From Sphingomonas arenae (GTDB taxonomy: Bacteria > Pseudomonadota > Alphaproteobacteria > Sphingomonadales > Sphingomonadaceae), in the NCBI RefSeq assembly GCF_016924655.1, contig NZ_JAFFJU010000001.1, positions 992,001-1,056,000 on the forward strand: a stretch of DNA of 64,000 bases. The letters are read 5' to 3'. The translations under genes were made by a program, and so were the position numbers. Below the pieces are notes generated by a model, which saw nothing but the letters and a program-made list of their open reading frames with translations, searched no databases and had not been told where the DNA came from. Each line of letters starts with the position of its first letter. Position 1 is the stretch's first letter. Shown piece by piece: positions 1 through 64,000 of this stretch.

Positions 1-162
1 CACAAGCTCGGCTACCTCCTGCGCGAGCCCGGCTGGAGTCACGACGGCAGCCGCGAGACGAGCGAAATGATCCGGGAGCGCTGGCGCCAGCAGCAGCCTG
101 GGGGTAGCGCGTCAGAGCCCACCGGAGTCCAGCGGGGAGCCGACCATGTTCAAGCAGCTTGA
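1..162 (+). CDS. C-terminal end of a probable sterol desaturase/fatty acid hydroxylase family protein (partial)
   Basis: Frame 1 is open from the window edge to TGA at 160-162 and gives a 53-residue C-terminal tail. Its stretch LGYLLREPGWSHDGSR resembles the tail found in bacterial sterol desaturase/fatty acid hydroxylase family proteins, which follows the membrane di-iron domain. That domain, with its histidine boxes, would lie upstream of the window, so the assignment rests on the tail alone, from memory of the family. The 3' end overlaps the start of the next gene by 17 bases, which suggests translational coupling. Confidence 0.5.
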   Translation, partial: HKLGYLLREPGWSHDGSRETSEMIRERWRQQQPGGSASEPTGVQRGADHVQAA

Positions 163-553
163 CGACAAGACCCTTGTTTGCGGCCAGCTCCGGCCGGACC
201 AGCTCGAGGAGGCGCAGCGTCATGGCGTCACCCTGATCGTCAACAACCGTCCCGACGGCGAAGAGCCGGGTCAACCCCTGTCCGCCCAGATCCAGCAGGC
301 CGCAGAAGCGGCAGGCCTGGAGTATCGGAGTATCCCGATCTCGCGCGGCATCGGGCCAGCGGACGTCGACGCCATGCGCGACGCGATCCACGCCGCAGGT
401 GATGGCAAACTGCTGGCTTTCTGCCGAACCGGAACCCGCTCCACCTATGCGTGGGCCGTGGCCAAGCGGCAGGACGGAGCCGACCCGGAGGAACTGCAAC
501 GCTGCGCCGGACAGGCGGGGTATGATCTCGGGCCCGTCAGGCACTTGCTGTAA
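146..553 (+). CDS. TIGR01244 family sulfur transferase / phosphatase-like protein
   Basis: A 135-residue cytosolic protein of the TIGR01244 (DUF442, BLH-type) family, which has a dual-specificity-phosphatase-like fold. The N-terminal FKQLDDKTLVCGQL and the active-site loop FCRTGTRST (Cys-x5-Arg-Ser/Thr, about residues 92-100) are typical. In related proteins this domain is fused to, or placed near, persulfide dioxygenases of sulfide metabolism; no such gene is adjacent here. The ATG at 146 has a GGGGAG ribosome site about 9 bases upstream and lies inside the end of the preceding gene. The length is normal for the stand-alone form. The substrate is unknown. Confidence 0.85.
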   Translation: MFKQLDDKTLVCGQLRPDQLEEAQRHGVTLIVNNRPDGEEPGQPLSAQIQQAAEAAGLEYRSIPISRGIGPADVDAMRDAIHAAGDGKLLAFCRTGTRSTYAWAVAKRQDGADPEELQRCAGQAGYDLGPVRHLL

Positions 554-556
554 GCC

Positions 557-640
557 GTCATCCCGGCCCTGAGCCGGGATCCGCCTCTCCCTTGGGGTGC
601 GCGAGGGAAGGCAGACCCCGGGTCGAGCCCGGGGTGACGA
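557..640. repeat. REP-like double hairpin between convergent genes
   Basis: Two GC-rich palindromes: GTCATCCCGG...CCGGGATC starting at 557, and GACCCCGGG...CCCGGGGTGAC ending near 638. The outer arms GTCATCCCGG and CCGGGGTGAC also pair with one another, so the whole unit can fold as one large cruciform. Similar palindromes are common between sphingomonad genes. It sits between two convergent genes and may act in transcription termination or mRNA 3'-end protection. Confidence 0.7.
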
Positions 641-642
641 CA

Positions 643-1176
643 CTAGAACGGGGTCACGTCGCCCGCCGCAAGCTCTTCCGGCCGAGGCTGCCGGCCGAGC
701 ATGGCGTTGCGATGCGGGAATCGGCCGAAGCGGGCGATGACGTCGTGGTGCTTCCGCGCAAAGCCGAGCTGGTAGTCGTCGCCTAGCGCGGTGAACAGCA
801 GCAGCGACTGGCGCTGATCGTCCAGCTCTTCACTATGTTGGAAGGGCATGTAGAGCATGCCGCGCTCGCGTGGGGAGAGCTGCCCGTCGTACTCGCGCGC
901 GACCGCCCCTTTTGCGATGGCGAGCGCCAGCAGGTCGGTCGCGAACTGGTCGGCATGGCCCCGGTACATGTTCCGCGGGAACTGGTCGAACAGCACCACG
1001 GCGGCGAGCGCCGCGCGCGGATCCGTGAGGAAGGTTTCGGCCGGATACTGCCGCTGTTCCTCGTACAGCTCCTCGAAACGGTCGCGGACCTCCACGTCGA
1101 AGGCGGCGTCCGCCTTCCACCAGCGCTCGTCGGGAAGGCCGAACCAGAAGCCCAGCACCTCCCCGCGCCAGTCCAC
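643..1176 (-). CDS. DUF924 family protein
   Basis: A 177-residue soluble protein with the DUF924 hallmarks: the N-terminal VLGFWFG, the central LFDQFPRNMYRG (about residues 62-73), and MPFQHSEELDDQ followed by a C-terminal HRNAMLGR. The family is predicted all-helical and TPR-like, and its biochemical role is not known. The start is GTG at 1176. It is transcribed in the same direction as tldD and begins 24 bases downstream of the tldD stop, so it is probably the last gene of a zinc-finger protein-tldD-DUF924 operon. The full length is as expected for the family. Confidence 0.9.
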   Translation of the reverse strand: MDWRGEVLGFWFGLPDERWWKADAAFDVEVRDRFEELYEEQRQYPAETFLTDPRAALAAVVLFDQFPRNMYRGHADQFATDLLALAIAKGAVAREYDGQLSPRERGMLYMPFQHSEELDDQRQSLLLFTALGDDYQLGFARKHHDVIARFGRFPHRNAMLGRQPRPEELAAGDVTPF

Positions 1177-1199
1177 CTGTCCCGAGGCCGGACGAGTGG

Positions 1200-2624
1200 T
1201 CAGGCGGCAGTCCCGCCGACCGTCAGGCCGTCGATCAGCAAAGTCGGCTGACCCACGCCGGCCGGGACCGACTGGCCGCCCTTGCCGCAGATGCCGACGC
1301 CCTCGTCCAGCGCCAGGTCGTTGCCGATGCCCTTGACCCGGGTGAGGACCGTAGGGCCGTCGCCGATCAGCGTCGCGCCCTTGATCGGCGCGCCGAGCCT
1401 GCCGTTCTCGATCCTGTAGGCTTCGGTGCAGGAGAAGACGAACTTGCCCGACGTGATATCCACCTGACCGCCACCAAAGCTCTTGGCGTAAATGCCGTTC
1501 TTCACCCGGCCGAGCAGCTCCTGCGGGTCGTCCTGCCCGCCGAGCATGAAGGTATTGGTCATGCGCGGCATGGGGGCGTGAGCGAAGCTTTCCCGGCGGC
1601 CGTTGCCGGTGGGCGCCACGCCCATCAGCCGGGCATTGAGCCGGTCCTGGAGGTAGCCCTTGAGGATCCCGTCCTCGATCAGCGTCGTGCGCCCCGTCGG
1701 CGTCCCCTCGTCGTCGATGGTCAGCGAGCCGCGGCGCTCGCCCATGGCGCCGTCGTCCACCACCGTCACCCCCGGTGCGGCGATGCGCTCGCCGATCCGA
1801 CCCGAGAAGGTGCTGGTGCCCTTGCGGTTGAAATCGCCTTCCAGCGTGTGGCCGACCGCCTCGTGCAGCAGCACGCCCGGCCAGCCGGGGCCGCAGACCA
1901 CGGTCATCTCCCCGGCGGGGGCGTCCACCGCCTCGAGGTTCACCAGCGCCTGCGCCAGTGCGATGTCGATGGCGCGGTTCCAGGTCGCCGGGTCGAACAG
2001 GCGGTCGTAGAGGTAGCGCCCGCCCAGGCCATGGAAGCCCATCTCGCGCCGATCGCCTTGCTTGGCGACGATCGAGACGTTCAGGCGCACGAGTGGCCGG
2101 ACGTCCGTCGCGACGAAGCCGTCCGCCCGCACGATCTCGACCACGCTCCAGCTCGCCTGGAGGCCAACACTGACCTGGGCGACCCGCGGATCGCGGGCGC
2201 GGGCGGCGGCGTCGATCTGCTGGCAGAGCGCGACCTTGTCGGCGAACGGGATGAGGCTGAGCGGATCGTCCGCGCCATACATCGCCTGGTTGGTGCGCGG
2301 CGGCGGCGCGGCGTGCGAACCCTTGGCCGGGTCGAGCAGCTGCAAGGTCGCCGCCGCCCGTTCGATCGCGGCGACGCTGATCTCGTTGGCATGGGCGAAG
2401 GCTGTCGTTTCGCCCGTGACGCCGCGCAGGCCGAAACCGGTGCCGGTGTTGTAGTCGGCCGTCTTCAGCCGACCGTCGTCGAAGCCGAACGCCTCCGACG
2501 CGCGATATTGGAGGAACAGCTCGCCATCCTCGCAGCCGCCGAGGTGGCGCGCGGCCAGGCGCTTCGCCTCGTCGGGGTCCAGCGCCTCACGGTAGATGAA
2601 GCGCCTCGGGTCATGCAGGGTCAC
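1200..2624 (-). CDS. tldD: metalloprotease TldD
   Basis: A 474-residue member of the TldD/PmbA family. TldD forms a heterodimer with TldE (PmbA) and degrades unfolded or leader-containing peptides in the cytosol. The zinc-binding HEAVGH lies at residues 254-259, followed by LEGDFNRKG and a glycine-rich C-terminal half ending in the GGT(A) region. I chose the GTG at 2624 because it overlaps the stop of the upstream zinc-finger gene (GTGA) and gives the usual family length; an in-frame extension upstream would lie wholly inside that gene. No tldE partner is present in this window. Helper and partner roles are from the family, not from this sequence. Confidence 0.95.
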   Translation of the reverse strand: MTLHDPRRFIYREALDPDEAKRLAARHLGGCEDGELFLQYRASEAFGFDDGRLKTADYNTGTGFGLRGVTGETTAFAHANEISVAAIERAAATLQLLDPAKGSHAAPPPRTNQAMYGADDPLSLIPFADKVALCQQIDAAARARDPRVAQVSVGLQASWSVVEIVRADGFVATDVRPLVRLNVSIVAKQGDRREMGFHGLGGRYLYDRLFDPATWNRAIDIALAQALVNLEAVDAPAGEMTVVCGPGWPGVLLHEAVGHTLEGDFNRKGTSTFSGRIGERIAAPGVTVVDDGAMGERRGSLTIDDEGTPTGRTTLIEDGILKGYLQDRLNARLMGVAPTGNGRRESFAHAPMPRMTNTFMLGGQDDPQELLGRVKNGIYAKSFGGGQVDITSGKFVFSCTEAYRIENGRLGAPIKGATLIGDGPTVLTRVKGIGNDLALDEGVGICGKGGQSVPAGVGQPTLLIDGLTVGGTAA

Positions 2625-2821
2625 GCCGCCGCCGCGTCCGCCGGCCCGCCCTCCAGGATGAAGCGGCGGTCGCAATAGCCGCAATCGACGAAGCCCTTCT
2701 CATCGATGCGAAGGAACACGCGTGGATGGCCGAGGGACGGGTCGATCTGGCCCGAACCGTCGCACTTCACGCTGTTCGTCTTGACCCGGATGACCTCGGG
2801 CGGCGGAATGGTTTCTGACAT
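2621..2821 (-). CDS. zinc-finger domain-containing protein (zf-CHCC, NDUFS6-like)
   Basis: A 66-residue protein with the zf-CHCC pattern: Cys in VKCDGSG, His in GHPRVFL, and CGYC near residue 50, making a C-H-C-C zinc site. The same fold is found in the mitochondrial complex I subunit NDUFS6, and alphaproteobacterial homologues are annotated as zinc-finger proteins, so a link to respiratory complex assembly is possible but not shown here. It is the first gene of a minus-strand operon and overlaps tldD by 4 bases. The ATG at 2821 is preceded on its strand by a clear purine-rich site. Confidence 0.85.
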   Translation of the reverse strand: MSETIPPPEVIRVKTNSVKCDGSGQIDPSLGHPRVFLRIDEKGFVDCGYCDRRFILEGGPADAAAA

Positions 2822-2865
2822 GGGAAGGAGGTAGCAACCCCCTTCGCTCGCTTCAACCGACGCAC

Positions 2866-3375
2866 CTATTGATAATCGGCGTAGATCTCGAACTCGGCGG
2901 AGTAGAGACCCTCCGCCTGGTCGGCAGCCACGGATAGCACGCCGCCGACCCCCACGAAAAAGGCACGGCTGCTGTCGATGGTGCGAATGGGAGAACCATC
3001 GAGGCTCATCGCGAGGACGTCAATGGTGTCGCCGGTGCCGTTCGTGAGCACGGGCGGGGGCACGAGCAGAACGAACACCTGCTGCCCGGGCGTCCCCGCT
3101 CCGGCGAAGCGGGCACGCTGCCCCAGCGCCGAAGATAGTCCTGTCACGCCGCCGGAGGTGGTGCGGGCCCCGCTTGTTGCATTGATCGCAACCATGCCCG
3201 CCGTGCTGGACGTCATCACCGTCCCGAAATCCAGGTCCTGGACCCGCGTGATCGTCAGCGGCGTCAACAGCAGCGCCCGCGCCTTTGCCGCAGGAACGGC
3301 GCCAACCGGCGCCGCCGCCGCTGGCACCGTCCATGTCATGCCTGCCAATGCCGCAAGCGCGCAGATCCGTCGCAC
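2866..3375 (-). CDS. DUF4402 domain-containing secreted protein
   Basis: A 169-residue protein from GTG 3375, with a Sec signal peptide (RRICALAAL... ending AAAA-PVG) and a DUF4402 domain. The hallmark motif ITRVQDLDFGTV is near residues 45-56, and the C-terminal strand EGLYSAEFEIYADY closes the domain. DUF4402 proteins are secreted beta-sandwich proteins often encoded with PapD-like chaperones and ushers, so this may be a surface subunit. It is followed upstream by a second DUF4402 gene in the same orientation. The longer reading from 3426 has no plausible signal peptide at its start and is not preferred. Confidence 0.85.
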   Translation of the reverse strand: MRRICALAALAGMTWTVPAAAAPVGAVPAAKARALLLTPLTITRVQDLDFGTVMTSSTAGMVAINATSGARTTSGGVTGLSSALGQRARFAGAGTPGQQVFVLLVPPPVLTNGTGDTIDVLAMSLDGSPIRTIDSSRAFFVGVGGVLSVAADQAEGLYSAEFEIYADYQ

Positions 3376-3480
3376 GTGTCCACCCCACTTTGGTCCGTGA
3401 TGAACCGCAAGGTAGGGATGCCGCACTACCGCGGGTTCAACAGGAAGGGTGCAGAGCGGCTTAACCCTGTTCGTCAGGAC

Positions 3481-3999
3481 TCAAGGGTATTGGATGATGA
3501 TGTCGAAGGTCCCCGTATACAGGCCTTCCACCTGGTTGGCGCCGACCACCAGCGTCGCCCCGACGTTGAACTCGAACGCCTCCAGCCGGGCCAGCGTGCG
3601 CTTGTCCGAGCCCTGCAGCGTGAAATCTCGAACGGTCATGGTCTCCGTGCCGCCGACCCGGGTGATGGTGAGTGGCTGGTTGGGCACCTTGATGTTTACC
3701 ACCGCCGAGCTGCGGGCCGCGCCGATAAAGGTCGCCGGCATCGGCGTTCCGCCCACGCTCACCACTCCGCCGGTGGTGGTCAGCGCACCCGTGTTCGGGT
3801 TGATCACGGCGGTCCCGGCGGTGGTCACCGCCAGGTAGCCGAAATCCATGTCGTTCTTCCGAACCACGGTGAGCGGGAAGATCAGCGATGCTCTCGCCTT
3901 CGCTTTGGGCGATGCGGCAATCGGTACTGCTTCGGCCGGAGCGCCGGTGGCAAGCAACAGCGCGAGGCCCGCGAGCAAGGGGAAGCGAGAGAACGGCAC
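3481..3999 (-). CDS. DUF4402 domain-containing secreted protein
   Basis: A 172-residue protein starting at GTG 3999 with a signal peptide of about 24 residues (hydrophobic LLAGLALLLATGA, then AEA). The motif VVRKNDMDFGYL and the C-terminal EGLYTGTFDIIIQY match the neighbouring DUF4402 gene and the two DUF4402 genes near 58-59 kb. It is transcribed ahead of the 2866-3375 gene with a gap of about 105 bases. No chaperone or usher gene is next to this pair, so export and assembly could depend on the locus at 59-63 kb (inference). The ribosome site is weak. Confidence 0.82.
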   Translation of the reverse strand: MPFSRFPLLAGLALLLATGAPAEAVPIAASPKAKARASLIFPLTVVRKNDMDFGYLAVTTAGTAVINPNTGALTTTGGVVSVGGTPMPATFIGAARSSAVVNIKVPNQPLTITRVGGTETMTVRDFTLQGSDKRTLARLEAFEFNVGATLVVGANQVEGLYTGTFDIIIQYP

Positions 4000-4113
4000 G
4001 ATGGTTCATGCCGCTACAGGGTTAATCTGAAATCCACTCTAGCGAGTAAGGTAAACGCGCTCTTTACCGGCAGCGCTTCCGCCCGCGCCGGGGCGCGGCT
4101 ATGCGGCTGAACC

Positions 4114-5043
4114 ATGAATGACAGCGAAGCCGCGATCCGCATCCGCGACCTTGGGAAGACCTATGCCGGGGGCAAGCGTGCGCTGGACGGCGTGAGCTTC
4201 GACGTGCCGCGCGGCCAGATCTTCGGGCTGCTCGGACCCAATGGCGCGGGCAAATCCACGCTGATCAACATCCTCGCGGGCATGGTCGTGAAGACCGGCG
4301 GCCAGGTGGAGATCTGGGGCTTCGACATCGACCAGCATCCGCGCAACGCCAAGCTGTCGATCGGCGTCGTTCCGCAGGAAATCATCTTCGATCCCTTCTT
4401 CACCCCGCGCGAAACCCTGGAGATCACCGCCGGCCTGTACGGCGTACCTCCCGCGGAGCGACGGAGCGACGCGCTGCTTGCCGCCATGCACCTCACGGAC
4501 AAGGCCCATGCCTACAGCCGTACGCTGTCAGGCGGGATGAAGCGCCGGCTGCTGGTCGCAAAGGCCATGGTCCACTCGCCCCCCATCCTGGTCCTGGACG
4601 AACCCACGGCCGGGGTCGACATCGAGCTTCGGCAGCAGCTCTGGGCGTACGTCAGGGAGCTCAATGGCCTTGGCGTGACCGTGGTCCTGACCACCCATTA
4701 CCTGGAGGAAGCCGAGCAGCTGTGCGACCGGATCGCAATCATCAACCATGGCAGGGTCGTGGCTGACGAGCCCACGCGCGAACTGGTCGGCCGGGCGCAG
4801 GAGAAGGCGGTGCTGGTGACGGTGGACCGCGACCTGACCGCGGCCCCGCAGGCGCCCTGCTTCGACCGGATCGCCATGACGGGAGAGCGAACGCTGGAGA
4901 TCATGTACCGCAAGGACCGGGTCAACGCCGGTGACGTGCTCGCCGCGCTGCAGGGCGCTGGCCTCGGCATCGTCGACGTGTCCACCCGCGATCCGGATCT
5001 TGAGGACGTGTTCCTCCAGCTCACCCGGAGCGGGGCGGCCTAG
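4114..5043 (+). CDS. ABC transporter ATP-binding protein (ABC-2 export type)
   Basis: A 309-residue nucleotide-binding subunit. The Walker A GPNGAGKST is at residues 41-49, the Q-loop in VVPQEI near 86, the signature LSGGM at 137-141, the Walker B ILVLDEP at 157-163, and the switch histidine in LTTHYLEE near 203. The C-terminal extension resembles the YadG/CcmA-like drug or polysaccharide export family. Such subunits normally pair with an ABC-2 permease, but none is encoded next to it. The stop codon shares its last base with the GTG start of nadB (TAGTG), so the two are probably co-transcribed even though no functional link is evident. Confidence 0.93.
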   Translation: MNDSEAAIRIRDLGKTYAGGKRALDGVSFDVPRGQIFGLLGPNGAGKSTLINILAGMVVKTGGQVEIWGFDIDQHPRNAKLSIGVVPQEIIFDPFFTPRETLEITAGLYGVPPAERRSDALLAAMHLTDKAHAYSRTLSGGMKRRLLVAKAMVHSPPILVLDEPTAGVDIELRQQLWAYVRELNGLGVTVVLTTHYLEEAEQLCDRIAIINHGRVVADEPTRELVGRAQEKAVLVTVDRDLTAAPQAPCFDRIAMTGERTLEIMYRKDRVNAGDVLAALQGAGLGIVDVSTRDPDLEDVFLQLTRSGAA

Positions 5044-6623
5044 TGGCGCAGGCGTTCGACGTCCTGGTGGTCGGCTCGGGCGCCGCGGGGCTGACCGCCG
5101 CGCTCAACCTCGCCGAGCAGCGCAAGGTGGCGGTGATCGCCAAGGGCGCCCTGGGCGAAGGCGCGACGGGCTGGGCGCAAGGCGGCATCGCCGCGGTGCT
5201 GGAGGCCGGGGACAGCTTCGAAAGCCATGTCGAGGACACGGTGATCGCCGGCGCGGGCCTCAACGACCGGGCGGTGGTCGAGCATGTGGTCAGCGCCGCT
5301 CCGTCCGCGATTGCTCGGCTCGTGGAACTCGGCGTGCCGTTCGCGACGGAAGGCGACACCTTTCACCTCACCCGCGAGGGCGGGCACAGCCATCGCCGGA
5401 TCGTCCACGTTGCCGACGCGACCGGCGCGGCCGTGCAGCGAGCCCTCGAAAAGGCCGCGGCGGCCAACCCCAACATCACCCTGCTGCCCGACATGGTCGC
5501 CGTGGACCTGATCACCGGACGGCATGGGGAGCGCTTCTCCACCGAAGGCGCGATCCACGGCCTTTATGCCTACAACCGGAAGAGGCGCCGGGTGGAGACG
5601 CTGACTGCGCGCGCAACGGTCCTGGCGACGGGTGGCGCGGGGCGGACCTACCTGTTCTCCACCGCTCCACGCGGGGCGACCGGCGACGGCATCGCCATGG
5701 CGTGGCGGGCGGGGTGCCGGGTATCCAACATGGAGATGATGCAGTTCCACCCGACCTGCCTCTACCATCTCGAGGTCAAGAACTTCCTCATCACCGAGGC
5801 CGTGCGTGGGGAAGGTGGGCACCTCAAGCTGCCGACCACCGGCGAGCGCTTCATGCCGCGCTTCGACGAGCGGGCCGAGCTCGCTCCACGCGACGTGGTG
5901 GCGCGGGCGATCGACTTCGAGATCAAGCGCCTCGGCCTCGACTACGTCCACCTGGACATCAGCCATCGTGAACCGGACTTCGTGCGCAGCCACTTCCCGA
6001 CCATCTACGAGAAGCTGCTCGGCCTCGGCATCGATATCACGCGGGAACCGATCCCCGTGGTGCCGGCACAGCATTACACCTGCGGCGGGATCGTGGTCGA
6101 CCTGGATGGTCGCACCGATGCCCCGGGCCTCTATGCCGCCGGCGAGTGCACGGAAAGCGGCCTCCACGGCGCGAACCGGCTGGCCTCCAACTCCCTGCTC
6201 GAATGCCTCGTCTTCGGGGAAGCGGCCGCCAAGCATATCCTCGGTCATTGGAACGACATTCCCGCCGTTCCGCCAGTGCGGGAATGGGACGAAAGTCGCG
6301 TCACCAACAGCGACGAGGAAGTGGTCATCGCCCAGACCTGGGGCGAGATCCGCCGCTTCATGTGGAACTATGTCGGGATCGTCCGCACCACCAAGCGGCT
6401 GGAGCGGGCCAAGCGCCGGATCGACATGCTCCGTCAGGAAGTCTCCGAATATTACCGCCACTTCCGGGTGACGCCCGACCTCATCGAACTCCGCAATCTC
6501 GTGGAGGTGTCCGACCTCATCATCCGCTCGGCCTTGAGCCGCAGGGAGAGCCGCGGCCTCCACTATACGCTGGACCATCTCCGGCAGCTCCCGGAAGCGA
6601 AGGATACCGTGCTGGCGCCCTGA
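5043..6623 (+). CDS. nadB: L-aspartate oxidase
   Basis: A 526-residue flavoprotein that oxidises L-aspartate to iminoaspartate, the first step of de novo NAD synthesis in the cytosol. The FAD-binding VVGSGAAGLTAAL is at the N terminus, and GATGWAQGGIAA, the FHLTREGGHSHRR active-site region, AQHYTCGGIVVD and HGANRLASNSLLE follow in the order usual for NadB rather than succinate dehydrogenase. The start is GTG, overlapping the ABC gene by one base. nadA and nadC, frequent neighbours, are not in the window. Confidence 0.95.
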   Translation: MAQAFDVLVVGSGAAGLTAALNLAEQRKVAVIAKGALGEGATGWAQGGIAAVLEAGDSFESHVEDTVIAGAGLNDRAVVEHVVSAAPSAIARLVELGVPFATEGDTFHLTREGGHSHRRIVHVADATGAAVQRALEKAAAANPNITLLPDMVAVDLITGRHGERFSTEGAIHGLYAYNRKRRRVETLTARATVLATGGAGRTYLFSTAPRGATGDGIAMAWRAGCRVSNMEMMQFHPTCLYHLEVKNFLITEAVRGEGGHLKLPTTGERFMPRFDERAELAPRDVVARAIDFEIKRLGLDYVHLDISHREPDFVRSHFPTIYEKLLGLGIDITREPIPVVPAQHYTCGGIVVDLDGRTDAPGLYAAGECTESGLHGANRLASNSLLECLVFGEAAAKHILGHWNDIPAVPPVREWDESRVTNSDEEVVIAQTWGEIRRFMWNYVGIVRTTKRLERAKRRIDMLRQEVSEYYRHFRVTPDLIELRNLVEVSDLIIRSALSRRESRGLHYTLDHLRQLPEAKDTVLAP

Positions 6624-6722
6624 TCCGCAGCTTTTTCCGTTCATCGCTGTTCGGGCACGCTTCAACGGTGCGCCTGGTTCATGTTCCCCCTATCGCTCGA
6701 GGAACTCGGCTAACGCCTCTTG

Positions 6723-6881
6723 ATGCACGATTCGTTGAAGGAACGCCCACGGAACAAGGGCTTGTCCGAGCCACGACAGCAGATCGCAGGCGCTCTGAAG
6801 CGCGCCTTTCCGCTGCCCGAGTCCGGCTCCTTCAACGATCTGCTGGCCGCCATCGACCACGTCGCGCCGAGAGGCCGATAA
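6723..6881 (+). CDS. small candidate gene, 52-residue basic protein
   Basis: An ATG at 6723 opens a 52-codon frame ending TAA at 6879-6881, immediately before a strong hairpin. The product is basic at both ends and has an amphipathic centre (QQIAGALKRAF, then SFNDLLAAIDHV). It does not match a family I can name with certainty. The pattern I..AL......FxDLLxxID is faintly like NepR-type anti-sigma factors, but that is a weak resemblance. The ribosome site is poor (GAGGAA about 18 bases upstream, inside a 10-codon upstream frame). Support comes from codon-like composition and the adjoining terminator. Confidence 0.4.
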   Translation: MHDSLKERPRNKGLSEPRQQIAGALKRAFPLPESGSFNDLLAAIDHVAPRGR

Positions 6882-6886
6882 AAGGA

Positions 6887-6916
6887 AGCGGCGCCGGTCA
6901 GGGGTCCGGCGCCGCT
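6887..6916. terminator. hairpin between convergent genes
   Basis: An 11-bp perfect stem, AGCGGCGCCGG (6887-6897) paired with CCGGCGCCGCT (6906-6916), with an 8-base loop. It lies between the small plus-strand frame and the minus-strand membrane protein gene that ends at 6950. There is no T-run, so it is probably a mRNA-end or bidirectional structure rather than a classical intrinsic terminator. Confidence 0.6.
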
Positions 6917-6949
6917 TGGGCTCACGCTGGTCGTGTTTGGTCGGGACGG

Positions 6950-7387
6950 TCAGACCAGCGCGGCGATCGTGGTCACGGCAATGCCCCAGAGGAAGATGAA
7001 CGCCGGGAGCATCAGCACCTGGATCGATGCCGAGCCGGCGCCGCAAGTCCCTGTTTCCGTCCGGATCCCCCGAGCAAGGAACCGATCGAAGCTGAGCGCC
7101 TTGGCATCCTTGGCCGGCTTCATCCGCGCCCAGAGCATCGGCACCACCGCAAAGGCGGCGACGAAGATGAAGTTGACCGCCATCGGGACTACCAGCCCGG
7201 CGTCGGCGAACCCGATGCTCATGACGGCCAGGTAGGCCGCGAACAGGCCGAAAACGGCGAGCAGCAGGCCTGTCGGCAGTTCAAACGTCCGGTCCTTGCA
7301 GCCTTCGCTGATCGGCGCGGGCAGGACGGGCGCGGTGACGATCTCCTGGCGGGCGAGAAGTTCCAGTTGGTCGATGCGGGCGGTCAT
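6950..7387 (-). CDS. hypothetical inner membrane protein, three predicted helices
   Basis: A 145-residue protein that I do not recognise by name. It has a cytosolic N-terminal segment of about 38 residues, two hydrophobic helices (about residues 39-60 and 65-85), a charged loop (ARMKPAKDAKALSFDRFLARG), a GTCGAGSASIQVL stretch and a final helix (LMLPAFIFLWGIAVTTIAAL). The ATG at 7387 is preceded on its strand by a good AAGGAG ribosome site. It is monocistronic, divergent from polA, and ends against the hairpin at 6887-6916. It resembles sphingomonad-restricted membrane proteins of unknown function. Confidence 0.75.
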   Translation of the reverse strand: MTARIDQLELLARQEIVTAPVLPAPISEGCKDRTFELPTGLLLAVFGLFAAYLAVMSIGFADAGLVVPMAVNFIFVAAFAVVPMLWARMKPAKDAKALSFDRFLARGIRTETGTCGAGSASIQVLMLPAFIFLWGIAVTTIAALV

Positions 7388-7526
7388 CGAATTGCTCCTT
7401 TGAATTGATGGAGCGGAGCTACGCCGGCGACTCGACCGCGCGTTTGATCTGGATCAACGGACGCCTAGGGAGATGTACGGAGTTGCGGCTTCCCTCTGGG
7501 CCCCACCCTGCTAAACCCGCCCGTTC

Positions 7527-10316
7527 ATGGCCGACCAGAACCACCTCTACCTCGTCGACGGGTCCAGCTACATCTTCCGCGCCTATCACCGGCTGCCACC
7601 CCTGACGAACCGTCATGGGCAGCCCGCCGGAGCCGTCTATGGCTATACCGCCATGCTGTGGAAGCTGGCCGACGGGCTGAACAAGGCCGACGGACCGACG
7701 CACATGGCGGTGATCCTGGACGCCTCCGAATCCACCCACCGCAACCAGATGTACGACGGCTACAAGGCGCATCGCCCGCCGCCGCCAGAGGATCTGGTGC
7801 CCCAGTTCCCGATGATCCGAACGGCGACCCGGGCCTTCTCCATCCCCTGCATCGAGCAGGACGGGCTGGAAGCCGACGACATCATCGCCTGCTACGTCAC
7901 GGCCGCCACGGAAGCCGGCTGGAAGGTCACGATCGTCAGTTCCGACAAGGACCTGATGCAGCTGGTCAAGGACGGCTCGGTCGACATGCTCGACACGATG
8001 AACGACCGGCGGATCACCGAAGCGGAGGTGAACGAGAAGTTCGGCGTCGGACCGGAGAAGGTCGGCGACGTGCTCGCCCTCATGGGTGACAGCGTCGACA
8101 ACGTTCCCGGCGTGCCGGGCATCGGCCCCAAGACGGCCACCCAGCTGATCCAGCAGTTCGGCGACCTTCCGACCGTGCTGGCCTCTGCCGAGCAGATCAC
8201 CAAGCCCAAGCTGCGCCAGTCGCTCATCGACCATGCGGACGCCGCCCGCCTGTCACGCGAGCTGGTGCGGCTGGTGTGCGACGCCAAGCTGCCCGAGCCG
8301 CTCGATGCGCTGGCTCTGACCGGCATTCCCAAGGAGCCGCTGCGCGAGTTCCTGGAGGACCAGGGTTTCAAGACCCTGATGAACCGGATGGTCGGCGGCG
8401 GCACAAGCCCGGCGAGCAACACCGGAAGCGGCGGCATGACGTCAGCCGCTCCCAAGGGACCGGCACCGGCCGAAGCTATCACGGTCGATCGCTCGAAGTA
8501 TGAGACCGTCACCAGCGTGAAGGCGCTGCAGCGCTGGATCGAAGAGGCCGAGGCTCAGGGGTATGTCGCGGTCGACACCGAAACGGACTGCATCGACTGC
8601 GTGGTGGCGAAGCTCGCCGGCATCAGTCTCGCGACGGGGCCGAACCGCGCCTGCTACATCCCCGTCGGTCATTCGGGCGCGGACCTTTACAGCGAGGCGC
8701 CGGACCAGCTTCCGCCCTCCGTGGTGCTGCCCCTGCTGCAGGGTCTGCTCGAGGATCCGGCCGTTCTCAAGATCGGCCATAACCTGAAATACGACCAGAC
8801 GATCTTCTTCAAGCACGGGATCAGCGTCGCGCCGCTGGACGACACGATGCTGATGAGCTTCGCCCTGGATGCCGGACGCGGAGTTGGCGGGCACGGCCTC
8901 GACGAACTCGCCAAGCAGCACTTCGAGCATGAGTGCCTGAGCTTCAAGGCGGTCTGCGGCACCGGCAAGAACCAGATCACCTTCGACAAGGTCCCGCTGG
9001 CCCAGGCCACGGAATATGCCGCGGAGGACGCCGACATCACCCTGCGGCTGTGGCAGCGGCTGAAGCCGCGCATTGCGGTCGAGAACGTCGCCCGCGTCTA
9101 CGAGACGGTGGACAAGCCGCTGGTGCCGGTCATCGCCTGCATGGAGCGGCACGGGGTCAAGGTCGACCGCGACTATCTGGCGCAGCTGTCGCGCGACTTC
9201 GCGACGGAGATCGCCAGCCTGGAGGAGCGCGTCTACGAGGCGGCGTGCGGCCCGTTCCAGATCGGCTCCACGCAGCAGTTGGGGCAGGTGCTGTACGAAC
9301 GGCTTGGGCTGAAAGGCGGGCGCAAGGGCAAGAGCGGGGCCTATTCCACCGATGTCAACGAGCTCGAACGGCTGGCGGGCGAAGGCGTGGCCTGCGCCCG
9401 GCTCGTGCTCGACTGGCGTCAGCTGACCAAGCTCAAGACCACCTACACCGACGCCTTGCAGGCCCAGATCAACCCGGACACGGGCCGGGTCCACACCAGC
9501 TTCAGCCTGGCGGTGGCGCAGACGGGGCGGCTGTCCTCGACCGACCCCAACCTCCAGAACATTCCGATCCGCACCGAGATCGGCCGCAAGATCCGCGACG
9601 CCTTCGTCGCCGAGCCCGGCCATGTCCTGATGAGCGCCGACTACAGCCAGATCGAGCTGCGCCTGGCCGCTCACATGGCCGACGTACCCCAGCTCAAGGA
9701 GGCCTTTGCGGCACGCGAGGACATCCACAGCATGACGGCCGAGGAGCTGTTCGGGCACGTCGACCGCGACACCCGCAACAAGGCCAAGACCGTCAACTTC
9801 GCCATCCTGTACGGCATCTCGTCCTGGGGCCTGGCCGGGCGGCTCGGCATTTCCAAGGAAGAGGGCAAGGCGATCATCGACCGCTATTTCGAGCGGTTCC
9901 CGGGCATCCGCGGCTACATTGAGAACACGCTTTCGTTCGTCCGCGAGCACGGCTTCAGCGAGACTTTGTTCGGGCGCAAGACGCACTTCCCCAACATCCG
10001 CGCCTCCAACCCCAGCCATCGGGCGGGGTCGGAAAGGGCCGCGATCAACGCCCCGATCCAGGGCACCAGCGCGGACATCATCAAGCGTGCCATGGCCCGC
10101 ATGGACGGCGCCCTGCGCGATGCGGACCTCAGCGACGTCCGTATGCTGCTGCAGGTCCATGACGAGCTCGTGTTCGAAGTGCCGGAAGGGCGCGAAGAAG
10201 CCGCCGCGGCCGTGGTGCGCCGAGTGATGGCGGAGGCCGCGGAGCCTGCGGTCAAGCTCACCGTCCCGCTGGACGTGGAAGTCGGTTGGGGCGCGCACTG
10301 GGGCGCGGCGCATTGA
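7527..10316 (+). CDS. polA: DNA polymerase I
   Basis: A 929-residue polymerase for Okazaki fragment maturation and repair synthesis. The 5'-3' exonuclease domain spans about residues 1-300 (LYLVDGSSYIFRAYH, VIDASESTHR-like region, GLEADDIIA, GDSVDNVPGVPGIGPKTA). The 3'-5' proofreading domain keeps its three motifs (AVDTETD, IGHNLKYD, YAAEDADITL), so it is predicted active. The polymerase domain has motif A (SADYSQIELR), motif B (RNKAKTVNFAILYG) and motif C (QVHDELVFEVP). The start ATG at 7527 aligns with the usual N terminus. The stop overlaps the TTG start of the next gene. Confidence 0.98.
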   Translation: MADQNHLYLVDGSSYIFRAYHRLPPLTNRHGQPAGAVYGYTAMLWKLADGLNKADGPTHMAVILDASESTHRNQMYDGYKAHRPPPPEDLVPQFPMIRTATRAFSIPCIEQDGLEADDIIACYVTAATEAGWKVTIVSSDKDLMQLVKDGSVDMLDTMNDRRITEAEVNEKFGVGPEKVGDVLALMGDSVDNVPGVPGIGPKTATQLIQQFGDLPTVLASAEQITKPKLRQSLIDHADAARLSRELVRLVCDAKLPEPLDALALTGIPKEPLREFLEDQGFKTLMNRMVGGGTSPASNTGSGGMTSAAPKGPAPAEAITVDRSKYETVTSVKALQRWIEEAEAQGYVAVDTETDCIDCVVAKLAGISLATGPNRACYIPVGHSGADLYSEAPDQLPPSVVLPLLQGLLEDPAVLKIGHNLKYDQTIFFKHGISVAPLDDTMLMSFALDAGRGVGGHGLDELAKQHFEHECLSFKAVCGTGKNQITFDKVPLAQATEYAAEDADITLRLWQRLKPRIAVENVARVYETVDKPLVPVIACMERHGVKVDRDYLAQLSRDFATEIASLEERVYEAACGPFQIGSTQQLGQVLYERLGLKGGRKGKSGAYSTDVNELERLAGEGVACARLVLDWRQLTKLKTTYTDALQAQINPDTGRVHTSFSLAVAQTGRLSSTDPNLQNIPIRTEIGRKIRDAFVAEPGHVLMSADYSQIELRLAAHMADVPQLKEAFAAREDIHSMTAEELFGHVDRDTRNKAKTVNFAILYGISSWGLAGRLGISKEEGKAIIDRYFERFPGIRGYIENTLSFVREHGFSETLFGRKTHFPNIRASNPSHRAGSERAAINAPIQGTSADIIKRAMARMDGALRDADLSDVRMLLQVHDELVFEVPEGREEAAAAVVRRVMAEAAEPAVKLTVPLDVEVGWGAHWGAAH

Positions 10317-11860
10317 GCGAACACCCTGCGCCAGCCGCCCCGTCCGCCGATCTCGCGGCCCTGGCGCGGGGTGGGCGGATCAACTTCTTCGGCTTCGTCC
10401 TGCGGCTGCTGGCCCGCCTCCCCTTTCTCTTCATCGCCGGCCGGATGTACGGTCCGGAGGCTCTCGGCCGCTTTGCCTATGCGGTCCTGATCGTCGAGTT
10501 TGCGGCGCAGCTCTCCACGCTTGGGCTGAAGCGGGGACTGGCCGAGCAACTTGCCAAGAGCGAAAAGCCGCACGTTTGCGTGACATGGGACGCGCTGCTC
10601 GTTGCGGCGGTGGGCTCGTGCATCGGCATGGCCCTGCTCTTCACCTTCCCTCAGGCCATGTTCCCGAATTCGGAAATCCATGGCCTGGAGTGGCTGCTGC
10701 CGGTCGCGGTGCTGGCCCTCGCATGGAGCGATGTGATGCTGGCCGCTCTCGCCTACCGCCACGACGTCGGCGCGACCGTCCGGGCGCGGGCGATCGTGGA
10801 GCCCTGGACGATCAGCATCGCCGCCTTTGCGCTAGCCTACGTGTCCAAGCGCGACGGCCTCATCTTCGCCTACGCCCTCTCCATGGTCGGCGCCGTGGTC
10901 GCGTCCGCCATTCCCTTCTTCCGCACCTATGGCGTCGCCCATGGCTGGAAGCCCGACCCGGCCGGGCTGTGGAGGATGACGCGGCGCTACCTGCCCGTGG
11001 CCGCTGCCGACACTGTCGAGTGGGGCAGCCGCCGGCTCGACATCGCCATCCTCGGCCTGTTCGCCTCTCCGGCCGTGGTGGGCATCTATTACGTCGCGCA
11101 GAACGTCGCCTCGCTGCCGTCCAAGCTCAAGACCAGTTTCGATCCGATCCTCGGCCCGGTGATCGCCAGCAACATCGAAAAGGGCGATCGGCTCGCCGTT
11201 GCCAAACAGGTGCGGCAGGTCGGCTTCTGGGTCATCGCCGCGCAGGCCGCGGTCGGGCTTGCGCTCGGCATCCCCGGCGAGGGCGTGATGGGACTGGTCG
11301 GGCCAGCCTTCGTCGCCGGGACCGCGGCGCTCAGCTTCCTGCTCGCGGCGGAAGTGGTCGCAGCGACCGCGACGACCAGCGAGGCTGCGCTCATCTATAC
11401 CGCGCGCCATCGCAACATGATGATCAGCCTGGGCATGATCGCCCTGCAGGCGGTGCTGACCGTGGGTCTGCTGATCCTCTTCCGCACTCTCGATTGGCTG
11501 GAGATGTGGCAGGCGACCGCTCCCGCCGTCGCGTTGATGCTGGCACTTGGCTTTGCGGCCGTCACCAAGGCCCGGCTGCTGTCACGGCTGCTCGGCGCCC
11601 CGGTCAGCGGCTGGCGCTGGCCGCTGATCTGGGCTGCAGTCGCGGCGATCGTCGTGGGTCAGTTGATGGTCATGCTGCCCGAATGGCTGGAGCTGATCGC
11701 CGGCATTCCCGCCATCCTTGCCGCCTTCGGTTTCGTGATCTGGACGCGCGGGTTCGGCCCGCAGGACCGCGAACTCTTCCGCATGCGCAAGGCCGACATC
11801 GAGGAACTGGCGGAAGCCGAGCTGCCCGCCCCCGGGACGACCAGCAATCCGGTTCGGTAA
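10313..11860 (+). CDS. oligosaccharide flippase / polysaccharide biosynthesis membrane protein
   Basis: A 515-residue polytopic inner membrane protein with about 12-14 hydrophobic helices and the N-terminal FGFVLRLLARLPFLFIAGRMYGPEALGRFAY-like region typical of the Wzx/RfbX branch of the MOP flippase superfamily. These proteins flip lipid-linked oligosaccharides to the periplasm. I prefer the TTG at 10313 because it overlaps the polA stop (TTGA), a pattern repeated in this genome; an ATG at 10286 would lie inside polA. No glycosyltransferase or polymerase gene is adjacent, so the substrate cannot be inferred. The C-terminal tail is cytosolic and acidic. Confidence 0.85.
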   Translation: MSEHPAPAAPSADLAALARGGRINFFGFVLRLLARLPFLFIAGRMYGPEALGRFAYAVLIVEFAAQLSTLGLKRGLAEQLAKSEKPHVCVTWDALLVAAVGSCIGMALLFTFPQAMFPNSEIHGLEWLLPVAVLALAWSDVMLAALAYRHDVGATVRARAIVEPWTISIAAFALAYVSKRDGLIFAYALSMVGAVVASAIPFFRTYGVAHGWKPDPAGLWRMTRRYLPVAAADTVEWGSRRLDIAILGLFASPAVVGIYYVAQNVASLPSKLKTSFDPILGPVIASNIEKGDRLAVAKQVRQVGFWVIAAQAAVGLALGIPGEGVMGLVGPAFVAGTAALSFLLAAEVVAATATTSEAALIYTARHRNMMISLGMIALQAVLTVGLLILFRTLDWLEMWQATAPAVALMLALGFAAVTKARLLSRLLGAPVSGWRWPLIWAAVAAIVVGQLMVMLPEWLELIAGIPAILAAFGFVIWTRGFGPQDRELFRMRKADIEELAEAELPAPGTTSNPVR

Positions 11861-11928
11861 GCCGTGGGCGCCTGGCTCGGCTCCGCCACTAGCCTAGGGC
11901 GACCCGCTAGGGCAAAGGGCGCGCGACC

Positions 11929-12960
11929 ATGACGGTGATCCTCGGCCTTGAATCCTCCTGCGACGACAGCGCGGCGGCGCTGGTCACGTCCGACCGGCAG
12001 ATCCTCGCGCAGGCGGTCGTGGGGCAGAATAGCGCGCACCAGCCGTTCGGCGGTGTGGTGCCCGAGATCGCCGCCCGCGCCCATGTGGAGGTGCTTCCTG
12101 GGCTCATCCGCCAGGTGCTGGACGAGGCCGGCCTCCGCATCGGCCAGGTGGACGCGGTTGCGGCGACCGCCGGGCCCGGCCTGATCGGCGGGGTCATGGT
12201 CGGGCTCCTCGCCGGAAAGGGCCTCGCGCTCGCCTCGGGCAAGCCGTTGGTGGCCGTGAACCACCTCGAGGGCCACGCCCTCTCGCCGCGCCTGACCGAG
12301 CCGGACCTCGCCTTCCCCTACCTGCTGCTGCTGGCGAGCGGCGGCCACTGCCAGCTCTTGGAGGTGCGCGGCGTCGGCGATTACCGCCGGCTCGCGACCA
12401 CCATCGACGATGCGGCGGGCGAGGCGTTCGACAAGGCCGCCAAGCTGCTCGACCTCGGCTATCCCGGAGGCCCCGCGATCGAGGCTCTGGCGGCGGAGGG
12501 CGATCCACGCGCCGTGCCGCTGCCTCGCCCCCTCGTCGGCTCCAAGGAACCGCATTTCTCCTTTGCCGGACTCAAGAGCGCGGTCCAGCGCGCCGTCGCG
12601 GCCGGAACCCACCGCCCGGCCGACATCGCCGCCAGTTTCCAGCAGGCGGTAGTGGATTCGCTGGTCGACCGGACCGCCCGCGCACTGGACTCCAGCGACG
12701 CTCCCACCCTGGTGGTCGCCGGCGGGGTCGCGGCCAATGGCGCCATCCGGGCCGCCCTCAAGGACCTCGCCGCCACCCGCGGGCGCGGCTTCGCGGTCCC
12801 GCCAGGCTGGCTGTGCACCGACAATGCCGCAATGATCGCCTGGGCCGGAGCCGAGCGCTTCGCCGCCGGGCTCACCGACGCCCTCGACGTCCCCGCCCGC
12901 GCCCGGTGGCCGCTGGACGCGTCTGCCGACGCGGTGCGCGGAGCGGGAGTGAAGGCATGA
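11929..12960 (+). CDS. tsaD: tRNA N6-adenosine threonylcarbamoyltransferase TsaD
   Basis: A 343-residue member of the Kae1/TsaD/Gcp family that transfers the threonylcarbamoyl group to A37 of ANN-decoding tRNAs, working with TsaB and TsaE. The N-terminal [14 protein letters not shown], the metal-binding NHLEGH (histidines near 110-114), LLASGGH and the C-terminal [10 protein letters not shown] and [10 protein letters not shown] motifs are all present. The start is ATG 11929. The stop overlaps the gpsA start by 4 bases, an association common in alphaproteobacteria. A 68-base gap separates it from the flippase gene. Confidence 0.97.
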
Positions 12961-13943
12961 TCGCGCGGATCGGCGTCATTGGCGGTGGCGCCTGGGGCAC
13001 CGCCCTCGCCCAGGTCGCGGCGGGCAAGGGCCACGATACCCTCCTGTGGGCGCGCGAGCCGGAGGTGGTCGCCGGCATCAACGACACCCGCCAGAACCCC
13101 CTCTTCCTCCCCGGCATTCCGCTATCCGACCGCATCAAGGCCACCGGCGAACTCGCCCGGCTGGACGGCTGCAATGCCTGGCTGGTCGTCACTCCTGCCC
13201 AGCACATGCGCGCCGTGCTGGAACAGGCGCCCCGCTGCGACCGCCCGCTGATCCTCTGCTCCAAGGGCATCGAGGAGCGCAGCGGCCACCTGCTCCACCA
13301 TGTCGCGCGCGAAGTCTGTCCCGGTGCGTCGGTGATGGTGCTGTCCGGCCCGACCTTCGCCCACGAGGTCGCGACCGGTCTCCCCACCGCCCTGACCCTG
13401 GCCGCCGATGGCGACAACCTCGCCGAGCAGGTCCGCGACCGCCTCGCCCTGCCGCAGTTCCGGCTCTACCTCAGCGACGACCTTGCCGGCGCGGAAGTGG
13501 GCGGCGCGGTCAAAAACGTCCTCGCCATCGCCTGCGGAGTGGTGGAGGGCAAAGGCCTCGGCCAGAACGCCCGCGCGGCGCTGATCGCCCGGGGCTTTGC
13601 CGAGATGACCCGCTTCGGCCTCGCCTGCGGGGCGAGGCGGGAGACGCTGGCCGGCCTGTCGGGGCTCGGCGACCTCGTCCTGACCTGCTCCTCCACCAGC
13701 TCGCGCAATTTCTCGCTGGGCAAGGGCATCGGCGAGGGCCGCTCGGCTGCCGAGCTGATGGCCGACCGCCGCACCGTGGCCGAAGGCGCGTTCACCGCTC
13801 CCGTCCTGCGCCGGATCGCCGACGAGCGCGGCATCGACATGCCGATCGTCGCGGCCGTCGACGATCTCCTCGCCGCCCGCGCAAACGTCGACCAGGTGCT
13901 CGAAGCCCTGCTCAGCCGCCCGCCCCGTCCGGAAGCCCACTGA
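12957..13943 (+). CDS. gpsA: glycerol-3-phosphate dehydrogenase [NAD(P)+]
   Basis: A 328-residue cytosolic enzyme that reduces dihydroxyacetone phosphate to sn-glycerol 3-phosphate for phospholipid synthesis. The nucleotide-binding [14 protein letters not shown] is at the N terminus, LCSKGIE and [10 protein letters not shown] follow, and the catalytic lysine lies in [13 protein letters not shown], then the substrate region [15 protein letters not shown]. The ATG at 12957 overlaps the tsaD stop (ATGA). The length is normal. Confidence 0.97.
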
Positions 13944-13990
13944 TGGTAAAGGGCTGCGTTCACGCCCAATCACACTCTCACGCCGCACGA

Positions 13991-14070
13991 CGCGCTCACC
14001 CTGAGCCTGTCGAAGGGTGCCCTGGCGCAAAGGTCCACCCGGCGCTTCGACAAGCTCAGCGTGAGCGCAG
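13991..14070. repeat. REP-like long inverted repeat
   Basis: Arms of about 24 bases, GCGCTCACCCTGAGCCTG... beginning at 13992 and its near-perfect inverse ...AAGCTCAGCGTGAGCGC ending at 14068, with only about two mismatches. The core CTTCGACA(G/A)GCTCAG is a well known intergenic palindrome type in sphingomonads. A related copy lies before hemC at about 19471-19531. It sits between the convergent gpsA and DUF1674 genes. Confidence 0.8.
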
Positions 14071-14083
14071 GGTCATCCGGCCT

Positions 14084-14251
14084 TCAAAAATCCCAGGCGA
14101 TGCCCTTCTTCTCCCAGTCGCCATAGCGCGTGGGGTCCAGCTTGGCCTCCTCCCCGCTTGGGGGCGGCGCGGTCTCCAAGGGCTCCGCTTCGGGCACCGG
14201 CGGCGACTTGCTGAGATAGGCGGGCGGGTCGAGATGCTTGGGCCGCTTCAT
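14084..14251 (-). CDS. DUF1674 protein, succinate dehydrogenase assembly factor 4 homologue
   Basis: A 55-residue protein ending in the DUF1674 signature DPTRYGDWEKKGIAWDF. The eukaryotic homologue SDHAF4 binds flavinylated SdhA and aids complex II assembly. The N-terminal half is proline-rich and probably disordered. I chose the ATG at 14251 (MKRPKHLDPP); the next upstream in-frame start at 14287 would overlap the divergent rsmB start. It is divergent from rsmB with a gap of only 17 bases, so the two promoters must overlap the neighbouring coding regions or be shared. Confidence 0.87.
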   Translation of the reverse strand: MKRPKHLDPPAYLSKSPPVPEAEPLETAPPPSGEEAKLDPTRYGDWEKKGIAWDF

Positions 14252-14268
14252 GCCGCTGGAGATGGGCG

Positions 14269-15522
14269 TTGAACCCGCAAAAGCCAAGCGTACCCGGGCT
14301 CGGTGCCCGTCGCGCCGCCCTCCAGCTGCTGGATGCCGTTCTCCGCCGCGGCCAGACCCTCGACGCCGCCGCCCGGAAAGTCGTGCCAGACGACAAGTCG
14401 CTAGCTCTCGCCATCGCGGGGGAGACCTTCCGACGCCTGCCGCACCTGGACGCGCTGATCGACTCCGCGACCCGCCAGCGGCTGCCCGACGATAGCAAGG
14501 CCCGCATGGTCCTTCGCCTCGCGCTCGCCCAGAAGCTCGCTTTGTCCATGCCGGAACATGCGATCGTGGCTACGGCCCTGCCGCTGGTGGACGGGGGGCC
14601 TCGTCGCCTGGTCCACGGCGTCCTCGGCACCCTCTTGCGCCGAGGGCTGGAAGCGGACCCTGCCCCGGCCTTGCCCCCGGCCGTCGAACAACGCTGGTCC
14701 GAGGCCTGGGGCGAGGAGGTGGTCGAGTCCGCTCGTCAGGCGATCGTTCGCCGGCCGCCGCTGGACCTCAGCTTCCGCGAGGACACGCTGGCCGACCGCT
14801 TCCTCGATGAGGCCGGAGGCGTCCGTCTCGCGCCCCGGCACGTGCGTATCCACGACGACCGCGCCGTTGCGGACCTGCCGGGCTATTCCTATGGCGACTG
14901 GTGGGTCCAGGACCTCGCCGCCTCCCTGCCCGCGCGGCTCATGCCGCGCGCGGCCGCCACCGCCCTCGACCTCTGCGCGGCGCCCGGTGGCAAGACCCTG
15001 CAGCTCGCCGCGGCCGGTCACAAGGTAACTGCGCTCGACCAGTCGGAAAGTCGTCTCGGACGACTGCGCGAGAATCTCGCCCGCACCCGCCTGTCCGCGG
15101 ATATCGTGGTGGCTGACGCCCTTCGCTGGACGGGCGGGCCGTTCGACGCAGTCCTGCTGGACGCACCCTGCTCGGCCACCGCCACCTTCCGCCGCCATCC
15201 GGAAGTCTTGTATCGCGCCAGTGCCCGGATCATCGCGGACAGCGCTGCTCTCCAGCGCCGCCTGCTGGCCCACGCAGCGACACTGGTCCGCCCGGGCGGC
15301 GCCCTGGTCTACGCGGTCTGCTCCCTCGAGCCAGAGGAAGGGGAGCGGATCATCGATGCCGCTCCCGCCGGGCTCGCCCTCGATCCCATCCGTGCCGACG
15401 AATTGCCGGCCGGCCTCCGCCCGCACGAGCGCGGCTGGCTGCGCATCCTGCCCGGGATGCTGGAGGAAGCCGGCGGCCTGGACAGCTTCTTCATCGCCCG
15501 CCTTGTCCGGACGGCCGCTTAG
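14269..15522 (+). CDS. rsmB: 16S rRNA m5C methyltransferase, RsmB family
   Basis: A 417-residue RsmB/Fmu-type methyltransferase. The N-terminal NusB-like domain covers about residues 15-140 and the SAM-dependent domain the rest. The SAM motif ALDLCAAPGGKT, the two catalytic cysteines in LLDAPCSATATFRRHP and VYAVCSLEPEE, and the ending typical of the family are visible. Family members methylate C967 of 16S rRNA, but alphaproteobacterial paralogues can have other sites. The start is a TTG at 14269 with GGAG about 7 bases upstream. It heads a run rsmB-rpe-heparinase-like-purH. Confidence 0.9.
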   Translation: MNPQKPSVPGLGARRAALQLLDAVLRRGQTLDAAARKVVPDDKSLALAIAGETFRRLPHLDALIDSATRQRLPDDSKARMVLRLALAQKLALSMPEHAIVATALPLVDGGPRRLVHGVLGTLLRRGLEADPAPALPPAVEQRWSEAWGEEVVESARQAIVRRPPLDLSFREDTLADRFLDEAGGVRLAPRHVRIHDDRAVADLPGYSYGDWWVQDLAASLPARLMPRAAATALDLCAAPGGKTLQLAAAGHKVTALDQSESRLGRLRENLARTRLSADIVVADALRWTGGPFDAVLLDAPCSATATFRRHPEVLYRASARIIADSAALQRRLLAHAATLVRPGGALVYAVCSLEPEEGERIIDAAPAGLALDPIRADELPAGLRPHERGWLRILPGMLEEAGGLDSFFIARLVRTAA

Positions 15523-15537
15523 CGTCTAATCGGCCCC

Positions 15538-16200
15538 ATGGCCGCTCCGATCATCGCCCCGTCGATCCTGTCCGCCGATTTCGCTCGCCTGGGCGAGGAG
15601 GTGCGGGCGATCGATGCCGCCGGCGCCGACTGGATCCATGTCGACGTCATGGATGGGCATTTCGTGCCCAATCTCACCATCGGCCCGGCCGTCGTGAAGG
15701 CGCTTAGGCCGCACTCCGCCAAGCCGTTCGACGTCCACCTGATGATCTCGCCGGTGGACTCCTTCCTGGATGCGTTCGCCGAAGCCGGGGCGGACATCAT
15801 CACCGTTCATCCGGAGGCGGGACCGCATCTCCACCGGACGGTTCAGCGGATCAAGTCCTTGGGCAAGAAGGCAGGCGTGTCGCTCAATCCCGCCACACCG
15901 GCCAAGATGCTCGACTATGTGCTCGAGGAGATCGACCTCGTCCTGGTGATGAGCGTCAATCCGGGCTTCGGCGGCCAGAAGTTCATCCCATCACAGCTTC
16001 GCAAGATCGAGGCCATTGCCAAGCGCGTCGCCAAGGAAGGGCTGGACGTCACGGTCGAGGTGGATGGCGGCGTGGACGCGACTACCGCGCGCCAATGCCT
16101 CGACGCCGGCGCCACTGCGCTGGTCGCCGGAACGGCGGCCTTCCGCGGCGGACCGGATGCCTATGCCGCCAACATCCTGGCGTTGAGAGGAGCCGCATGA
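15538..16200 (+). CDS. rpe: ribulose-phosphate 3-epimerase
   Basis: A 220-residue TIM-barrel enzyme that interconverts D-ribulose 5-phosphate and D-xylulose 5-phosphate. The signature [15 protein letters not shown], the metal-binding [31 protein letters not shown] and the phosphate-binding VDGGVD and VAGTAAF are all in place. It follows rsmB after 15 bases and overlaps the next gene by 4 bases (ATGA). Confidence 0.97.
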
Positions 16201-17846
16201 GCGGACCCGGCGCTCACGGCGCCATCGTTGAGAAGCTCGGACGGGGGACCTTCGTCTCCCGCCTGTTCGGGCAGGCGCGCCAGCCGCTGCGCCTGCTCGC
16301 CGTCCCCCGCGATCACGTCGTCGGTGATCGCCCGCGCGGAGACACCCTGCTGACGGGCAAGTTCATCCGCGGCACCGACATGCTCAGCCTCGTGGACACG
16401 GATTTTGCCGACATCGGCGTCGATGGGGCGCTGGCGGAGGAACTGCACGGCTTCTCCTGGCTGCGCGACCTGGCCGCCGCCGCAAGCCGGGAAAAGGGTT
16501 CACGGCTGGCGGAGGCGGTCGTCGGTCGCTGGCTGACGACGCATGGGACCAAGGTCGACGCGGCGTGGCGCCCGGACCTCTGGGGCGAGCGCATCCTCTT
16601 CTGGACGGCTTATGCTCCCTACCTGCTGTCCAGCCGTGACGCGGGTTACCGCTCGGCGGTCCTCAACACGCTCGCCCGCGGCGCGCGGCATGTCGCCTCG
16701 GTAGCGGACCAGGCACCGCCGGGACTGCCTCGCATCACGGCCTGGGCGGGGCTGACGACGGCAAGCCTCCTGCTGCAGGGCGGAACGGGGCGCGTTGCCC
16801 GGGCGGAATCCGGCCTCCTCCGCGCCCTTGCCGCCGGGCAGTCGGAGGACGGCGGACTGCTCAGCCGCTCGCCCAGCGAACAACTGCTCCTCGTCGATCG
16901 CCTGGGGCTCCTCCGCGCCGCCTATTTCGCCTCCAAGCACGAGATTCCCGAAACACTCGAGAGCGCGGCGGCCGCGGCGCTGTCGGCGCTTCATGGCGTA
17001 ACGCTCGGTGACGGGGCCCTGTCCAGCTGGCAGGGCGGCAATCCCGGCGATCCGGCGAGAATCGCGGCCGTGGTCGAAGGCTGCGGGCTGCGGGCCCGCC
17101 CGCTGCGACAGGCGCGGGGCTGGGGCTACCATCGGCTCACCGCGCTGGGCACGGTGATCGTCCTCGACGCGGCGCCGCCTCCTCCCTCGAAGATGGCTCG
17201 GGTCGGGTCGGCCTCCACCCTGGCGATGGAGATCGGCGACGGCGCCCAGCGGCTGGTCGTCAACTGCGGCGGCCCTGGCAATACGCCCACCCACCTGCCG
17301 CCGGAACTGGTGCAGGCGCTCCGCACCACGGCGGCGCACAGCACCCTGACCTTGGGCGACACGAACTCGACCGCTATCCTGGCGGACGGCTCCCTCGGCC
17401 GGGGCGTGGAAGACGTGGCCGTGGACCGCAGCGAGGATGACGACGCGAGCCGCATGGAAGCGGCGCACGACGGCTATATTCGTGGCTACGGCCTGCTCCA
17501 CAGCCGCGCCCTGTCGCTCGGCAACGACGGCAAGGAGATCCGCGGCCTGGACCGGCTCATCCCCAAGGGCCGCAAGAAGATCCGGGAAGCCGCGCCTTAC
17601 GCGATCCGCTTCCATCTCGCCCCCGGGGTGGAGGCCACTCCCACCGCCGACGGCATGGGCGCCATCCTCCGCTCCCCCGGCGCGCCGCCCTGGAACTTCC
17701 GCTGCCGCGGCGCGCAATTGCAAATCGAGGAGAGCGTCTACGTGGACGGACATGCCCAACTTCGCTCGACCGGCCAGCTCGTCATCGTCGGCGAGGTCTC
17801 TTCGTTGGGCGCCGAGATCAACTGGCAGTTCCGCCGTTCCAGCTAG
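16197..17846 (+). CDS. heparinase II/III family protein
   Basis: A 549-residue protein of the heparinase II/III-like family. An N-terminal alpha/alpha toroid (about residues 60-330) contains FSWLRDL and RWL..HG, and a C-terminal beta-rich domain contains [12 protein letters not shown] and the MEAAHDGY...HSRALSL region. The family includes uronic-acid polysaccharide lyases, but no signal peptide is evident here and the substrate is unknown. The gene order rsmB-rpe-(this)-purH is common in sphingomonads, which argues for a conserved housekeeping role rather than an accessory catabolic one. The ATG overlaps the rpe stop. Confidence 0.87.
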
Positions 17847-17858
17847 CAGGATTACATC

Positions 17859-19451
17859 ATGACCGACCTTGTTCCCGTTCGGCGGGCCCTTCTTTCCCTT
17901 TCCGACAAGTCGGGCCTCGATGAATTGGCGCGCGGCCTGATGCGGCACGGCGTCGAGCTGGTTTCGACGGGCGGCACGGCGGGCAAGCTTCGCGAACTCG
18001 GCGCGGAGGTCAGGGACATCGCCGACGTCACCGGTTTTCCCGAGATGATGGACGGCCGGGTCAAGACCCTGCACCCGAAGGTCCACGGCGGCCTGCTCGC
18101 AGTCCGCGACAACCCCGAACATGCCGCCTCCATGGACGAACATGGCATCGGCGCGATCGACCTCGTGGTCGTGAATCTCTACCCCTTCCAGCAGACCGTC
18201 GCCCGCGGAGCGTCGCGCGACGAGGTCATCGAGAATATCGATATCGGCGGTCCGTCCATGGTCCGCTCCAGCGCCAAGAACCACGCCTTCGTCGCGATCG
18301 TGACCGACCCGGGGGACTATGCGGAACTGCTCGGCGAGCTCGAGGCGAACGGCGGAATGACGTCACTCGCATTCCGCAAGCGCCTCGCCGCCAAGGCCTT
18401 CGCCCTCACTGTCGCCTACGACTCCGCGATTGCCAGCTGGTTCGCCTTCGCCGACCAGGGCGAGCGCTTCCCGCCGACGCTGCCGCTGGCACTGACCCGC
18501 GGCCCGGCGCTTCGCTACGGCGAGAACCCGCACCAGAGCGCGGCGCTCTACTTTCCCCAGGTCCGCGGCGCACCCGGCGTCGCCGGCGCCCGCCAGGTTC
18601 AGGGCAAGGAGCTCAGCTACAATAATCTGAACGACGCCGATGCCGCGCTGGACCTCGTTTCGGAGTTCCGGGACTCAGGACCCGCCTGCGTGATCGTGAA
18701 GCACGCCAATCCGTGCGGCGTTGCGAGCGGAAACACGCTGATCGAGGCCTATAATGCGGCATTTCAGTGCGATAATGTGTCGGCTTTCGGCGGGATTGTG
18801 GCAGTCAACGTGTCGCTCGACGGCGCTACGGCCCGGGCGATCACCGACATCTTCACCGAGGTCGTGATCGCTCCCGATGCCGACGAAGAGGCGCTGGAAG
18901 TCTTCGCCGCCAAGAAGAATCTGCGCCTTCTGCTCACCGGCAACCTCCCGGATCCGACCCGCTCGGGCCTCATGCTGAAGAGCATCACCGGCGGCCTGCT
19001 GGTCCAGTCTCGCGACAATGGCCGGGTTACCCGCGAACAGTTGAAATGCGTCACTCGCAGGCAGCCGACCGAGCAGGAACTGAGCGATTGCCTGTTCGCC
19101 TGGACGGTCGCCAAGCACGTGAAATCAAACGCAATTGTCTATGCAAAGGACGGTGCGACGGCTGGGATCGGCGCGGGCCAGATGAACCGCCGCGACTCCG
19201 CCCGCATCGCCGCGGCCAAGGCCATCGAAGCGGCAAAGACCCATGGCTGGAGTATTGCCCGCACGGTCGGGTCGGCAGTCGCCTCCGACGCCTTCTTCCC
19301 CTTCGCCGACGGCCTGCTCGCCGCTGTGGAAGCGGGCGCAACGGCGGTGATCCAGCCGGGCGGATCAATGCGCGACGCCGAGGTCATCGCCGCTGCCGAC
19401 GAAGCCGGTCTCGCCATGCTCTTCACCGGAATGCGCCACTTCCGGCACTGA
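17859..19451 (+). CDS. purH: bifunctional AICAR transformylase / IMP cyclohydrolase
   Basis: A 530-residue enzyme for the last two steps of IMP synthesis. The N-terminal IMP cyclohydrolase domain (about residues 1-200) shows [34 protein letters not shown] and FVAIVTDP. The C-terminal formyltransferase domain shows [13 protein letters not shown], the catalytic [20 protein letters not shown] and the terminal [11 protein letters not shown] and QPGGSMRD. The length is usual. It follows the heparinase-like gene after 12 bases with an AGCAGG ribosome site. Confidence 0.98.
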
Positions 19452-19470
19452 GCGAAACTGTTATTCCAAC

Positions 19471-19531
19471 GCTGAGCCGATCGAAGCGTTTCTTGTGCTC
19501 CGGTCACCCTTCGAAAGGCTCAGGGTGAGCG
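19471..19531. repeat. REP-like inverted repeat upstream of hemC
   Basis: A degenerate left arm CGCTGAGCCGATCGAAG (19471-19487) and a right arm CTTCGAAAGGCTCAGGGTGAGCG (19509-19531, core CTTCGAAAGGCTCAGG) face each other. It is the same family as the element at 13991-14070. The right arm ends only 10 bases before the hemC start codon, so the hairpin could influence hemC translation initiation. Confidence 0.7.
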
Positions 19532-19541
19532 CCGAAGGATC

Positions 19542-20471
19542 GTGCTGTTGTCTGACCGTCCCCCCGTTCTCGGTACTCGCGGTTCCCCCCTGGCGATGGC
19601 GCAGGCGCGCATGGCGGCGCGGGCGCTGGAGACCGCCCACGGCTGGGAGCCGGGGACGGTGGAGATCCGGCCGTTCAAGACGACCGGCGACAAGATCCAG
19701 GACCGGCCGCTGGCGGAAGTCGGCGGCAAGGGGTTGTGGACCAAGGAGCTCGACCAGTATCTGCTGAACGGGGACACGGACTTTTCCGTCCATTCCATGA
19801 AGGACGTCGAGAGCGTCCGTCCGCCAGAGCTCAACATCGCCGCCATGCTGCCGCGGGCAGATGTCCGGGACCGGCTGATCGGAGCGCCGAGCATCGCCGC
19901 GCTCAGCCAGGGCGCGAGGGTTGGGACATCTTCGCCGCGGCGCGCGGCGCAGCTGCTGAGGATGCGGCCGGACCTGCAGGTGGAGTCGATCCGGGGCAAC
20001 GTCGCGACCCGGCTGGCGAAGGTCGAGAGGGGTGAGGTCGATGCGACGCTGCTGGCGGCCGCCGGGCTCGACCGGCTGGGGATCAAGGCCGGGCATGCGG
20101 TCGAACCCGGGGTGATGCTGCCGGCACCCGCACAGGCGGCGATCGGCTGCGAGTGCCGAACGGACGACACGGCCCTGCGGGAGCTGCTGTCGGCCATCAA
20201 CGACGGCGGGACCTGCGCTGCGGTCGCGGCGGAGCGGGCGCTGTCCCGAGCGCTCGGCGGGTCGTGCCATTCGCCGGTGGCCGCCCTCGCCCTGCAAGAG
20301 GGTGACGGGCGCATCTGGCTGCGGGCGGAGATCCTCAGCACGGACGGTGCGGAACAGGTCGCCGGCGAAGTCCGCTTCACGCCCGAGCAGGGGGAGGAGG
20401 CGGCCGAAGCGCTCGCCCGCGAATTGCTGGATCGAGCGCCCCAATCGGTCCGGCAGCTGTTCGCGGCATGA
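19542..20471 (+). CDS. hemC: porphobilinogen deaminase (hydroxymethylbilane synthase)
   Basis: A 309-residue cytosolic enzyme that polymerises four porphobilinogens into hydroxymethylbilane. LGTRGSPLAMAQA at the N terminus, FSVHSMKD, the arginine-rich GTSSPRRAAQL and the dipyrromethane-cofactor cysteine in LGGSCHSPVAAL are visible. The start is GTG at 19542, immediately downstream of a palindromic repeat. It overlaps hemD by 4 bases. Confidence 0.97.
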   Translation: MLLSDRPPVLGTRGSPLAMAQARMAARALETAHGWEPGTVEIRPFKTTGDKIQDRPLAEVGGKGLWTKELDQYLLNGDTDFSVHSMKDVESVRPPELNIAAMLPRADVRDRLIGAPSIAALSQGARVGTSSPRRAAQLLRMRPDLQVESIRGNVATRLAKVERGEVDATLLAAAGLDRLGIKAGHAVEPGVMLPAPAQAAIGCECRTDDTALRELLSAINDGGTCAAVAAERALSRALGGSCHSPVAALALQEGDGRIWLRAEILSTDGAEQVAGEVRFTPEQGEEAAEALARELLDRAPQSVRQLFAA

Positions 20472-21136
20472 GAAGGCTGGTCATCCTGCGGCCGGAGCCC
20501 GGTGCAGGACAGACGCTGGCCCGCGCAAAGGCACGGGGGTGGGACGCGGTGTCCGTGCCCCTGTTCGAAGTGGAAGCGATCGAGTGGAGCGCGCCCGACC
20601 CGGCGGCGTTCGACGGGCTGCTGGTCACCAGCGCCAATGCGGTGCGGCAGGCGGGAAGCGGGTTGCAGCGGCTGCGGAGCTTGCCTGCCTATGCGGTTGG
20701 AGATGCCACCGCCCAAGCCTTGCGCGATGCCGGGTTCGACGTGGCGGCGAGCGGTCAGGGTGGGGTCGATGCATTGCTGAGCGCGCGTCCGACCGGGCTT
20801 CGACTGCTGCACCTTGCCGGAGAGGACCGCCGAGAGCCCTCTTCGTCGCCGCACGAAATCACTCCGGTCGTCGTCTATCGCTCGGTTCCGATCGAACAGC
20901 CGACGGGCCTCGACGCGCTGACAGGAGCGGTCACGCTGGTCCATTCCCCGCGCGCCGGACAACGCCTGGCTGAGATCGTGCCGGACCGAGAGCGGACGAT
21001 GGTCGCCGCGATCAGTCCGGCCGCCGCGGCTGCGTGCGGGTCCGGGTGGGAGCGGATCGCGGCCTGCGAAAGCCCTGACGACGAGGCGCTGCTTTCCCTC
21101 GCCGAGCGGCTGTGCAAGACTCCGGCCCGACCATGA
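20468..21136 (+). CDS. hemD: uroporphyrinogen-III synthase
   Basis: A 222-residue HemD-fold protein converting hydroxymethylbilane to uroporphyrinogen III. Sequence conservation in HemD is low. The visible markers are LRPEPGAGQTLARAKARG, the VTSANAVRQAG segment, AYAVGDATAQALRDAGF and the C-terminal VAAISPAAAAACGSGW. The position directly after hemC with ATGA coupling makes the call secure. Confidence 0.93.
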   Translation: MRRLVILRPEPGAGQTLARAKARGWDAVSVPLFEVEAIEWSAPDPAAFDGLLVTSANAVRQAGSGLQRLRSLPAYAVGDATAQALRDAGFDVAASGQGGVDALLSARPTGLRLLHLAGEDRREPSSSPHEITPVVVYRSVPIEQPTGLDALTGAVTLVHSPRAGQRLAEIVPDRERTMVAAISPAAAAACGSGWERIAACESPDDEALLSLAERLCKTPARP

Positions 21137-21924
21137 CCACGATCGCCTCAGCCAGACGCGGACCGGGCTTCGGCAGCCTGCTGCTGCTCGCGCTAGTCCT
21201 GCTGCTGGCAGGGGCGGCGGGAGCGACCTGGGCGCTGGCCCGCTGGCACGATGCGGCCCGGTTCCTGGGCGTGACGGCTCCCGCGCCGCAGCCCGCGACC
21301 ACGGCGATGGCGCCCGGCGGAACGACGGCCAGGCTGGTCGCCACACCTGAAGCCGCCGATGCGCGGGTGGCTCAACTCGAGGCTCGGCTGGCGAGGGTCG
21401 AGAATGCGACCCAGACCGCGGTCGGTTCCGCCGGGCGGGCCGACGCGCTGCTGGTGGCGTTCGCCGCCCGGCGCGCGATCGATCGGGGAGTGCCGCTGGG
21501 CTATCTGGAAGCCTTGCTGGTGGACCGCTTCGGCGCGTCGCACCCGCGGGCCGTGGCGACGATCGTGACCGCGTCGCGCACTCCGGTGCGCCTCGACCAG
21601 TTGCAGGCCGACTATGATGCGCTCGCCCCGCAGCTGAAGGGTGGCGGGCCCCAGGAAAGCGTGTGGAGCGGCCTGCAGCGGGAGTTGAGCTCGCTCGTCA
21701 CCGTTCGCCGGGCCGACACCCCTTCGCCCCGCCCGAACGCCACCTATGAGCGGGCACGCGGCAAGCTCGCGTCGGGACACGTCGACCAGGCGCTGGTCGA
21801 GACCATGCGCCTGCCGGGCGTGGCGCGAGCGCAGCCGTGGGTCGATCGTGCCCGCGCCTATGTGACCGCCCACCGTGCGCTTGACGAAATCGAAAGCGCG
21901 GCCCTCCTCGGCGCAGGGCGCTAA
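21133..21924 (+). CDS. HemX/mitofilin-like inner membrane protein
   Basis: A 263-residue protein with one N-terminal membrane helix (SLLLLALVLLLAGAAGATWALA), a proline/alanine-rich linker, a short coiled-coil stretch (ARVAQLEARLARVE) and a periplasmic helical domain. This is the layout of alphaproteobacterial COG4223 proteins, related to mitofilin and placed after hemC-hemD in many genomes. The function is unknown; a scaffolding role at the membrane is only an inference from mitofilin. I chose the ATG at 21133, which overlaps the hemD stop (ATGA). Confidence 0.8.
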   Translation: MTTIASARRGPGFGSLLLLALVLLLAGAAGATWALARWHDAARFLGVTAPAPQPATTAMAPGGTTARLVATPEAADARVAQLEARLARVENATQTAVGSAGRADALLVAFAARRAIDRGVPLGYLEALLVDRFGASHPRAVATIVTASRTPVRLDQLQADYDALAPQLKGGGPQESVWSGLQRELSSLVTVRRADTPSPRPNATYERARGKLASGHVDQALVETMRLPGVARAQPWVDRARAYVTAHRALDEIESAALLGAGR

Positions 21925-22058
21925 GTCCTTGGCGAGGTTAGGACTTGCCAGCGACTCCCCCTTTTGCGAATCTTGAGGCGACGCACTGGACGGCTTTCGT
22001 TCAGGCGCGCCGATGCAAGAATCCCGGGCTAGGGCAAGCGGCGAGGGGAACCGACTTC

Positions 22059-23114
22059 ATGACGTCACGGTGGCTGTACGCAAGCATCGTGCTGGCGCTG
22101 GCGGCGATGGCACCCGCCTCGGCCAGCCAGCCCGCAGTGGCACGCGGAACGGTGCGCGCCCTTCCTCCGTCCGCATTGGCGAACCGGATCGACGAACTTG
22201 GACGCGCCTTCCCGGGGCGGGTCGGCATTTCCGTGCAGTCGGTCGACCAGGGCTGGCGGACCGGCTGGCGGGACGACGAGCTCTACCCGCAGCAGAGCGT
22301 CAGCAAGATGTGGGTCGCACTGACCGCCATGGATGCGGTCGACCGCGGACGCGTGAGCCTGGATGACCGGGTGACCCTGACCAGCAGCGACCTGACCCTT
22401 TTCCACCAGCCGATCGCCGCGCTGGTCCGCAAGAATGGCGCGCACACGACCAGTCTGGGCGCGCTGATGGTCGAAGCGCTGACCAAGAGCGACAATACGG
22501 CGAACGACAAGCTGATGCGGTCCGTGGGCGGACCGGAAGCGGTCCGGCGGACCATCGAGCAGAAGGGGCTGGGCGCGATCCGCTTTTACAATGGGGAGCG
22601 GGCGCTGCAGTCGCGGATCGCGGGGCTGACCTGGAGCCAGAGCTATTCGGTGGGCGATGCCTTCTACAAGGCGCGCGCGGCCCTGCCGCTGTCGGTACGC
22701 CAGTCGCTCTTCAACCGTTACATCGAGGATCCGTTCGACGGGGCCGCCCCGAGCGCCATCGTCGGCGCACTGGCCAGGCTGAAGCGCGGCGAGCTGCTGA
22801 CCCCGGCGTCGACGGCTCGCCTGCTGACGATCATGAGCAACACCCGCACGGGCGCCAACCGCCTGAAGGGCGGGCTGAAGCCCGGCTGGACGCTGGCGCA
22901 CAAGACCGGGACCGGCCAGGTGCTCGGCGCGGTGCAGGCGGGCTACAACGACATCGGCGTGCTGACCGCGCCGAATGGCCAGAGCTATGCGGTGGCGGTG
23001 ATGATCAAGCGGACGTCGGCGCCGCTCGGCGTACGGATGACGCTGATGAACAATGTCGTGCGCGCGGTGATCGCGAGCCACGAAGCGTCGAACGGGCTGG
23101 CGCTGAACTTCTAG
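22059..23114 (+). CDS. class A beta-lactamase-fold serine hydrolase
   Basis: A 351-residue secreted protein with a signal peptide of about 22 residues (ending SAS). It has the serine beta-lactamase motifs: SVSK (S80-K83), SDN (144-146) and KTG (282-284). A glutamate at 180 in ERALQ is placed where the class A general base Glu166 falls, but the usual ExxLN is ExxLQ, and an insertion follows (TWSQSYSVGDAFYK). It could be an intrinsic beta-lactamase or a peptidoglycan-related hydrolase. The ATG at 22059 has a GAGGGGA ribosome site. It is probably its own transcription unit, separated from the hem genes by about 134 bases. Confidence 0.85.
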   Translation: MTSRWLYASIVLALAAMAPASASQPAVARGTVRALPPSALANRIDELGRAFPGRVGISVQSVDQGWRTGWRDDELYPQQSVSKMWVALTAMDAVDRGRVSLDDRVTLTSSDLTLFHQPIAALVRKNGAHTTSLGALMVEALTKSDNTANDKLMRSVGGPEAVRRTIEQKGLGAIRFYNGERALQSRIAGLTWSQSYSVGDAFYKARAALPLSVRQSLFNRYIEDPFDGAAPSAIVGALARLKRGELLTPASTARLLTIMSNTRTGANRLKGGLKPGWTLAHKTGTGQVLGAVQAGYNDIGVLTAPNGQSYAVAVMIKRTSAPLGVRMTLMNNVVRAVIASHEASNGLALNF

Positions 23115-23144
23115 CGGACGTCGCCGCATCTCGCCCACGGGGTG

Positions 23145-23169
23145 GTCGCTTTCGACCCATTGCGGACAT
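23145..23169. repeat. short intergenic repeat, copy 1
   Basis: GCTTTCGACCCATTGCGGAC core, ending in GGACAT. It shares the core TTTCxACCCAT(T/A)GCGGACAT with copies at 23600-23620 and 24054-24081. The left arm here has diverged, so the palindrome is incomplete. It lies 25 bases before the first lipoprotein start. Confidence 0.65.
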
Positions 23170-23194
23170 TCCTGATGCTTCTAAGCTCTGCTGG

Positions 23195-23545
23195 ATGTGG
23201 CTCTCCCTCCTGCGACGCTTTGTCCTCGCCGCGATTTGCTTACCGCTGAGCGCGTGCGCACACATCGACCCTGCTGGATCAACCGAGCTCATCGTGGTCG
23301 GGCAGATCGAGACCTTGAGCTCGGAAGTGCTCGACGAGTGGGGCTTGAACGTAGCATTCACGGGAGCCTTGAAGATCACCCGCGTTCTGAAGGGCAATCC
23401 TTCAGGCTCTCCACTGCTTGTGCGATACATCGCGCACTCGGCCTACGCCCCGGACAGGGAGAGTAAGTTTCGCCTTCGCCCTGCGAAGAATGGCGATTGG
23501 CTGGTCTGCAGGCAGGGGAATGGAAGAGGTTATATCTGCCGCTAA
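23195..23545 (+). CDS. hypothetical lipoprotein
   Basis: A 116-residue predicted lipoprotein with a basic N terminus (LLRRF), a hydrophobic core and the lipobox LSAC with Cys21. The mature part, GSTELIVVGQIETLSS...ITRVLKGNPSG, looks like a small beta-rich domain similar to proteins with a 'flow of secreted carbohydrate-like' fold, but I cannot name a family. The local base composition is lower in GC and the codon choice less biased than in flanking genes. It is bounded by copies 1 and 2 of a short repeat, which suggests acquisition or a rapidly evolving locus. Confidence 0.65.
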   Translation: MWLSLLRRFVLAAICLPLSACAHIDPAGSTELIVVGQIETLSSEVLDEWGLNVAFTGALKITRVLKGNPSGSPLLVRYIAHSAYAPDRESKFRLRPAKNGDWLVCRQGNGRGYICR

Positions 23546-23599
23546 CGGGCTTTCGTCGTGGAGCCCGCTACTGACTGCGGTAGGTGGCCAATCGAGTTT

Positions 23600-23620
23600 G
23601 CTTTCGACCCATTGCGACAT
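23600..23620. repeat. short intergenic repeat, copy 2
   Basis: GCTTTCGACCCATTGCGACAT, one base shorter than copy 1. It lies between the two small lipoprotein genes and 25 bases before the second one, the same spacing as copy 1 has to the first gene. Confidence 0.65.
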
Positions 23621-23644
23621 TGCGATCGCCTGTAAGTTAATTCG

Positions 23645-24034
23645 GTGAGCGTAGGTTTCAGGGCATTGTTCCTCTTGAGTGCTGCAGCGCTCCTGTCGTC
23701 GTGCTCACCTCCTCCAATCGACATTGTGGTTGAGAAGGTTGGCGAGCGGTTGCTCTTGCGGCTGTCACAGGATTGGGGCGTCATTTTCAGCAGCAAACAA
23801 GTTCCGTGTGTTGGCGAAATCAGCATCCACACGCCGGAAGTTTACGATCGTTCGAAGGCTGCTTGGGCGATCGAGCCAGACAAAACCATTCAGTGTCTCG
23901 ACTTAGCGTCGGTGACCGTTGGCGTGGTTCCCGACCGCTGGAAGGAAGTCGTTCCACTGACAGTAGAGAGCGGCCGAACCTACACAGTTGAAGCATATGG
24001 CATCGGCTCAGGTCGAACCGACGTTCGATTCTGA
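23645..24034 (+). CDS. hypothetical lipoprotein
   Basis: A 129-residue predicted lipoprotein starting at GTG 23645, with a hydrophobic signal (ALFLLSAAALL) and the lipobox LSSC with Cys20. The mature domain has two cysteines (VPCVGEI, IQCLDLA) that could form a disulfide and several short beta strands. No family is recognised. It is AT-richer than the neighbouring genes and is bracketed by repeat copies 2 and 3. Its relation to the preceding lipoprotein is positional only; the two sequences are not obviously homologous. Confidence 0.65.
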   Translation: MSVGFRALFLLSAAALLSSCSPPPIDIVVEKVGERLLLRLSQDWGVIFSSKQVPCVGEISIHTPEVYDRSKAAWAIEPDKTIQCLDLASVTVGVVPDRWKEVVPLTVESGRTYTVEAYGIGSGRTDVRF

Positions 24035-24053
24035 CCACTTGCTGTCCGGACTT

Positions 24054-24081
24054 ATGTCCGCTTTCCACCCATAGCGGACAT
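24054..24081. repeat. short intergenic repeat, copy 3 (intact palindrome)
   Basis: Perfect arms ATGTCCGCT (24054-24062) and AGCGGACAT (24073-24081) around the spacer TTCCACCCAT. This is the most intact of the three copies and can form a 9-bp stem. It lies just past the second lipoprotein gene and could act as a transcript-end structure. Confidence 0.75.
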
Positions 24082-24163
24082 CAAGCCCTCACGAGCCCTG
24101 ACGGCTGGAATGGGGGAATCTGCACCACCCGCCCTTCCGCTTGAAGCTCCAGCACGGGTCTGG

Positions 24164-24183
24164 GCCCCTGCCTTCGCAGGGGC
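24164..24183. repeat. REP-like hairpin GCCCCTGCCTTCGCAGGGGC
   Basis: A 7-bp perfect stem (24164-24170 with 24177-24183) around CCTTCG. This hairpin type recurs between genes in sphingomonad genomes. It lies downstream of the minus-strand tRNA-Gly. There is no T-run, so a terminator role is doubtful. The rest of 24082-24250 shows nothing else I can identify. Confidence 0.6.
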
Positions 24184-24250
24184 ACTGCCGAGGTCCGCTT
24201 CGCAGACACTCGCATCCGACACTATCGGTGGTTCGTGGACCTGAGATCGC

Positions 24251-24325
24251 TGGAGCGGGCGAAGGGATTCGAACCCTCGACCCCAACCTTGGCAAGGTTG
24301 TGCTCTACCCCTGAGCTACGCCCGC
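24251..24325 (-). tRNA. tRNA-Gly (GCC)
   Basis: The minus strand reads GCGGGCGTAGCTCAGGGG... with a D-arm, an anticodon stem-loop whose loop TTGCCAA holds anticodon GCC, a T-arm with GGTTCGAATCC, a 7-bp acceptor stem GCGGGCG/CGCCCGC, and an encoded 3' CCA (following the discriminator T). It is divergent from the thioredoxin-like gene. Length 75 bases with CCA. Confidence 0.97.
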
Positions 24326-24486
24326 TCTTGGCGCCTTCGAGGCCGGACGAAACCGGCTTCGTGGGTGAGGCGGCGCAGCTAGCAGGGGCTCGGGTCAGGT
24401 GCAAGCCCCTTGCGCGCAGCCTTGCGGGCGGAGCCGGCGCCGCTCATATGCGCTCGGAAACGAGCGGCAAGCGAGGACGAAAAAGC

Positions 24487-25386
24487 GTGGCGACCACCCT
24501 GGGACTGAGTGCGGAAGAACGGGAGGCGATCCAGCGCTTCCAGGCGGACGTGCTGCAGCCGTCGATGACCCAGCTGGTCATCCTCGACTTCTGGGCGGAG
24601 TGGTGCGGCCCGTGCAAGCAGCTCGGCCCCGTGCTGGAGAAGGTCGCCGCCGACTATGCCGACAAGGGCGTGAAGCTGGTCAAGCTGGACGTCGACAAGG
24701 AGAAGGTGGTCGCGGCGCAGTTCCAGATCCGCTCCATCCCGACCGTCTACGCGATCTTCCAGGGCCAGCCGGTCGCCGACCTGACCCCGTATCGCACGGA
24801 AGGGCAGCTGACCCGGGCGCTGGACCAGCTGCTCGGCCAGTTGCCGATCAAGGGCGAAGCGCAGGCGCTGGAAGCGGAGATCGAGCCGCTGATCGCCATG
24901 GGCGAAGAGGTGCTGGCCGGCGGAGACGCGCCGCGCGCGGAGAGCATCTTCCGGCAGATCCTCGACATGGCGCCGGACAATCCGGAGGTGGTCGGCGGGC
25001 TGGCGCGAGCGCTGATCGCGGGCGGTCAGGTCGACGAAGCGCGGTCGTTGCTGGATGGCGCGGCGGACCATGCCGCAGTCGCGCGGGCGCGGGCGGCGCT
25101 GGACGTGGCGACGGCGGCTCCGGCCGGCGAGACGGACGAGCTCGAGCGGCGGGTGGCGGCGAACCCGGACGATCACCAGGCGCGCTATGACCTGGCCGGT
25201 GCGCTGATGGCGCGCGGCAATCGGGACGGCGCTGCCGATGCACTCCTCGAGATCATCCAGCGGGACCGCGAATGGAAGGAGGGGGCGGCGCGGACGCGCT
25301 TCCTCCAGCTGCTCGAATCGGTCGGCCTCGAAGACCCGTGGGCGCGGGCGCAGCGCCGACGGCTCTCGGCCTTGCTGTTCACCTGA
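24487..25386 (+). CDS. cnoX: thioredoxin-TPR protein, CnoX (YbbN)-like
   Basis: A 299-residue fusion of an N-terminal thioredoxin domain (about 20-115) and a C-terminal TPR-like region (about 135-299), the architecture of CnoX/YbbN. That protein holds chlorine-damaged clients and passes them to GroEL or DnaK. The redox motif is a canonical WCGPC at residues 39-43, with the cis-proline in RSIPTVY, unlike E. coli YbbN, which lacks it; oxidoreductase activity is therefore likely. I chose GTG 24487, which has GAGGACGA upstream; an ATG at 24448 is an alternative. The Lon-domain gene follows after 3 bases. Confidence 0.87.
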   Translation: MATTLGLSAEEREAIQRFQADVLQPSMTQLVILDFWAEWCGPCKQLGPVLEKVAADYADKGVKLVKLDVDKEKVVAAQFQIRSIPTVYAIFQGQPVADLTPYRTEGQLTRALDQLLGQLPIKGEAQALEAEIEPLIAMGEEVLAGGDAPRAESIFRQILDMAPDNPEVVGGLARALIAGGQVDEARSLLDGAADHAAVARARAALDVATAAPAGETDELERRVAANPDDHQARYDLAGALMARGNRDGAADALLEIIQRDREWKEGAARTRFLQLLESVGLEDPWARAQRRRLSALLFT

Positions 25387-25389
25387 GCC

Positions 25390-26025
25390 ATGCCGGGCGC
25401 ACGCATCCCCCTGTTTCCGCTCGGCGGCGCGATCCTGTTCCCGCGCAGCCAATTGCCGCTGCACATCTTCGAGCCGCGCTACCGGCAGATGGTCGAGGAT
25501 GCGGTCGCCGGCGTCGGGCGTATCGGCATGATCCAGCCGCAGGGCCTCGAGGGGGACAGTCCGGAGCATCCGGCACTCTATCGGGTGGGCTGCATCGGGG
25601 AGATCGTGGGCCTGGAGGAACTGGAGGACGGGCGGTTCAACATCGTCCTGCAAGGGTCGACCCGCTTTCGGCTGATCGCCGAGGCGGACGTCGGCACGGC
25701 CTATCGGCAGGGGGACGTGGACGCCGAGGCGTTCGACGATTCGGATCCGGAGCCGCTGGCCCTCGCGCAACGCTCCGAGGTGGAGCAGGAGGCGCGGCGG
25801 CTGGGTGACGCACTCGGACTGACGGTGGACTGGGAAGCCGTGGGACGGCTGGACGACGAGATGCTCGTCAACGCGATCGCGCAGGTGGCGCCGTTCGACG
25901 TGGGTGCCAAGCAGGCCCTGCTGGAGGAGGAAGGCTTGCCCGGGCGCGCGGACCTGCTGGTCCAGCTGATGCAGTTCCTGCGACTGGCGCAGGGCGCGGG
26001 CGATATCCGGCCGCGCCTGCAGTAA
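25390..26025 (+). CDS. LON peptidase substrate-binding (N-domain) protein
   Basis: A 211-residue protein that corresponds to the Lon N-terminal domain alone, with no ATPase or protease part. The opening IPLFPLGGAILFPRSQLPLHIFEPRYRQMV and the EDGRFNIVLQGSTRFRL strand are characteristic (key stretch PLHIFEPRYRQMV). Stand-alone Lon N-domain proteins are widespread and their role is unknown; substrate binding or adaptor function is inferred. It is coupled to the cnoX-like gene (3-base gap), which suggests a shared protein-quality-control unit. Confidence 0.92.
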   Translation: MPGARIPLFPLGGAILFPRSQLPLHIFEPRYRQMVEDAVAGVGRIGMIQPQGLEGDSPEHPALYRVGCIGEIVGLEELEDGRFNIVLQGSTRFRLIAEADVGTAYRQGDVDAEAFDDSDPEPLALAQRSEVEQEARRLGDALGLTVDWEAVGRLDDEMLVNAIAQVAPFDVGAKQALLEEEGLPGRADLLVQLMQFLRLAQGAGDIRPRLQ

Positions 26026-26028
26026 CGG

Positions 26029-27249
26029 CTACATCGGCATTCCGCGCAGCAGCAGGGGCAGGTCGCCGCTGGTGCCGCGAGCTTCCGCATTGAAGCGGTC
26101 CTTCAGGGGGCCGAGCCGATCGACCAAGCCCATGCCGAACCGGCGGACGGCCGAGGCGGTGCGGCCCGGGATGCCATAGAGCCGGGTCAGACTGTCGGTG
26201 GCCATCGCGACTGACAGGGTATCAAGGCTGCGCCACCGCTCGTAGCGGGCGAGCAGCTGGGCGTCGCCGGGATCGAGGCCGAGGCGAGCGCCTTCCACGA
26301 GCACCTGCGCCAGCGCGGCAGCGTCGCGGAAGCCAAGGTTCAGGCCCTGGCCGGCGATCGGGTGGATGGCGTGCGCGGCATCCCCGACCAGCACCATCCG
26401 TTCGGCGGTGATCCGCGCGGCATGGTGGAAGCCCAGCGGATAGGTGGAGCGCGGCGTCAACAGCCGCACCTCGCCCAGGAACCCGCCCATCGCCGCCTTG
26501 GCCTCGGCGGCGAAGTCCTGGTCGCTCAAGGACATCCAGCCATGGGCGTCGTCGTTGGGCACCGACCAGACGATGGCGGAGCGATGCTCGCTGACGGCCG
26601 TGTCCGTCATCGGCAGGAGCGCGAATGGGCCGGTCGGATAGAAGATCTCGTAGGCGATCTGCTCGTGCGAGCGTTCATGCGCCAGGGTCGAAACGATCGC
26701 GGCATGATCGTACTGCCAACGCGCGAGGCGGATGCCCGCCGTCTCCCGGGTGGGAGAGTTGCGACCCTCGGCGACTACGAGCAAGGATGCGCGGAGCTCA
26801 GTTCCGTCCATCAGAGTGACGGTGACCCCGGCGGCTCCCCGATCAATGTGCTGCGCCGACGACTTCCAGCGCAGGTCGACATGCTCCCCCGCCTCGGCCC
26901 GGGCCCCGAGCGCGGCGCGGAGGTGGCGGTTTTCGTGCATCCAGCCGAGCGCGTCGCCCTCCTCGTCGGGCTCGAACGTCAGGCCGCCGGGGGCGAGACC
27001 GTCCGCGACTCGGATTGCACGGATTGGGGAGCCCGGCTCGGGCAGGTGTGCGGCAACGCCCGTCGCCTCCAGCATGCGCATGGAGGAAGAGGCGACCGCG
27101 CTGGTGCGGCCGTCGAACGCGGCGTCCTTGCGCAGGTCAGGATCGGCCGGATCGACGACGATGCTGCGAATGCCCGCTCCGTCGAGCGCGGCGGCGAGCG
27201 CAAGGCCAATCATGCCGCCGCCGAGAATGATCACGTCCGCCCGTTCCAT
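26029..27249 (-). CDS. UbiH/UbiF family FAD-dependent hydroxylase
   Basis: A 406-residue flavin monooxygenase of the UbiH/UbiF/Coq6 group, which hydroxylates the ring of ubiquinone precursors at the membrane. The FAD-binding IILGGGMIGLALAAAL is at residues 8-23, the second FAD motif GDAAHAIHPIAGQGLNLG near 290-310, and a conserved DG motif lies in between (VVAEGRNSPTR). Which ring position it modifies cannot be read from the sequence. It is monocistronic and convergent with the Lon-domain gene. Confidence 0.9.
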   Translation of the reverse strand: MERADVIILGGGMIGLALAAALDGAGIRSIVVDPADPDLRKDAAFDGRTSAVASSSMRMLEATGVAAHLPEPGSPIRAIRVADGLAPGGLTFEPDEEGDALGWMHENRHLRAALGARAEAGEHVDLRWKSSAQHIDRGAAGVTVTLMDGTELRASLLVVAEGRNSPTRETAGIRLARWQYDHAAIVSTLAHERSHEQIAYEIFYPTGPFALLPMTDTAVSEHRSAIVWSVPNDDAHGWMSLSDQDFAAEAKAAMGGFLGEVRLLTPRSTYPLGFHHAARITAERMVLVGDAAHAIHPIAGQGLNLGFRDAAALAQVLVEGARLGLDPGDAQLLARYERWRSLDTLSVAMATDSLTRLYGIPGRTASAVRRFGMGLVDRLGPLKDRFNAEARGTSGDLPLLLRGMPM

Positions 27250-27372
27250 AGGGTCGCTCTAGCCGGGGCGGCGGGTCACGTCATCCCGGACCTGTGGCCG
27301 TGGCGTCCTTGACCGTGGAGTCGCCCAAGAGGCATTGTGACGCCAAGACGCATTCGGGTGGGGAAGACGACG

Positions 27373-29709
27373 ATGGCAACCGTGGCCGGCCGGGCTCAGC
27401 GGCGCGAACTGGAGCCGGATTGGCGGGAGCGCCTCGGTGCGTCCCTGCGCGCCTTTGCGCGGCGAACCGCCGGAGCGCTGCTGCTCGGCCTGGCGATCGC
27501 GCTGGCAGTGGCCCTGATCACCCATTCCAATAACGACCCGAGCTGGAGCACGGCTGCGGGGGGCCCGCCGAGCAATTGGGTCGGAGCGCCCGGGGCTTAT
27601 GCGAGCGACCTCCTGCTAATGCTATTCGGTCTGGGGTCCGCACTGCTGCTGCCGGTGGTGGCGCTGGCCGGAGTGCGACTGCTGCGCGGGGAGCATCCCG
27701 GGCACGTCGGCCGCGCGCTGCTGGTGGCGGGGCTCGGGGCGGTGCTGATTGGAACGGCGGCGGGACTGATGACCGGTTCGGCCGTGTCCGCACTGCCGGC
27801 CGGCTGGGGCGGAGCCCTGGGCCTTGCCGGAGCGCGCGGCGTCGACGCGGGCGTGTCCCTGATCGGAGATCCGGCGATCATCGGGCCCGTCAGGCTGGCG
27901 CTGATGATGGTGCTGGCACTGGGCGGACTGTTCCTTTCCTTCGTCGCGCTTGCCCTCCGCGACGAGGAAAAGGGCTGGCTGGCGAGCCGGCTCGAGCGTG
28001 CCCCGAGAGCCCGTGAGCCTGCACCCCGTCGGACGGCCGAGCGCCGCGACGAGCGGGAGCAGGCTCCGGCCGCGCCGCCCCGTTCCCGGCCGACGGTGGC
28101 GGTCACGGAGCCGACCCGCGAGATCGCGCCGGCAGCCAGCAAGAAGGACAAAGGTCGCGGCCGCGCTCCTGGGCAGCAAAGCCTGGCGCTGGGCGATGCC
28201 TACCAGATGCCGAGCGTGGACCTGCTTACCCCTGTCCCCGACTCCGGCAAGCAGCAGATCGACCGCGCCGGGCTGGAGCGCAACGCGCGCCTCCTGGAGT
28301 CGGTGCTGGAGGACTTCCATGTCCGCGGCGACATCGTCGAGGTGCGGCCAGGGCCGGTGGTCACCATGTACGAGCTGGAGCCGGCGAGCGGAATCAAGGC
28401 CAGCCGGGTCATTCAGCTCGCCGATGACATCGCGCGCAACATGTCGGCTCTTTCCGCGCGCGTGGCCACGATCCCCGGCCGGAGCGTCATCGGCATCGAA
28501 CTGCCCAACCCCAAGCGCGAGACGGTGTCGCTGCGCGAACTGATCGCCAGCCAGGCGTTCGAGGACCTGGGACTCAGCCTGCCGCTGATCCTGGGCAAGA
28601 ACATCGCCGGCGATCCGGTCATCGCCGACCTCGCGCCCATGCCGCACCTGCTGGTCGCCGGCACGACGGGTTCGGGCAAGTCGGTGGGCTTGAACTGCAT
28701 GATCCTGTCGCTGCTCTACCGGATGGGGCCGGACCAGTGCCGGATGATCATGATCGATCCCAAAATGCTGGAACTCAGCGTCTACGACGGCATCCCGCAC
28801 CTGCTCTCGCCGGTGGTGACCGAGCCAGCCAAGGCGATTCGGGCGCTCAAGTGGACGGTCGAGCAGATGGAGGAGCGCTATCGCATGATGGCGAGCCTCG
28901 GCGTGCGCGCGCTGAAGAGCTTCAACGAGAAGGTGCTGGACGCCAAGGCGCGCGGGACCAAGCTCGGGCGCAAGGTGCAGACCGGCTATGATGCGGACAG
29001 CGGGCAGCCGATCTACGAGACCGAAGAGCTGGAATATGAGGTGCTGCCGCAGATCGTGGTGGTGGTGGACGAGTTGGCCGACCTGATGATGACGGCCGGC
29101 AAGGAAGTCGAGTTCCTGATCCAGCGCCTGGCCCAGAAGGCGCGTGCGGCGGGCATCCACCTGATCATGGCAACCCAGCGGCCATCGGTGGACGTCATCA
29201 CCGGCGTCATCAAGGCGAACCTGCCGACGCGGATCTCCTTCCAGGTCACCAGCAAGATCGATTCGCGCACGATCCTGGGCGAGCAGGGCGCGGAACAGCT
29301 GCTAGGCAAGGGCGACATGCTCTACATGCCCGGCGGCAAGCAGATCCTGCGCGTCCACGGGCCGTTCGTGGCCGACGACGAGGTGCGCAGCGTCGCCGAG
29401 CATTGGCGGCGGCAGGGCGTGCCGGAGTATATCTCGGCGGTCACCGAGGAGCCGGAGGACGGCGGCTATGCATTCGACGGTCAGCCGGACGGCGAAGAGG
29501 ATGCCGAGACGCAGCTCTACCGCAAGGCAGTTCAGATCGTCGCGGAAAGCCAGAAGGCATCCACATCCTATCTGCAGCGCCAATTGCGAGTCGGCTACAA
29601 CAGCGCGGCCCGGCTGATCGAGCGGATGGAGAAGGAAGGCAAGGTCGGGCAGCCCGACCATGTCGGCCGGCGCGAGGTGCTGATGGACATGGACGGACAC
29701 CCGATCTGA
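27373..29709 (+). CDS. ftsK: DNA translocase FtsK
   Basis: A 778-residue septal DNA pump for chromosome dimer resolution and terminus segregation. The N terminus has four membrane helices (about residues 30-190), then a short charged/proline-rich linker, then the RecA-like motor with Walker A LVAGTTGSGKS and Walker B QIVVVVDELADLMM, and the gamma winged-helix domain at the end (YLQRQLRVGYNSAARLIERME). The ATG at 27373 has GGGGAAG upstream; the start at 27337 would add 12 residues. The linker is short compared with E. coli FtsK. Confidence 0.96.
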   Translation: MATVAGRAQRRELEPDWRERLGASLRAFARRTAGALLLGLAIALAVALITHSNNDPSWSTAAGGPPSNWVGAPGAYASDLLLMLFGLGSALLLPVVALAGVRLLRGEHPGHVGRALLVAGLGAVLIGTAAGLMTGSAVSALPAGWGGALGLAGARGVDAGVSLIGDPAIIGPVRLALMMVLALGGLFLSFVALALRDEEKGWLASRLERAPRAREPAPRRTAERRDEREQAPAAPPRSRPTVAVTEPTREIAPAASKKDKGRGRAPGQQSLALGDAYQMPSVDLLTPVPDSGKQQIDRAGLERNARLLESVLEDFHVRGDIVEVRPGPVVTMYELEPASGIKASRVIQLADDIARNMSALSARVATIPGRSVIGIELPNPKRETVSLRELIASQAFEDLGLSLPLILGKNIAGDPVIADLAPMPHLLVAGTTGSGKSVGLNCMILSLLYRMGPDQCRMIMIDPKMLELSVYDGIPHLLSPVVTEPAKAIRALKWTVEQMEERYRMMASLGVRALKSFNEKVLDAKARGTKLGRKVQTGYDADSGQPIYETEELEYEVLPQIVVVVDELADLMMTAGKEVEFLIQRLAQKARAAGIHLIMATQRPSVDVITGVIKANLPTRISFQVTSKIDSRTILGEQGAEQLLGKGDMLYMPGGKQILRVHGPFVADDEVRSVAEHWRRQGVPEYISAVTEEPEDGGYAFDGQPDGEEDAETQLYRKAVQIVAESQKASTSYLQRQLRVGYNSAARLIERMEKEGKVGQPDHVGRREVLMDMDGHPI

Positions 29710-29800
29710 AGCTGAACGTTCCGGAACCGTCCAGTTCAGAGCGCATTCAATGGCAGGGCGCCACAGACGGCGCGAACCTATCCTTTCTCAAGGAGCGATC

Positions 29801-30424
29801 ATGATTTTCACCTCTGTTTCCGCGCGCCTGCTCGCGCCCGTGGCCGCGGTGGCGATGCTTGGCGGCACCGCGGCAGTGGCGCAGTCGGCCAATCCGCTGC
29901 GGCAGGTGGAAAGCCACCTGGCCGCAACGCAGTCGATGACCGCGAACTTCGTCCAGACGGATTCGAAGAACCGGTCCCTGCGCGGCACCCTGCAGCTGAA
30001 GCGCCCGGGCAAGATCCGGTTTGCCTATGGCGGCGGCGCCAACATGCTGCTGGTCGGCAACGGCAAGACGCTGAGCTTCATCGACTATGATGTTGGCCAG
30101 AAGTCGAGCTGGAACATCGCCAACTCGCCGTTGAGCGTCCTGCTCGCGCCCAAGCCGGACCTGAACCGGATCGCCCGCGTGCTGCCGTCGGAGGACCCGC
30201 GAATCCTGCTGGTCCGCGCGCGCGACGCTCGCCGGCCGGAGTTCGGGACCATCATCCTGGCATTCGTGAAGTCAGGGTCGGCACCCGGCGGACTGCTGCT
30301 GGAAGGCTGGACGACCATCGACGCGCAGAACAAGCGCACCACCATCAAGCTCGACAATCAGCGCTACAACGTCGGGGTCCCGGAGACCGCATTCGCCTAT
30401 GTCGAGCCTAAGCGCCGGAAATAA
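29801..30424 (+). CDS. lolA: outer membrane lipoprotein carrier protein LolA family
   Basis: A 207-residue periplasmic protein with a signal peptide ending AVA-QSA and the LolA fold pattern: MTANFVQTDSKNRSLRGTLQLKRPGKIRF near residues 45-75 (key stretch GTLQLKRPGKIRFAY) and IDYDVGQ. LolA carries lipoproteins from LolCDE across the periplasm. The ATG at 29801 has a good AAGGAG site 7 bases before. It follows ftsK after 91 bases; ftsK-lolA-xth is a frequent order in alphaproteobacteria. Confidence 0.93.
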   Translation: MIFTSVSARLLAPVAAVAMLGGTAAVAQSANPLRQVESHLAATQSMTANFVQTDSKNRSLRGTLQLKRPGKIRFAYGGGANMLLVGNGKTLSFIDYDVGQKSSWNIANSPLSVLLAPKPDLNRIARVLPSEDPRILLVRARDARRPEFGTIILAFVKSGSAPGGLLLEGWTTIDAQNKRTTIKLDNQRYNVGVPETAFAYVEPKRRK

Positions 30425-30570
30425 TTAAGTCTTCTTGCGCAACCGTTCATGTCTGCGTCAGGGTCACTCGGCTAATCGAGGTGGTGACCGCTGGAATACC
30501 GGGGTTTCCCCCTGTTACCCGGGCCCATCGGTCCCTCGCGTGACGAACGCTTGGTCGGCCCTCGCTCCAT

Positions 30571-30587
30571 GCCCCCGGAGCGGGGGC
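30571..30587 (+). terminator. candidate terminator hairpin downstream of lolA
   Basis: GCCCCCGGAGCGGGGGC forms a 7-bp GC stem with a short loop, followed by CTTTGCG. The T-run is short, so termination may be weak. The 30425-30570 stretch before it holds further inverted repeats and no gene. Confidence 0.5.
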
Positions 30588-30625
30588 CTTTGCGTATGGG
30601 GCCTGGACTTGGCTAGAGGGTCGGC

Positions 30626-31417
30626 GTGACCAGTTTCAAGATCGCGTCGTGGAACATCAACAGCGTCCGAGCCCGGGCCGCTATCGTGGAGCGCTTTCTG
30701 AAGGAGGAAGGGCCCGACGTTCTGTGCCTGCAGGAAACCAAGGCTCACAACGATGTCTTCCCGGGCGAGCTGTTCACCCGGCTGGGTTATGTCCACCATG
30801 CGCTTAACGGGCAGCGGATGCATCATGGCGTGGCGATCCTGTCCCGGCTGCCGCTGGCCGAGCATGACCGCCACGACTGGCAGGACAATGGCGAGGCGCG
30901 GCACATCGGCGTGCGCCTCCCCGGGGGAATCCGGCTGGAGAACGTCTATGTTCCCGCCGGCGGAGACGTTCCGGACCGGACCGTGAACCCCAAGTTCGGG
31001 CAGAAGCTCGACTTCCTGGAACGGATGACCCGCTGGTCGGAAAAGTTGTCTGAGCCGACTTTGATCGTGGGCGACTTCAATGTCGCGCCGCTGGAATGCG
31101 ACGTGTGGAGCCACAAGGCCCTGCTCGACGTCGTCAGCCACACGCCGATTGAGGTGGAGACCCTGGGTCGCCTGCAGGCCGCGCACGGCTGGGTCGACCT
31201 GGGCCGCAGGTTCGTGCCCGCCCCGCAGCGCTGCTACACCTGGTGGAGCTACCGCTCGCCCGACTGGACCAAAAACGATCGCGGCCGGCGGCTGGATCAT
31301 ATGTGGGCCTCGCCCAGCCTCGCGCCGCAAGCCATCGCCCACCGGGTGCACGAGCCCTGCCGCGCGTGGGAGCGGCCGTCGGACCATGTTCCACTGGTTG
31401 TCGAGCTGACGCTTTGA
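30626..31417 (+). CDS. xth: exodeoxyribonuclease III
   Basis: A 263-residue AP endonuclease / 3'-5' exonuclease of base excision repair. FKIASWNINSVRAR at the N terminus, the metal-binding CLQETK, the active-site NVYVPAGG, VGDFNVAP and the C-terminal SDHVPLVVE are in place. The start is GTG at 30626. Its stop overlaps the TTG start of ribA (TTGA). Confidence 0.97.
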   Translation: MTSFKIASWNINSVRARAAIVERFLKEEGPDVLCLQETKAHNDVFPGELFTRLGYVHHALNGQRMHHGVAILSRLPLAEHDRHDWQDNGEARHIGVRLPGGIRLENVYVPAGGDVPDRTVNPKFGQKLDFLERMTRWSEKLSEPTLIVGDFNVAPLECDVWSHKALLDVVSHTPIEVETLGRLQAAHGWVDLGRRFVPAPQRCYTWWSYRSPDWTKNDRGRRLDHMWASPSLAPQAIAHRVHEPCRAWERPSDHVPLVVELTL

Positions 31418-32445
31418 GCGTCCAGCGGGGCATCGCCGCCTTGCGGGCGGGTCGCCCGGTGAAGGTCGATGGCCTCAACCTGCTTTCGGTCGAGACCGGC
31501 ACCGACGCGATGCTCTCGCTGCTCGATCCGGACGGCCGGGCCGCCGTGCTGCTCAGTCCCGAGCGTGCCAAGGCATTGAACCTTGTCAACAGCCGTGAAG
31601 GCGCGGCCGGTCCGGTCAAGGTGTCGCGCTGCGAGTGGTTGGACCCTGACATCGTGCGCGCGCTGGCGGACCCTGCCCGCGACGTCGCCCGGATCATCCC
31701 CGGCCCCCTTACCGCCGAGGCGATCGAGGACCCGGAGGCGGCGGTGGCGGCGCTGGTGCTTGCCCGGCTCGCGGGGCTGCTACCGGCGCTATGGCTCCTG
31801 CCGGCGAGCGAGGCTGCGGAGCAGCTCACGGTTAAAGAGGTGCTTACCGCCGAGCGGCGACAGTTGGCGACGCTAGTGACGCGCGCGCGCCTGCCGGTGG
31901 AAGGCTTGTCCGACACGCAGATGATCGCCTTCCGGGCGCCGGACGATGGTACCGAGCACGTCGCGCTGATGATCGGCGCTCCAGGAGGCAGGCCGCCGCT
32001 GGTCCGGCTGCACAGCGAGTGCCTGACCGGCGACGTGTTCGGGTCCCTGAAGTGCGACTGCGGGCCCCAGCTCCAGGCGGCGTTGAAGCTCATCGGGGAG
32101 GCGGGCGGAGGCATCCTGCTGTATCTGCGCCAGGAGGGCCGCGGAATCGGGCTCGCCAACAAGCTCCGCGCCTATGCGCTGCAGGACCAGGGTCTTGACA
32201 CGGTGGATGCGAACCGGCGGCTTGGCTTCCCCGACGACACGCGGGACTATGGTCTGGCGGCGGCGATGCTGCGGGCGCTGGGGTTCGACCGCGTGAGGCT
32301 GCTGACCAACAATCCGGCCAAGGTGGCGGGCCTGGAGAGCGAGGGAGTCACGGTGGTCGAGCGGGTTGCGCATCACATGCCGGCGAACCCGCACAACGCC
32401 GACTATCTCGCGACTAAACGCAGGAAGAGCGGCCACCTGGACTAG
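31414..32445 (+). CDS. ribA: GTP cyclohydrolase II with degenerate RibB-like N-terminal region
   Basis: A 343-residue protein. The C-terminal half (about residues 145-343) is RibA: zinc ligands in HSECLTGDVFGSLKCDCGPQ (ECLTG...CDC), the catalytic RQEGRGIGLANKLRAY, and LLTNNPAK. It opens GTP to start riboflavin synthesis. The N-terminal 140 residues begin like 3,4-dihydroxybutanone-phosphate synthase (IAALRAGRPVKVDG) but lack the acidic DxEDREGE metal site, so this part is probably a non-catalytic remnant. The TTG at 31414 overlaps the xth stop. It ends sharing a CTAG with the convergent yggS-like gene. ribB, ribE and ribH are not nearby. Confidence 0.92.
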   Translation: MSVQRGIAALRAGRPVKVDGLNLLSVETGTDAMLSLLDPDGRAAVLLSPERAKALNLVNSREGAAGPVKVSRCEWLDPDIVRALADPARDVARIIPGPLTAEAIEDPEAAVAALVLARLAGLLPALWLLPASEAAEQLTVKEVLTAERRQLATLVTRARLPVEGLSDTQMIAFRAPDDGTEHVALMIGAPGGRPPLVRLHSECLTGDVFGSLKCDCGPQLQAALKLIGEAGGGILLYLRQEGRGIGLANKLRAYALQDQGLDTVDANRRLGFPDDTRDYGLAAAMLRALGFDRVRLLTNNPAKVAGLESEGVTVVERVAHHMPANPHNADYLATKRRKSGHLD

Positions 32446-33110
32446 GTCGCGGCTGGGTTCTCGAAAAAGGCCGAGCCGATCCTAACCACCGTGGCGCCGA
32501 GCATGACGGCCGCCCGGAAATCGCCCGACATGCCCATGGAGAGGCCGATGACGTCATGACGGCGCGCAAGCTTGGCCAGCAGGGCGAAATAGGAGGACGG
32601 CTCGACGCCGATCGGCGGCATGGCCATGAGGCCTGCGAGGGGAAGCGGTGACGCACGAACCTGGTCGAGGAATGCGGGGAGGTCTGCGAGAGCTACGCCG
32701 CCTTTCTGCTCCTCCTCCCCGATATTCACCTGAACATAGACCTGCGGAACCCGCCCCGCCTTCGCGGAGGCGGTGACCAGGGCGTCGAGCAGGGTCGGGC
32801 GGTCGAGCGAGTGGATGACGTCGAACAGGGCTACCGCCGCGTCCGCCTTGTTCGACTGCAGCCGGCCGATGCAGTGCAGCTGCACGTCGGGGTAGCGCGC
32901 GCGGAGCGACGGCCACTTCGCCTCGACCTCCTGCACGCGGTTCTCGCCGAAATGACGCTGCCCGGCCGCGAGCAGGGCTTCGATCTCCTGCGACGAGCGG
33001 GTCTTCGTAACAGCAACAAGGGTCACTTCGTTCGGTTCGCGCCGGGCAAGGCGGGCCGCGGAAGCGATACTCTCCCGGATGGAAGCGAGGCGGGTTGCGG
33101 TGTCGGTCAC
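32442..33110 (-). CDS. YggS family PLP-binding protein
   Basis: A 222-residue COG0325 protein with a PLP-binding barrel. The lysine lies in LVAVTKTRS, and GENRVQE, HCIGRLQSNK, VNIGEE and GLSMGMSGD are the family landmarks. YggS/PLPHP proteins keep pyridoxal phosphate and amino-acid pools in balance and have no known catalytic activity. I chose the GTG at 33110; the longer reading would overlap the divergent ThiE-like gene. The stop shares CTAG with ribA. Confidence 0.93.
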   Translation of the reverse strand: MTDTATRLASIRESIASAARLARREPNEVTLVAVTKTRSSQEIEALLAAGQRHFGENRVQEVEAKWPSLRARYPDVQLHCIGRLQSNKADAAVALFDVIHSLDRPTLLDALVTASAKAGRVPQVYVQVNIGEEEQKGGVALADLPAFLDQVRASPLPLAGLMAMPPIGVEPSSYFALLAKLARRHDVIGLSMGMSGDFRAAVMLGATVVRIGSAFFENPAAT

Positions 33111-33132
33111 CGAGCGGGCTATAGAAACCCCG

Positions 33133-33609
33133 ATGCGCCGCCGCCACCCCACTCTCCCGAGCCGCTGGCTGTTCACGGACGAGCGCCTGGGCGAGGAGCT
33201 GTGGCCGGCGCTGCGGCGGCTGCCGCGAGGATCGGGGGTGATCGTGCGTCATCACGCGCTGGGCCGTCCGGAGCGCAGGCGCCTGCTGGAGCGACTCCGG
33301 CGGATCGGGCGATCGCGTGGACTGCTCGTGTGGGACGAACGAAAGGCGGCGGTGGCCAGGGTGCATTCGATGCAGGAGCTACGGCAGGCGCTGTTGCGGG
33401 CGCCGGACCTGCTGTTCCTGTCGCCGCTGTTCGAGACGCGGACGCATCCGGAATGGCTTCCGCTACCCCGGATGCGCGCGGCCGCCTTGATCCGGCTCAG
33501 CCCTCGCCCCGTGTTCGGGTTGGGCGGGATGAACGAGCGGCGATTCGCGAAGCTGAAGCCGCTGGGCCTCGCCGGTTACGGAGCGATCGACCGCTGGCTT
33601 AGAACTTGA
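33133..33609 (+). CDS. shortened thiamine-phosphate synthase (ThiE/TenI)-like protein
   Basis: A 158-residue TIM-barrel-like protein with ThiE/TenI features: LFTDERLGEELWPAL at the N terminus, HSMQELRQAL, the LFLSPLFETRTHPEW loop (compare SPVFPTxSHP) and FGLGGMN. ThiE is normally about 200 residues or more. The strand and loop with DGVHLGQxD appear to be missing between VWDERKAA and VHSMQEL. Activity as thiamine-phosphate synthase is therefore doubtful. It is divergent from the YggS-family gene with a 22-base gap and overlaps the next convergent gene by 11 bases. Confidence 0.75.
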   Translation: MRRRHPTLPSRWLFTDERLGEELWPALRRLPRGSGVIVRHHALGRPERRRLLERLRRIGRSRGLLVWDERKAAVARVHSMQELRQALLRAPDLLFLSPLFETRTHPEWLPLPRMRAAALIRLSPRPVFGLGGMNERRFAKLKPLGLAGYGAIDRWLRT

Positions 33610-34321
33610 AGGCAGTCCCGATGTAGACGGCCTGGCTGTCGCGCCGCTGATCGGCGGGAGGCGCAAGCCGGTCACGATCGATGCGGTAACGGACGCCGCC
33701 TGTCACCGCGACCCGATTCGAGATGTTGTAGGCACCGCCCACGTCGACCGCGTAGCTGCTGTCATCCCGCAGAGCCGGTGCGACCCGCTCCGTCGGGCGG
33801 TCCGCACTGGCGGCGACACGGCCGGTGAAGCGGTTCAGATTGTAGCTGACCCCGACCACGGCGCCTTCGCGCGGCGCGATCGCGGGATTGGCCGGGCGCG
33901 ACTTGGCGACGTCGCCCGACACGGCGAACCGGCGCCAACCGACCGCCACGCCAAGGTTGTAGCTCGCGGGCGTGAGCGTCACGCCCGCAGCCGCGGACTG
34001 CGCTGCCGCATCGCGAGCCTTGAGGGCAGCCTGGTCCGGAGTCGTGGTCCGAGCCCGCACGGCGACCCGCAGCTGCGAAGGCCGACGATTGCTGGCCGCG
34101 GGCGTAAAACGGAAATCACCCGCGAGTGCCGGCTTGCGGCTGAATGCCGCTGCGAGTCGCGGGTCCGCCTGGGCGGGCGTGAAGCTGTTTTCGAAGCTGA
34201 CCGTCACCGCCGGTGGCTTCCGGTCCTGGGGCGCGGCGAAGGCCAGAGTCGCAGGCACGAGAAGAGCCGTCGCGGCAACTGCCACGGCAAGCTTTCCTTT
34301 CGTGACCGCAATCCAGTTCAT
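33599..34321 (-). CDS. predicted outer membrane beta-barrel protein
   Basis: A 240-residue protein with a signal peptide (hydrophobic VAVAATALLVPATLAFA, cleavage near AFA-APQ). The second half alternates amphipathic strands (YNLGVAVGWRRFAVSGDVAKS, VVGVSYNLNRFTGRVAASAD, YAVDVGGAYNIS) and ends in a C-terminal phenylalanine, YIGTAFKF, as outer membrane proteins recognised by BamA do. No specific family is recognised; porin-like or opacity-protein-like barrels are possible. The ATG at 34321 is used. It is convergent with the ThiE-like gene and divergent from the DUF3576-leuS operon. Confidence 0.7.
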   Translation of the reverse strand: MNWIAVTKGKLAVAVAATALLVPATLAFAAPQDRKPPAVTVSFENSFTPAQADPRLAAAFSRKPALAGDFRFTPAASNRRPSQLRVAVRARTTTPDQAALKARDAAAQSAAAGVTLTPASYNLGVAVGWRRFAVSGDVAKSRPANPAIAPREGAVVGVSYNLNRFTGRVAASADRPTERVAPALRDDSSYAVDVGGAYNISNRVAVTGGVRYRIDRDRLAPPADQRRDSQAVYIGTAFKF

Positions 34322-34507
34322 CGTCGTCAAGCGTCCCCTGTGTGAGTCGATATAGCCCCGGCTGCATGAATGTTCCACGACAGCCGGGCGGAATCCAGGC
34401 CATGTGACATTGAATCCACAACGCCAGCCTGCCACTGCCGGGTTGCGGCGGGGACCATGCCTCTTATAACGCGGCTGAAACCCACTTCTTCGACAGGAAC
34501 CTTGTTC

Positions 34508-34942
34508 ATGGCCCGTCTGCCTTTTACTGCCGCCGCGATGATCCCGCTGGCGCTGCTTGCCGCGGGCTGTTCGCGCAACCGGGACGTTCCGACCGAGCTC
34601 GCACCGTCGCGCATGACGGCCATCGGCGTGAACACCTACCTGTGGCGGGCGGCCATTGACACGCTGAGCTTCGCCCCGCTGATCACCGCCGACAGCAACG
34701 GCGGGGTGATCGTGACCGACTGGTACAGCAATCCGAACAGCCCGAGCGAGCGGGTCAAGCTGACGGTCTCCATCCTCGACCAGGACCTGCGTGCCGACGC
34801 GTTGCGCGTGTCCGCATCCCGGCAGGTCAACCAGGCGGGAACCTGGGTCGATGCGCCGGTCTCGGCCGCGACCGTGCAGAAGCTCGAGGATATCATCCTG
34901 ACCCGCGCCCGTGACATCCGCCGCACCTCCGTCGGCGGCTAA
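34508..34942 (+). CDS. DUF3576 domain-containing lipoprotein
   Basis: A 144-residue predicted lipoprotein, lipobox LAAGC with Cys21, with the DUF3576 domain: IGVNTYLWRAAIDTLSFAPL, SNGGVIVTDWY and a C-terminal IILTRARDIRR. DUF3576 proteins precede leuS in many alphaproteobacteria and lie in the leuS-lptE group, so a role in the outer membrane is plausible but unproven. The ATG at 34508 is preferred over 34457 because it starts the signal peptide. Confidence 0.88.
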   Translation: MARLPFTAAAMIPLALLAAGCSRNRDVPTELAPSRMTAIGVNTYLWRAAIDTLSFAPLITADSNGGVIVTDWYSNPNSPSERVKLTVSILDQDLRADALRVSASRQVNQAGTWVDAPVSAATVQKLEDIILTRARDIRRTSVGG

Positions 34943-34966
34943 GCTCCAGCACAGGACCACAGCCTC

Positions 34967-37477
34967 ATGACGAACCGTTTCGACCCGGCGGCGAGCGACT
35001 CCCGCTGGCAGGAGCGGTGGGACGCCGCCGACAGCTTTCGTGCCGACAGCGCAAGCCCCAAGCCCAAGAGCTACGTGCTCGAGATGTTCCCCTACCCTTC
35101 CGGGCGCATCCACATGGGCCACGTGCGCAACTACACCATGGGCGACGTGCTCGCGCGCTACCGCCGGATGCAGGGCTTCGAAGTGCTGCATCCGATGGGC
35201 TGGGATGCGTTCGGCATGCCGGCCGAAAATGCGGCGATGGAGAAGAAGGTGCACCCTGGCGACTGGACGCGCCAGAACATCGCCACGATGCGCGCCCAGC
35301 TGAAGCGGCTCGGCTTTGCCCTCGACTGGAGTCGCGAACTCGCCACCTGCGAACCGGACTATTATGGGCATGAGCAGGCGCTGTTCCTCGACCTGTTCGA
35401 AGCCGGGCTGGTCTATCGCAAGGAATCGGAGGTCAACTGGGACCCCGTCGACATGACCGTGCTCGCCAACGAGCAGGTGATCGACGGGCGCGGCTGGCGC
35501 TCGGGCGCGCTGGTGGAGCGGCGCAAGCTCAGCCAGTGGTTCCTCAAGATCACGGACTTTGCCGAGGAATTGCTGGATGGGCTGAAGACGCTCGATGACT
35601 GGCCCGACAAGGTCCGGCTGATGCAGGAGAACTGGATAGGGAAGAGCCGCGGGCTGCAGTTCCGCTTCAAGCGCGCGGAAGGCGGCGGCGAGATCGAGGT
35701 CTTCACCACGCGTCCCGACACCATCTTCGGCGCCAGCTTCGTGGCGATCTCACCAGGGCACCCGATCGCGGAGGCCCTTGGCGCCGAGCGAGCGGACGTA
35801 GCGGAGTTCATCGCGCGTTGCCGCCAGGGCGGGACCACGGCCGCCGAGATCGAGACGGCGGAGAAGCTGGGCTTCGACACGGGGCTGGAAGTGGTGCATC
35901 CGCTCGATCCCGAGTGGCGGCTGCCGGTGTGGATCGCGAACTTTGTCCTGATGGATTACGGCACCGGCGCGCTGTTCGGCGTGCCTGCCCATGACGGACG
36001 CGACTTCGAATTCGCCACCAAATATGGGCTGCCGATCCGCCGCGTCGTTGCGCCAAGTGTCGGCGAGGCGAATGCCGCGGTGACCGAAGCTGAGATTGGC
36101 GCGGGGGTCGCGGTCAACTCGCGCTTCCTGGATGGGCTTGCCACACCGGAGGCCACCGCCGAGATCATCCGCCGCGCCGAAGCGGACGGCTGGGGCGAGG
36201 GAAAGACCCAGTATCGCCTGCGCGACTGGGGCGTCAGCCGTCAGCGTTACTGGGGGGCGCCGATCCCGATCATCCACTGCGAGGGCTGCGGCGCCGTTCC
36301 GGTCCCACGTGAACAACTTCCGGTGGTTCTGCCTGAAGACGTCAGCTTCGACGTGCCCGGCAATCCGCTCGACCGGCACGATGCCTGGCGTCAGGTGCCC
36401 TGCCCCCAGTGCAGCGGCTCCGCCCTGCGGGAAACGGACACGCTCGACACCTTCGTGGACTCAAGCTGGTACTTCATCCGCTTCGCGAGCCAGCCCAGCG
36501 ACAAGCCGTTCGACCGCGCCGAGGCGGAGGCATGGCTGCCCGTTGGCCAATATATCGGCGGGGTCGAGCATGCGATCCTGCACCTGCTCTATGCCCGCTT
36601 CTGGACTCGCGCGCTGGAACGGATCGGCCGGCTGGGCATGGCGGAGCCGTTCAAGGGCCTGTTCACGCAAGGGATGGTCACCCACGAGACCTACCGGGCC
36701 GGAGACGGCAGCTGGCTCAGCCCTGGCGAGGTGCGGCGAGACGGCGACGACTGGATCCACATCGAGAGCGGCCAGCCGGTAACGACGGGGCGGGTCGAGA
36801 AGATGTCGAAGTCCAAGAAGAATGTCGTCGACCCGGACGCCATCATCGACCGCTACGGCGCTGACGCGGTGCGCTGGTTCATGTTGTCCGACTCTCCACC
36901 CGAGCGCGACCTGGAATGGTCGATCGGCGGGATCGAGGGCGCCGCCCGCTTCGTGCAGCGTGTCTGGCGGCTCGCGGCTTCCGTGGACAGTGGCGGCAGC
37001 GGTTCCGACGCGGCGATCGAGCGCAAGCTGCACAAGTCGATCGCGGCGCTGGGCGAAGCGATCGAGGCCCTGCAGTTCAACAAGGCGGTCGCCACCATCT
37101 ACGAACTGGTCAACGCGATCGAGAAGGCGAAGCCATCGGCCACCCGGGACGAGGCGATCCGCACGCTCGTGAAGCTCGTTTCCCCCATGGCGCCGCACCT
37201 TGCGGAAGAGGCATGGGCCATGATGGGCGGGAAAGGCTTGCTGGTCGACGCAGAGTGGCCGAGCCACGATCCCGCGCTCCTGATCGATGACGAGGTCACG
37301 GTCGCGGTGCAGGTCAACGGCAAGCTGCGCGAAACTCTGACGGTCCCGCGCGGTTCGCCGCGGGATGAGCTCGAGCGGCAGGCGCTTGCGGCGGAGAAGG
37401 TCGCGCGCCTGATTGGCGACGCTAGCCCTCGCAAGCTGATCGTCGTTCCCGATCGCCTTGTGAATATCGTCCTGTGA
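34967..37477 (+). CDS. leuS: leucyl-tRNA synthetase
   Basis: An 836-residue class I aminoacyl-tRNA synthetase. HMGH is at residues 49-52 (in [16 protein letters not shown]), the connective/editing domain spans about 220-410 with [11 protein letters not shown], a zinc-ribbon region contains CEGCG and CPQCSG, and KMSKSKKN follows in the C-terminal third before the anticodon-binding helices. The length is somewhat below that of E. coli LeuRS but normal for sphingomonads. It overlaps lptE by 4 bases. Confidence 0.98.
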
Positions 37478-37971
37478 TCCGGGCGGCGCTCCTGTGTGCG
37501 GCGGTGCTGGCTCTGAGCGGCTGCGGCCTCCGTCCGCTATATGGTGGCGGGGAGAGCAGCAGCACTGCAACAATCCTCCGGTCGGTGGCGGTACAGCCGA
37601 TCCCAGGACAGGCGGGTTGGCTCGTCCGGACTGCGTTGGTCGACCGCATTGGTGATCAGGCGGGAACACCGGCGCGGTATCGGCTGGAAGTGGACCTGGA
37701 CGACAATCTGACCGGGCTCGGCATCCGGGGAGACAGCGCGGTCACCCGGGAGCGCCGGACCCTTCGGGCGCGCTATCGGCTGGTGGAGAATGCGACGGGG
37801 GCGGTCGTGCTCGATGCCACGGCCGGATCCGATGCCGGGATCGACGTGGTCGGTTCGGAATATGCGACCGTTGCAGCGGAGCAGACGGCGCTCGAACGAT
37901 TGTCGCAGGTTGTCGCCGACCAGATCGTGGCCCGGCTGGGCCTGTTCGCATCGAGACAGTCGGCGCGGTGA
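37474..37971 (+). CDS. lptE: LPS-assembly lipoprotein LptE
   Basis: A 165-residue lipoprotein with the lipobox LSGC (Cys17) followed by GLRPLYGG, the common start of mature alphaproteobacterial LptE. LptE plugs the LptD barrel that inserts LPS into the outer membrane. The GTG at 37474 overlaps the leuS stop, and its own stop overlaps the holA start. The operon leuS-lptE-holA is conserved. Confidence 0.92.
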
Positions 37972-38972
37972 AGCCCGCCAAGGGCCAGATCGGCAGTGCC
38001 GTCGATCGGCCGGACCCATCGATCCGTTTTTACCTGTTCCATGGCCCCGACGAAGCCGGATCCCGCGCCCTCGCCGCGCGTCTGCTGAGCGCTTTAGGGG
38101 CAGAAAAGGTGTCGATAGCAGCGGGAACGCTGAAGTCGGATCCGGCGGTGCTGGCAGACGAAGCGGGCGCGATCTCGCTTTTCGGCGGCAAGCGCCTGCT
38201 GTGGATCGAGCCGGCCGGAAACGAGGTTGTCGCGGCCGTCGAGGCCCTGTTGGCCGCTCCAGCAACCGAGAGCGCCGCCGTCGCCATCGCCGGGGCGCTC
38301 GCCAAAACCTCCGCCCTCCTGAAGCTCGGCGAGGCCCATCCGGCTGTCCTGGCGCATGCGTCCTATGTGCCCGAGGGTCGCGACGCCGACCGGATGGTGA
38401 TGGAGATCGCCCGCCGGGAGGGATTGCGGCTTCGCCCCACTACCGCGTCCCGGATCGCCGCGGCGGCGGGCAACGACCAGGCCATTGCAGCGCAGGAAAT
38501 CGCCAAATTTGCGCTGTTCCTGGGTGCGTCGGCCGAGAACCCGAAAGACCTGGAAGAGGAGGTCGTCGACCTGCTGGGAGCGGACTCCTCGGAAAGCCAG
38601 GTCGGGCGCCCCGGAGACACGGCGTTGAGCGGAGACGTCCAGCGGCTGGCGGAGGAGCTCGAGCGAATGGCCGGCAGCGGAATCGAGCCGATCCCAGCCG
38701 TTCGCGCGCTGCAGCGCAGGTTGCTGCAGCTGGCCCCACTGCGCGCGCGGATGGAAGCCGGGCAGGCTCCCGACGCCGTCATGACGTCATTGTTCTGGCG
38801 CGATAAGCCCTTGTTCCAGAAGCTCTTGTCTCGCTGGTCGAGCGAGCGGATCGCGGTTGCGCTGGATCGGGTTGGCCGGCTCGAACGACAGCTGATGCTG
38901 AATCCGGTGCCGGACAGCGCCGCGTTCGGCGAAGAACTGATACAGATCGCCCGAGCAGCAAACGCCCGCTAG
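37968..38972 (+). CDS. holA: DNA polymerase III subunit delta
   Basis: A 334-residue clamp-loader subunit that opens the beta clamp. The N-terminal FYLFHGPDEAGSRALAARL replaces the P-loop region of related AAA+ subunits, then SLFGGKRLLWIE, and the C-terminal collar domain (ALQRRLLQLAPLRARME). Start GTG 37968, overlapping lptE. The stop TAG shares a CTAG with the stop of the convergent parB. Confidence 0.94.
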   Translation: MKPAKGQIGSAVDRPDPSIRFYLFHGPDEAGSRALAARLLSALGAEKVSIAAGTLKSDPAVLADEAGAISLFGGKRLLWIEPAGNEVVAAVEALLAAPATESAAVAIAGALAKTSALLKLGEAHPAVLAHASYVPEGRDADRMVMEIARREGLRLRPTTASRIAAAAGNDQAIAAQEIAKFALFLGASAENPKDLEEEVVDLLGADSSESQVGRPGDTALSGDVQRLAEELERMAGSGIEPIPAVRALQRRLLQLAPLRARMEAGQAPDAVMTSLFWRDKPLFQKLLSRWSSERIAVALDRVGRLERQLMLNPVPDSAAFGEELIQIARAANAR

Positions 38973-39856
38973 ATCGGCTCTCCGGACAGCCGCTGACAGA
39001 TGAGATCGAGCTGATCCAGGCTGGAGAAATGCAGGGTCACTGTGCCGTGCCCGCCCGAGTGCGCGACCTTCACCTTGAGACCGAGGAGGTCGCCCAGCTG
39101 GCGTTCGAGCGCCAGGATGTCGGCGTTGCCCTCCCCTGCGTCACGGCGGGTGGTGCTTCGGCCGCCCTCGGGACCCGGCGCGGGCTTCGCCTGCCGGGCG
39201 AGCTGCTCCGTCTGACGAACCGAGAGACCTTGGGAGATCACCTGCTGAGCGAGAGCGACGGGATCCGCCGCGGAGGCGATCGCACGCGCATGCCCCATGG
39301 ACAGCTCGCCGCGAACGAGCGCCTCGCGGACCGTGGCGGGAAGATCGAGCAATCGCAGCAGGTTGGCGACGTGGCTCCGCGACTTGTGGACCAGCTTGGC
39401 CACCGCGTCCTGACTGTGCCCAAAGGTGCCGATCAGCGCCCGGTAACCCTCGGCTTCCTCAAGCGCGTTGAGATCCTCACGCTGGATGTTCTCGATCAGG
39501 GCAATCTCGGCGGTCGCCGCCTCGTCGAAGTCGCGGACGATCGCCGGAATCTTGTGCAATCGGGCCTGCTGCGCCGCGCGCCAGCGCCGCTCACCCGCAA
39601 CGATCTCGTAGCCTTGCCCCGTATCTCGGACGAGGATCGGCTGGAGCACGCCGCGCTGAGCGATCGAGTCGGCAAGCTCCCTGATGGCGTCTTCCGCGAA
39701 GTGCCGGCGCGGCTGCTTGGGGTTGGGGCGGATGGCCGCAACGTCGATCTCCCGCACCCGGTCATTTGCGGCCGGCGCAGGCGCGTCGACTGCCGGGACA
39801 TCGCCTAGGAGAGCGGAAAGGCCTCGGCCGAGGCCGCGAGCACGCGCGTCGCTCAT
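38969..39856 (-). CDS. parB: chromosome partitioning protein ParB
   Basis: A 295-residue ParB/Spo0J CTPase that loads on parS sites and spreads. The N-terminal ParB motif region has IRPNPKQPRRHFAE, GVLQPILVR and the CTP-binding GERRWRAAQ, followed by ENIQREDLN; the helix-turn-helix is near residues 150-185 (GHSQDAVAKLVHKSRSHVANLLRLL). The C-terminal dimerisation domain ends the chain. It overlaps parA by 4 bases. Two matching sites for it lie at 41211 and 42959. Confidence 0.97.
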   Translation of the reverse strand: MSDARARGLGRGLSALLGDVPAVDAPAPAANDRVREIDVAAIRPNPKQPRRHFAEDAIRELADSIAQRGVLQPILVRDTGQGYEIVAGERRWRAAQQARLHKIPAIVRDFDEAATAEIALIENIQREDLNALEEAEGYRALIGTFGHSQDAVAKLVHKSRSHVANLLRLLDLPATVREALVRGELSMGHARAIASAADPVALAQQVISQGLSVRQTEQLARQAKPAPGPEGGRSTTRRDAGEGNADILALERQLGDLLGLKVKVAHSGGHGTVTLHFSSLDQLDLICQRLSGEPI

Positions 39857-40635
39857 GCTGCCTCCGCACGGCGTGGAAGCCGACCCATCAGCTCACGCGC
39901 AAGGCCCACGTAAGCCTCGCTACCCGAACAGCGCAGATCGTAGATGAGGGCGGGAAGACCGTGGCTTGGCGCTTCGGACAGACGAACGTTTCGCGGGACC
40001 ACCGTGTCGAACACCGTCGACCCAAGGCAGGCGCGCACGTCTTCCGCGACCTGCTTGGACAAGCTGTTCCGCCGATCGTACATGGTGAGCGCGATACCCA
40101 GGATCGCAAGGTCGGGATTGAACCGTGTGCGGATCCGCTCAACAGTCTGCAACAGCTGGCTAAGTCCTTCTAAAGCAAAGAATTCGCATTGCAGGGGCAC
40201 TAGCAAGTGCCGGGCCGCGACCAGCGCGTTCACCGTCAGCAGCCCGAGCGACGGAGGGCAATCCATCAGGCAGATGTCCCAGCGGCCCGGCGAGGCACGA
40301 TCAAAGGCGTCGGCGAGCCGGTGAGTGCGTCGGTCGAACTCCACCAGCTCGACCTCTGCGCCGGAGAGATCCTGTGTCGCCGGCAGGAGATCAAGGCGCG
40401 GAACCCGGGTCGCCACGGCCGCGTCTGCGACCTCTGCCTCCCCAATCAGCACGTCATAGCTGGACCGCTCACGCGCGGCCTGCCCAACACCGAGCCCGGT
40501 TGAAGCATTTCCCTGGGGATCCAGGTCAGCGAGCAGGACCTTCCAGCCGGTCGCCGCTAATGCCGTGGCGAGATTGATTGCGGTCGTGGTCTTCCCCACC
40601 CCGCCCTTCTGATTAGCGACCGCAACGCGGATCAT
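39853..40635 (-). CDS. parA: chromosome partitioning ATPase ParA
   Basis: A 260-residue ParA/Soj ATPase. The deviant Walker A KGGVGKTTTAINLA is at residues 10-23, with DLDPQGNAS (A') and LMDCPPSLGLL (Walker B region). With ParB-parS it moves the replicated origin. The ATG at 40635 overlaps the rsmG stop; the stop overlaps the parB start. Confidence 0.97.
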   Translation of the reverse strand: MIRVAVANQKGGVGKTTTAINLATALAATGWKVLLADLDPQGNASTGLGVGQAARERSSYDVLIGEAEVADAAVATRVPRLDLLPATQDLSGAEVELVEFDRRTHRLADAFDRASPGRWDICLMDCPPSLGLLTVNALVAARHLLVPLQCEFFALEGLSQLLQTVERIRTRFNPDLAILGIALTMYDRRNSLSKQVAEDVRACLGSTVFDTVVPRNVRLSEAPSHGLPALIYDLRCSGSEAYVGLARELMGRLPRRAEAA

Positions 40636-41261
40636 GCCCTACCCCTCGTCCTGCCTCGCGGCGCGACGCCCTCGGCCAAGACAATCATCGCGTCCTCCGC
40701 CGTGATGCTTGGCTCAAGCCCGAAGTGACCTTGCCAGCTTGCCTCTGCCTCCGCCAGTTCTTTCGCGCCGCTTCGCCCCCTGGGCAGGATCCACCGTGTT
40801 CCAGAATGCGCCAGATGTCTGCCGATCGTGAATAGATCAGCAACGGACGCCACAGCGCGTGCGGAGATCACATCGAACTCGCCGGTCAGCTTTTCGGCCC
40901 GGCCTTCGAAGACGGTCACGTTCCGCAAGCCGAGCTCTTCGGTGCAGCGGTGCAGAAATGCCGCCCTTAAGCGACGAGGTTCGACGAGCGTAACCGGCCG
41001 TGAAGTCAGGATTGAGACAACCATCCCAGGCAGTCCCGCCCCTGAACCGACGTCCAACCAGTTTGAATATTCAACCGGCGCGAGTGGAAGCAGCTGAGCA
41101 CTGTCGACAATGTGTCTCTGCCAGGCGCCAGCCGCCGTGCTCCTTGCAATTAGGTTCTGCCGCTGAGTTTCGTCGAGCAGAAGGGCGAGGTAGCTGTGCA
41201 ATCTCCCGAGTGTTTCACGTGGAACATCGAACGGCAGCACTGCAGGTGAAATCTCGTTCAT
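40632..41261 (-). CDS. rsmG: 16S rRNA (guanine-N7)-methyltransferase RsmG
   Basis: A 209-residue GidB/RsmG enzyme that methylates G527 of 16S r[32 protein letters not shown] lies at the N terminus (key stretch [13 protein letters not shown]), then the SAM motif [13 protein letters not shown] and the domain's [11 protein letters not shown]. The ATG at 41261 overlaps the mnmG stop (ATGA). A parS-like site is embedded in its codons for the VPRET region. Confidence 0.95.
41211..41226. promoter_or_regulatory. parS-like ParB binding site 1
   Basis: TGTTTCACGTGGAACA matches the consensus parS TGTTTCACGTGAAACA at 15 of 16 positions. It lies inside the 5' part of rsmG and about 1.4 kb upstream of parB. 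It is the exact reverse complement of the site at 42959-42974. Confidence 0.9.
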
Positions 41262-42937
41262 GCGGCTTGCCGAGTGACCGCCAAGTACAATGCTGACAGG
41301 GCAGCGGGCGTGATGCCCGCAACGCGGGACGTCTGATGCAAATCTTCGGGCATTGCAGCGCGAAGGCGCTCCACCATCTCCCCGGAAAGCCCAGGGACCG
41401 CCGCAAAGTCGAAGCCTTGCGGGATCATGATGCTTCGGTTCTGTTTTACGGCGTCCCACTCCCGGCGCTGCCGTTCCAAATACGGAGCATAAAGGAGATC
41501 CGCCTTCCCCTCTGGAGTCTCCGCGAAGTCGGGGCGACTTCGAGCCGCAAGGTGAGCCGTGATCTGCTGATACCTCTCGGCACTGACGCAGCCGAGGGTC
41601 AGCGCGGCTTCACCCAGCCGCGCCGTCGCGTTGTCGGCCCGGAGAGCCAAGCGGTACTCGGCCCGCGCCGTCATCATGCGATATGGCTCGGTGACACCTT
41701 GCAGGGTCAGATCGTCGATCATCACGCCGATGTAGCTGGTCGTGCGGTCGAACCTAGCTTGATCGAGATCGCGTGCGTGAGCCGCAGCGTTCAACCCGGC
41801 AACCAGGCCCTGAGCCGCTGCTTCCTCATATCCTGTGGTTCCATTGATCTGGCCGGCAAGGAAGAGACCCGGCAATTGCTGGACTTCAAGCGTCTGGCGG
41901 AGCCGACGCGGGTCTACAAATTCATACTCGACAGCATAGCCCGGGCGAACAATTGCGGCCCGCTCCAGACCAGGGATCGATCGGACAAACTCAAGCTGAA
42001 CGCTCTGGGGGAGAGAAGTCGAGATCCCGTTGGGGTAGATGAGGTGGTCGCGTAGACCTTCCGGCTCAAGAAACATCTGGTGGCCATCGCGATCGCCGAA
42101 CCGCTTCACCTTGTCTTCGATCGAAGGGCAATAGCGCGGTCCCCGACCTTCGATAACACCGGCGAATAGCGGCGACTCTCCCAGTCCACCGCGAATAATG
42201 TCGTGTGTGCGCTCAGTCGTTCGGGTGATCGCACATCGGACCTGCGGCAACACCCGGGCGGAGGGAAGAGCAGAGAAGCTCCATGGCTGCTGGTCACTGG
42301 GCTGCTCCTCGAGGCGTGCCCAGTCGATCGTGCGGCCATCGAGGCGTGGTGGCGTACCGGTCTTGAGCCGCCCTTGGCCAAGCCCAAGCTCCCGGATCTG
42401 GTCTCCGAGCGGAATGGACGAAGGCTCGCCGGCCCGTCCCGCTGGTCGCTTCTCTAGGCCGATAAAGATGCTGGCTCGAAGAAAGGTGCCGGTTGCGATC
42501 ACCACGGCTCGGCTCCTAATCATGGCGCCATCAGCCAAGTGGACGCCGGCGACCTGATCGCCGTCCATGCAGAGGCGAACGGCTTCGCCCTCTATCAGCT
42601 CAACTTCGGTCGCACTCACCAGCCGCCGTATCGCAGTCGCATAGAGCTGCCGGTCCGCCTGCACCCGGGGGCCATGCACTGCTGGGCCCTTGCTACGGTT
42701 GAGCATCCGACGGTGGATAGCCGCTTGATCCGCTGCCCGCGCCATCAAGCCGTCAAACACGTCCAACTCGCGGACGAGATGGCCTTTTCCAACACCTCCG
42801 ATAGACGGGTTGCAGCTCATCTGCCCGAGGTCGGCCGCGCCGAAGGAGAGGATCGCCGTTCGGCACCCACGTCTTGCTGCCACGGCTGCAGCTTCGCAGC
42901 CTGCGTGGCCTCCACCGATCACCAGTACGTCGTACAT
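41258..42937 (-). CDS. mnmG: tRNA uridine-5-carboxymethylaminomethyl modification enzyme MnmG
   Basis: A 559-residue FAD enzyme that, with MnmE, makes (c)mnm5U34 in tRNA. The FAD site [40 protein letters not shown], the [12 protein letters not shown] loop and [14 protein letters not shown] are conserved. The chain is roughly 60 residues shorter than the usual 620; the shortening seems to fall in the helical C-terminal region after RADNATARL. That seems a lineage trait rather than a truncation, because the very end ([15 protein letters not shown]) is intact. The ATG at 42937 is used; the longer reading lacks support. Confidence 0.95.
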
Positions 42938-42958
42938 GGGCGCTATGTAGCGGGAGCT

Positions 42959-42974
42959 TGTTCCACGTGAAACA
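42959..42974. promoter_or_regulatory. parS-like ParB binding site 2
   Basis: TGTTCCACGTGAAACA, 15 of 16 matches to the parS consensus, lies in the short gap between the mnmE stop and the mnmG start. It is the reverse complement of site 1, about 1.75 kb away. Confidence 0.92.
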
Positions 42975-44249
42975 TCATTTGCCGAGGCAGAAGCGACCGA
43001 AGAGGGCATCGAGCACGTCTTCTACTCCCGCCCGACCAATAGTCCGATCCAGCGCCGACCGGGCCTGGCGGAGCGCCTCCGCGGTAAGGACGATGTCGTC
43101 TGGGACGACTTCCTCAAGAGCACTCGCCGCCTCGCCAAGCGCCGTCGCTTGTCGCTGGTTCAACGTTTCGGCATCGGGAGACGGTAAGATCTCGCGGGAT
43201 ATTCTGACGAGACCGCTCTTTAGCTCCCTTAGGCCAGCTTGGGTAACGCTGGAAACAGCCAAACCTTCAGCGGTGTCGGGAACCCTACCAAGGTCAGCCT
43301 TGCTCCTGACTACCAATCTGCGGGGATGCGGCGGTGCGAGTTCCGCATTGCCAAGCCAGAGCAGAATGTCAGCGTTCCGGACCTGCTGTTCCGCCAGGTG
43401 GACCCCGATCCTCTCCACCTCATCCGCGCTCTCGTGCAGCCCCGCCGTATCCACCAGCACCAATGGAACGCCCTCCAGCTGGAGGGGAACCTCGATGACA
43501 TCTCGGGTAGTCCCTGCAACCGGCGTCACAATGGCCTTGTCGATACCGACCAAAGCATTGAGCAAACTTGACTTTCCAGCGTTGGGTGGGCCCGCAAGAA
43601 CCACTCGGATGCCGTCCTTCAGGAGCTCGGATCGAGGCTGGTCCAACCACGTCGAGAGTTCGGCCGAAATGGCAACAGCCTCCGCTGCGATCCCGTGATC
43701 AGCATCGGATACCTCATCCTCGTCGCCGACATAGTCGATGGCCGCCTCCGCACGGGCCGACAGGAGCACGAGCCTCTCGCGCCACGCCTCCACCTGCCGC
43801 CGGACCGACCCGCCCGCCACCGCGAGTGCCGCCCGGCGCTGGAGTTCGGTCTCCGCTTCCAGCAAGTCAGCAAGCCCCTCCGCTTCCGTGAGGTCTATGC
43901 GGCCGTTCTCGAATGCACGGCGGGTGAACTCACCGGGGAACGCTTCCCGCAGCCCTTCCATGCCGGACAATTCGGTCAAGATCGCGCGGACAACGGCTCG
44001 GCCACCATGCGCGTGCAATTCCACCAGCGGCTCTCCCGTGACGCTGGAGCGCGCCGGAAAGTGGAGCACCAGCGCAGAGTCGAGCACTTCCCCGGTAGAA
44101 CCCTTGAACGTCCGGAGCGAGGCTCGTCGGGGTTCCGGAAGAGAACCGGCCAGTGTCACCGCGGCGTGCGGCGCCAACGGACCACTGATGCGGATGATAG
44201 CAATCGCGGCAGGCGGCGACCCGCTCGAGAGAGCGAAGATCGTGTCCAC
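42975..44249 (-). CDS. mnmE: tRNA modification GTPase MnmE
   Basis: A 424-residue protein with the N-terminal formyl-THF-binding domain ([21 protein letters not shown]), a helical domain, a G domain with [22 protein letters not shown] and SKAD, and the catalytic C-terminal CLGK (Cys in FCLGK), which acts with MnmG. The start is GTG at 44249, with GAGAGG and GCAGG upstream. Only about 38 bases separate its stop from mnmG, and that gap holds a parS site. Confidence 0.96.
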
Positions 44250-44283
44250 CCTGCCGGTGCCGAACCTCTCCGTCAGAAGGGCC

Positions 44284-45009
44284 TCAGGTGAAAAGTTTTC
44301 CAACCCCGACCTGCGGATCGATCCAACCATCGTAGATCATCTTCACGGCCACCCACAGGATCACTGCAAGGCCGATATAGGCGATCCAGCGATAGCGTTC
44401 GATATAACGCGCGATGATGTTGGCCGCGAGCCCCATCAGGCCGACAGCGAAGATCAGGCCGACGATGAGGATACCCGGATGATCCCGGGCAGCGCCGGCG
44501 ACCGCCAGCACATTGTCCAGGCTCATGCTGACGTCGGCTACGGCTACGGCCCAGGCCGCGCCTGCGAAGCTCTTTGCCGGGCGGAGACCGCTGTGCTCGT
44601 CACCGGCGACTTCGGGAGATCCGCCACTCTCTCCACCATGGCGCAACTCACGCCACATCTTCCACGCCACCCAGAGCAGGAGAAGACCACCGACGAGGAT
44701 CAATCCAATGATCTGGAGGAGTTGAGTCACGATCAACGCGAAAAGGATGCGCAGCACCAGCGCCGCGATCACGCCGATCAGGATGACCTTGCGCCGCTGC
44801 TCCGCCGGAAGACCCGCCGCCAACGCGCCGACCACGATCGCGTTGTCCCCCGCCAGTACCAGGTCGATCATCAGCACCTGAAGGAAGGCCGCGAACGCCT
44901 GGGGCTCCGTGATGTTGGAGAAGTCCTTGACGATCGCAGCCCAAATCTCGCCCGGACCACCAAGACCGACAGGGGCTGCGTGGGCAGCGGCAAGCAGCAG
45001 CTCGAACAA
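44284..45009 (-). CDS. TerC/YjbE family integral membrane protein
   Basis: A 241-residue polytopic membrane protein with about seven helices and the TerC-family acidic motifs in VLMIDLVLAGDNAIVVG and VADVSMSLDNVLAVAG. Members are proposed metal (manganese or tellurite-related) exporters. The cytosolic loop SGGSPEVAGDEHSG is in the middle. The start is TTG 45009 with GGAG before it. It sits between rho and mnmE; its stop lies 34 bases before the mnmE start, so it is part of the same minus-strand run. Confidence 0.93.
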   Translation of the reverse strand: MFELLLAAAHAAPVGLGGPGEIWAAIVKDFSNITEPQAFAAFLQVLMIDLVLAGDNAIVVGALAAGLPAEQRRKVILIGVIAALVLRILFALIVTQLLQIIGLILVGGLLLLWVAWKMWRELRHGGESGGSPEVAGDEHSGLRPAKSFAGAAWAVAVADVSMSLDNVLAVAGAARDHPGILIVGLIFAVGLMGLAANIIARYIERYRWIAYIGLAVILWVAVKMIYDGWIDPQVGVGKLFT

Positions 45010-45145
45010 GGGAATCTCCGCGAAAATAACTTGGAAACGGGTTCGACAGGCAGGAAAGGCGAAGACGCGCCCTTTGGTTCCCGCAAGAGGCCGCGCGCTC
45101 GGCGCAGCCCGGACTCTCGCTCCCTGAGGAGGAGCGAGGAAGAGC

Positions 45146-46402
45146 CTACTGGTTCATCGAGGCGAAGAAATCCTCGTTCGACTTGGCGTCCTTCATCTTG
45201 TCGAGCAGGAACTGCATCGCGTCGATGGTGCCCATCTGCATGAGGATCCGGCGCAGCACCCACATCTTGGTCAGGATCGACTGGTCGACCAACAACTCTT
45301 CCTTGCGGGTGCCGCTCTTGCCGACATCCAGTGCCGGGAAGATGCGCTTGTCTGCCACCTTGCGGTCGAGCACGATCTCCGAGTTGCCGGTGCCCTTGAA
45401 CTCCTCGAAAATGACCTCGTCCATCTTGGATCCGGTGTCGATCAACGCGGTGGCGATGATGGAGAGCGAACCACCCTCCTCGATGTTGCGGGCCGCACCA
45501 AAGAAGCGCTTGGGCCGCTGGAGCGCGTTGGCATCGACGCCGCCGGTCAGCACCTTGCCCGAGCTCGGCACCACCGTGTTGTAGGCGCGTCCCAGGCGGG
45601 TGATGGAGTCGAGCAGGATCACGACGTCCTTCTTGTGCTCGACCAGGCGCTTGGCTTTCTCGATCACCATTTCGGCGACCTGCACGTGACGCGATGCGGG
45701 CTCATCGAAGGTCGAGGAAATGACCTCGCCCTTCACCGAGCGCTGCATGTCGGTGACTTCCTCCGGCCGCTCGTCGATCAGCAGGACGATGAGGAAGACC
45801 TCGGGATTATTGTCGGTGATCGCCCGGGCGATGTTCTGCAGCAGCACCGTCTTGCCGGTCCGCGGCGGAGCGACGATCAGCGCGCGCTGACCCTTGCCGA
45901 GCGGGGCGACGATGTCGATGACGCGGGCGCTCTTGTCCTTGATGGTCGGGTCGAGCGTGTCGAGCCGCAACTTGGAGTCGGGATAGAGCGGCGTCAGATT
46001 GTCAAAGTTGACCCGATGGCGAACCACGTCAGGGTCGTCGAAGTTGATGCCGGTGACCTTGGTCAGCGCGAAGTAGCGCTCGCCATCCTTGGGAGCGCGA
46101 ATCTCCCCTTCTACCGTGTCGCCGGTGCGAAGGCCGAAGCGGCGGACGATCTGCGGCGCAACGTAGATGTCGTCCGGACCCGCGAGATAGTTGGCCTCGG
46201 GTGAGCGGAGGAAGCCGAAGCCGTCGTTCAGCACCTCGATCGTGCCGGTGCCCATGATCTCCGCACCGCTGTCCGCGCGCACCTTCAGGATCGAGAACAT
46301 GAGATCCTGCTTGCGCATAGTGGACGCCCCCTCGACGCCCATCTCCTCCGCTTGCGCGACGAGTTCGGCCGGGGTTTTTTGCTTCAAATCCTTAAGATGC
46401 AT
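45146..46402 (-). CDS. rho: transcription termination factor Rho
   Basis: A 418-residue hexameric RNA helicase. The N-terminal RNA-binding region has the cold-shock-like [13 protein letters not shown] and DDIYV; Walker [18 protein letters not shown], Walker [17 protein letters not shown], the Q-loop [23 protein letters not shown] (key stretch [10 protein letters not shown]) and the R-loop GTGNSE are present. It lacks the long N-terminal insertion seen in some GC-rich genera. Two tandem hairpins lie in its leader. Confidence 0.98.
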
Positions 46403-46447
46403 GGGAAACCTGATTGAATGTGAGTGGCAGCCGGGGATGACTGAGGA

Positions 46448-46510
46448 ACCGCGGAAAGGAAGTCGCGGTCACACCGGCTGAGGGGAGGAGTACGGGCCGG
46501 TGCGGCCGTA
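46448..46510 (-). promoter_or_regulatory. tandem hairpins in the rho leader
   Basis: ACCGCG/CGCGGT (46448-46469) and TACGG(G)CCG/CGGCCGTA (46491-46510, 8 bp with one bulge) lie in the 175-base gap between hemJ and rho. Neither is followed by a T-run on the minus strand. They could take part in rho autoregulation or mark the end of the hemJ transcript. Confidence 0.4.
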
Positions 46511-46577
46511 TTGTCCTTTCGACTATGGCCGAGGCGGCGCTTAGTCAACATGGGGGTGGGAACGGGAGGCCGCAGCC

Positions 46578-47054
46578 CTAGAACGGCTTAACGATCACCA
46601 GCACCACGATGATCGCGGTGGCGATGCCCGGGATCTCGTTCATGATCCTGAGAGTGCGGTTCTCGAGCGGGCGGGCACCGTTAGCCAATTTACGGCCGTA
46701 AGCGCCCATCCAGCCCTGGTAGCCGGTCAACGCGACGACGAGCGCGAGCTTCGCCGTGAACCAGCCCTGGCCCCAGGCACCGAGGTGGAACGCCAGCGCC
46801 AAACCCAGCAGCCAGACGATGATCATCGCCGGCGTGAGGATGATCGAACGAGTCCGGGCCTCCCGCTCGATCCACGCCCGGTCCTCGGCGGACCCAGGGG
46901 TGGTCGCATGATGGTAGACGTAGAACCGGGGCAGGAGAAACAGCCCGGCGACCCAGAAGATCACGAAGGTGACGTGCGCCGCCTTGACCCAGGGATAGGC
47001 CGCGCCGAGCCAGCCCAGCGCTCCAAAGGTGAGCAAATGTCCAAGATCAGCCAT
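46578..47054 (-). CDS. hemJ: protoporphyrinogen oxidase HemJ
   Basis: A 158-residue membrane protein with four predicted helices. The conserved histidine in AAHVTFVIFWVAGLF and the lysine/arginine positions in LALVVALTGYQGWM...YGRKLANG fit the HemJ family, which oxidises protoporphyrinogen IX in most alphaproteobacteria lacking HemG or HemY. It overlaps hemE by 8 bases and links the last steps of heme synthesis to it. Confidence 0.9.
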   Translation of the reverse strand: MADLGHLLTFGALGWLGAAYPWVKAAHVTFVIFWVAGLFLLPRFYVYHHATTPGSAEDRAWIEREARTRSIILTPAMIIVWLLGLALAFHLGAWGQGWFTAKLALVVALTGYQGWMGAYGRKLANGARPLENRTLRIMNEIPGIATAIIVVLVIVKPF

Positions 47055-48099
47055 TCGCCTTCCCTAGCAGGCGGAACAGGGCTTCGACATGGGGGATCGG
47101 CGTCGTCTGCTGGATGCCATGACCGAGATTGAAGACATGGGGGCGGTCCCGGAAAGCGTCAAGGATGCGCCGAACCGCACTCTCCAGGGCTTGCCCGCCT
47201 GCGATCAGCGCGAACGGATCGAGATTGCCCTGGACCGGGAGTTCCGGCGGGAGCTCGCGGTGGGCCCAGGCGGGATCGACCGTCTCGTCCAGACCGAGAG
47301 CGTCCACGCCCGTTTCGCGGGCGTAAGCAGCGAGCTTGCCGCCAGCCCCCTTGGGAAAGCCGATGATCGGCAGCCCGGGACGCAGTGAGCGAAGTCGCTC
47401 CACGATGCGAGCGTTCGGCCCGATCACCCAGCGTTCGAACTCGGCCGGCGCGAGGCTCCCCGACCAGCTGTCGAAGAGCTGCACGGCATCGACGCCGGCG
47501 CCCGCCTGTCCGACCAGATAGCCGACCGTGATCTCCTCGAGCGCGGCGATCAGCGCGGCGAACCGGTCAGGATCCGTGTAGGCGAGTTGCCGGGTCTCCG
47601 CCTGCTCACGGCTGCCCTGCCCGGCAACCATGTAGGTCGCAACGGTCCAGGGCGAGCCTGCAAAGCCGAGGAAGGTCACCTCAGGGGCGAGTTGCGCCCG
47701 AACCTGCCGAACGGTCTCGTAGATCGGCTCGAGGCGCTCAGGGCGCGGCGTAAGGCCTTCCAGGGGCGCATCGGCGAGCGGAGGCGACAGGCGCGGGCCT
47801 TCTCCGGCGGCAAAGGCGAGGTCCTGTCCGAGCGCATAAGGAGTGATCAGGATGTCCGAGAAGAGGATCGCTCCGTCCAGCGGGAAGCGGCGGAGCGGCT
47901 GCAGCGTGATCTCGGCCGCGGAAGGCGGGTCATAGACCAGGTCAAGGAAACCGCCCTTCTCCGCCCGCAGCGCGCGATACTCGGGGAGGTAACGGCCTGC
48001 CTGCCGCATCATCCAAACCGGCGGAGGGTCGCGCCGCTCGCCCCGGAGCACGGCCAGCAGGGGCTTATCGGCGGTCTGATCGGGAAGGGGTGCGACCAC
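47047..48099 (-). CDS. hemE: uroporphyrinogen decarboxylase
   Basis: A 350-residue cytosolic enzyme making coproporphyrinogen III. PPVWMMRQAGRYLPEYR at the N terminus, FSDILITPYALG, GFAGSPWTVATYM, and GHGIQQTTPI at the C terminus are signatures. Start GTG at 48099 with AGGAGAG upstream. It is the gene bordering the origin in Caulobacter and Rickettsia. Confidence 0.98.
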   Translation of the reverse strand: MVAPLPDQTADKPLLAVLRGERRDPPPVWMMRQAGRYLPEYRALRAEKGGFLDLVYDPPSAAEITLQPLRRFPLDGAILFSDILITPYALGQDLAFAAGEGPRLSPPLADAPLEGLTPRPERLEPIYETVRQVRAQLAPEVTFLGFAGSPWTVATYMVAGQGSREQAETRQLAYTDPDRFAALIAALEEITVGYLVGQAGAGVDAVQLFDSWSGSLAPAEFERWVIGPNARIVERLRSLRPGLPIIGFPKGAGGKLAAYARETGVDALGLDETVDPAWAHRELPPELPVQGNLDPFALIAGGQALESAVRRILDAFRDRPHVFNLGHGIQQTTPIPHVEALFRLLGKANG

Positions 48100-48393
48100 C
48101 CTTCTCTCCTCTCTCTTATTATAGATTCTTGAATTGATGATGTTTGTAGGCGGACGGGACGTGGGGAATAGGGCTGCGTCCCGGATTTGCCAACAGCCAC
48201 GCGGCTGGCGTTCTCCTAGGAAGTATGGCGAGTCGCGAGCGGACTCTCCCGGGATTCACAGGCTGGGGATGAGATTGGTCTCCCGTGGATGAATCGCGGG
48301 ACGGGGACGATGCGGCCGCTTGGCGGCGTCGGCGGTTGGCCGATCCACCGCTCCGCGCTAGGTCGTGTCACGGGCTTTTCCACAGGAACGAAC
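48100..48393. other. candidate chromosomal replication origin (oriC)
   Basis: The 294-base gap between divergent hemE and maf. It holds an AT-rich stretch at 48113-48148 (TTATTATAG, TTGAATTGATGATGTTTG), unusual for this GC-rich window, and a cluster of DnaA-box-like 9-mers: TTTTCCACA at 48376-48384 (one mismatch to TTATCCACA), CGTGGATGA at 48284-48292, TGGGGATGA at 48264-48272 and CGATCCACC at 48341-48349 (two mismatches each). hemE next to oriC is the known arrangement in Caulobacter crescentus and Rickettsia. parAB and parS lie 5-9 kb away, and genes on both sides point away from the gap. Confidence 0.7.
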
Positions 48394-48978
48394 ATGGACC
48401 TACTGCTGGCTTCGACCAGCCCGATCCGAGCCGCACTGCTGACGAGCGCTGGCGTGCCGTTTCGCGCGGTTCCTCCCCACGTGGATGAAGCACACTTGAA
48501 GGAGGGACACGAGGGAACCGACGAGCAACTCGCGGCTGATCTCGCCAGCGCCAAGGCGAGAGCCGTCAGCAGCGTGCATGGCGAGGCATGGGTGGTCGGC
48601 AGTGACAGCCTGGTGTCCGTGGAAGGCCGCCGCTTCAGCAAACCCGCGAGCCGGGAGGAAGCCGCGGAGCACCTTCGGTTCTTCTCCGGGCGAACGATGA
48701 TCCTCACTTCGGCCGTCAGCCTGGCTCGGAGTGGTGTGGTGAACTGGACGGCGGCGCAGCAGGCGCGGCTGGCCGTCCGACCGCTCAGTGACAGCTTCAT
48801 CGCGGCCTATCTCGACTTGGACTGGCCCGAAGTCTCCTACTGCGTCGGTGTGTTCAGGCTTGAAGGCCCGGGCGTGCAGCTGTTCGAGCGGATCGAAGGA
48901 GATCATTTCACCATTCTTGGGATCCCGCTCCTTCCCCTGCTGGGCGCGCTGCGCGAGTGCGGCGTCTTGGCGGCATGA
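48394..48978 (+). CDS. maf: Maf family nucleotide pyrophosphatase
   Basis: A 194-residue Maf/HAM1-like protein that hydrolyses non-canonical or modified nucleoside triphosphates. The N-terminal LLLASTSPIRAALL, VVGSDSLVS, and SGRTMILTSAV segments match. I chose the ATG at 48394 with AGGAA just upstream; a longer frame from 48289 would run through the putative origin. It overlaps aroE by 4 bases. Its position beside hemE parallels Rickettsia. Confidence 0.92.
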   Translation: MDLLLASTSPIRAALLTSAGVPFRAVPPHVDEAHLKEGHEGTDEQLAADLASAKARAVSSVHGEAWVVGSDSLVSVEGRRFSKPASREEAAEHLRFFSGRTMILTSAVSLARSGVVNWTAAQQARLAVRPLSDSFIAAYLDLDWPEVSYCVGVFRLEGPGVQLFERIEGDHFTILGIPLLPLLGALRECGVLAA

Positions 48979-49799
48979 CGTCAACTCATCCCTTTGCCGA
49001 GGTGATCGGCGACCCGATTGAATATTCAAAGTCGCCGGTGATCCACCGCTTCTGGCTCGAGCGCCTGGGGATCCCGGCAGAATATCGGGCGACGCGGATC
49101 GGGCGCGAGGAACTCCAGGGCTACCTCGCCGCCCGAAAGCGCGATCCGAAATGGCGGGGCTGCAACGTCACCATGCCGCTCAAGCTCGATGCACTGATGC
49201 AGGCGGACGAGCGCGCGGACGGCGCCATTCAGGTCGGCGCGACCAACTGCCTTGTCATCCGGGAAGGCGAGCTGGTCGCCTTGAACACGGACGTTGCGGG
49301 GGTCGCCGCGGTCGTCATCCGCCTGGCCCGGCTCCGGCCGACGGCGACCGTCACGGTCCTGGGTTCGGGCGGTGCGGCGCGGGCGGTGCTGGTGGCGCTG
49401 AAAACGCTCGGGACGAACAACGTCGCCATCCAGGCCCGCAATCTGTCTGAAGCTCAGTCGCTCGCGCAGCAGTTCCAGCTTGCGCTTCCGCCACGGCCGT
49501 TCGACGCGCCGGTTCGAACGGACGGGCTGATCAATGCCACGCCGCTGGGCATGAGCGGTTCGCCGCCGCTGACAGTGGATTTGGGCGAGATGCCGAGAGG
49601 AGGCTGGGTGTTCGACCTCGTGACCTCACCCAATCCGACCGCACTGGTCGTGGAGGCAGAGCGAAGCGGCCTCGCCGCCAGCGGGGGGCTGCCCATGCTG
49701 GTGGAGCAGGCGGCAGCGGCCTTTCCCCTGTTCTTCGGGGCCGAGCCGCCCCGCGACACCGCCAGCGACGGCGAACTTTACCAGAGGCTCGGCTCATGA
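48975..49799 (+). CDS. aroE: shikimate dehydrogenase
   Basis: A 274-residue NADP-dependent enzyme reducing 3-dehydroshikimate. GDPIEYSKSPVIH, the catalytic lysine in NVTMPLKLDA, LNTDVAG, the nucleotide-binding VLGSGGAARAVL and LINATPLGM are present. The ATG overlaps the maf stop; the stop overlaps coaE. The order maf-aroE-coaE-dnaQ is conserved in alphaproteobacteria. Confidence 0.97.
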   Translation: MTSTHPFAEVIGDPIEYSKSPVIHRFWLERLGIPAEYRATRIGREELQGYLAARKRDPKWRGCNVTMPLKLDALMQADERADGAIQVGATNCLVIREGELVALNTDVAGVAAVVIRLARLRPTATVTVLGSGGAARAVLVALKTLGTNNVAIQARNLSEAQSLAQQFQLALPPRPFDAPVRTDGLINATPLGMSGSPPLTVDLGEMPRGGWVFDLVTSPNPTALVVEAERSGLAASGGLPMLVEQAAAAFPLFFGAEPPRDTASDGELYQRLGS

Positions 49800-50389
49800 T
49801 CCGGATTGCCCTCACGGGCTCCATAGGCATGGGGAAGTCCACGGTCGCCGCCATGTTCGCACAGCACGGCATCCCGGTGTTCGACGCGGATGCCGAAGTT
49901 CGTCGCCTTCAGGGGCCCGGCGGCGCCCTGGTCGCCGATATCGAGCAGCGGTTTCCCGGCACAACCCGCAACGGAGCCGTCGACCGTGAGGCACTGGCCG
50001 CCGCGGTGCTCGGGCGGCCGGACGAACTGGCCGCACTGGAGGCGCTGGTGCATCCCGCGGTCCATGCGGCGCGGGCCCGCTTTATCCTGTCGAACCAGGA
50101 CGCTCCCGCCTTGCTGTTCGACATCCCTCTGCTGTTCGAGACGGGCGGCGCCGAGGCATTCGACAAGGTGGTCGTGGTTTCCGCGCCGCCGGACGTGCAG
50201 CGCCGGCGCGTCCTCGAGCGGCCCGGCATGACGCCGGCGAAGCTGGACGCCATCCTTGCCCGCCAGCTGCCCGATGCGGAGAAGCGCAGCAGGGCCGATT
50301 TGGTGATCGATACCGGCGGAAGCCTGGCCGACACGGAGCGGCAGGTCGGCCGGATCCTGTCTTGCCTCGGACTCGCCGGCGCGCGATAG
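49796..50389 (+). CDS. coaE: dephospho-CoA kinase
   Basis: A 197-residue P-loop kinase for the final step of CoA synthesis. The P-loop GSIGMGKST is at residues 7-15, VFDADAEVRRL, HPAVHAARARF and FDIPLLFETG follow. The ATG overlaps the aroE stop by 4 bases. Confidence 0.96.
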   Translation: MIRIALTGSIGMGKSTVAAMFAQHGIPVFDADAEVRRLQGPGGALVADIEQRFPGTTRNGAVDREALAAAVLGRPDELAALEALVHPAVHAARARFILSNQDAPALLFDIPLLFETGGAEAFDKVVVVSAPPDVQRRRVLERPGMTPAKLDAILARQLPDAEKRSRADLVIDTGGSLADTERQVGRILSCLGLAGAR

Positions 50390-50397
50390 CTTTTCTC

Positions 50398-51105
50398 ATG
50401 CGGGAAATTGTCTTCGATACGGAAACCACGGGCACCAACCCGGCGTCTGGCGATCGCGTGGTCGAGATCGGTTGCGTTGAACTGGTCAACCGGGTGGAGA
50501 CGGGACGAACCTACCACGCTTACTTCAACCCCGAACGGGCGATGCCGAGCGAGGCGGAGGCCGTGCATGGGCTCTCCACCATCTTCCTGTCGGACAAGCC
50601 GCTATTCGGGCACAAGGCGGAGGAGCTGCTCGATTTCATCGGCGATGCGCCGCTGATCGCGCACAATGCGACCTTTGACTTCGGTTTCCTCAATGCCGAA
50701 TTGGCCCGCTGCGGCCGCGATCCGGTATGCCTGAGCCGGATGATCTGCACCCTGGTGCTGGCGCGGTCCCGGCACCCGGGCGCCAAGCATAGCCTGGATG
50801 CGCTGTGCACCCGCTTCGGCGTGGATCGGAGCCAGCGCGTGAAGCATGGCGCGTTGCTCGATGCGCAGCTGCTGGCGCAGGTCTATGTGGAGCTGACGGG
50901 CGGACGCCAGATCGGCCTCGGCCTGATGGTGGATGCAGGTCCGCAAGGTACGTCCGCCTCCAGGGGCTCGACGGTCCAGCGAACGGTTCGCCCCCCTCGC
51001 CCGCATGGTCCCTCCGTTGAAGAATTGGCGCGACATGCCCAATTCGTCAGCAAGCTGAAGGACCCTCTTTGGCTCAAGCTGCAGGCGATTCCTGCGGCCA
51101 GTTGA
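50398..51105 (+). CDS. dnaQ: DNA polymerase III epsilon subunit (proofreading exonuclease)
   Basis: A 235-residue DnaQ. Exo I FDTETTG is at residues 6-12, Exo II AHNATFDFGFLN near 88, and Exo III HGALLDAQLLAQ near 151. The C-terminal part (about 175-235) should bind the polymerase alpha subunit. The ATG at 50398 is preferred; the start at 50362 overlaps coaE and adds a basic segment. It completes maf-aroE-coaE-dnaQ. Confidence 0.96.
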   Translation: MREIVFDTETTGTNPASGDRVVEIGCVELVNRVETGRTYHAYFNPERAMPSEAEAVHGLSTIFLSDKPLFGHKAEELLDFIGDAPLIAHNATFDFGFLNAELARCGRDPVCLSRMICTLVLARSRHPGAKHSLDALCTRFGVDRSQRVKHGALLDAQLLAQVYVELTGGRQIGLGLMVDAGPQGTSASRGSTVQRTVRPPRPHGPSVEELARHAQFVSKLKDPLWLKLQAIPAAS

Positions 51106-51159
51106 CCCCCGCGCCGGGCGGTATCAATGCGGCGCGGCTTGAATGGAAAGGGGAAAGCC

Positions 51160-51735
51160 GTGGAGGTTCGTGTCGCCGGTCACCAGGTCGAAACGGGCGG
51201 GGCGCTGCAGGAGCACGTCACCAGCCGGATCGGGGCTCTTGCGGATCGCTATTTCTCGCGGGCGGTGGCGGCGAACGTGACCTTCGGCAAGGGTCCCCAC
51301 GACAACGGCTTCACCTGTGACATCGTGGCCCCCGTCGCCAATGGCGTGGTCCTCAAAGCTTCGGGCCGTGCACATGAGGCGCGGGTGGCGTTCGAAGGCG
51401 CTGCCGACAAGATCGAGAAACAGCTTCGTCGCTACATGGACCGGCTGCGCAACCGCAAGGGTGCCGATGCCGATGGTTCGGGCCAGTTGCTTGACAATGC
51501 GGGCTACACCGTCTTCGCGCCCCCGCCCGCGGAAGAGCCCGTTCCCGAAAGCCCCCCGATCGTGGCCGAAACCCGCGTGGACATTCCCGAGATATCCGTC
51601 GGCGATGCGGTGATGATGTTGGACCTTCGGAATACCAATGCGTTGATGTTCCGGAATGCCGGAACCGGCGAGTACAACATGGTTTATCGCCGGGACGATG
51701 GAACCATCGGTTGGGTGGAACCCCGGGCACGCTAG
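51160..51735 (+). CDS. hpf: ribosome hibernation promoting factor, long form
   Basis: A 191-residue long-type HPF/YfiA. The N-terminal S30AE domain (about 1-100; VAGHQVETGGALQEHV, VAFEGAADKIEKQLRRYM) binds the decoding centre, and the C-terminal dimerisation domain ends with LRNTNALMFRNAGTGEYNMVYRRDDGTIGWVEP (key stretch ALMFRNAGTGEYNMVYRR). Long HPFs join 70S ribosomes into 100S dimers. The GTG at 51160 has GGAAAGGGG before it. rpoN, the usual upstream gene, is absent; dnaQ lies there instead. Confidence 0.93.
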   Translation: MEVRVAGHQVETGGALQEHVTSRIGALADRYFSRAVAANVTFGKGPHDNGFTCDIVAPVANGVVLKASGRAHEARVAFEGAADKIEKQLRRYMDRLRNRKGADADGSGQLLDNAGYTVFAPPPAEEPVPESPPIVAETRVDIPEISVGDAVMMLDLRNTNALMFRNAGTGEYNMVYRRDDGTIGWVEPRAR

Positions 51736-51807
51736 ACGCCTCGGGCTCCGGCCTGCACATCAACGATCGGGCGGCATCTTCCGCCCGCTGTCTGGACGCG
51801 TACGGGA

Positions 51808-52272
51808 ATGCAGCTTACGCAATTCATCGATTTCGATGCCATCAAGCCGGCGCTGCCCGCGAGCAACAAGCGCGGGCTGCTGCAGATGCTTGCCCAGGCG
51901 GCGGGACAGCGGCTCGGGATCGATCCTGCGGAAGTTGCAGCCGCGGTGAGCGAGCGGGAGCGGCTCGGGTCGACCGGGTTCGGCAACGGTGTCGCCATTC
52001 CGCATGGCAAGATCGACTCCATCGGGCGCGTCTACTGCATGGTCGCGCGACTATCGGAGCCGGTCGACTACAAGGCCCTCGACGGGGCCCCCGTGGACCT
52101 GGTGTTCTTCATGCTCTCGCCGAGCGACGCGGGCGCGGATCATTTGAAGGCGCTTGCGGCGGTCAGCCGAGTCGTCCGTCATGCGCCGACTCTGGAAAAG
52201 CTGCGCGGCGCCCGATCACGCGATGCGCTGGCCGCCGTGCTGATGGGTGTGGATGAACCCCACGCGGCCTGA
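51808..52272 (+). CDS. ptsN: nitrogen-regulatory phosphotransferase protein PtsN (EIIA-Ntr)
   Basis: A 154-residue EIIA-type protein of the PTS-Ntr phosphorelay. The phosphorylated histidine is His66 in GVAIPHGKI, preceded by RERLGSTGFG. It receives phosphate from NPr and regulates potassium uptake, nitrogen or stress responses depending on the species. It follows hpf after 72 bases, as in many proteobacteria. Confidence 0.94.
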   Translation: MQLTQFIDFDAIKPALPASNKRGLLQMLAQAAGQRLGIDPAEVAAAVSERERLGSTGFGNGVAIPHGKIDSIGRVYCMVARLSEPVDYKALDGAPVDLVFFMLSPSDAGADHLKALAAVSRVVRHAPTLEKLRGARSRDALAAVLMGVDEPHAA

Positions 52273-52278
52273 GGCGGC

Positions 52279-52623
52279 TTGAGCGTGGAGCCGCGGCTCG
52301 CGTCTGGCGTAGAAGTGTCTGCATTGCTGCGCCGAGCCGAGACGCTGGGTGGTTTCGGGATGGTGCTGCACAAGGGCGACGAGGAGCGCGGAACCATCCT
52401 GATCGCCATCGTGGAACGCGGTCGCCATTCCGCTTTTCTCGAGCGGACGCTGCGGCACGACGGCCGCTACTCATGGGGCCGCGTCGGGCCCTCCCCCGAA
52501 GATTCGCTGAAAATCGCCAACTTCATCGCGCAGCGCCGCCGTTCGGACCCGGATCAGTGGGTAATTGAACTGGATATCCCGAGCGCAGAACGATTCATCG
52601 CTGAAACGAGCGGCGAAGGTTGA
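52279..52623 (+). CDS. DUF1491 family protein
   Basis: A 114-residue soluble protein of DUF1491 with VEVSALLRRAETLGGFGMVLHKGD near the start and DPDQWVIELDIPSAERFIAET at the end (key stretch WVIELDIPSAERF). The family is alphaproteobacterial and its function unknown. The start is TTG 52279 or GTG 52285. It is 6 bases after ptsN, so co-transcribed. Confidence 0.88.
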   Translation: MSVEPRLASGVEVSALLRRAETLGGFGMVLHKGDEERGTILIAIVERGRHSAFLERTLRHDGRYSWGRVGPSPEDSLKIANFIAQRRRSDPDQWVIELDIPSAERFIAETSGEG

Positions 52624-52799
52624 GCCTGCAAAAAAGTTCCGGCAGCAGGGAACCAACGAGAGCGGGGGGTTTCCTGCAGCCGCATTGAGGCGGCGCCGGG
52701 GACCGCGCGAGACGGGGGATCACCTCAAGGCAAAACGGCGCCTGTTCGGCGCAAACCTGCATGCCTGCCGGGTGGTCAACCGCACAAGCTGGATACTCA

Positions 52800-53450
52800 A
52801 TGTTGCATCGTTTCGCCGTGATGGTGGCCCTTGGCGCACTCGGCGCCAGTTCCGTCGCTCCGGCCCAGGTCGCTCCGCTGAGCGCCGAACCGTTGAAGCC
52901 CGCCGCCATGGCGAACCCGGTGCTCCCGACCAATGCGGACGAACCGCTGGTCGCGGTCCCGACGAATTCCGATCCTCTTGCCAATCAGGGCAGCGAAGCC
53001 GCCCCCTCTCCGGAAGCCGAGCCGGTCACCCGGGGCGCGTCGCTCGCCGAGTCGGTGAGCCTTAACCGCTCCTCCGAGGCTGGCAGCCGCGAGCTGGAAT
53101 GCCTCGCCGCCGGTGTGTACTTCGAGTCCAAGAGCGAACCGCTCGCCGGTCAGCTGGCCGTGGGTCAGGTGATCGCGAATCGCGCCAACTCGAAGGGCCG
53201 CTTCCCCTCGACCTATTGCGGCGTGCTCATGCAGCGCGGCCAGTTCAGCTTCATTCGTGGCGGGCGCTGGCCCGCGGTGAACAAGAACTCGCCGCAATGG
53301 AAGAACGCGGTCGCGATCGCGCGGATCGTGGACCAGGACCTGCACGACAGCAGCGTCGGCAAGGCGTTGTTCTTCCACGCCAAGCGCGTCTCGCCGGGCT
53401 GGCGCCTGACCCGCGTGGCGTCGGTCGGAAATCACGTCTTCTACCGCTAA
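52800..53450 (+). CDS. cell wall hydrolase, SleB family
   Basis: A 216-residue exported protein with a signal peptide (VMVALGALGASSVAPAQ), a low-complexity Pro/Ala/Glu linker (about 25-90) and a C-terminal SleB/hydrolase_2 domain starting at ELECLAAGVYFESKSEPLAGQLAVGQVIANR (key stretch AAGVYFESKSEPLAGQ), with GQFSFI and a final NHVFYR. The glutamate in YFES is the likely catalytic residue. It would cleave peptidoglycan during growth or division. The ATG at 52800 begins the signal peptide. The 176 bases before it hold only short palindromes. Confidence 0.92.
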   Translation: MLHRFAVMVALGALGASSVAPAQVAPLSAEPLKPAAMANPVLPTNADEPLVAVPTNSDPLANQGSEAAPSPEAEPVTRGASLAESVSLNRSSEAGSRELECLAAGVYFESKSEPLAGQLAVGQVIANRANSKGRFPSTYCGVLMQRGQFSFIRGGRWPAVNKNSPQWKNAVAIARIVDQDLHDSSVGKALFFHAKRVSPGWRLTRVASVGNHVFYR

Positions 53451-53490
53451 GCGGCTAGGTTCCGTGCTCTTTTTGTTCTAGCAGTCGGGA

Positions 53491-53988
53491 GTGAGTAGCG
53501 CTCCCGATTCCCTCTCGGTCCCATCTTGCTTCGACGATCTGCCGCCGATCGCAACCGACGTTGCGCGCGGCGTGACGCGCTTGTTCTGCCGTCAGGAGAT
53601 CTTCGCCATTTGCGAGGTGCCGCTTCCCAACGGGCGCCGCGCCGACATGATGGCGATCGACCCCAAGGGCTGCCTGACGATCGTCGAGATCAAGGTCAGC
53701 AAGGCCGACCTGACCGGCGATTCCAAGTGGACCGACTATCTCGATTATTGCGACCGCTTCTTCTGGGCGGTGCCGGGCGCGCTTGCGGGTCTGTTGCAGG
53801 AAGAGCGATTCCTCCCGGGCGAGGCCGGACTCATCGTGGCCGATCGCTACGATGCCGCGGTGATGCGGGAAGCGGCCCACCGTCCGCTCGCTCCTGCGCG
53901 GCGGAAAGCCGAGCTGCTGCGCTTTGCCCGGAGGGCAGCGCGCCGGCTGTCGGCCCACATCGATCCGACGCTGGGCTTCGGGAACTAG
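53491..53988 (+). CDS. mmcB: MmcB family DNA repair protein
   Basis: A 165-residue protein of the MmcB (mitomycin C-resistance) family. It has a PD-(D/E)xK-like core, RRADMMAIDPKGCLTIVEIKVSKADL (key stretch LTIVEIKVSKADL), KWTDYLDYCDRF and the C-terminal RFARRAARRL. In Caulobacter MmcB is a CtrA-regulated factor in DNA repair. The start is GTG 53491. The stop shares CTAG with the convergent ankyrin gene. Confidence 0.93.
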   Translation: MSSAPDSLSVPSCFDDLPPIATDVARGVTRLFCRQEIFAICEVPLPNGRRADMMAIDPKGCLTIVEIKVSKADLTGDSKWTDYLDYCDRFFWAVPGALAGLLQEERFLPGEAGLIVADRYDAAVMREAAHRPLAPARRKAELLRFARRAARRLSAHIDPTLGFGN

Positions 53989-54581
53989 AGCTTCGGACCC
54001 GCCACAGCTGCGGGTTTTTTCGACTTCGTCTGTTCGATCAGCCGGATCATCTCGGTCGAGCGGGTGTCCAGCTTCGCATAGTCCCGGGCGCTTCGACCGC
54101 TGGCGTTGTCCGCTTTGTCCGGGTTTGCACCCGCTTCCAGCAGGCGACGCACCGCGGCCACCTGCTTCTGCTGGACGGCCATGATCAGCGCCGTCTCGCC
54201 AAGCCGGTTGGGTCGGTCCACCCGTGCTCCGGCGTCCAGAAGGACATCCATGCCCTCGACCCACCCGCTGCGCGACGCGAGGTGAAGCGGCGTATCGCCA
54301 GCCCCGTTCGCCAGGTTCACGTCCGCTCCCTTGCTCATGAGGAAGCGCAGCCATTGCGTGTCGCGCCGCTGGGTGACGATGTGCAGCGCGCCCGTTCCCT
54401 CGTCGTTGCGGAAATTCACCAGGCTGGAGCCCGGCGAATTCAGCATCTCCGTCGCCTTGGCGCCGTCCCGCTGCTGCACGGCTTGCAGGAAGGTGAACCC
54501 ACCGCTGGCGAACTGCGCCCCCGCTGGAACGGCCGCGAGGGCCAGCACGCAGGCGGCCACGATACCTCTTTTACGCGTCAT
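53985..54581 (-). CDS. periplasmic ankyrin repeat protein
   Basis: A 198-residue protein with a signal peptide (GIVAACVLALAAVPAGAQ) and about four ankyrin repeats: GALHIVTQRRDTQWLRFLMSKGADVN, NGAGDTPLHLASRSGWVEGMDVLLDAGARVD and so on (key stretch GDTPLHLASRSG), ending with a lysine-rich tail. The role is likely protein binding in the periplasm; no partner is evident. The ATG at 54581 is used; a longer frame lies in the divergent YcgN gene. The stop shares CTAG with mmcB. Confidence 0.9.
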   Translation of the reverse strand: MTRKRGIVAACVLALAAVPAGAQFASGGFTFLQAVQQRDGAKATEMLNSPGSSLVNFRNDEGTGALHIVTQRRDTQWLRFLMSKGADVNLANGAGDTPLHLASRSGWVEGMDVLLDAGARVDRPNRLGETALIMAVQQKQVAAVRRLLEAGANPDKADNASGRSARDYAKLDTRSTEMIRLIEQTKSKKPAAVAGPKL

Positions 54582-54647
54582 GCCCTTGAAGGTCCCTGCC
54601 CTGATCCCTTGATTGCGGGCGCATAGCAGACCAAGGCTGCCCCTGTC

Positions 54648-55091
54648 ATGAATGACGACGTCGCCACTGCCTGGTGGGAGAAGCCCCTTTCTGCGCTGGA
54701 CCGCGGGCAGTGGGAAGCGCTGTGCGACGGCTGCGGCCGCTGCTGCCTCCACAAGCTGGAGGATGACGAAACGGGCGAGCTGTTCCCGACCAATGTCGCT
54801 TGCAAGATGCTCGACCGGCGGCATGGGCGCTGCACCGATTACGCCAATCGCAAGAGGTGGGTGAGCGATTGCGTGCAGCTTTCGCAGGGCAAGCTCGAGG
54901 CGCTGGAGTGGCTGCCCTCGACCTGCGCCTATCGACTTCGCGCCGCCGGAGAGGCCCTACCCCACTGGCATTACCTGGTATCGGGCAGCCGCGAGACGGT
55001 GCACGAAGCTGGCATGTCGACGCGCGGCTGGACGGTCAGCGAAGTCGATGCCGGAGACCTCGAGTTCCATCTTGTCGACCGCGAACTTTAA
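54648..55091 (+). CDS. YcgN family cysteine cluster protein (UPF0260)
   Basis: A 147-residue protein of UPF0260. Four to eight cysteines in two groups, LCDGCGRCCLHK near residues 26-37 and later CKML, RCTDY, DCVQL and TCAYR, suggest binding of a metal or iron-sulfur cluster. Homologues include YcgN and YkgJ-like proteins of unknown function. It overlaps the start region of the next gene by 44 bases if the ATG at 55048 is used. Confidence 0.93.
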   Translation: MNDDVATAWWEKPLSALDRGQWEALCDGCGRCCLHKLEDDETGELFPTNVACKMLDRRHGRCTDYANRKRWVSDCVQLSQGKLEALEWLPSTCAYRLRAAGEALPHWHYLVSGSRETVHEAGMSTRGWTVSEVDAGDLEFHLVDREL

Positions 55092-55773
55092 CGTTCCCGG
55101 CCTGCCGCTGCCCGTCGCGGTCACGCGGCACCGTACGGCCCGGCGGATGCGCTTGCGGGTGGACCATGACGCCGGTCTCATCCGCCTCACGGTGCCGGCC
55201 CGGGCGAGCGCAAAAGCGGCGCTAGGCTGGGCGAAGGAACAGCGGCTCTGGGTCGACGCACAGCTCGCGGCAGCACCTGCCGCAGTGCCGCTGGAGCCCG
55301 GGGCAACCATACCGTTCCGCGGCGAGCCGCTGGAACTCGTCTGGTCCGAGACGCGGCGGCGGTCCTTCTCCCTTCACGAGGGACGTCTCACGGTGGGCGG
55401 ACCCCGCGAAAGCTTCTCGAGTGCGGTCGAACGGTGGCTGCGCCGGCAAGCCCTCGACATGCTGAGCGCAGAGACTGCTAGGATCGCCGCCGAAGCGGGC
55501 GTTGTGGTGCGCTCCGTTGGGGTCGGCGACCCGGTGTCACGCTGGGGAAGCTGCACGTCGAGCGGTGCGATCCGCTACAGTTGGCGGCTCATCCTGGCAC
55601 CCCCGGACCTGCTGCGCTTCGTCGTCGCGCATGAGGTGGCCCACCGGCTGCACCTCGACCATGGCCCGCGCTTCAAGGCCGTGGAGGGGAAGCTGTTCGG
55701 AAGGCCGGTGGCAGAGGCGCGCGCCTTACTGCGGGAACTCGCTCCGACCCTGCGGGCGGTCGGCCGGAGCTGA
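55048..55773 (+). CDS. YgjP-like/DUF45 zinc metallopeptidase
   Basis: A 241-residue protein of the YgjP/WLM-related (DUF45) metallopeptidase family. HEVAHRLHLDH (zinc histidines and glutamate) lies near residue 193, preceded by RWGSCTSSGAIRYSWRLILAP, the conserved WGSC motif. The preferred start is uncertain: ATG 55048 overlaps the YcgN gene by 44 bases and TTG 55072 by 20. The substrate is unknown. The 3' end overlaps the convergent PBP1A gene by 48 bases. Confidence 0.9.
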   Translation: MPETSSSILSTANFNVPGLPLPVAVTRHRTARRMRLRVDHDAGLIRLTVPARASAKAALGWAKEQRLWVDAQLAAAPAAVPLEPGATIPFRGEPLELVWSETRRRSFSLHEGRLTVGGPRESFSSAVERWLRRQALDMLSAETARIAAEAGVVVRSVGVGDPVSRWGSCTSSGAIRYSWRLILAPPDLLRFVVAHEVAHRLHLDHGPRFKAVEGKLFGRPVAEARALLRELAPTLRAVGRS

Positions 55774-57828
55774 CGGCGCGGGCGCTCGGTCCGGGCGCTG
55801 CGGAGCGCCCTCTGGCGGCGGCGGCTCACCTCCGAAGATCCGGTCGAGTTCGGTCTGGTCGGGAGTGGGACCTTGCCCGGGCGCGGGTGCCCGTCCCTGG
55901 GGCGCGAGCGGGTCCGAGGGCTGGCTGAGGATCGGGTTGCCGTCGGCATCAACCAGCGGCTCGCTTTCGATCACCTCATTCCCCCAGAGCTGCTCCTCGG
56001 GCTCCAGGTCCCAGTTCGGCATCGGGACCTCGGTTTCGAACTGCTGGACCGGCCGACGGGCCACGGCTGTGACCATGAAGTCATGGAAGGCGCGCGCCGG
56101 AGCGGTTCCGCCCTGCAAGCCCGGTACGGGTCGCGCATCGTCGCGGCCCATCCATACGCCCGTCGTCAGTCCCGACGAGAAACCAATGAACCAGCCGTCC
56201 TTGTTGGAACTGGTGGTTCCGGTCTTGCCCGCCACCGGCCTCCCGATCTGCGCCGCGCGGCCGGTTCCGGTGAGCACGGCGGATTGCAGGAGGTCGGTCA
56301 TCTGTGCGGCGACCCAGGGCGCGACGAGCACGCGCTCCTCCTGACGCTCATGGCGATAAAGCAGCCGCCCGTCGGCCGTCGCCACGCGGGTGATGGCATA
56401 AGGCATGACGCTGATGCCTCTGTTGGCCACCGCCGCATAGGCGCGTGTCATGTCGATCAGGCGGACGTCCGAAGTGCCGAGCACCATTGAGGGATAAGTG
56501 GAGATGTTTCCGCTGATTCCGAACCGATGTGCCATGTCGGCGATGGTTCCGAAGCCCAATTCGGCACCGATTTTGGCACTCACCGTGTTGATCGAGCGCG
56601 AAAACGCCTCTCGCAGCGTGACCGCGCCGGAATAGGTGCGGGTCGAGTTGCGCGGGCGCCAGCCCTGGATCTCGATCGGCTCGTCGACGATGGTCGTGGT
56701 CGGCTGCATGCCCGATTCCAACGCCGCGAGGTAGACGAACAGCTTGAACGCCGAGCCGGGCTGCCGCTCCGCCTGGGCGGCTCGGTTGTAGAGCGAGGCA
56801 ACATAGTCCCGCCCGCCCACCATGGCTCTGACCGCGCCGTCCCGATCCAGCGACACCAGCGCCCCTTGCGCCCCCTTCGGGGTATTTGCGTTGACGGCGC
56901 GGTCGGCCGCAGCCTGCATTCGCGTGTCGAGGGTGGTCCAGACATCGATTGGCTCGCCGGTCTCGTCGATCAACGTATCCAGTTGCGGCAGGGCCCAGTC
57001 CGTGAAGTACCGCACGCTGTTCTGTCGCTCGCTCGGCTGAACAACGATCTGTGCAGGGTCCACCTGCCGAGCGGCGTTTTCCGAGATGAATCCGTTCTCG
57101 GCCATCGTCTGCAGCACCACTTCCGCCCGGCCGCGCGCTGCTTCAACGTCCGCCGTCGGCGAGTAGTTGGACGGCGCCTTGACCAGGCCCGCAATGATGG
57201 CGGCCTCGCCGAGGCTCAGTGTGGTCGCATCATGACCGAAAAAGCGGCGAGATGCGGCGTCGATGCCGTAGGCGCCACCGCCGAAGTAGACCCGGTTGAG
57301 GTAGAGCTCGAGGATCTGGTCCTTGGAGAACTTGCGCTCGATCGCGAGCGCGAGGATCATCTCCTGCAGCTTCCGACCGACGCTGTACTTGTTCGTGAGG
57401 AAGATGTTGCGGGCAAGCTGCTGCGTGATCGTGGAGCCGCCCTGCAGCCGACGACCCGTTCCCAGATTCGCGATTGCGAAGCGGGCGATGCGGGCGAGTG
57501 CGACCGGATCGACACCAGGGTGGCTGCGGAAGCGCTGGTCCTCCACCGCGATCATTGCCGAGCGCATGGCTGGCGGGATCTCGTCGTACCGGAGCCAGCG
57601 GCCGAAGCTGGGACCGAGGGAGACCAGAAGCTGCCCATCGGCGGAGCGGACCCGGATCATCTGGCCAAGGTCGTTGCGCCGGGTCAGGTCCTGGTAGGAC
57701 GGCAGCTGCGACATGGCGACGGCTACAGCGATCACCAGCGCAAGCAGGCCCAGCAAGGCGGCGTAGAGCATCCATTTCAGCGCCGTGACCCAGCGGCGAC
57801 GCGGTTTCAGAGCAGGTGATTTTGCCAT
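55726..57828 (-). CDS. penicillin-binding protein 1A (bifunctional transglycosylase/transpeptidase)
   Basis: A 700-residue class A PBP. An N-terminal membrane helix (about residues 12-38) is followed by the glycosyltransferase domain with EDQRFRSHPGVD, GGSTITQQLARN and RKLQEMILALAIE, and the transpeptidase domain with the active serine in RQPGSAFK, SRSIN, and KTGTTSSN. The C-terminal 80 residues are Pro/Gln/Ala-rich and probably disordered. It polymerises and crosslinks peptidoglycan. The ATG at 57828 is used; a TTG 13 codons upstream is possible. The gene is convergent with YgjP and divergent from the DUF4402 genes. Confidence 0.95.
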   Translation of the reverse strand: MAKSPALKPRRRWVTALKWMLYAALLGLLALVIAVAVAMSQLPSYQDLTRRNDLGQMIRVRSADGQLLVSLGPSFGRWLRYDEIPPAMRSAMIAVEDQRFRSHPGVDPVALARIARFAIANLGTGRRLQGGSTITQQLARNIFLTNKYSVGRKLQEMILALAIERKFSKDQILELYLNRVYFGGGAYGIDAASRRFFGHDATTLSLGEAAIIAGLVKAPSNYSPTADVEAARGRAEVVLQTMAENGFISENAARQVDPAQIVVQPSERQNSVRYFTDWALPQLDTLIDETGEPIDVWTTLDTRMQAAADRAVNANTPKGAQGALVSLDRDGAVRAMVGGRDYVASLYNRAAQAERQPGSAFKLFVYLAALESGMQPTTTIVDEPIEIQGWRPRNSTRTYSGAVTLREAFSRSINTVSAKIGAELGFGTIADMAHRFGISGNISTYPSMVLGTSDVRLIDMTRAYAAVANRGISVMPYAITRVATADGRLLYRHERQEERVLVAPWVAAQMTDLLQSAVLTGTGRAAQIGRPVAGKTGTTSSNKDGWFIGFSSGLTTGVWMGRDDARPVPGLQGGTAPARAFHDFMVTAVARRPVQQFETEVPMPNWDLEPEEQLWGNEVIESEPLVDADGNPILSQPSDPLAPQGRAPAPGQGPTPDQTELDRIFGGEPPPPEGAPQRPDRAPAPSAPADRPQGRSEFPQ

Positions 57829-57902
57829 CCGGGGCGCAGGCGTAAGCGGTCGGTGCCGGTGCGGCAAGCGTCAGCCTTCGATAGTCGGGTGGAGCAGGAA
57901 CA

Positions 57903-57913
57903 ATGGTTAGCGC
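57903..57913. promoter_or_regulatory. ATGGTTAGCGC motif upstream of the first DUF4402 gene
   Basis: Repeated exactly at 59257-59267. The reverse complement of its core, CTAACCAT, is one mismatch from the CtrA half-site TTAACCAT described in Caulobacter. It lies 45 bases before the ATG at 57958. Confidence 0.45.
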
Positions 57914-57957
57914 TGCGTTTACCCGGTTTACACCATTGTGGAGGTACCTCGACAGGC

Positions 57958-58479
57958 ATGAGGCTTCGCGTCTGCCTGTCTGGATGGGTCATGGCGGCCG
58001 GGATCGTGTTGAGTTCACCATCCCAGGCCGTGCAGTGCCGTCTGTGTGGCGCTCCCTCGAACCTTGCGGATGCCGAGCGGTCCGGAACACCGGTTCGCAT
58101 CGAGGTGCAGACCAGCCTCAACTTCGACCGGCTGATCCTCACCGCGCAGGGCGGCGGGTCGGTTCGGATCGCGCCGGATGGTTCGCGCAGTGCCAAGGGC
58201 GGAGTGGCGTCGGCCGGCAGCCGGACCATGGTCGGCAGCGTGGTCCTCCGTGGCGAGCCGCACCGCACTATCCGGGTCGACCTGCCGTCCCAAATCGAGC
58301 TGTGGGGCTTTTCCGGCGGTCATATCGCCATCACCCGGATCGAAACCGATCTTCCGTCGGCTCCTCGCCTGGACGCTAACGGACGACTGGCCTTCCGCTT
58401 CGGCGGCGAGGTCCAGGTCGATGGAAATGCCGAGGGCGACTATCGCGGAGACGTTCCGATCACCGTGGAATACCTCTGA
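57958..58479 (+). CDS. DUF4402-like secreted subunit
   Basis: A 173-residue protein with a signal peptide (CLSGWVMAAGIVLSSPSQA) and a divergent DUF4402-type domain: LNFDRLILT replaces the usual DLDFGTI, and the C-terminal GDYRGDVPITVEYL matches the last strand of the other three members. Two cysteines near the mature N terminus (QCRLCGA) may form a disulfide. It starts the subunit-subunit-chaperone-usher run and is probably a structural or tip component (inference). The ATG at 57958 has GGAGG upstream. Confidence 0.75.
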   Translation: MRLRVCLSGWVMAAGIVLSSPSQAVQCRLCGAPSNLADAERSGTPVRIEVQTSLNFDRLILTAQGGGSVRIAPDGSRSAKGGVASAGSRTMVGSVVLRGEPHRTIRVDLPSQIELWGFSGGHIAITRIETDLPSAPRLDANGRLAFRFGGEVQVDGNAEGDYRGDVPITVEYL

Positions 58480-58519
58480 TCAGTATCGGGTCCGCGCCGG
58501 TCCAATCCTCAACCGCCGA

Positions 58520-58527
58520 TTAACCAT
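58520..58527. promoter_or_regulatory. TTAACCAT, exact CtrA half-site-like motif
   Basis: TTAACCAT equals the CtrA half-site known from Caulobacter. It lies 114 bases upstream of the DUF4402 ATG at 58641. A CAGGGTTAA 9-mer at 58553-58561 is shared with the leaders of the DUF4402 genes at 2.9-4.0 kb (3461-3469 reverse, 4017-4025). Confidence 0.45.
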
Positions 58528-58640
58528 CCCCTTGAGGGAAGGCGTAAGCGGGCAGGGTTAATGAGGGTCCCGTGGATGGACGACTCGGGACGGCCGAGCT
58601 CGACCGCCGCCGAATCGGAACCAAGTGGGGATACTTCTCG

Positions 58641-59162
58641 ATGACCAATTTCCTTCGTATGGCGGCGGTTGCCGCGACTGCCGCCGCGGCGGTAACTGCG
58701 GCCCCGGCCGTTGCTGCGCCGGTGGGCGTGACCAGCGGACCGAAGCCGACCGCCAATGCGCGGATCATCAAGCCGCTGACGCTGACCCGCGTCCGTGACC
58801 TCGACTTCGGCACCATCGTGATGGACTCCGTGCCCGTCGGTGGCTCGGCCGTTTCCGTCAGCACCGCCAGCGCGCGCAGCTGCGGCGCCGGCCTGACCTG
58901 CTCGGGCACTGCCCAGTCGGCGCAGTACAATGTTCGCGGTACGAACAACCAGGTCGTGCAGGTGTTCGCAACCAACGTCAGCCTGACCGGCTCGAACGGT
59001 GGTTCGCTGACCTTCACGCCGGCGGTCCCAGGCAACGTGACCCTGACCAGCTCCGGGGCGCCGGGCAACAACTTCGACGTCGGCGGCTCGATCACGGTCC
59101 TGCCGACCACGATCGACGGCGTCTACTCGGGCGACATGGAAGTCACTGTCGACTACCTGTAA
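58641..59162 (+). CDS. DUF4402 domain-containing secreted protein, probable major subunit
   Basis: A 173-residue protein with a signal peptide (ending AVAA-PVG) and a canonical DUF4402 domain, LTLTRVRDLDFGTIV near residue 45 and DGVYSGDMEVTVDYL at the end. A cysteine pair, SCGAGLTCSG, is in the middle. The gene has its own leader of about 160 bases with CtrA-like motifs and is followed by a terminator/attenuator, the usual pattern for an abundant subunit. The ATG at 58641 has GTGGGGA upstream. Confidence 0.87.
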   Translation: MTNFLRMAAVAATAAAAVTAAPAVAAPVGVTSGPKPTANARIIKPLTLTRVRDLDFGTIVMDSVPVGGSAVSVSTASARSCGAGLTCSGTAQSAQYNVRGTNNQVVQVFATNVSLTGSNGGSLTFTPAVPGNVTLTSSGAPGNNFDVGGSITVLPTTIDGVYSGDMEVTVDYL

Positions 59163-59211
59163 GCTTCGCGGACAGCACGCCGGGCATGATCCGGCGGCGG
59201 ACCAGGGGAGG

Positions 59212-59241
59212 GTCGCCGGCCACGGCGGCCCTTCTTCTTTG
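59212..59241 (+). terminator. terminator or attenuator after the DUF4402 subunit gene
   Basis: GGTCGCCG (59212-59219) pairs with CGGCGGCC (59224-59231) over a GCCA loop, 8 bp with one G-T pair, followed by CTTCTTCTTT. A fraction of transcripts probably stops here, so chaperone and usher would be made at a lower level than the subunit. Confidence 0.75.
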
Positions 59242-59256
59242 CCGGTTAGACGGCCA

Positions 59257-59267
59257 TGGTTAGCGCA
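59257..59267. promoter_or_regulatory. ATGGTTAGCGC motif upstream of the chaperone gene
   Basis: Second exact copy of the motif at 57903-57913, 75 bases before the chaperone ATG. A further GGTTAG lies at 59245-59250 and CAACCAT at 59273-59279. It may mark a separate promoter for chaperone and usher. Confidence 0.45.
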
Positions 59268-59341
59268 ATCTCAACCATTTCCGTTGCAATCCTTTCCCGA
59301 GGGCGGCGCCAGAGCCGCGACCCTGGGGAGTTTACCGGATC

Positions 59342-60166
59342 ATGTCACGTATTGGCCAAGTCGTCCGCGCAGCGCTGGTCGCGCCCCTAGTGCTCCTCGC
59401 GGCGCCTGGCACGACGGCGGGTGGAGGCGACCTGCTGGTCGCGCCGACGCGCATCGTCCTGAACGGCAGCCGCGGAACGGAGATCATCCTCAACAACATC
59501 GGGAATGAAGTCGCGACCTATCGCATCTCGGTCGAGTTGCGCCGGATGAAGGAAGACGGCTCGCTCGAGCAGGTCGAGCAGCCCAACACCGCCGAAGCCG
59601 CCGCCCGCGACATGATCCTGTACGCCCCGCGCCGCGTGACCCTGCCGCCGGACCAGCCGCAATCGATCCGGCTCAGTGCGCGCGCTCCGCAGGGACTGCC
59701 GGATGGCGAATACCGCGCGCACCTCCTGTTCCGGGCCGTGCCTCCCCCGCGTCCGGCCGTTCAGACTCCGGCCGATTTCAAGGGCATCGGCTTTGCCCTG
59801 ACGCCGATCTACGGCGTGACGATACCGGTCATCGTTCGCCTGGGTAACCTGCAGGCACAGGCCGGCATCTCCAACGTGCGGCTCGGCAAGGATGCCAGCG
59901 GACACCCCACCGTGTCACTCGAGCTCAGCCGCACCGGACAGCGCTCGACCTATGGGGAGATCCGGGTGCTGAAGTCCGGTGTCGCGGAGCCGATCGCTCT
60001 CCAGCGGGGCGTCGCCGTCTACACCGAAGTGAACAAGCGCCGCGTGGAGGTCCCGGTGGACGCTCGCTTCGTGGACCAGGCGAAGGGTCCGGTCACGGTC
60101 CAGTATGTCGAGGTCGGCGACGGCGTGAACGACGTGATCGCCGAAACCCGCACGGTCCTGAACTAG
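59342..60166 (+). CDS. PapD-like periplasmic pilus assembly chaperone
   Basis: A 274-residue exported protein with a signal peptide (ALVAPLVLLAAPGTTAG) and a PapD-like immunoglobulin domain: VAPTRIVLNGSRGTEIILNNIGNE (key stretch VAPTRIVLNGSRG) and the conserved VTLPPDQPQSIRLSAR G1-strand region, near residues 90-110. A second Ig-like domain follows. Periplasmic chaperones of this fold cap subunits by donor-strand complementation and deliver them to an usher. The basic residues that hold the subunit carboxylate cannot be assigned with certainty. The usher follows after 27 bases. Confidence 0.87.
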   Translation: MSRIGQVVRAALVAPLVLLAAPGTTAGGGDLLVAPTRIVLNGSRGTEIILNNIGNEVATYRISVELRRMKEDGSLEQVEQPNTAEAAARDMILYAPRRVTLPPDQPQSIRLSARAPQGLPDGEYRAHLLFRAVPPPRPAVQTPADFKGIGFALTPIYGVTIPVIVRLGNLQAQAGISNVRLGKDASGHPTVSLELSRTGQRSTYGEIRVLKSGVAEPIALQRGVAVYTEVNKRRVEVPVDARFVDQAKGPVTVQYVEVGDGVNDVIAETRTVLN

Positions 60167-60193
60167 ACCCGAGCGGAGGAAGGCGTTCCAGGC

Positions 60194-62872
60194 ATGACCC
60201 CGCTCGCGCGCTTCGGCCGGAGTGCGTTGATGATGCTGGCGCTGGTCGCCGGCACCGTCGCCGCGCCTGCTGCATCGCCGGTCAATCCGGCATGGAGCGC
60301 CGATCCCGACGAGCAATATCTCCTTGATGTGAACATCCGCCAGTTGCAGCTCGGCGACGGCGTCCGGGCCTACCAGACTCCGGAAGGCACGTGCGTGCTG
60401 CTCGGCGACTTCCTGACGGCGCTAGACGTGCCGATGACGATCGACCTTGCGGCCGGCCGTGCCAGTGGCTGGGCCTTCAACGAAAACCATCGGATCACGA
60501 TCGATCGAATGACGCGGTCGGTTCAGTATGGTGGTGCGCGCGAGGCGCTCAATCCCGGAACGGTGCGGGAAGTGCCGGAAGGCTGGTGTGTCGACGTAAA
60601 GGCGCTCAGCCGCTGGTTCGGGCTGGGCATCACCGCAAATACCGGCGCATCGGTCCTGCTGCTGGAGAGCGAGACCAAGCTTCCGGTGGAGCTCGCCAAG
60701 GAGCGGCGGGACCGCGCCGCGCGGATCCGACCGGCTGCGTTCGATCTCAAGGGCTTGCCACAGGTCAAGCTACCTTATCGCCTGTGGCGGGCTCCGGCAT
60801 TGGACTTCGTCGTCAACGCCGGGGTGACCTATGATGCCCGGACCGGCGCGCGCGTTGACCGCCGGGCAGCGATCATGGCGGCCGGTGAGATCGCCACCCT
60901 GTCATACGAAGCCCGGCTTGGTACGAACGAGAAGGGGGTGCCGGACACCTTCCGCTTCAAGGCGTTCCGTTCGGATCCCGACGCTGCCCTGCTCGGCCCC
61001 CTCAAGGCGACGACTTACGCCGTCGGCGACGTGGAAGGTGTCTCGTCAGCCCTGGCCGGCACCGGTACGCCGGGTCGGGGCGCAATGGTGACCAACCAGC
61101 CGCTCAATACTCCGGCTGCATTCGACCGGACCAGCTTCTCCGGCGAGCTGCCGGCCGGCTGGGAGGCGGAGCTGTACCGCAACGGCGAGCTGGTCGCGTT
61201 TTCCGAGAGCAGGCCGGATCGACGATACCAGTTCTCCGAAGTGCAGTTGCTCTATGGCGAGAACCGGTTCGAGATCATCAGTTATGGACCGCAAGGGCAG
61301 GTGCGAAGTCGCGTCGAAACCCTGACCGTGGGACCGGAAAACGTGCCGGCCGGAAAGACCTGGTACTGGGCGGGAGTTGTCGATCCCGGGCATGACCTGA
61401 TCGACTTCCGCAAGGACTGGAAGGAGCGCTCCGACCAGGGTTGGCGTGCCGCCGCGTCCGTCGCGCACGGCCTCGACAAGCGCACGTCCGTTTCGGCACT
61501 GGTGCAGACGCTGGTGGAGCAGGATGAGCGGGTCACCTTCGTGGAAGGCGCCATGAGGCGCTCAGTCGGGCCTGCGCTGGTGGAGATTGCGGCAGCCCGC
61601 GATACGCAGGGTGGGATGGCTTTTCGCGGTCAGGCGCTGGCCCGGCTTGGGTCGGTGTCCCTCTCGGCCCAGTCCATTGTGTCGAAAGGCTTTCGCGGCC
61701 GCGGCGAAGGGGCGAACATTGTCGGCGACCACCGCCTGACTGTGGATGCGCCCCTGAAGCTCGGACGCACCAACCTTCCCGTCCATGGCGACATCCGCCT
61801 TGCCGAATATGCCGGAGGCGGCCGGCTGCTGGAAGGGCAGCTGCGAACATCCACGATGATCAGCCGCTTCAACCTGGCGACGGCGTTCCGCTATCGGAGG
61901 ACCTTCTCGGCAAGCGGCCCGGCACCGCCTGGCGAGCTTGAGGCGGCCCTGATCGGCAGCGGCCGAATCGGTCCGGTGCGCGTGCGCGGATCCACCGAAT
62001 GGCAGATTGCGCCCTCTTCGCGTCTCGAGCGCGCGGAGTTGTCCGGCTATTGGAGCGCGACCGACAATGTGGACTGGGAAGGCGCAGTGGCCTGGAACCG
62101 CGATGGGCGGCGCGCCAATGCACGAGTGTCGCACATCCGGCGATTCAACGCCCTGGCGGTCTCGCTCACGGGCGAGGCGGCGACGGACGGCTCGGTCGCG
62201 GCCGGGATCTCCCTCAACTTCTCCCTCGACCAAAGCGCAGGGCGATTCCGCCTGTCGCGCGACCCGCTCGCCAGCACCGGCAGCGTTCGAGCGAAGGTCT
62301 ATCGGGATCTCAACGCCAACGGCAACCGCGATCCGGACGAGCCGCTGCAGGCGGGGGCGCTGATCACCGCTGGCCTCCGGATCTCCGACCGTCCGACGGA
62401 CAAGGGCGGAGCAACGTTTGTTTCGGGGCTGGACAACTACAAGCCGATCGCCATCGGCATCGACGAGAGCAGCCTCTCCGATCCCAATCTCGTGCCCGGC
62501 CGATCGGCGCAGGTCGTCACTCCACGGCCCGGTGTCACCGCCACGGTCGAAATTGGCCTTGTGGGCGGCGGCACGGTGGAGGGAGTCCTGATCCGCAGCG
62601 GAGGCGGCGGTTTCGAAGGGTTGGACGTCGAACTGGTCGACGAGAGCGGGCGTGCCGTCGCGACCACCCGGTCGGACTTCGACGGCTATTTCCTGTTCGA
62701 ACGGGTTGCCTACGGCAGGTACCGCGTTCGGCTGGCCGCGGCGTCTGCCAAGGCCTTCGCATCCGCGGCCGACCTGTCGCAGATGTTCGAAGTCAGCGAA
62801 GATCGAAGCGTTGCCAGGCTGGGCACCTTGCAGGTCGCCCCCGCGCCAGTCCTTGCCGCCTTGTCCAAGTAA
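60194..62872 (+). CDS. usher-like outer membrane protein with C-terminal SdrD-like domain
   Basis: An 892-residue protein with a signal peptide (SALMMLALVAGTVAAPAA). Residues about 30-170 form an N-terminal periplasmic domain; then come many short amphipathic strands as in a beta-barrel with an embedded plug (FSGELPAGWEAELYRNGELVAF, key stretch LPAGWEAELYRNGELVAF), and from about residue 700 a Cna-B/SdrD-like domain with VYRDLNANGNRDPDEPL and a carboxypeptidase-regulatory-like repeat (GVLIRSGGGGFEGLDVELVDESG). The layout fits a TcfC/alternate-type chaperone-usher porin. The ATG at 60194 has GAGGAAGG upstream. The fold is inferred from strand pattern only. Confidence 0.8.
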   Translation: MTPLARFGRSALMMLALVAGTVAAPAASPVNPAWSADPDEQYLLDVNIRQLQLGDGVRAYQTPEGTCVLLGDFLTALDVPMTIDLAAGRASGWAFNENHRITIDRMTRSVQYGGAREALNPGTVREVPEGWCVDVKALSRWFGLGITANTGASVLLLESETKLPVELAKERRDRAARIRPAAFDLKGLPQVKLPYRLWRAPALDFVVNAGVTYDARTGARVDRRAAIMAAGEIATLSYEARLGTNEKGVPDTFRFKAFRSDPDAALLGPLKATTYAVGDVEGVSSALAGTGTPGRGAMVTNQPLNTPAAFDRTSFSGELPAGWEAELYRNGELVAFSESRPDRRYQFSEVQLLYGENRFEIISYGPQGQVRSRVETLTVGPENVPAGKTWYWAGVVDPGHDLIDFRKDWKERSDQGWRAAASVAHGLDKRTSVSALVQTLVEQDERVTFVEGAMRRSVGPALVEIAAARDTQGGMAFRGQALARLGSVSLSAQSIVSKGFRGRGEGANIVGDHRLTVDAPLKLGRTNLPVHGDIRLAEYAGGGRLLEGQLRTSTMISRFNLATAFRYRRTFSASGPAPPGELEAALIGSGRIGPVRVRGSTEWQIAPSSRLERAELSGYWSATDNVDWEGAVAWNRDGRRANARVSHIRRFNALAVSLTGEAATDGSVAAGISLNFSLDQSAGRFRLSRDPLASTGSVRAKVYRDLNANGNRDPDEPLQAGALITAGLRISDRPTDKGGATFVSGLDNYKPIAIGIDESSLSDPNLVPGRSAQVVTPRPGVTATVEIGLVGGGTVEGVLIRSGGGGFEGLDVELVDESGRAVATTRSDFDGYFLFERVAYGRYRVRLAAASAKAFASAADLSQMFEVSEDRSVARLGTLQVAPAPVLAALSK

Positions 62873-62944
62873 GTCGCGCGAGACGACTTCCGGACTGCTC
62901 GGGCCGGCCTGCATCCTGTTGCGGGCTCGCGGGTTCTCCAGCCC

Positions 62945-64000
62945 ATGAGGAGGTTGCACCTGAAGGAAGCGGCCGCACGCGAGGTGCTGCTCGTCCGCGC
63001 CATCGAGAGCGAAGACCCGCAAGGGGCTATCCTCACCCAGGAAGACCGGCGCTACGCGTCGGCAACCGCCCTTCTGGACCATCCAGTGGGAGAGAACCCC
63101 AATCAGAGCCAGACCGGGGCCTTCCTTCATCGCCGAGCCAGCCTGGCCATGACGCGTCTGCTGGCACGCTATCCGGCGCTGCGCCGGGTGTGCTCCGTCT
63201 CTCGCTGGCCGAAATGGCTGAGCTGGCTGGTTCCGCTGGCGGCGCTGGCGCTCGGCTCCGCGACCAACGTGCTGGACGGACCGCGGCTCAACATCCTCGC
63301 CTTTCCGCTGCTCGGAATGCTCGCGTGGAACGTCGCTGTCTACCTGTGGCTGTTCCTGACGGCGCTGACGCCGCGGCGCGAGAGCCGCCCGGTGCTGCAC
63401 ACGGTTGAACGCTGGCTGCAGCCGGTCGCCGCCAGGCTCGCCGCGCAACCGACGCTGGAGCGTGGGGTGTCGCGCTTCGCCGGCGACTGGGCGAAGGCGG
63501 CCGGACCGGTAACGCGTCTGCGGATCAGCCGTACCTTGCACCTGGCGGCGGCCCTGTTCGCGGTCGGCCTGCTCGCAGGAATGCTGGCCCGCGCGCGCTA
63601 TGCCGCAAGCTACAGCGCTGGCTGGGCAGGAACCTGGGCGGGAGCCGAGCAGGAGATTGAGTGGCTGCTTGGCGTCATCCTGGGTCCGGCCAGCTGGCTG
63701 ACGGGCATTGCCCTGCCCACTGCGGAACGGCTGCGCGACCTGCGCGAAGGCTCGGAAAATGCTGGGAATTGGTTGATCCTGTGGGCGGTGACCACCGTGC
63801 TGGTCGTGATCGTGCCCCGACTCGTGCTGGCCGCGCTGTGTGCCTTGCGGGGAGGGATTCTTGCGCGGCGGCTGCCGGTGCCCGGAACGGAGGACTTCTA
63901 TGTTCGGCGCCTGATCCGTGACGCGCTTGGCCGGCCGGGCACGGCACGGATCATCCTCTATGGACTGCGATTGTCCGAACAGGACAAAGAGAAGCTCGAA
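62945..64000 (+). CDS. DUF2868 domain-containing membrane protein (partial, runs off the window)
   Basis: An ATG at 62945 opens a frame of 352 codons with no stop to the window end. The N terminus has LHLKEAAAREVLLVRAIES, then the DUF2868 region with helices (WLSWLVPLAALALGSATNVLD; LLGMLAWNVAVYLWLFLTAL; LAAALFAVGLLAGMLARARYAASYSAGW) and AFLHRRA. DUF2868 genes usually precede a DUF3482 GTPase-like gene, which would be just outside the window. The function is unknown; the two are proposed to act together at the membrane. Confidence 0.85.
   Translation, partial: MRRLHLKEAAAREVLLVRAIESEDPQGAILTQEDRRYASATALLDHPVGENPNQSQTGAFLHRRASLAMTRLLARYPALRRVCSVSRWPKWLSWLVPLAALALGSATNVLDGPRLNILAFPLLGMLAWNVAVYLWLFLTALTPRRESRPVLHTVERWLQPVAARLAAQPTLERGVSRFAGDWAKAAGPVTRLRISRTLHLAAALFAVGLLAGMLARARYAASYSAGWAGTWAGAEQEIEWLLGVILGPASWLTGIALPTAERLRDLREGSENAGNWLILWAVTTVLVVIVPRLVLAALCALRGGILARRLPVPGTEDFYVRRLIRDALGRPGTARIILYGLRLSEQDKEKLE

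Follow-up and report, generated by a model that had tools for sequence, protein, structure and literature searches.

The chromosomal origins of Caulobacter and Rickettsia are described as flanked by hemE and by DUF299/COG1806, with maf following after the latter (an excerpt of PMC1914354), while for Sphingopyxis granuli TFA, and in DoriC for most Sphingomonadaceae, oriC is predicted to lie beside hemE, with several conserved putative DnaA boxes and a possible unwinding element described for the former (an excerpt of PMC4741004). An earlier note on the DNA analysed here had proposed a probable oriC between hemE and maf and had appealed to the first two of these bacteria; the hemE side of that comparison is right, and the far flank has to be corrected, as it is DUF299/COG1806 in both and maf comes only after it. 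The proposal itself is supported by the DnaA boxes, by parS and a dif-like site, by the strand on which dnaA lies and by a symmetry axis of gene rearrangements falling at or close to the gap or its antipode, and we regard the 294-bp hemE–maf gap (48100..48393, no strand assigned) as very probably the chromosomal oriC of a sphingomonad-type bacterium, at which replication would start. Its location is already in print for the Sphingomonadaceae and Caulobacter, and what we describe would be an origin of the usual sort, apart from some uncommon details.

The window, by which we mean the whole 64,000-nucleotide stretch of DNA that was analysed (G000:C1:992001-1056000), belongs to a genome of 2.756 Mb in five contigs, its named relatives being Sphingomonas, Sphingomicrobium and other Sphingomonadales. 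The gap is intergenic, directly upstream of hemE (47047..48099, minus strand; TIGR01464, 375 bits against a cut-off of 302.95) and bordered on the other side by maf (48394..48978, plus strand; TIGR00172, 118.5 bits against 117.15), which confirms both its coordinates and the divergence of transcription on its two sides. The hemE side carries parB (38969..39856, minus strand; TIGR00180, 190.7 bits against 58.45), an adjoining gene for a parA-like ATPase (39853..40635, minus strand), rsmG, rho, hemJ and hemE, and the other side maf, aroE, coaE and dnaQ. It should be noted that hemE, maf, coaE, dnaQ, rsmG, rho and the domain of ParB passed the NCBIfam cut-offs, that aroE, hemJ and ParA (best match ParA family) are named from best matches below these curated cut-offs, and that gidA and mnmE, which lie between parA and rho, were named by eye from the open reading frames.

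An AT-rich stretch at 48113..48149 is the probable unwinding element. The earlier note had drawn it one base shorter (48113-48148), and its existence is confirmed: at 75% AT, the 36-mer starting at 48114 is the richest of the window and of the 874 kb scanned in 42 stretches of the own genome (window included), none of the other 41 having one as AT-rich, while by 20-mers one other stretch ties with the gap. The DnaA boxes include GGATTCACA (48252..48260, plus strand), TCATCCCCA (48264..48272, minus strand, containing TCCCCA) and TCATCCACG (48284..48292, minus strand), each with two mismatches to the reference TTATNCACA, as well as TTTTCCACA directly before maf (48376..48384, plus strand), which is an exact TTWTCCACA. 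All were found where the earlier note had seen them, and its judgement that they are individually weak also holds: a single box in the gap comes within one mismatch, which puts the gap in the lowest class together with 12 other gaps of the genus (n = 30). To these we add a degenerate inverted box, TATTCCCCA (48162..48170, minus strand; two mismatches to TTWTCCACA). The DnaA-box score of the gap is the highest found in the window and is matched by 8 of 17,270 overlapping 294-bp windows of the own genome. Exact TTWTCCACA occurs nine times in the own genome and does not cluster at the gap (the reversed control gave 11), so exact boxes alone would have missed the origin. Five GANTC sites lie in the gap, one in a conserved block GCGAGTCGC (48228..48236, no strand assigned) and the others at 48124, 48242, 48253 and 48291, compared with a mean of 0.43 per 294 bp, and at least five are found in 0.08% of the windows of the own genome. 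AT richness, box score and GANTC count are each unusual and jointly single out the gap. We also observed that a site about 9.7 kb into another stretch (L053, on contig C2 of the own genome) ties with the gap in DnaA-box score, and this is possibly a DnaA-binding or titration site.

As the boxes are weak in the own species alone, it is the relatives that decide. We found hemE in 117 of 120 genomes and took 30 loci of the genus, own included, for comparison of the gap; the order hemE, gap, maf was retained in all 30. In a second set of 80 named loci from the order the gap adjoins DUF299 in 75, maf in three, and neither could be found in two, which were dropped to leave 78 gaps (three of these are from the genus and at least one locus, L074, is the same record as the fetched locus L031, so that the two sets overlap slightly). 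The intergenic position directly upstream of hemE, between divergent genes, is thus common to 30/30 genus and 78/80 named loci. Counting boxes with no more than one mismatch, there are 61 in the 30 genus gaps and 211 in the 78 named gaps, against means of 2.6 and 9.8 in 100 dinucleotide shuffles (maxima of 8 and 22); since the sequences are related, the shuffles test composition and not independent origin. Features common to both alignments are the AT-rich block, in the same position beside hemE, triplets having a G in every third position, a block GGGG..TA, the ATYCACAG motif, TCCAC boxes in inverted orientation and, last of all, TTTTCCACAG. In the genus alignment ATYCACAG is conserved at 48252 and GTGGA at 48284, and TCCACA of the maf-side box is conserved at both genus and order level. 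GANTC is enriched about threefold over the shuffles (170 compared with 52 in the genus gaps, 355 compared with 119 in the named gaps), and this enrichment, between 48124 and 48295 and in the relatives, suggests an origin whose control depends on GANTC methylation.

A run of triplets marked by a G in every third position (TTG ATG ATG T TTG TAG G; 48134..48150, plus strand) lies 11 nt from the degenerate inverted box, at the position expected of DnaA-trios, of which it resembles a deviant form. The pattern occurs in 17/30 genus gaps and 29/78 named gaps (shuffle means of 0.1 and 0.42) and on the other strand in none of either set; that an extra base may or may not stand between triplets speaks against their being a reading frame. 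In 26 of the 46 gaps with triplets an inverted box lies at a distance of 2–3 or 11 nt, and in the remaining 20 there is no such box up to 40 nt away. The published trio rule, (.A.) repeated three or more times no further than 16 bp from a DnaA box, gave no match in the window and no clear excess elsewhere (on the expected strand 3/30 genus gaps and 16/78 named gaps, compared with 4 and 12 for the opposite strand). As the central-A rule does not describe these triplets, we have not filed the gap as the published basal unwinding system. DnaA-trios without a central adenine are nevertheless suspected to exist, according to an excerpt of PMC8287927, and the triplets offer a concrete candidate that could be tested in vitro. 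Our reading, which we hold tentatively and are rather inclined to doubt, is that in sphingomonad origins they may be a working deviant trio (G at every third base, A/T in the middle) placed 2–3 or 11 nt from an inverted box and within the hemE leader, the origin being opened by an altered single-strand code tied to hemE transcription. Nothing specific on DnaA-trios in Caulobacter or the Alphaproteobacteria was found among the literature matches listed.

Promoter-like blocks face both ways out of the gap. Toward hemE (48165..48193, minus strand) TTGGCA (48188-48193) is followed after 17 bp by TATTCC (48165-48170), and GTTGGCAA with a TA-rich hexamer 16–17 bp further on is present in 30/30 genus gaps and 25/78 named gaps. 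The strongly conserved TTTGCCAACAG block in the alignment (48186..48196, plus strand) overlaps this, with TTGCCAAC in 30/30 genus and 25/78 named gaps (shuffle means of 0.08 and 0.49), and we read it as the -35 element of a promoter for hemE, although another factor could also account for it. The block toward maf, TTGGCC ... GCTAGG (48336..48362, plus strand), is conserved in the genus alignment and not in the order-level one. Both blocks would act as promoters, and one for hemE inside the origin would send its transcript across the unwinding region, placing this region in the hemE leader. The Cori of Caulobacter has a strong promoter toward hemE; among the literature matches listed we found nothing specific on the hemE promoter.

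These blocks are also the ground for reading the gap as only a divergent hemE/maf promoter region, with DnaA and CcrM-type methylation acting as regulators of transcription and the origin elsewhere, and DnaA does have a described role as a transcription factor in Caulobacter. We consider this very unlikely, because the AT-rich block and the triplet pattern exceed what a promoter needs, parS sites are near, and in 22/22 closed relatives a dif-like site lies opposite and the strand of dnaA follows the side on which it is placed. The dif-like site, a putative XerCD target, occurs once per genome in 23/23 genomes (reversed control, 0), and in all 22 closed genomes of the genus it is separated from the gap by 0.439–0.497 of the circle (median 0.482), though the length of the circle is known only to 0.1 Mb in 18 of these. 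In the own genome it is on a different contig from the gap, and the distances come from the 22 closed relatives. A first pattern, based on E. coli, matched 5/22 and was adapted to those five to give 23/23, which makes the later count dependent on the earlier one; where the sites lie played no part in choosing the pattern. The distance between dnaA and the gap is 0.28–0.48 of the circle, with dnaA to one side in eight closed genomes and to the other in 14, and whichever side it is on, its strand is in 22/22 the leading one for a fork coming from the gap.

Reading the gap as the origin is further supported by the strands of rearranged genes, which should be kept on the same side of the axis and flipped on opposite sides. 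In four closed relatives, each sampled at 20 stretches, there are 189 reciprocal best pairs, of which 156 fit an axis through the gap, against about 53% for an axis a quarter circle away. Counted in blocks the fit is 75% of 52 (P 0.021); for the 39 multi-gene blocks it is 77% (P 0.008), and for the 40 blocks remote from the gap 78% (P 0.048), all these P values being rough because pairs share genomes. A point against the gap is that the axis fitting best over all blocks falls 2–3% of the circle toward hemE; with multi-gene blocks it runs from there up to the gap, and with blocks remote from the gap it is at 2–5%. As an axis of this kind crosses origin and terminus alike, it is the dif-like and parS sites that distinguish the two ends.

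Sites matching parS are found at 41211..41226 and 42959..42974 (pattern search, no strand assigned), which together with parB and the parA-like gene (38969-40635) agrees with the earlier report of parAB and two parS nearby, and at up to two mismatches these are the only ones in the whole own genome. A degenerate pattern gave 26 sites in 18/22 closed genomes of the genus, all 5.1–8.1 kb to the hemE side, and no match in the other four. With parS 5–7 kb from the gap here, and chromosome-scale tests that cannot resolve 10 kb, the origin might be thought to lie a few kb off, in the parS or gidA–parB neighbourhood, the gap merely being nearby; the AT peak and the top box score of the window both fall within the gap, however, and the boxes are conserved in the relatives across the gap, which is the part that was aligned, so that we consider such a displacement highly improbable.

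GC skew had been suggested as a check and is weak, in that it does not place the origin. Both raw skew and skew at third codon positions with correction for gene strand were computed, for samples of stretches from four closed relatives as well as from the own genome. On the own contig it is negative from 20 to 700 kb, mostly positive from 720 to 950 kb and near zero beyond the gap; the strand-corrected signal has the right sign in three of the four relatives and the wrong one in G019, and the best place for the pooled data is at -320 kb, in a broad hump where the gap ranks 18th of 131. GC skew is also described as insufficient for several other alphaproteobacteria (an excerpt of PMC1914354). 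We note that where GC skew does not fix an origin, parS, the dnaA strand and one dif-like site can do so together, and that they place it here in a genus having many closed genomes.

The own dnaA is on contig C1 near 183.4 kb (L234, minus strand), some 857 kb from the gap, and reads with the fork. In many bacteria oriC lies beside dnaA, and an origin next to this gene, on the same contig as the gap, was the example that the earlier note had given of a case refuting its proposal. This is exceedingly improbable, as dnaA is nearer the dif-like site (0.03–0.24 of the circle, i.e. in the terminus-proximal half) than the gap in 22/22 closed genomes and so does not mark the origin, there is one near-consensus box in 5 kb of sequence around the own dnaA, and dnaA is described as not conserved close to ori in the Sphingomonadales (an excerpt of PMC8116508). 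In four closed relatives from other families (G076, G085, G101 and G108) dnaA is about 140–440 kb from hemE, as obtained by subtraction. One of these, G085, is numbered from the place of the origin, with hemE at the end of the contig and DUF299 at base 72.

The place of the origin, its conservation, the positions of parS and the dif-like sites and the symmetry of the chromosome come from computation; the protein–DNA steps by which the gap would work, like the promoter, are drawn from the general biology of DnaA origins. DnaA would bind the boxes between 48252 and 48384 and the degenerate inverted box at 48162 and extend along one strand of the triplets at 48134-48150, the AT-rich stretch at 48113-48149 would be opened and the helicase loaded there, and two forks would depart from the gap to converge near dif, across the chromosome. 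The hemE-directed promoter would fire within the origin, its transcript traversing the unwinding region, and ParB on the two parS sites 5–7 kb to the hemE side may help separate the copied origins.

The far flank is where the genus departs from its relatives. The DUF299/PF03618 gene had no match in the own genome or in 71/71 genomes of the genus, and a match in 46/49 others, and with DUF299 missing maf becomes the direct neighbour of the origin. The own genome is also without a PPDK_N domain, so regulator and enzyme seem to have been lost together; such a joint loss is likely, the absence of the enzyme having been seen in the own genome. No report of the genus-wide absence was found among the matches listed for the literature on DUF299 loss and Sphingomicrobium origins, and these matches contained nothing specific on either subject.

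The gap was also compared with a Caulobacter-type Cori under CtrA control, an assignment that the features looked for do not support. The CtrA consensus TTAA-N7-TTAA is not present in the window and occurs in 1/108 gaps, with the half site TTAACC in 4/108; the IHF consensus occurs neither in the window nor in any of 108 gaps (a strict consensus, with which a weaker site would be missed); and the DUF299/COG1806 flank is missing. Compared with Cori of Caulobacter crescentus as described in excerpts of PMC1914354 and PMC6399470, both origins have hemE as a neighbour, an AT-rich stretch, DnaA boxes and parS nearby, about 8 kb away in Caulobacter, whereas here there is no DUF299 neighbour and dnaA is far off. 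The basal unwinding system of box, spacer and DnaA-trios, as set out in part of PMC8287927, is similar in that an inverted box is followed here by AT-rich DNA, and differs in that the triplets keep a G and not a central A. Among the hemE-type origins of the Sphingomonadales, with which we place it, the gap has the cluster of DnaA boxes (weak in the window alone), the putative AT-rich unwinding element and the opposite terminus (22/22 closed relatives), and it shares with the oriC of Sphingopyxis granuli TFA, so far as this is described in PMC4741004, the same intergenic place on the hemE side, the boxes, the putative unwinding element and the gene neighbourhood, differing from it and from most other Sphingomonadaceae in that DUF299 is missing in the genus studied here.
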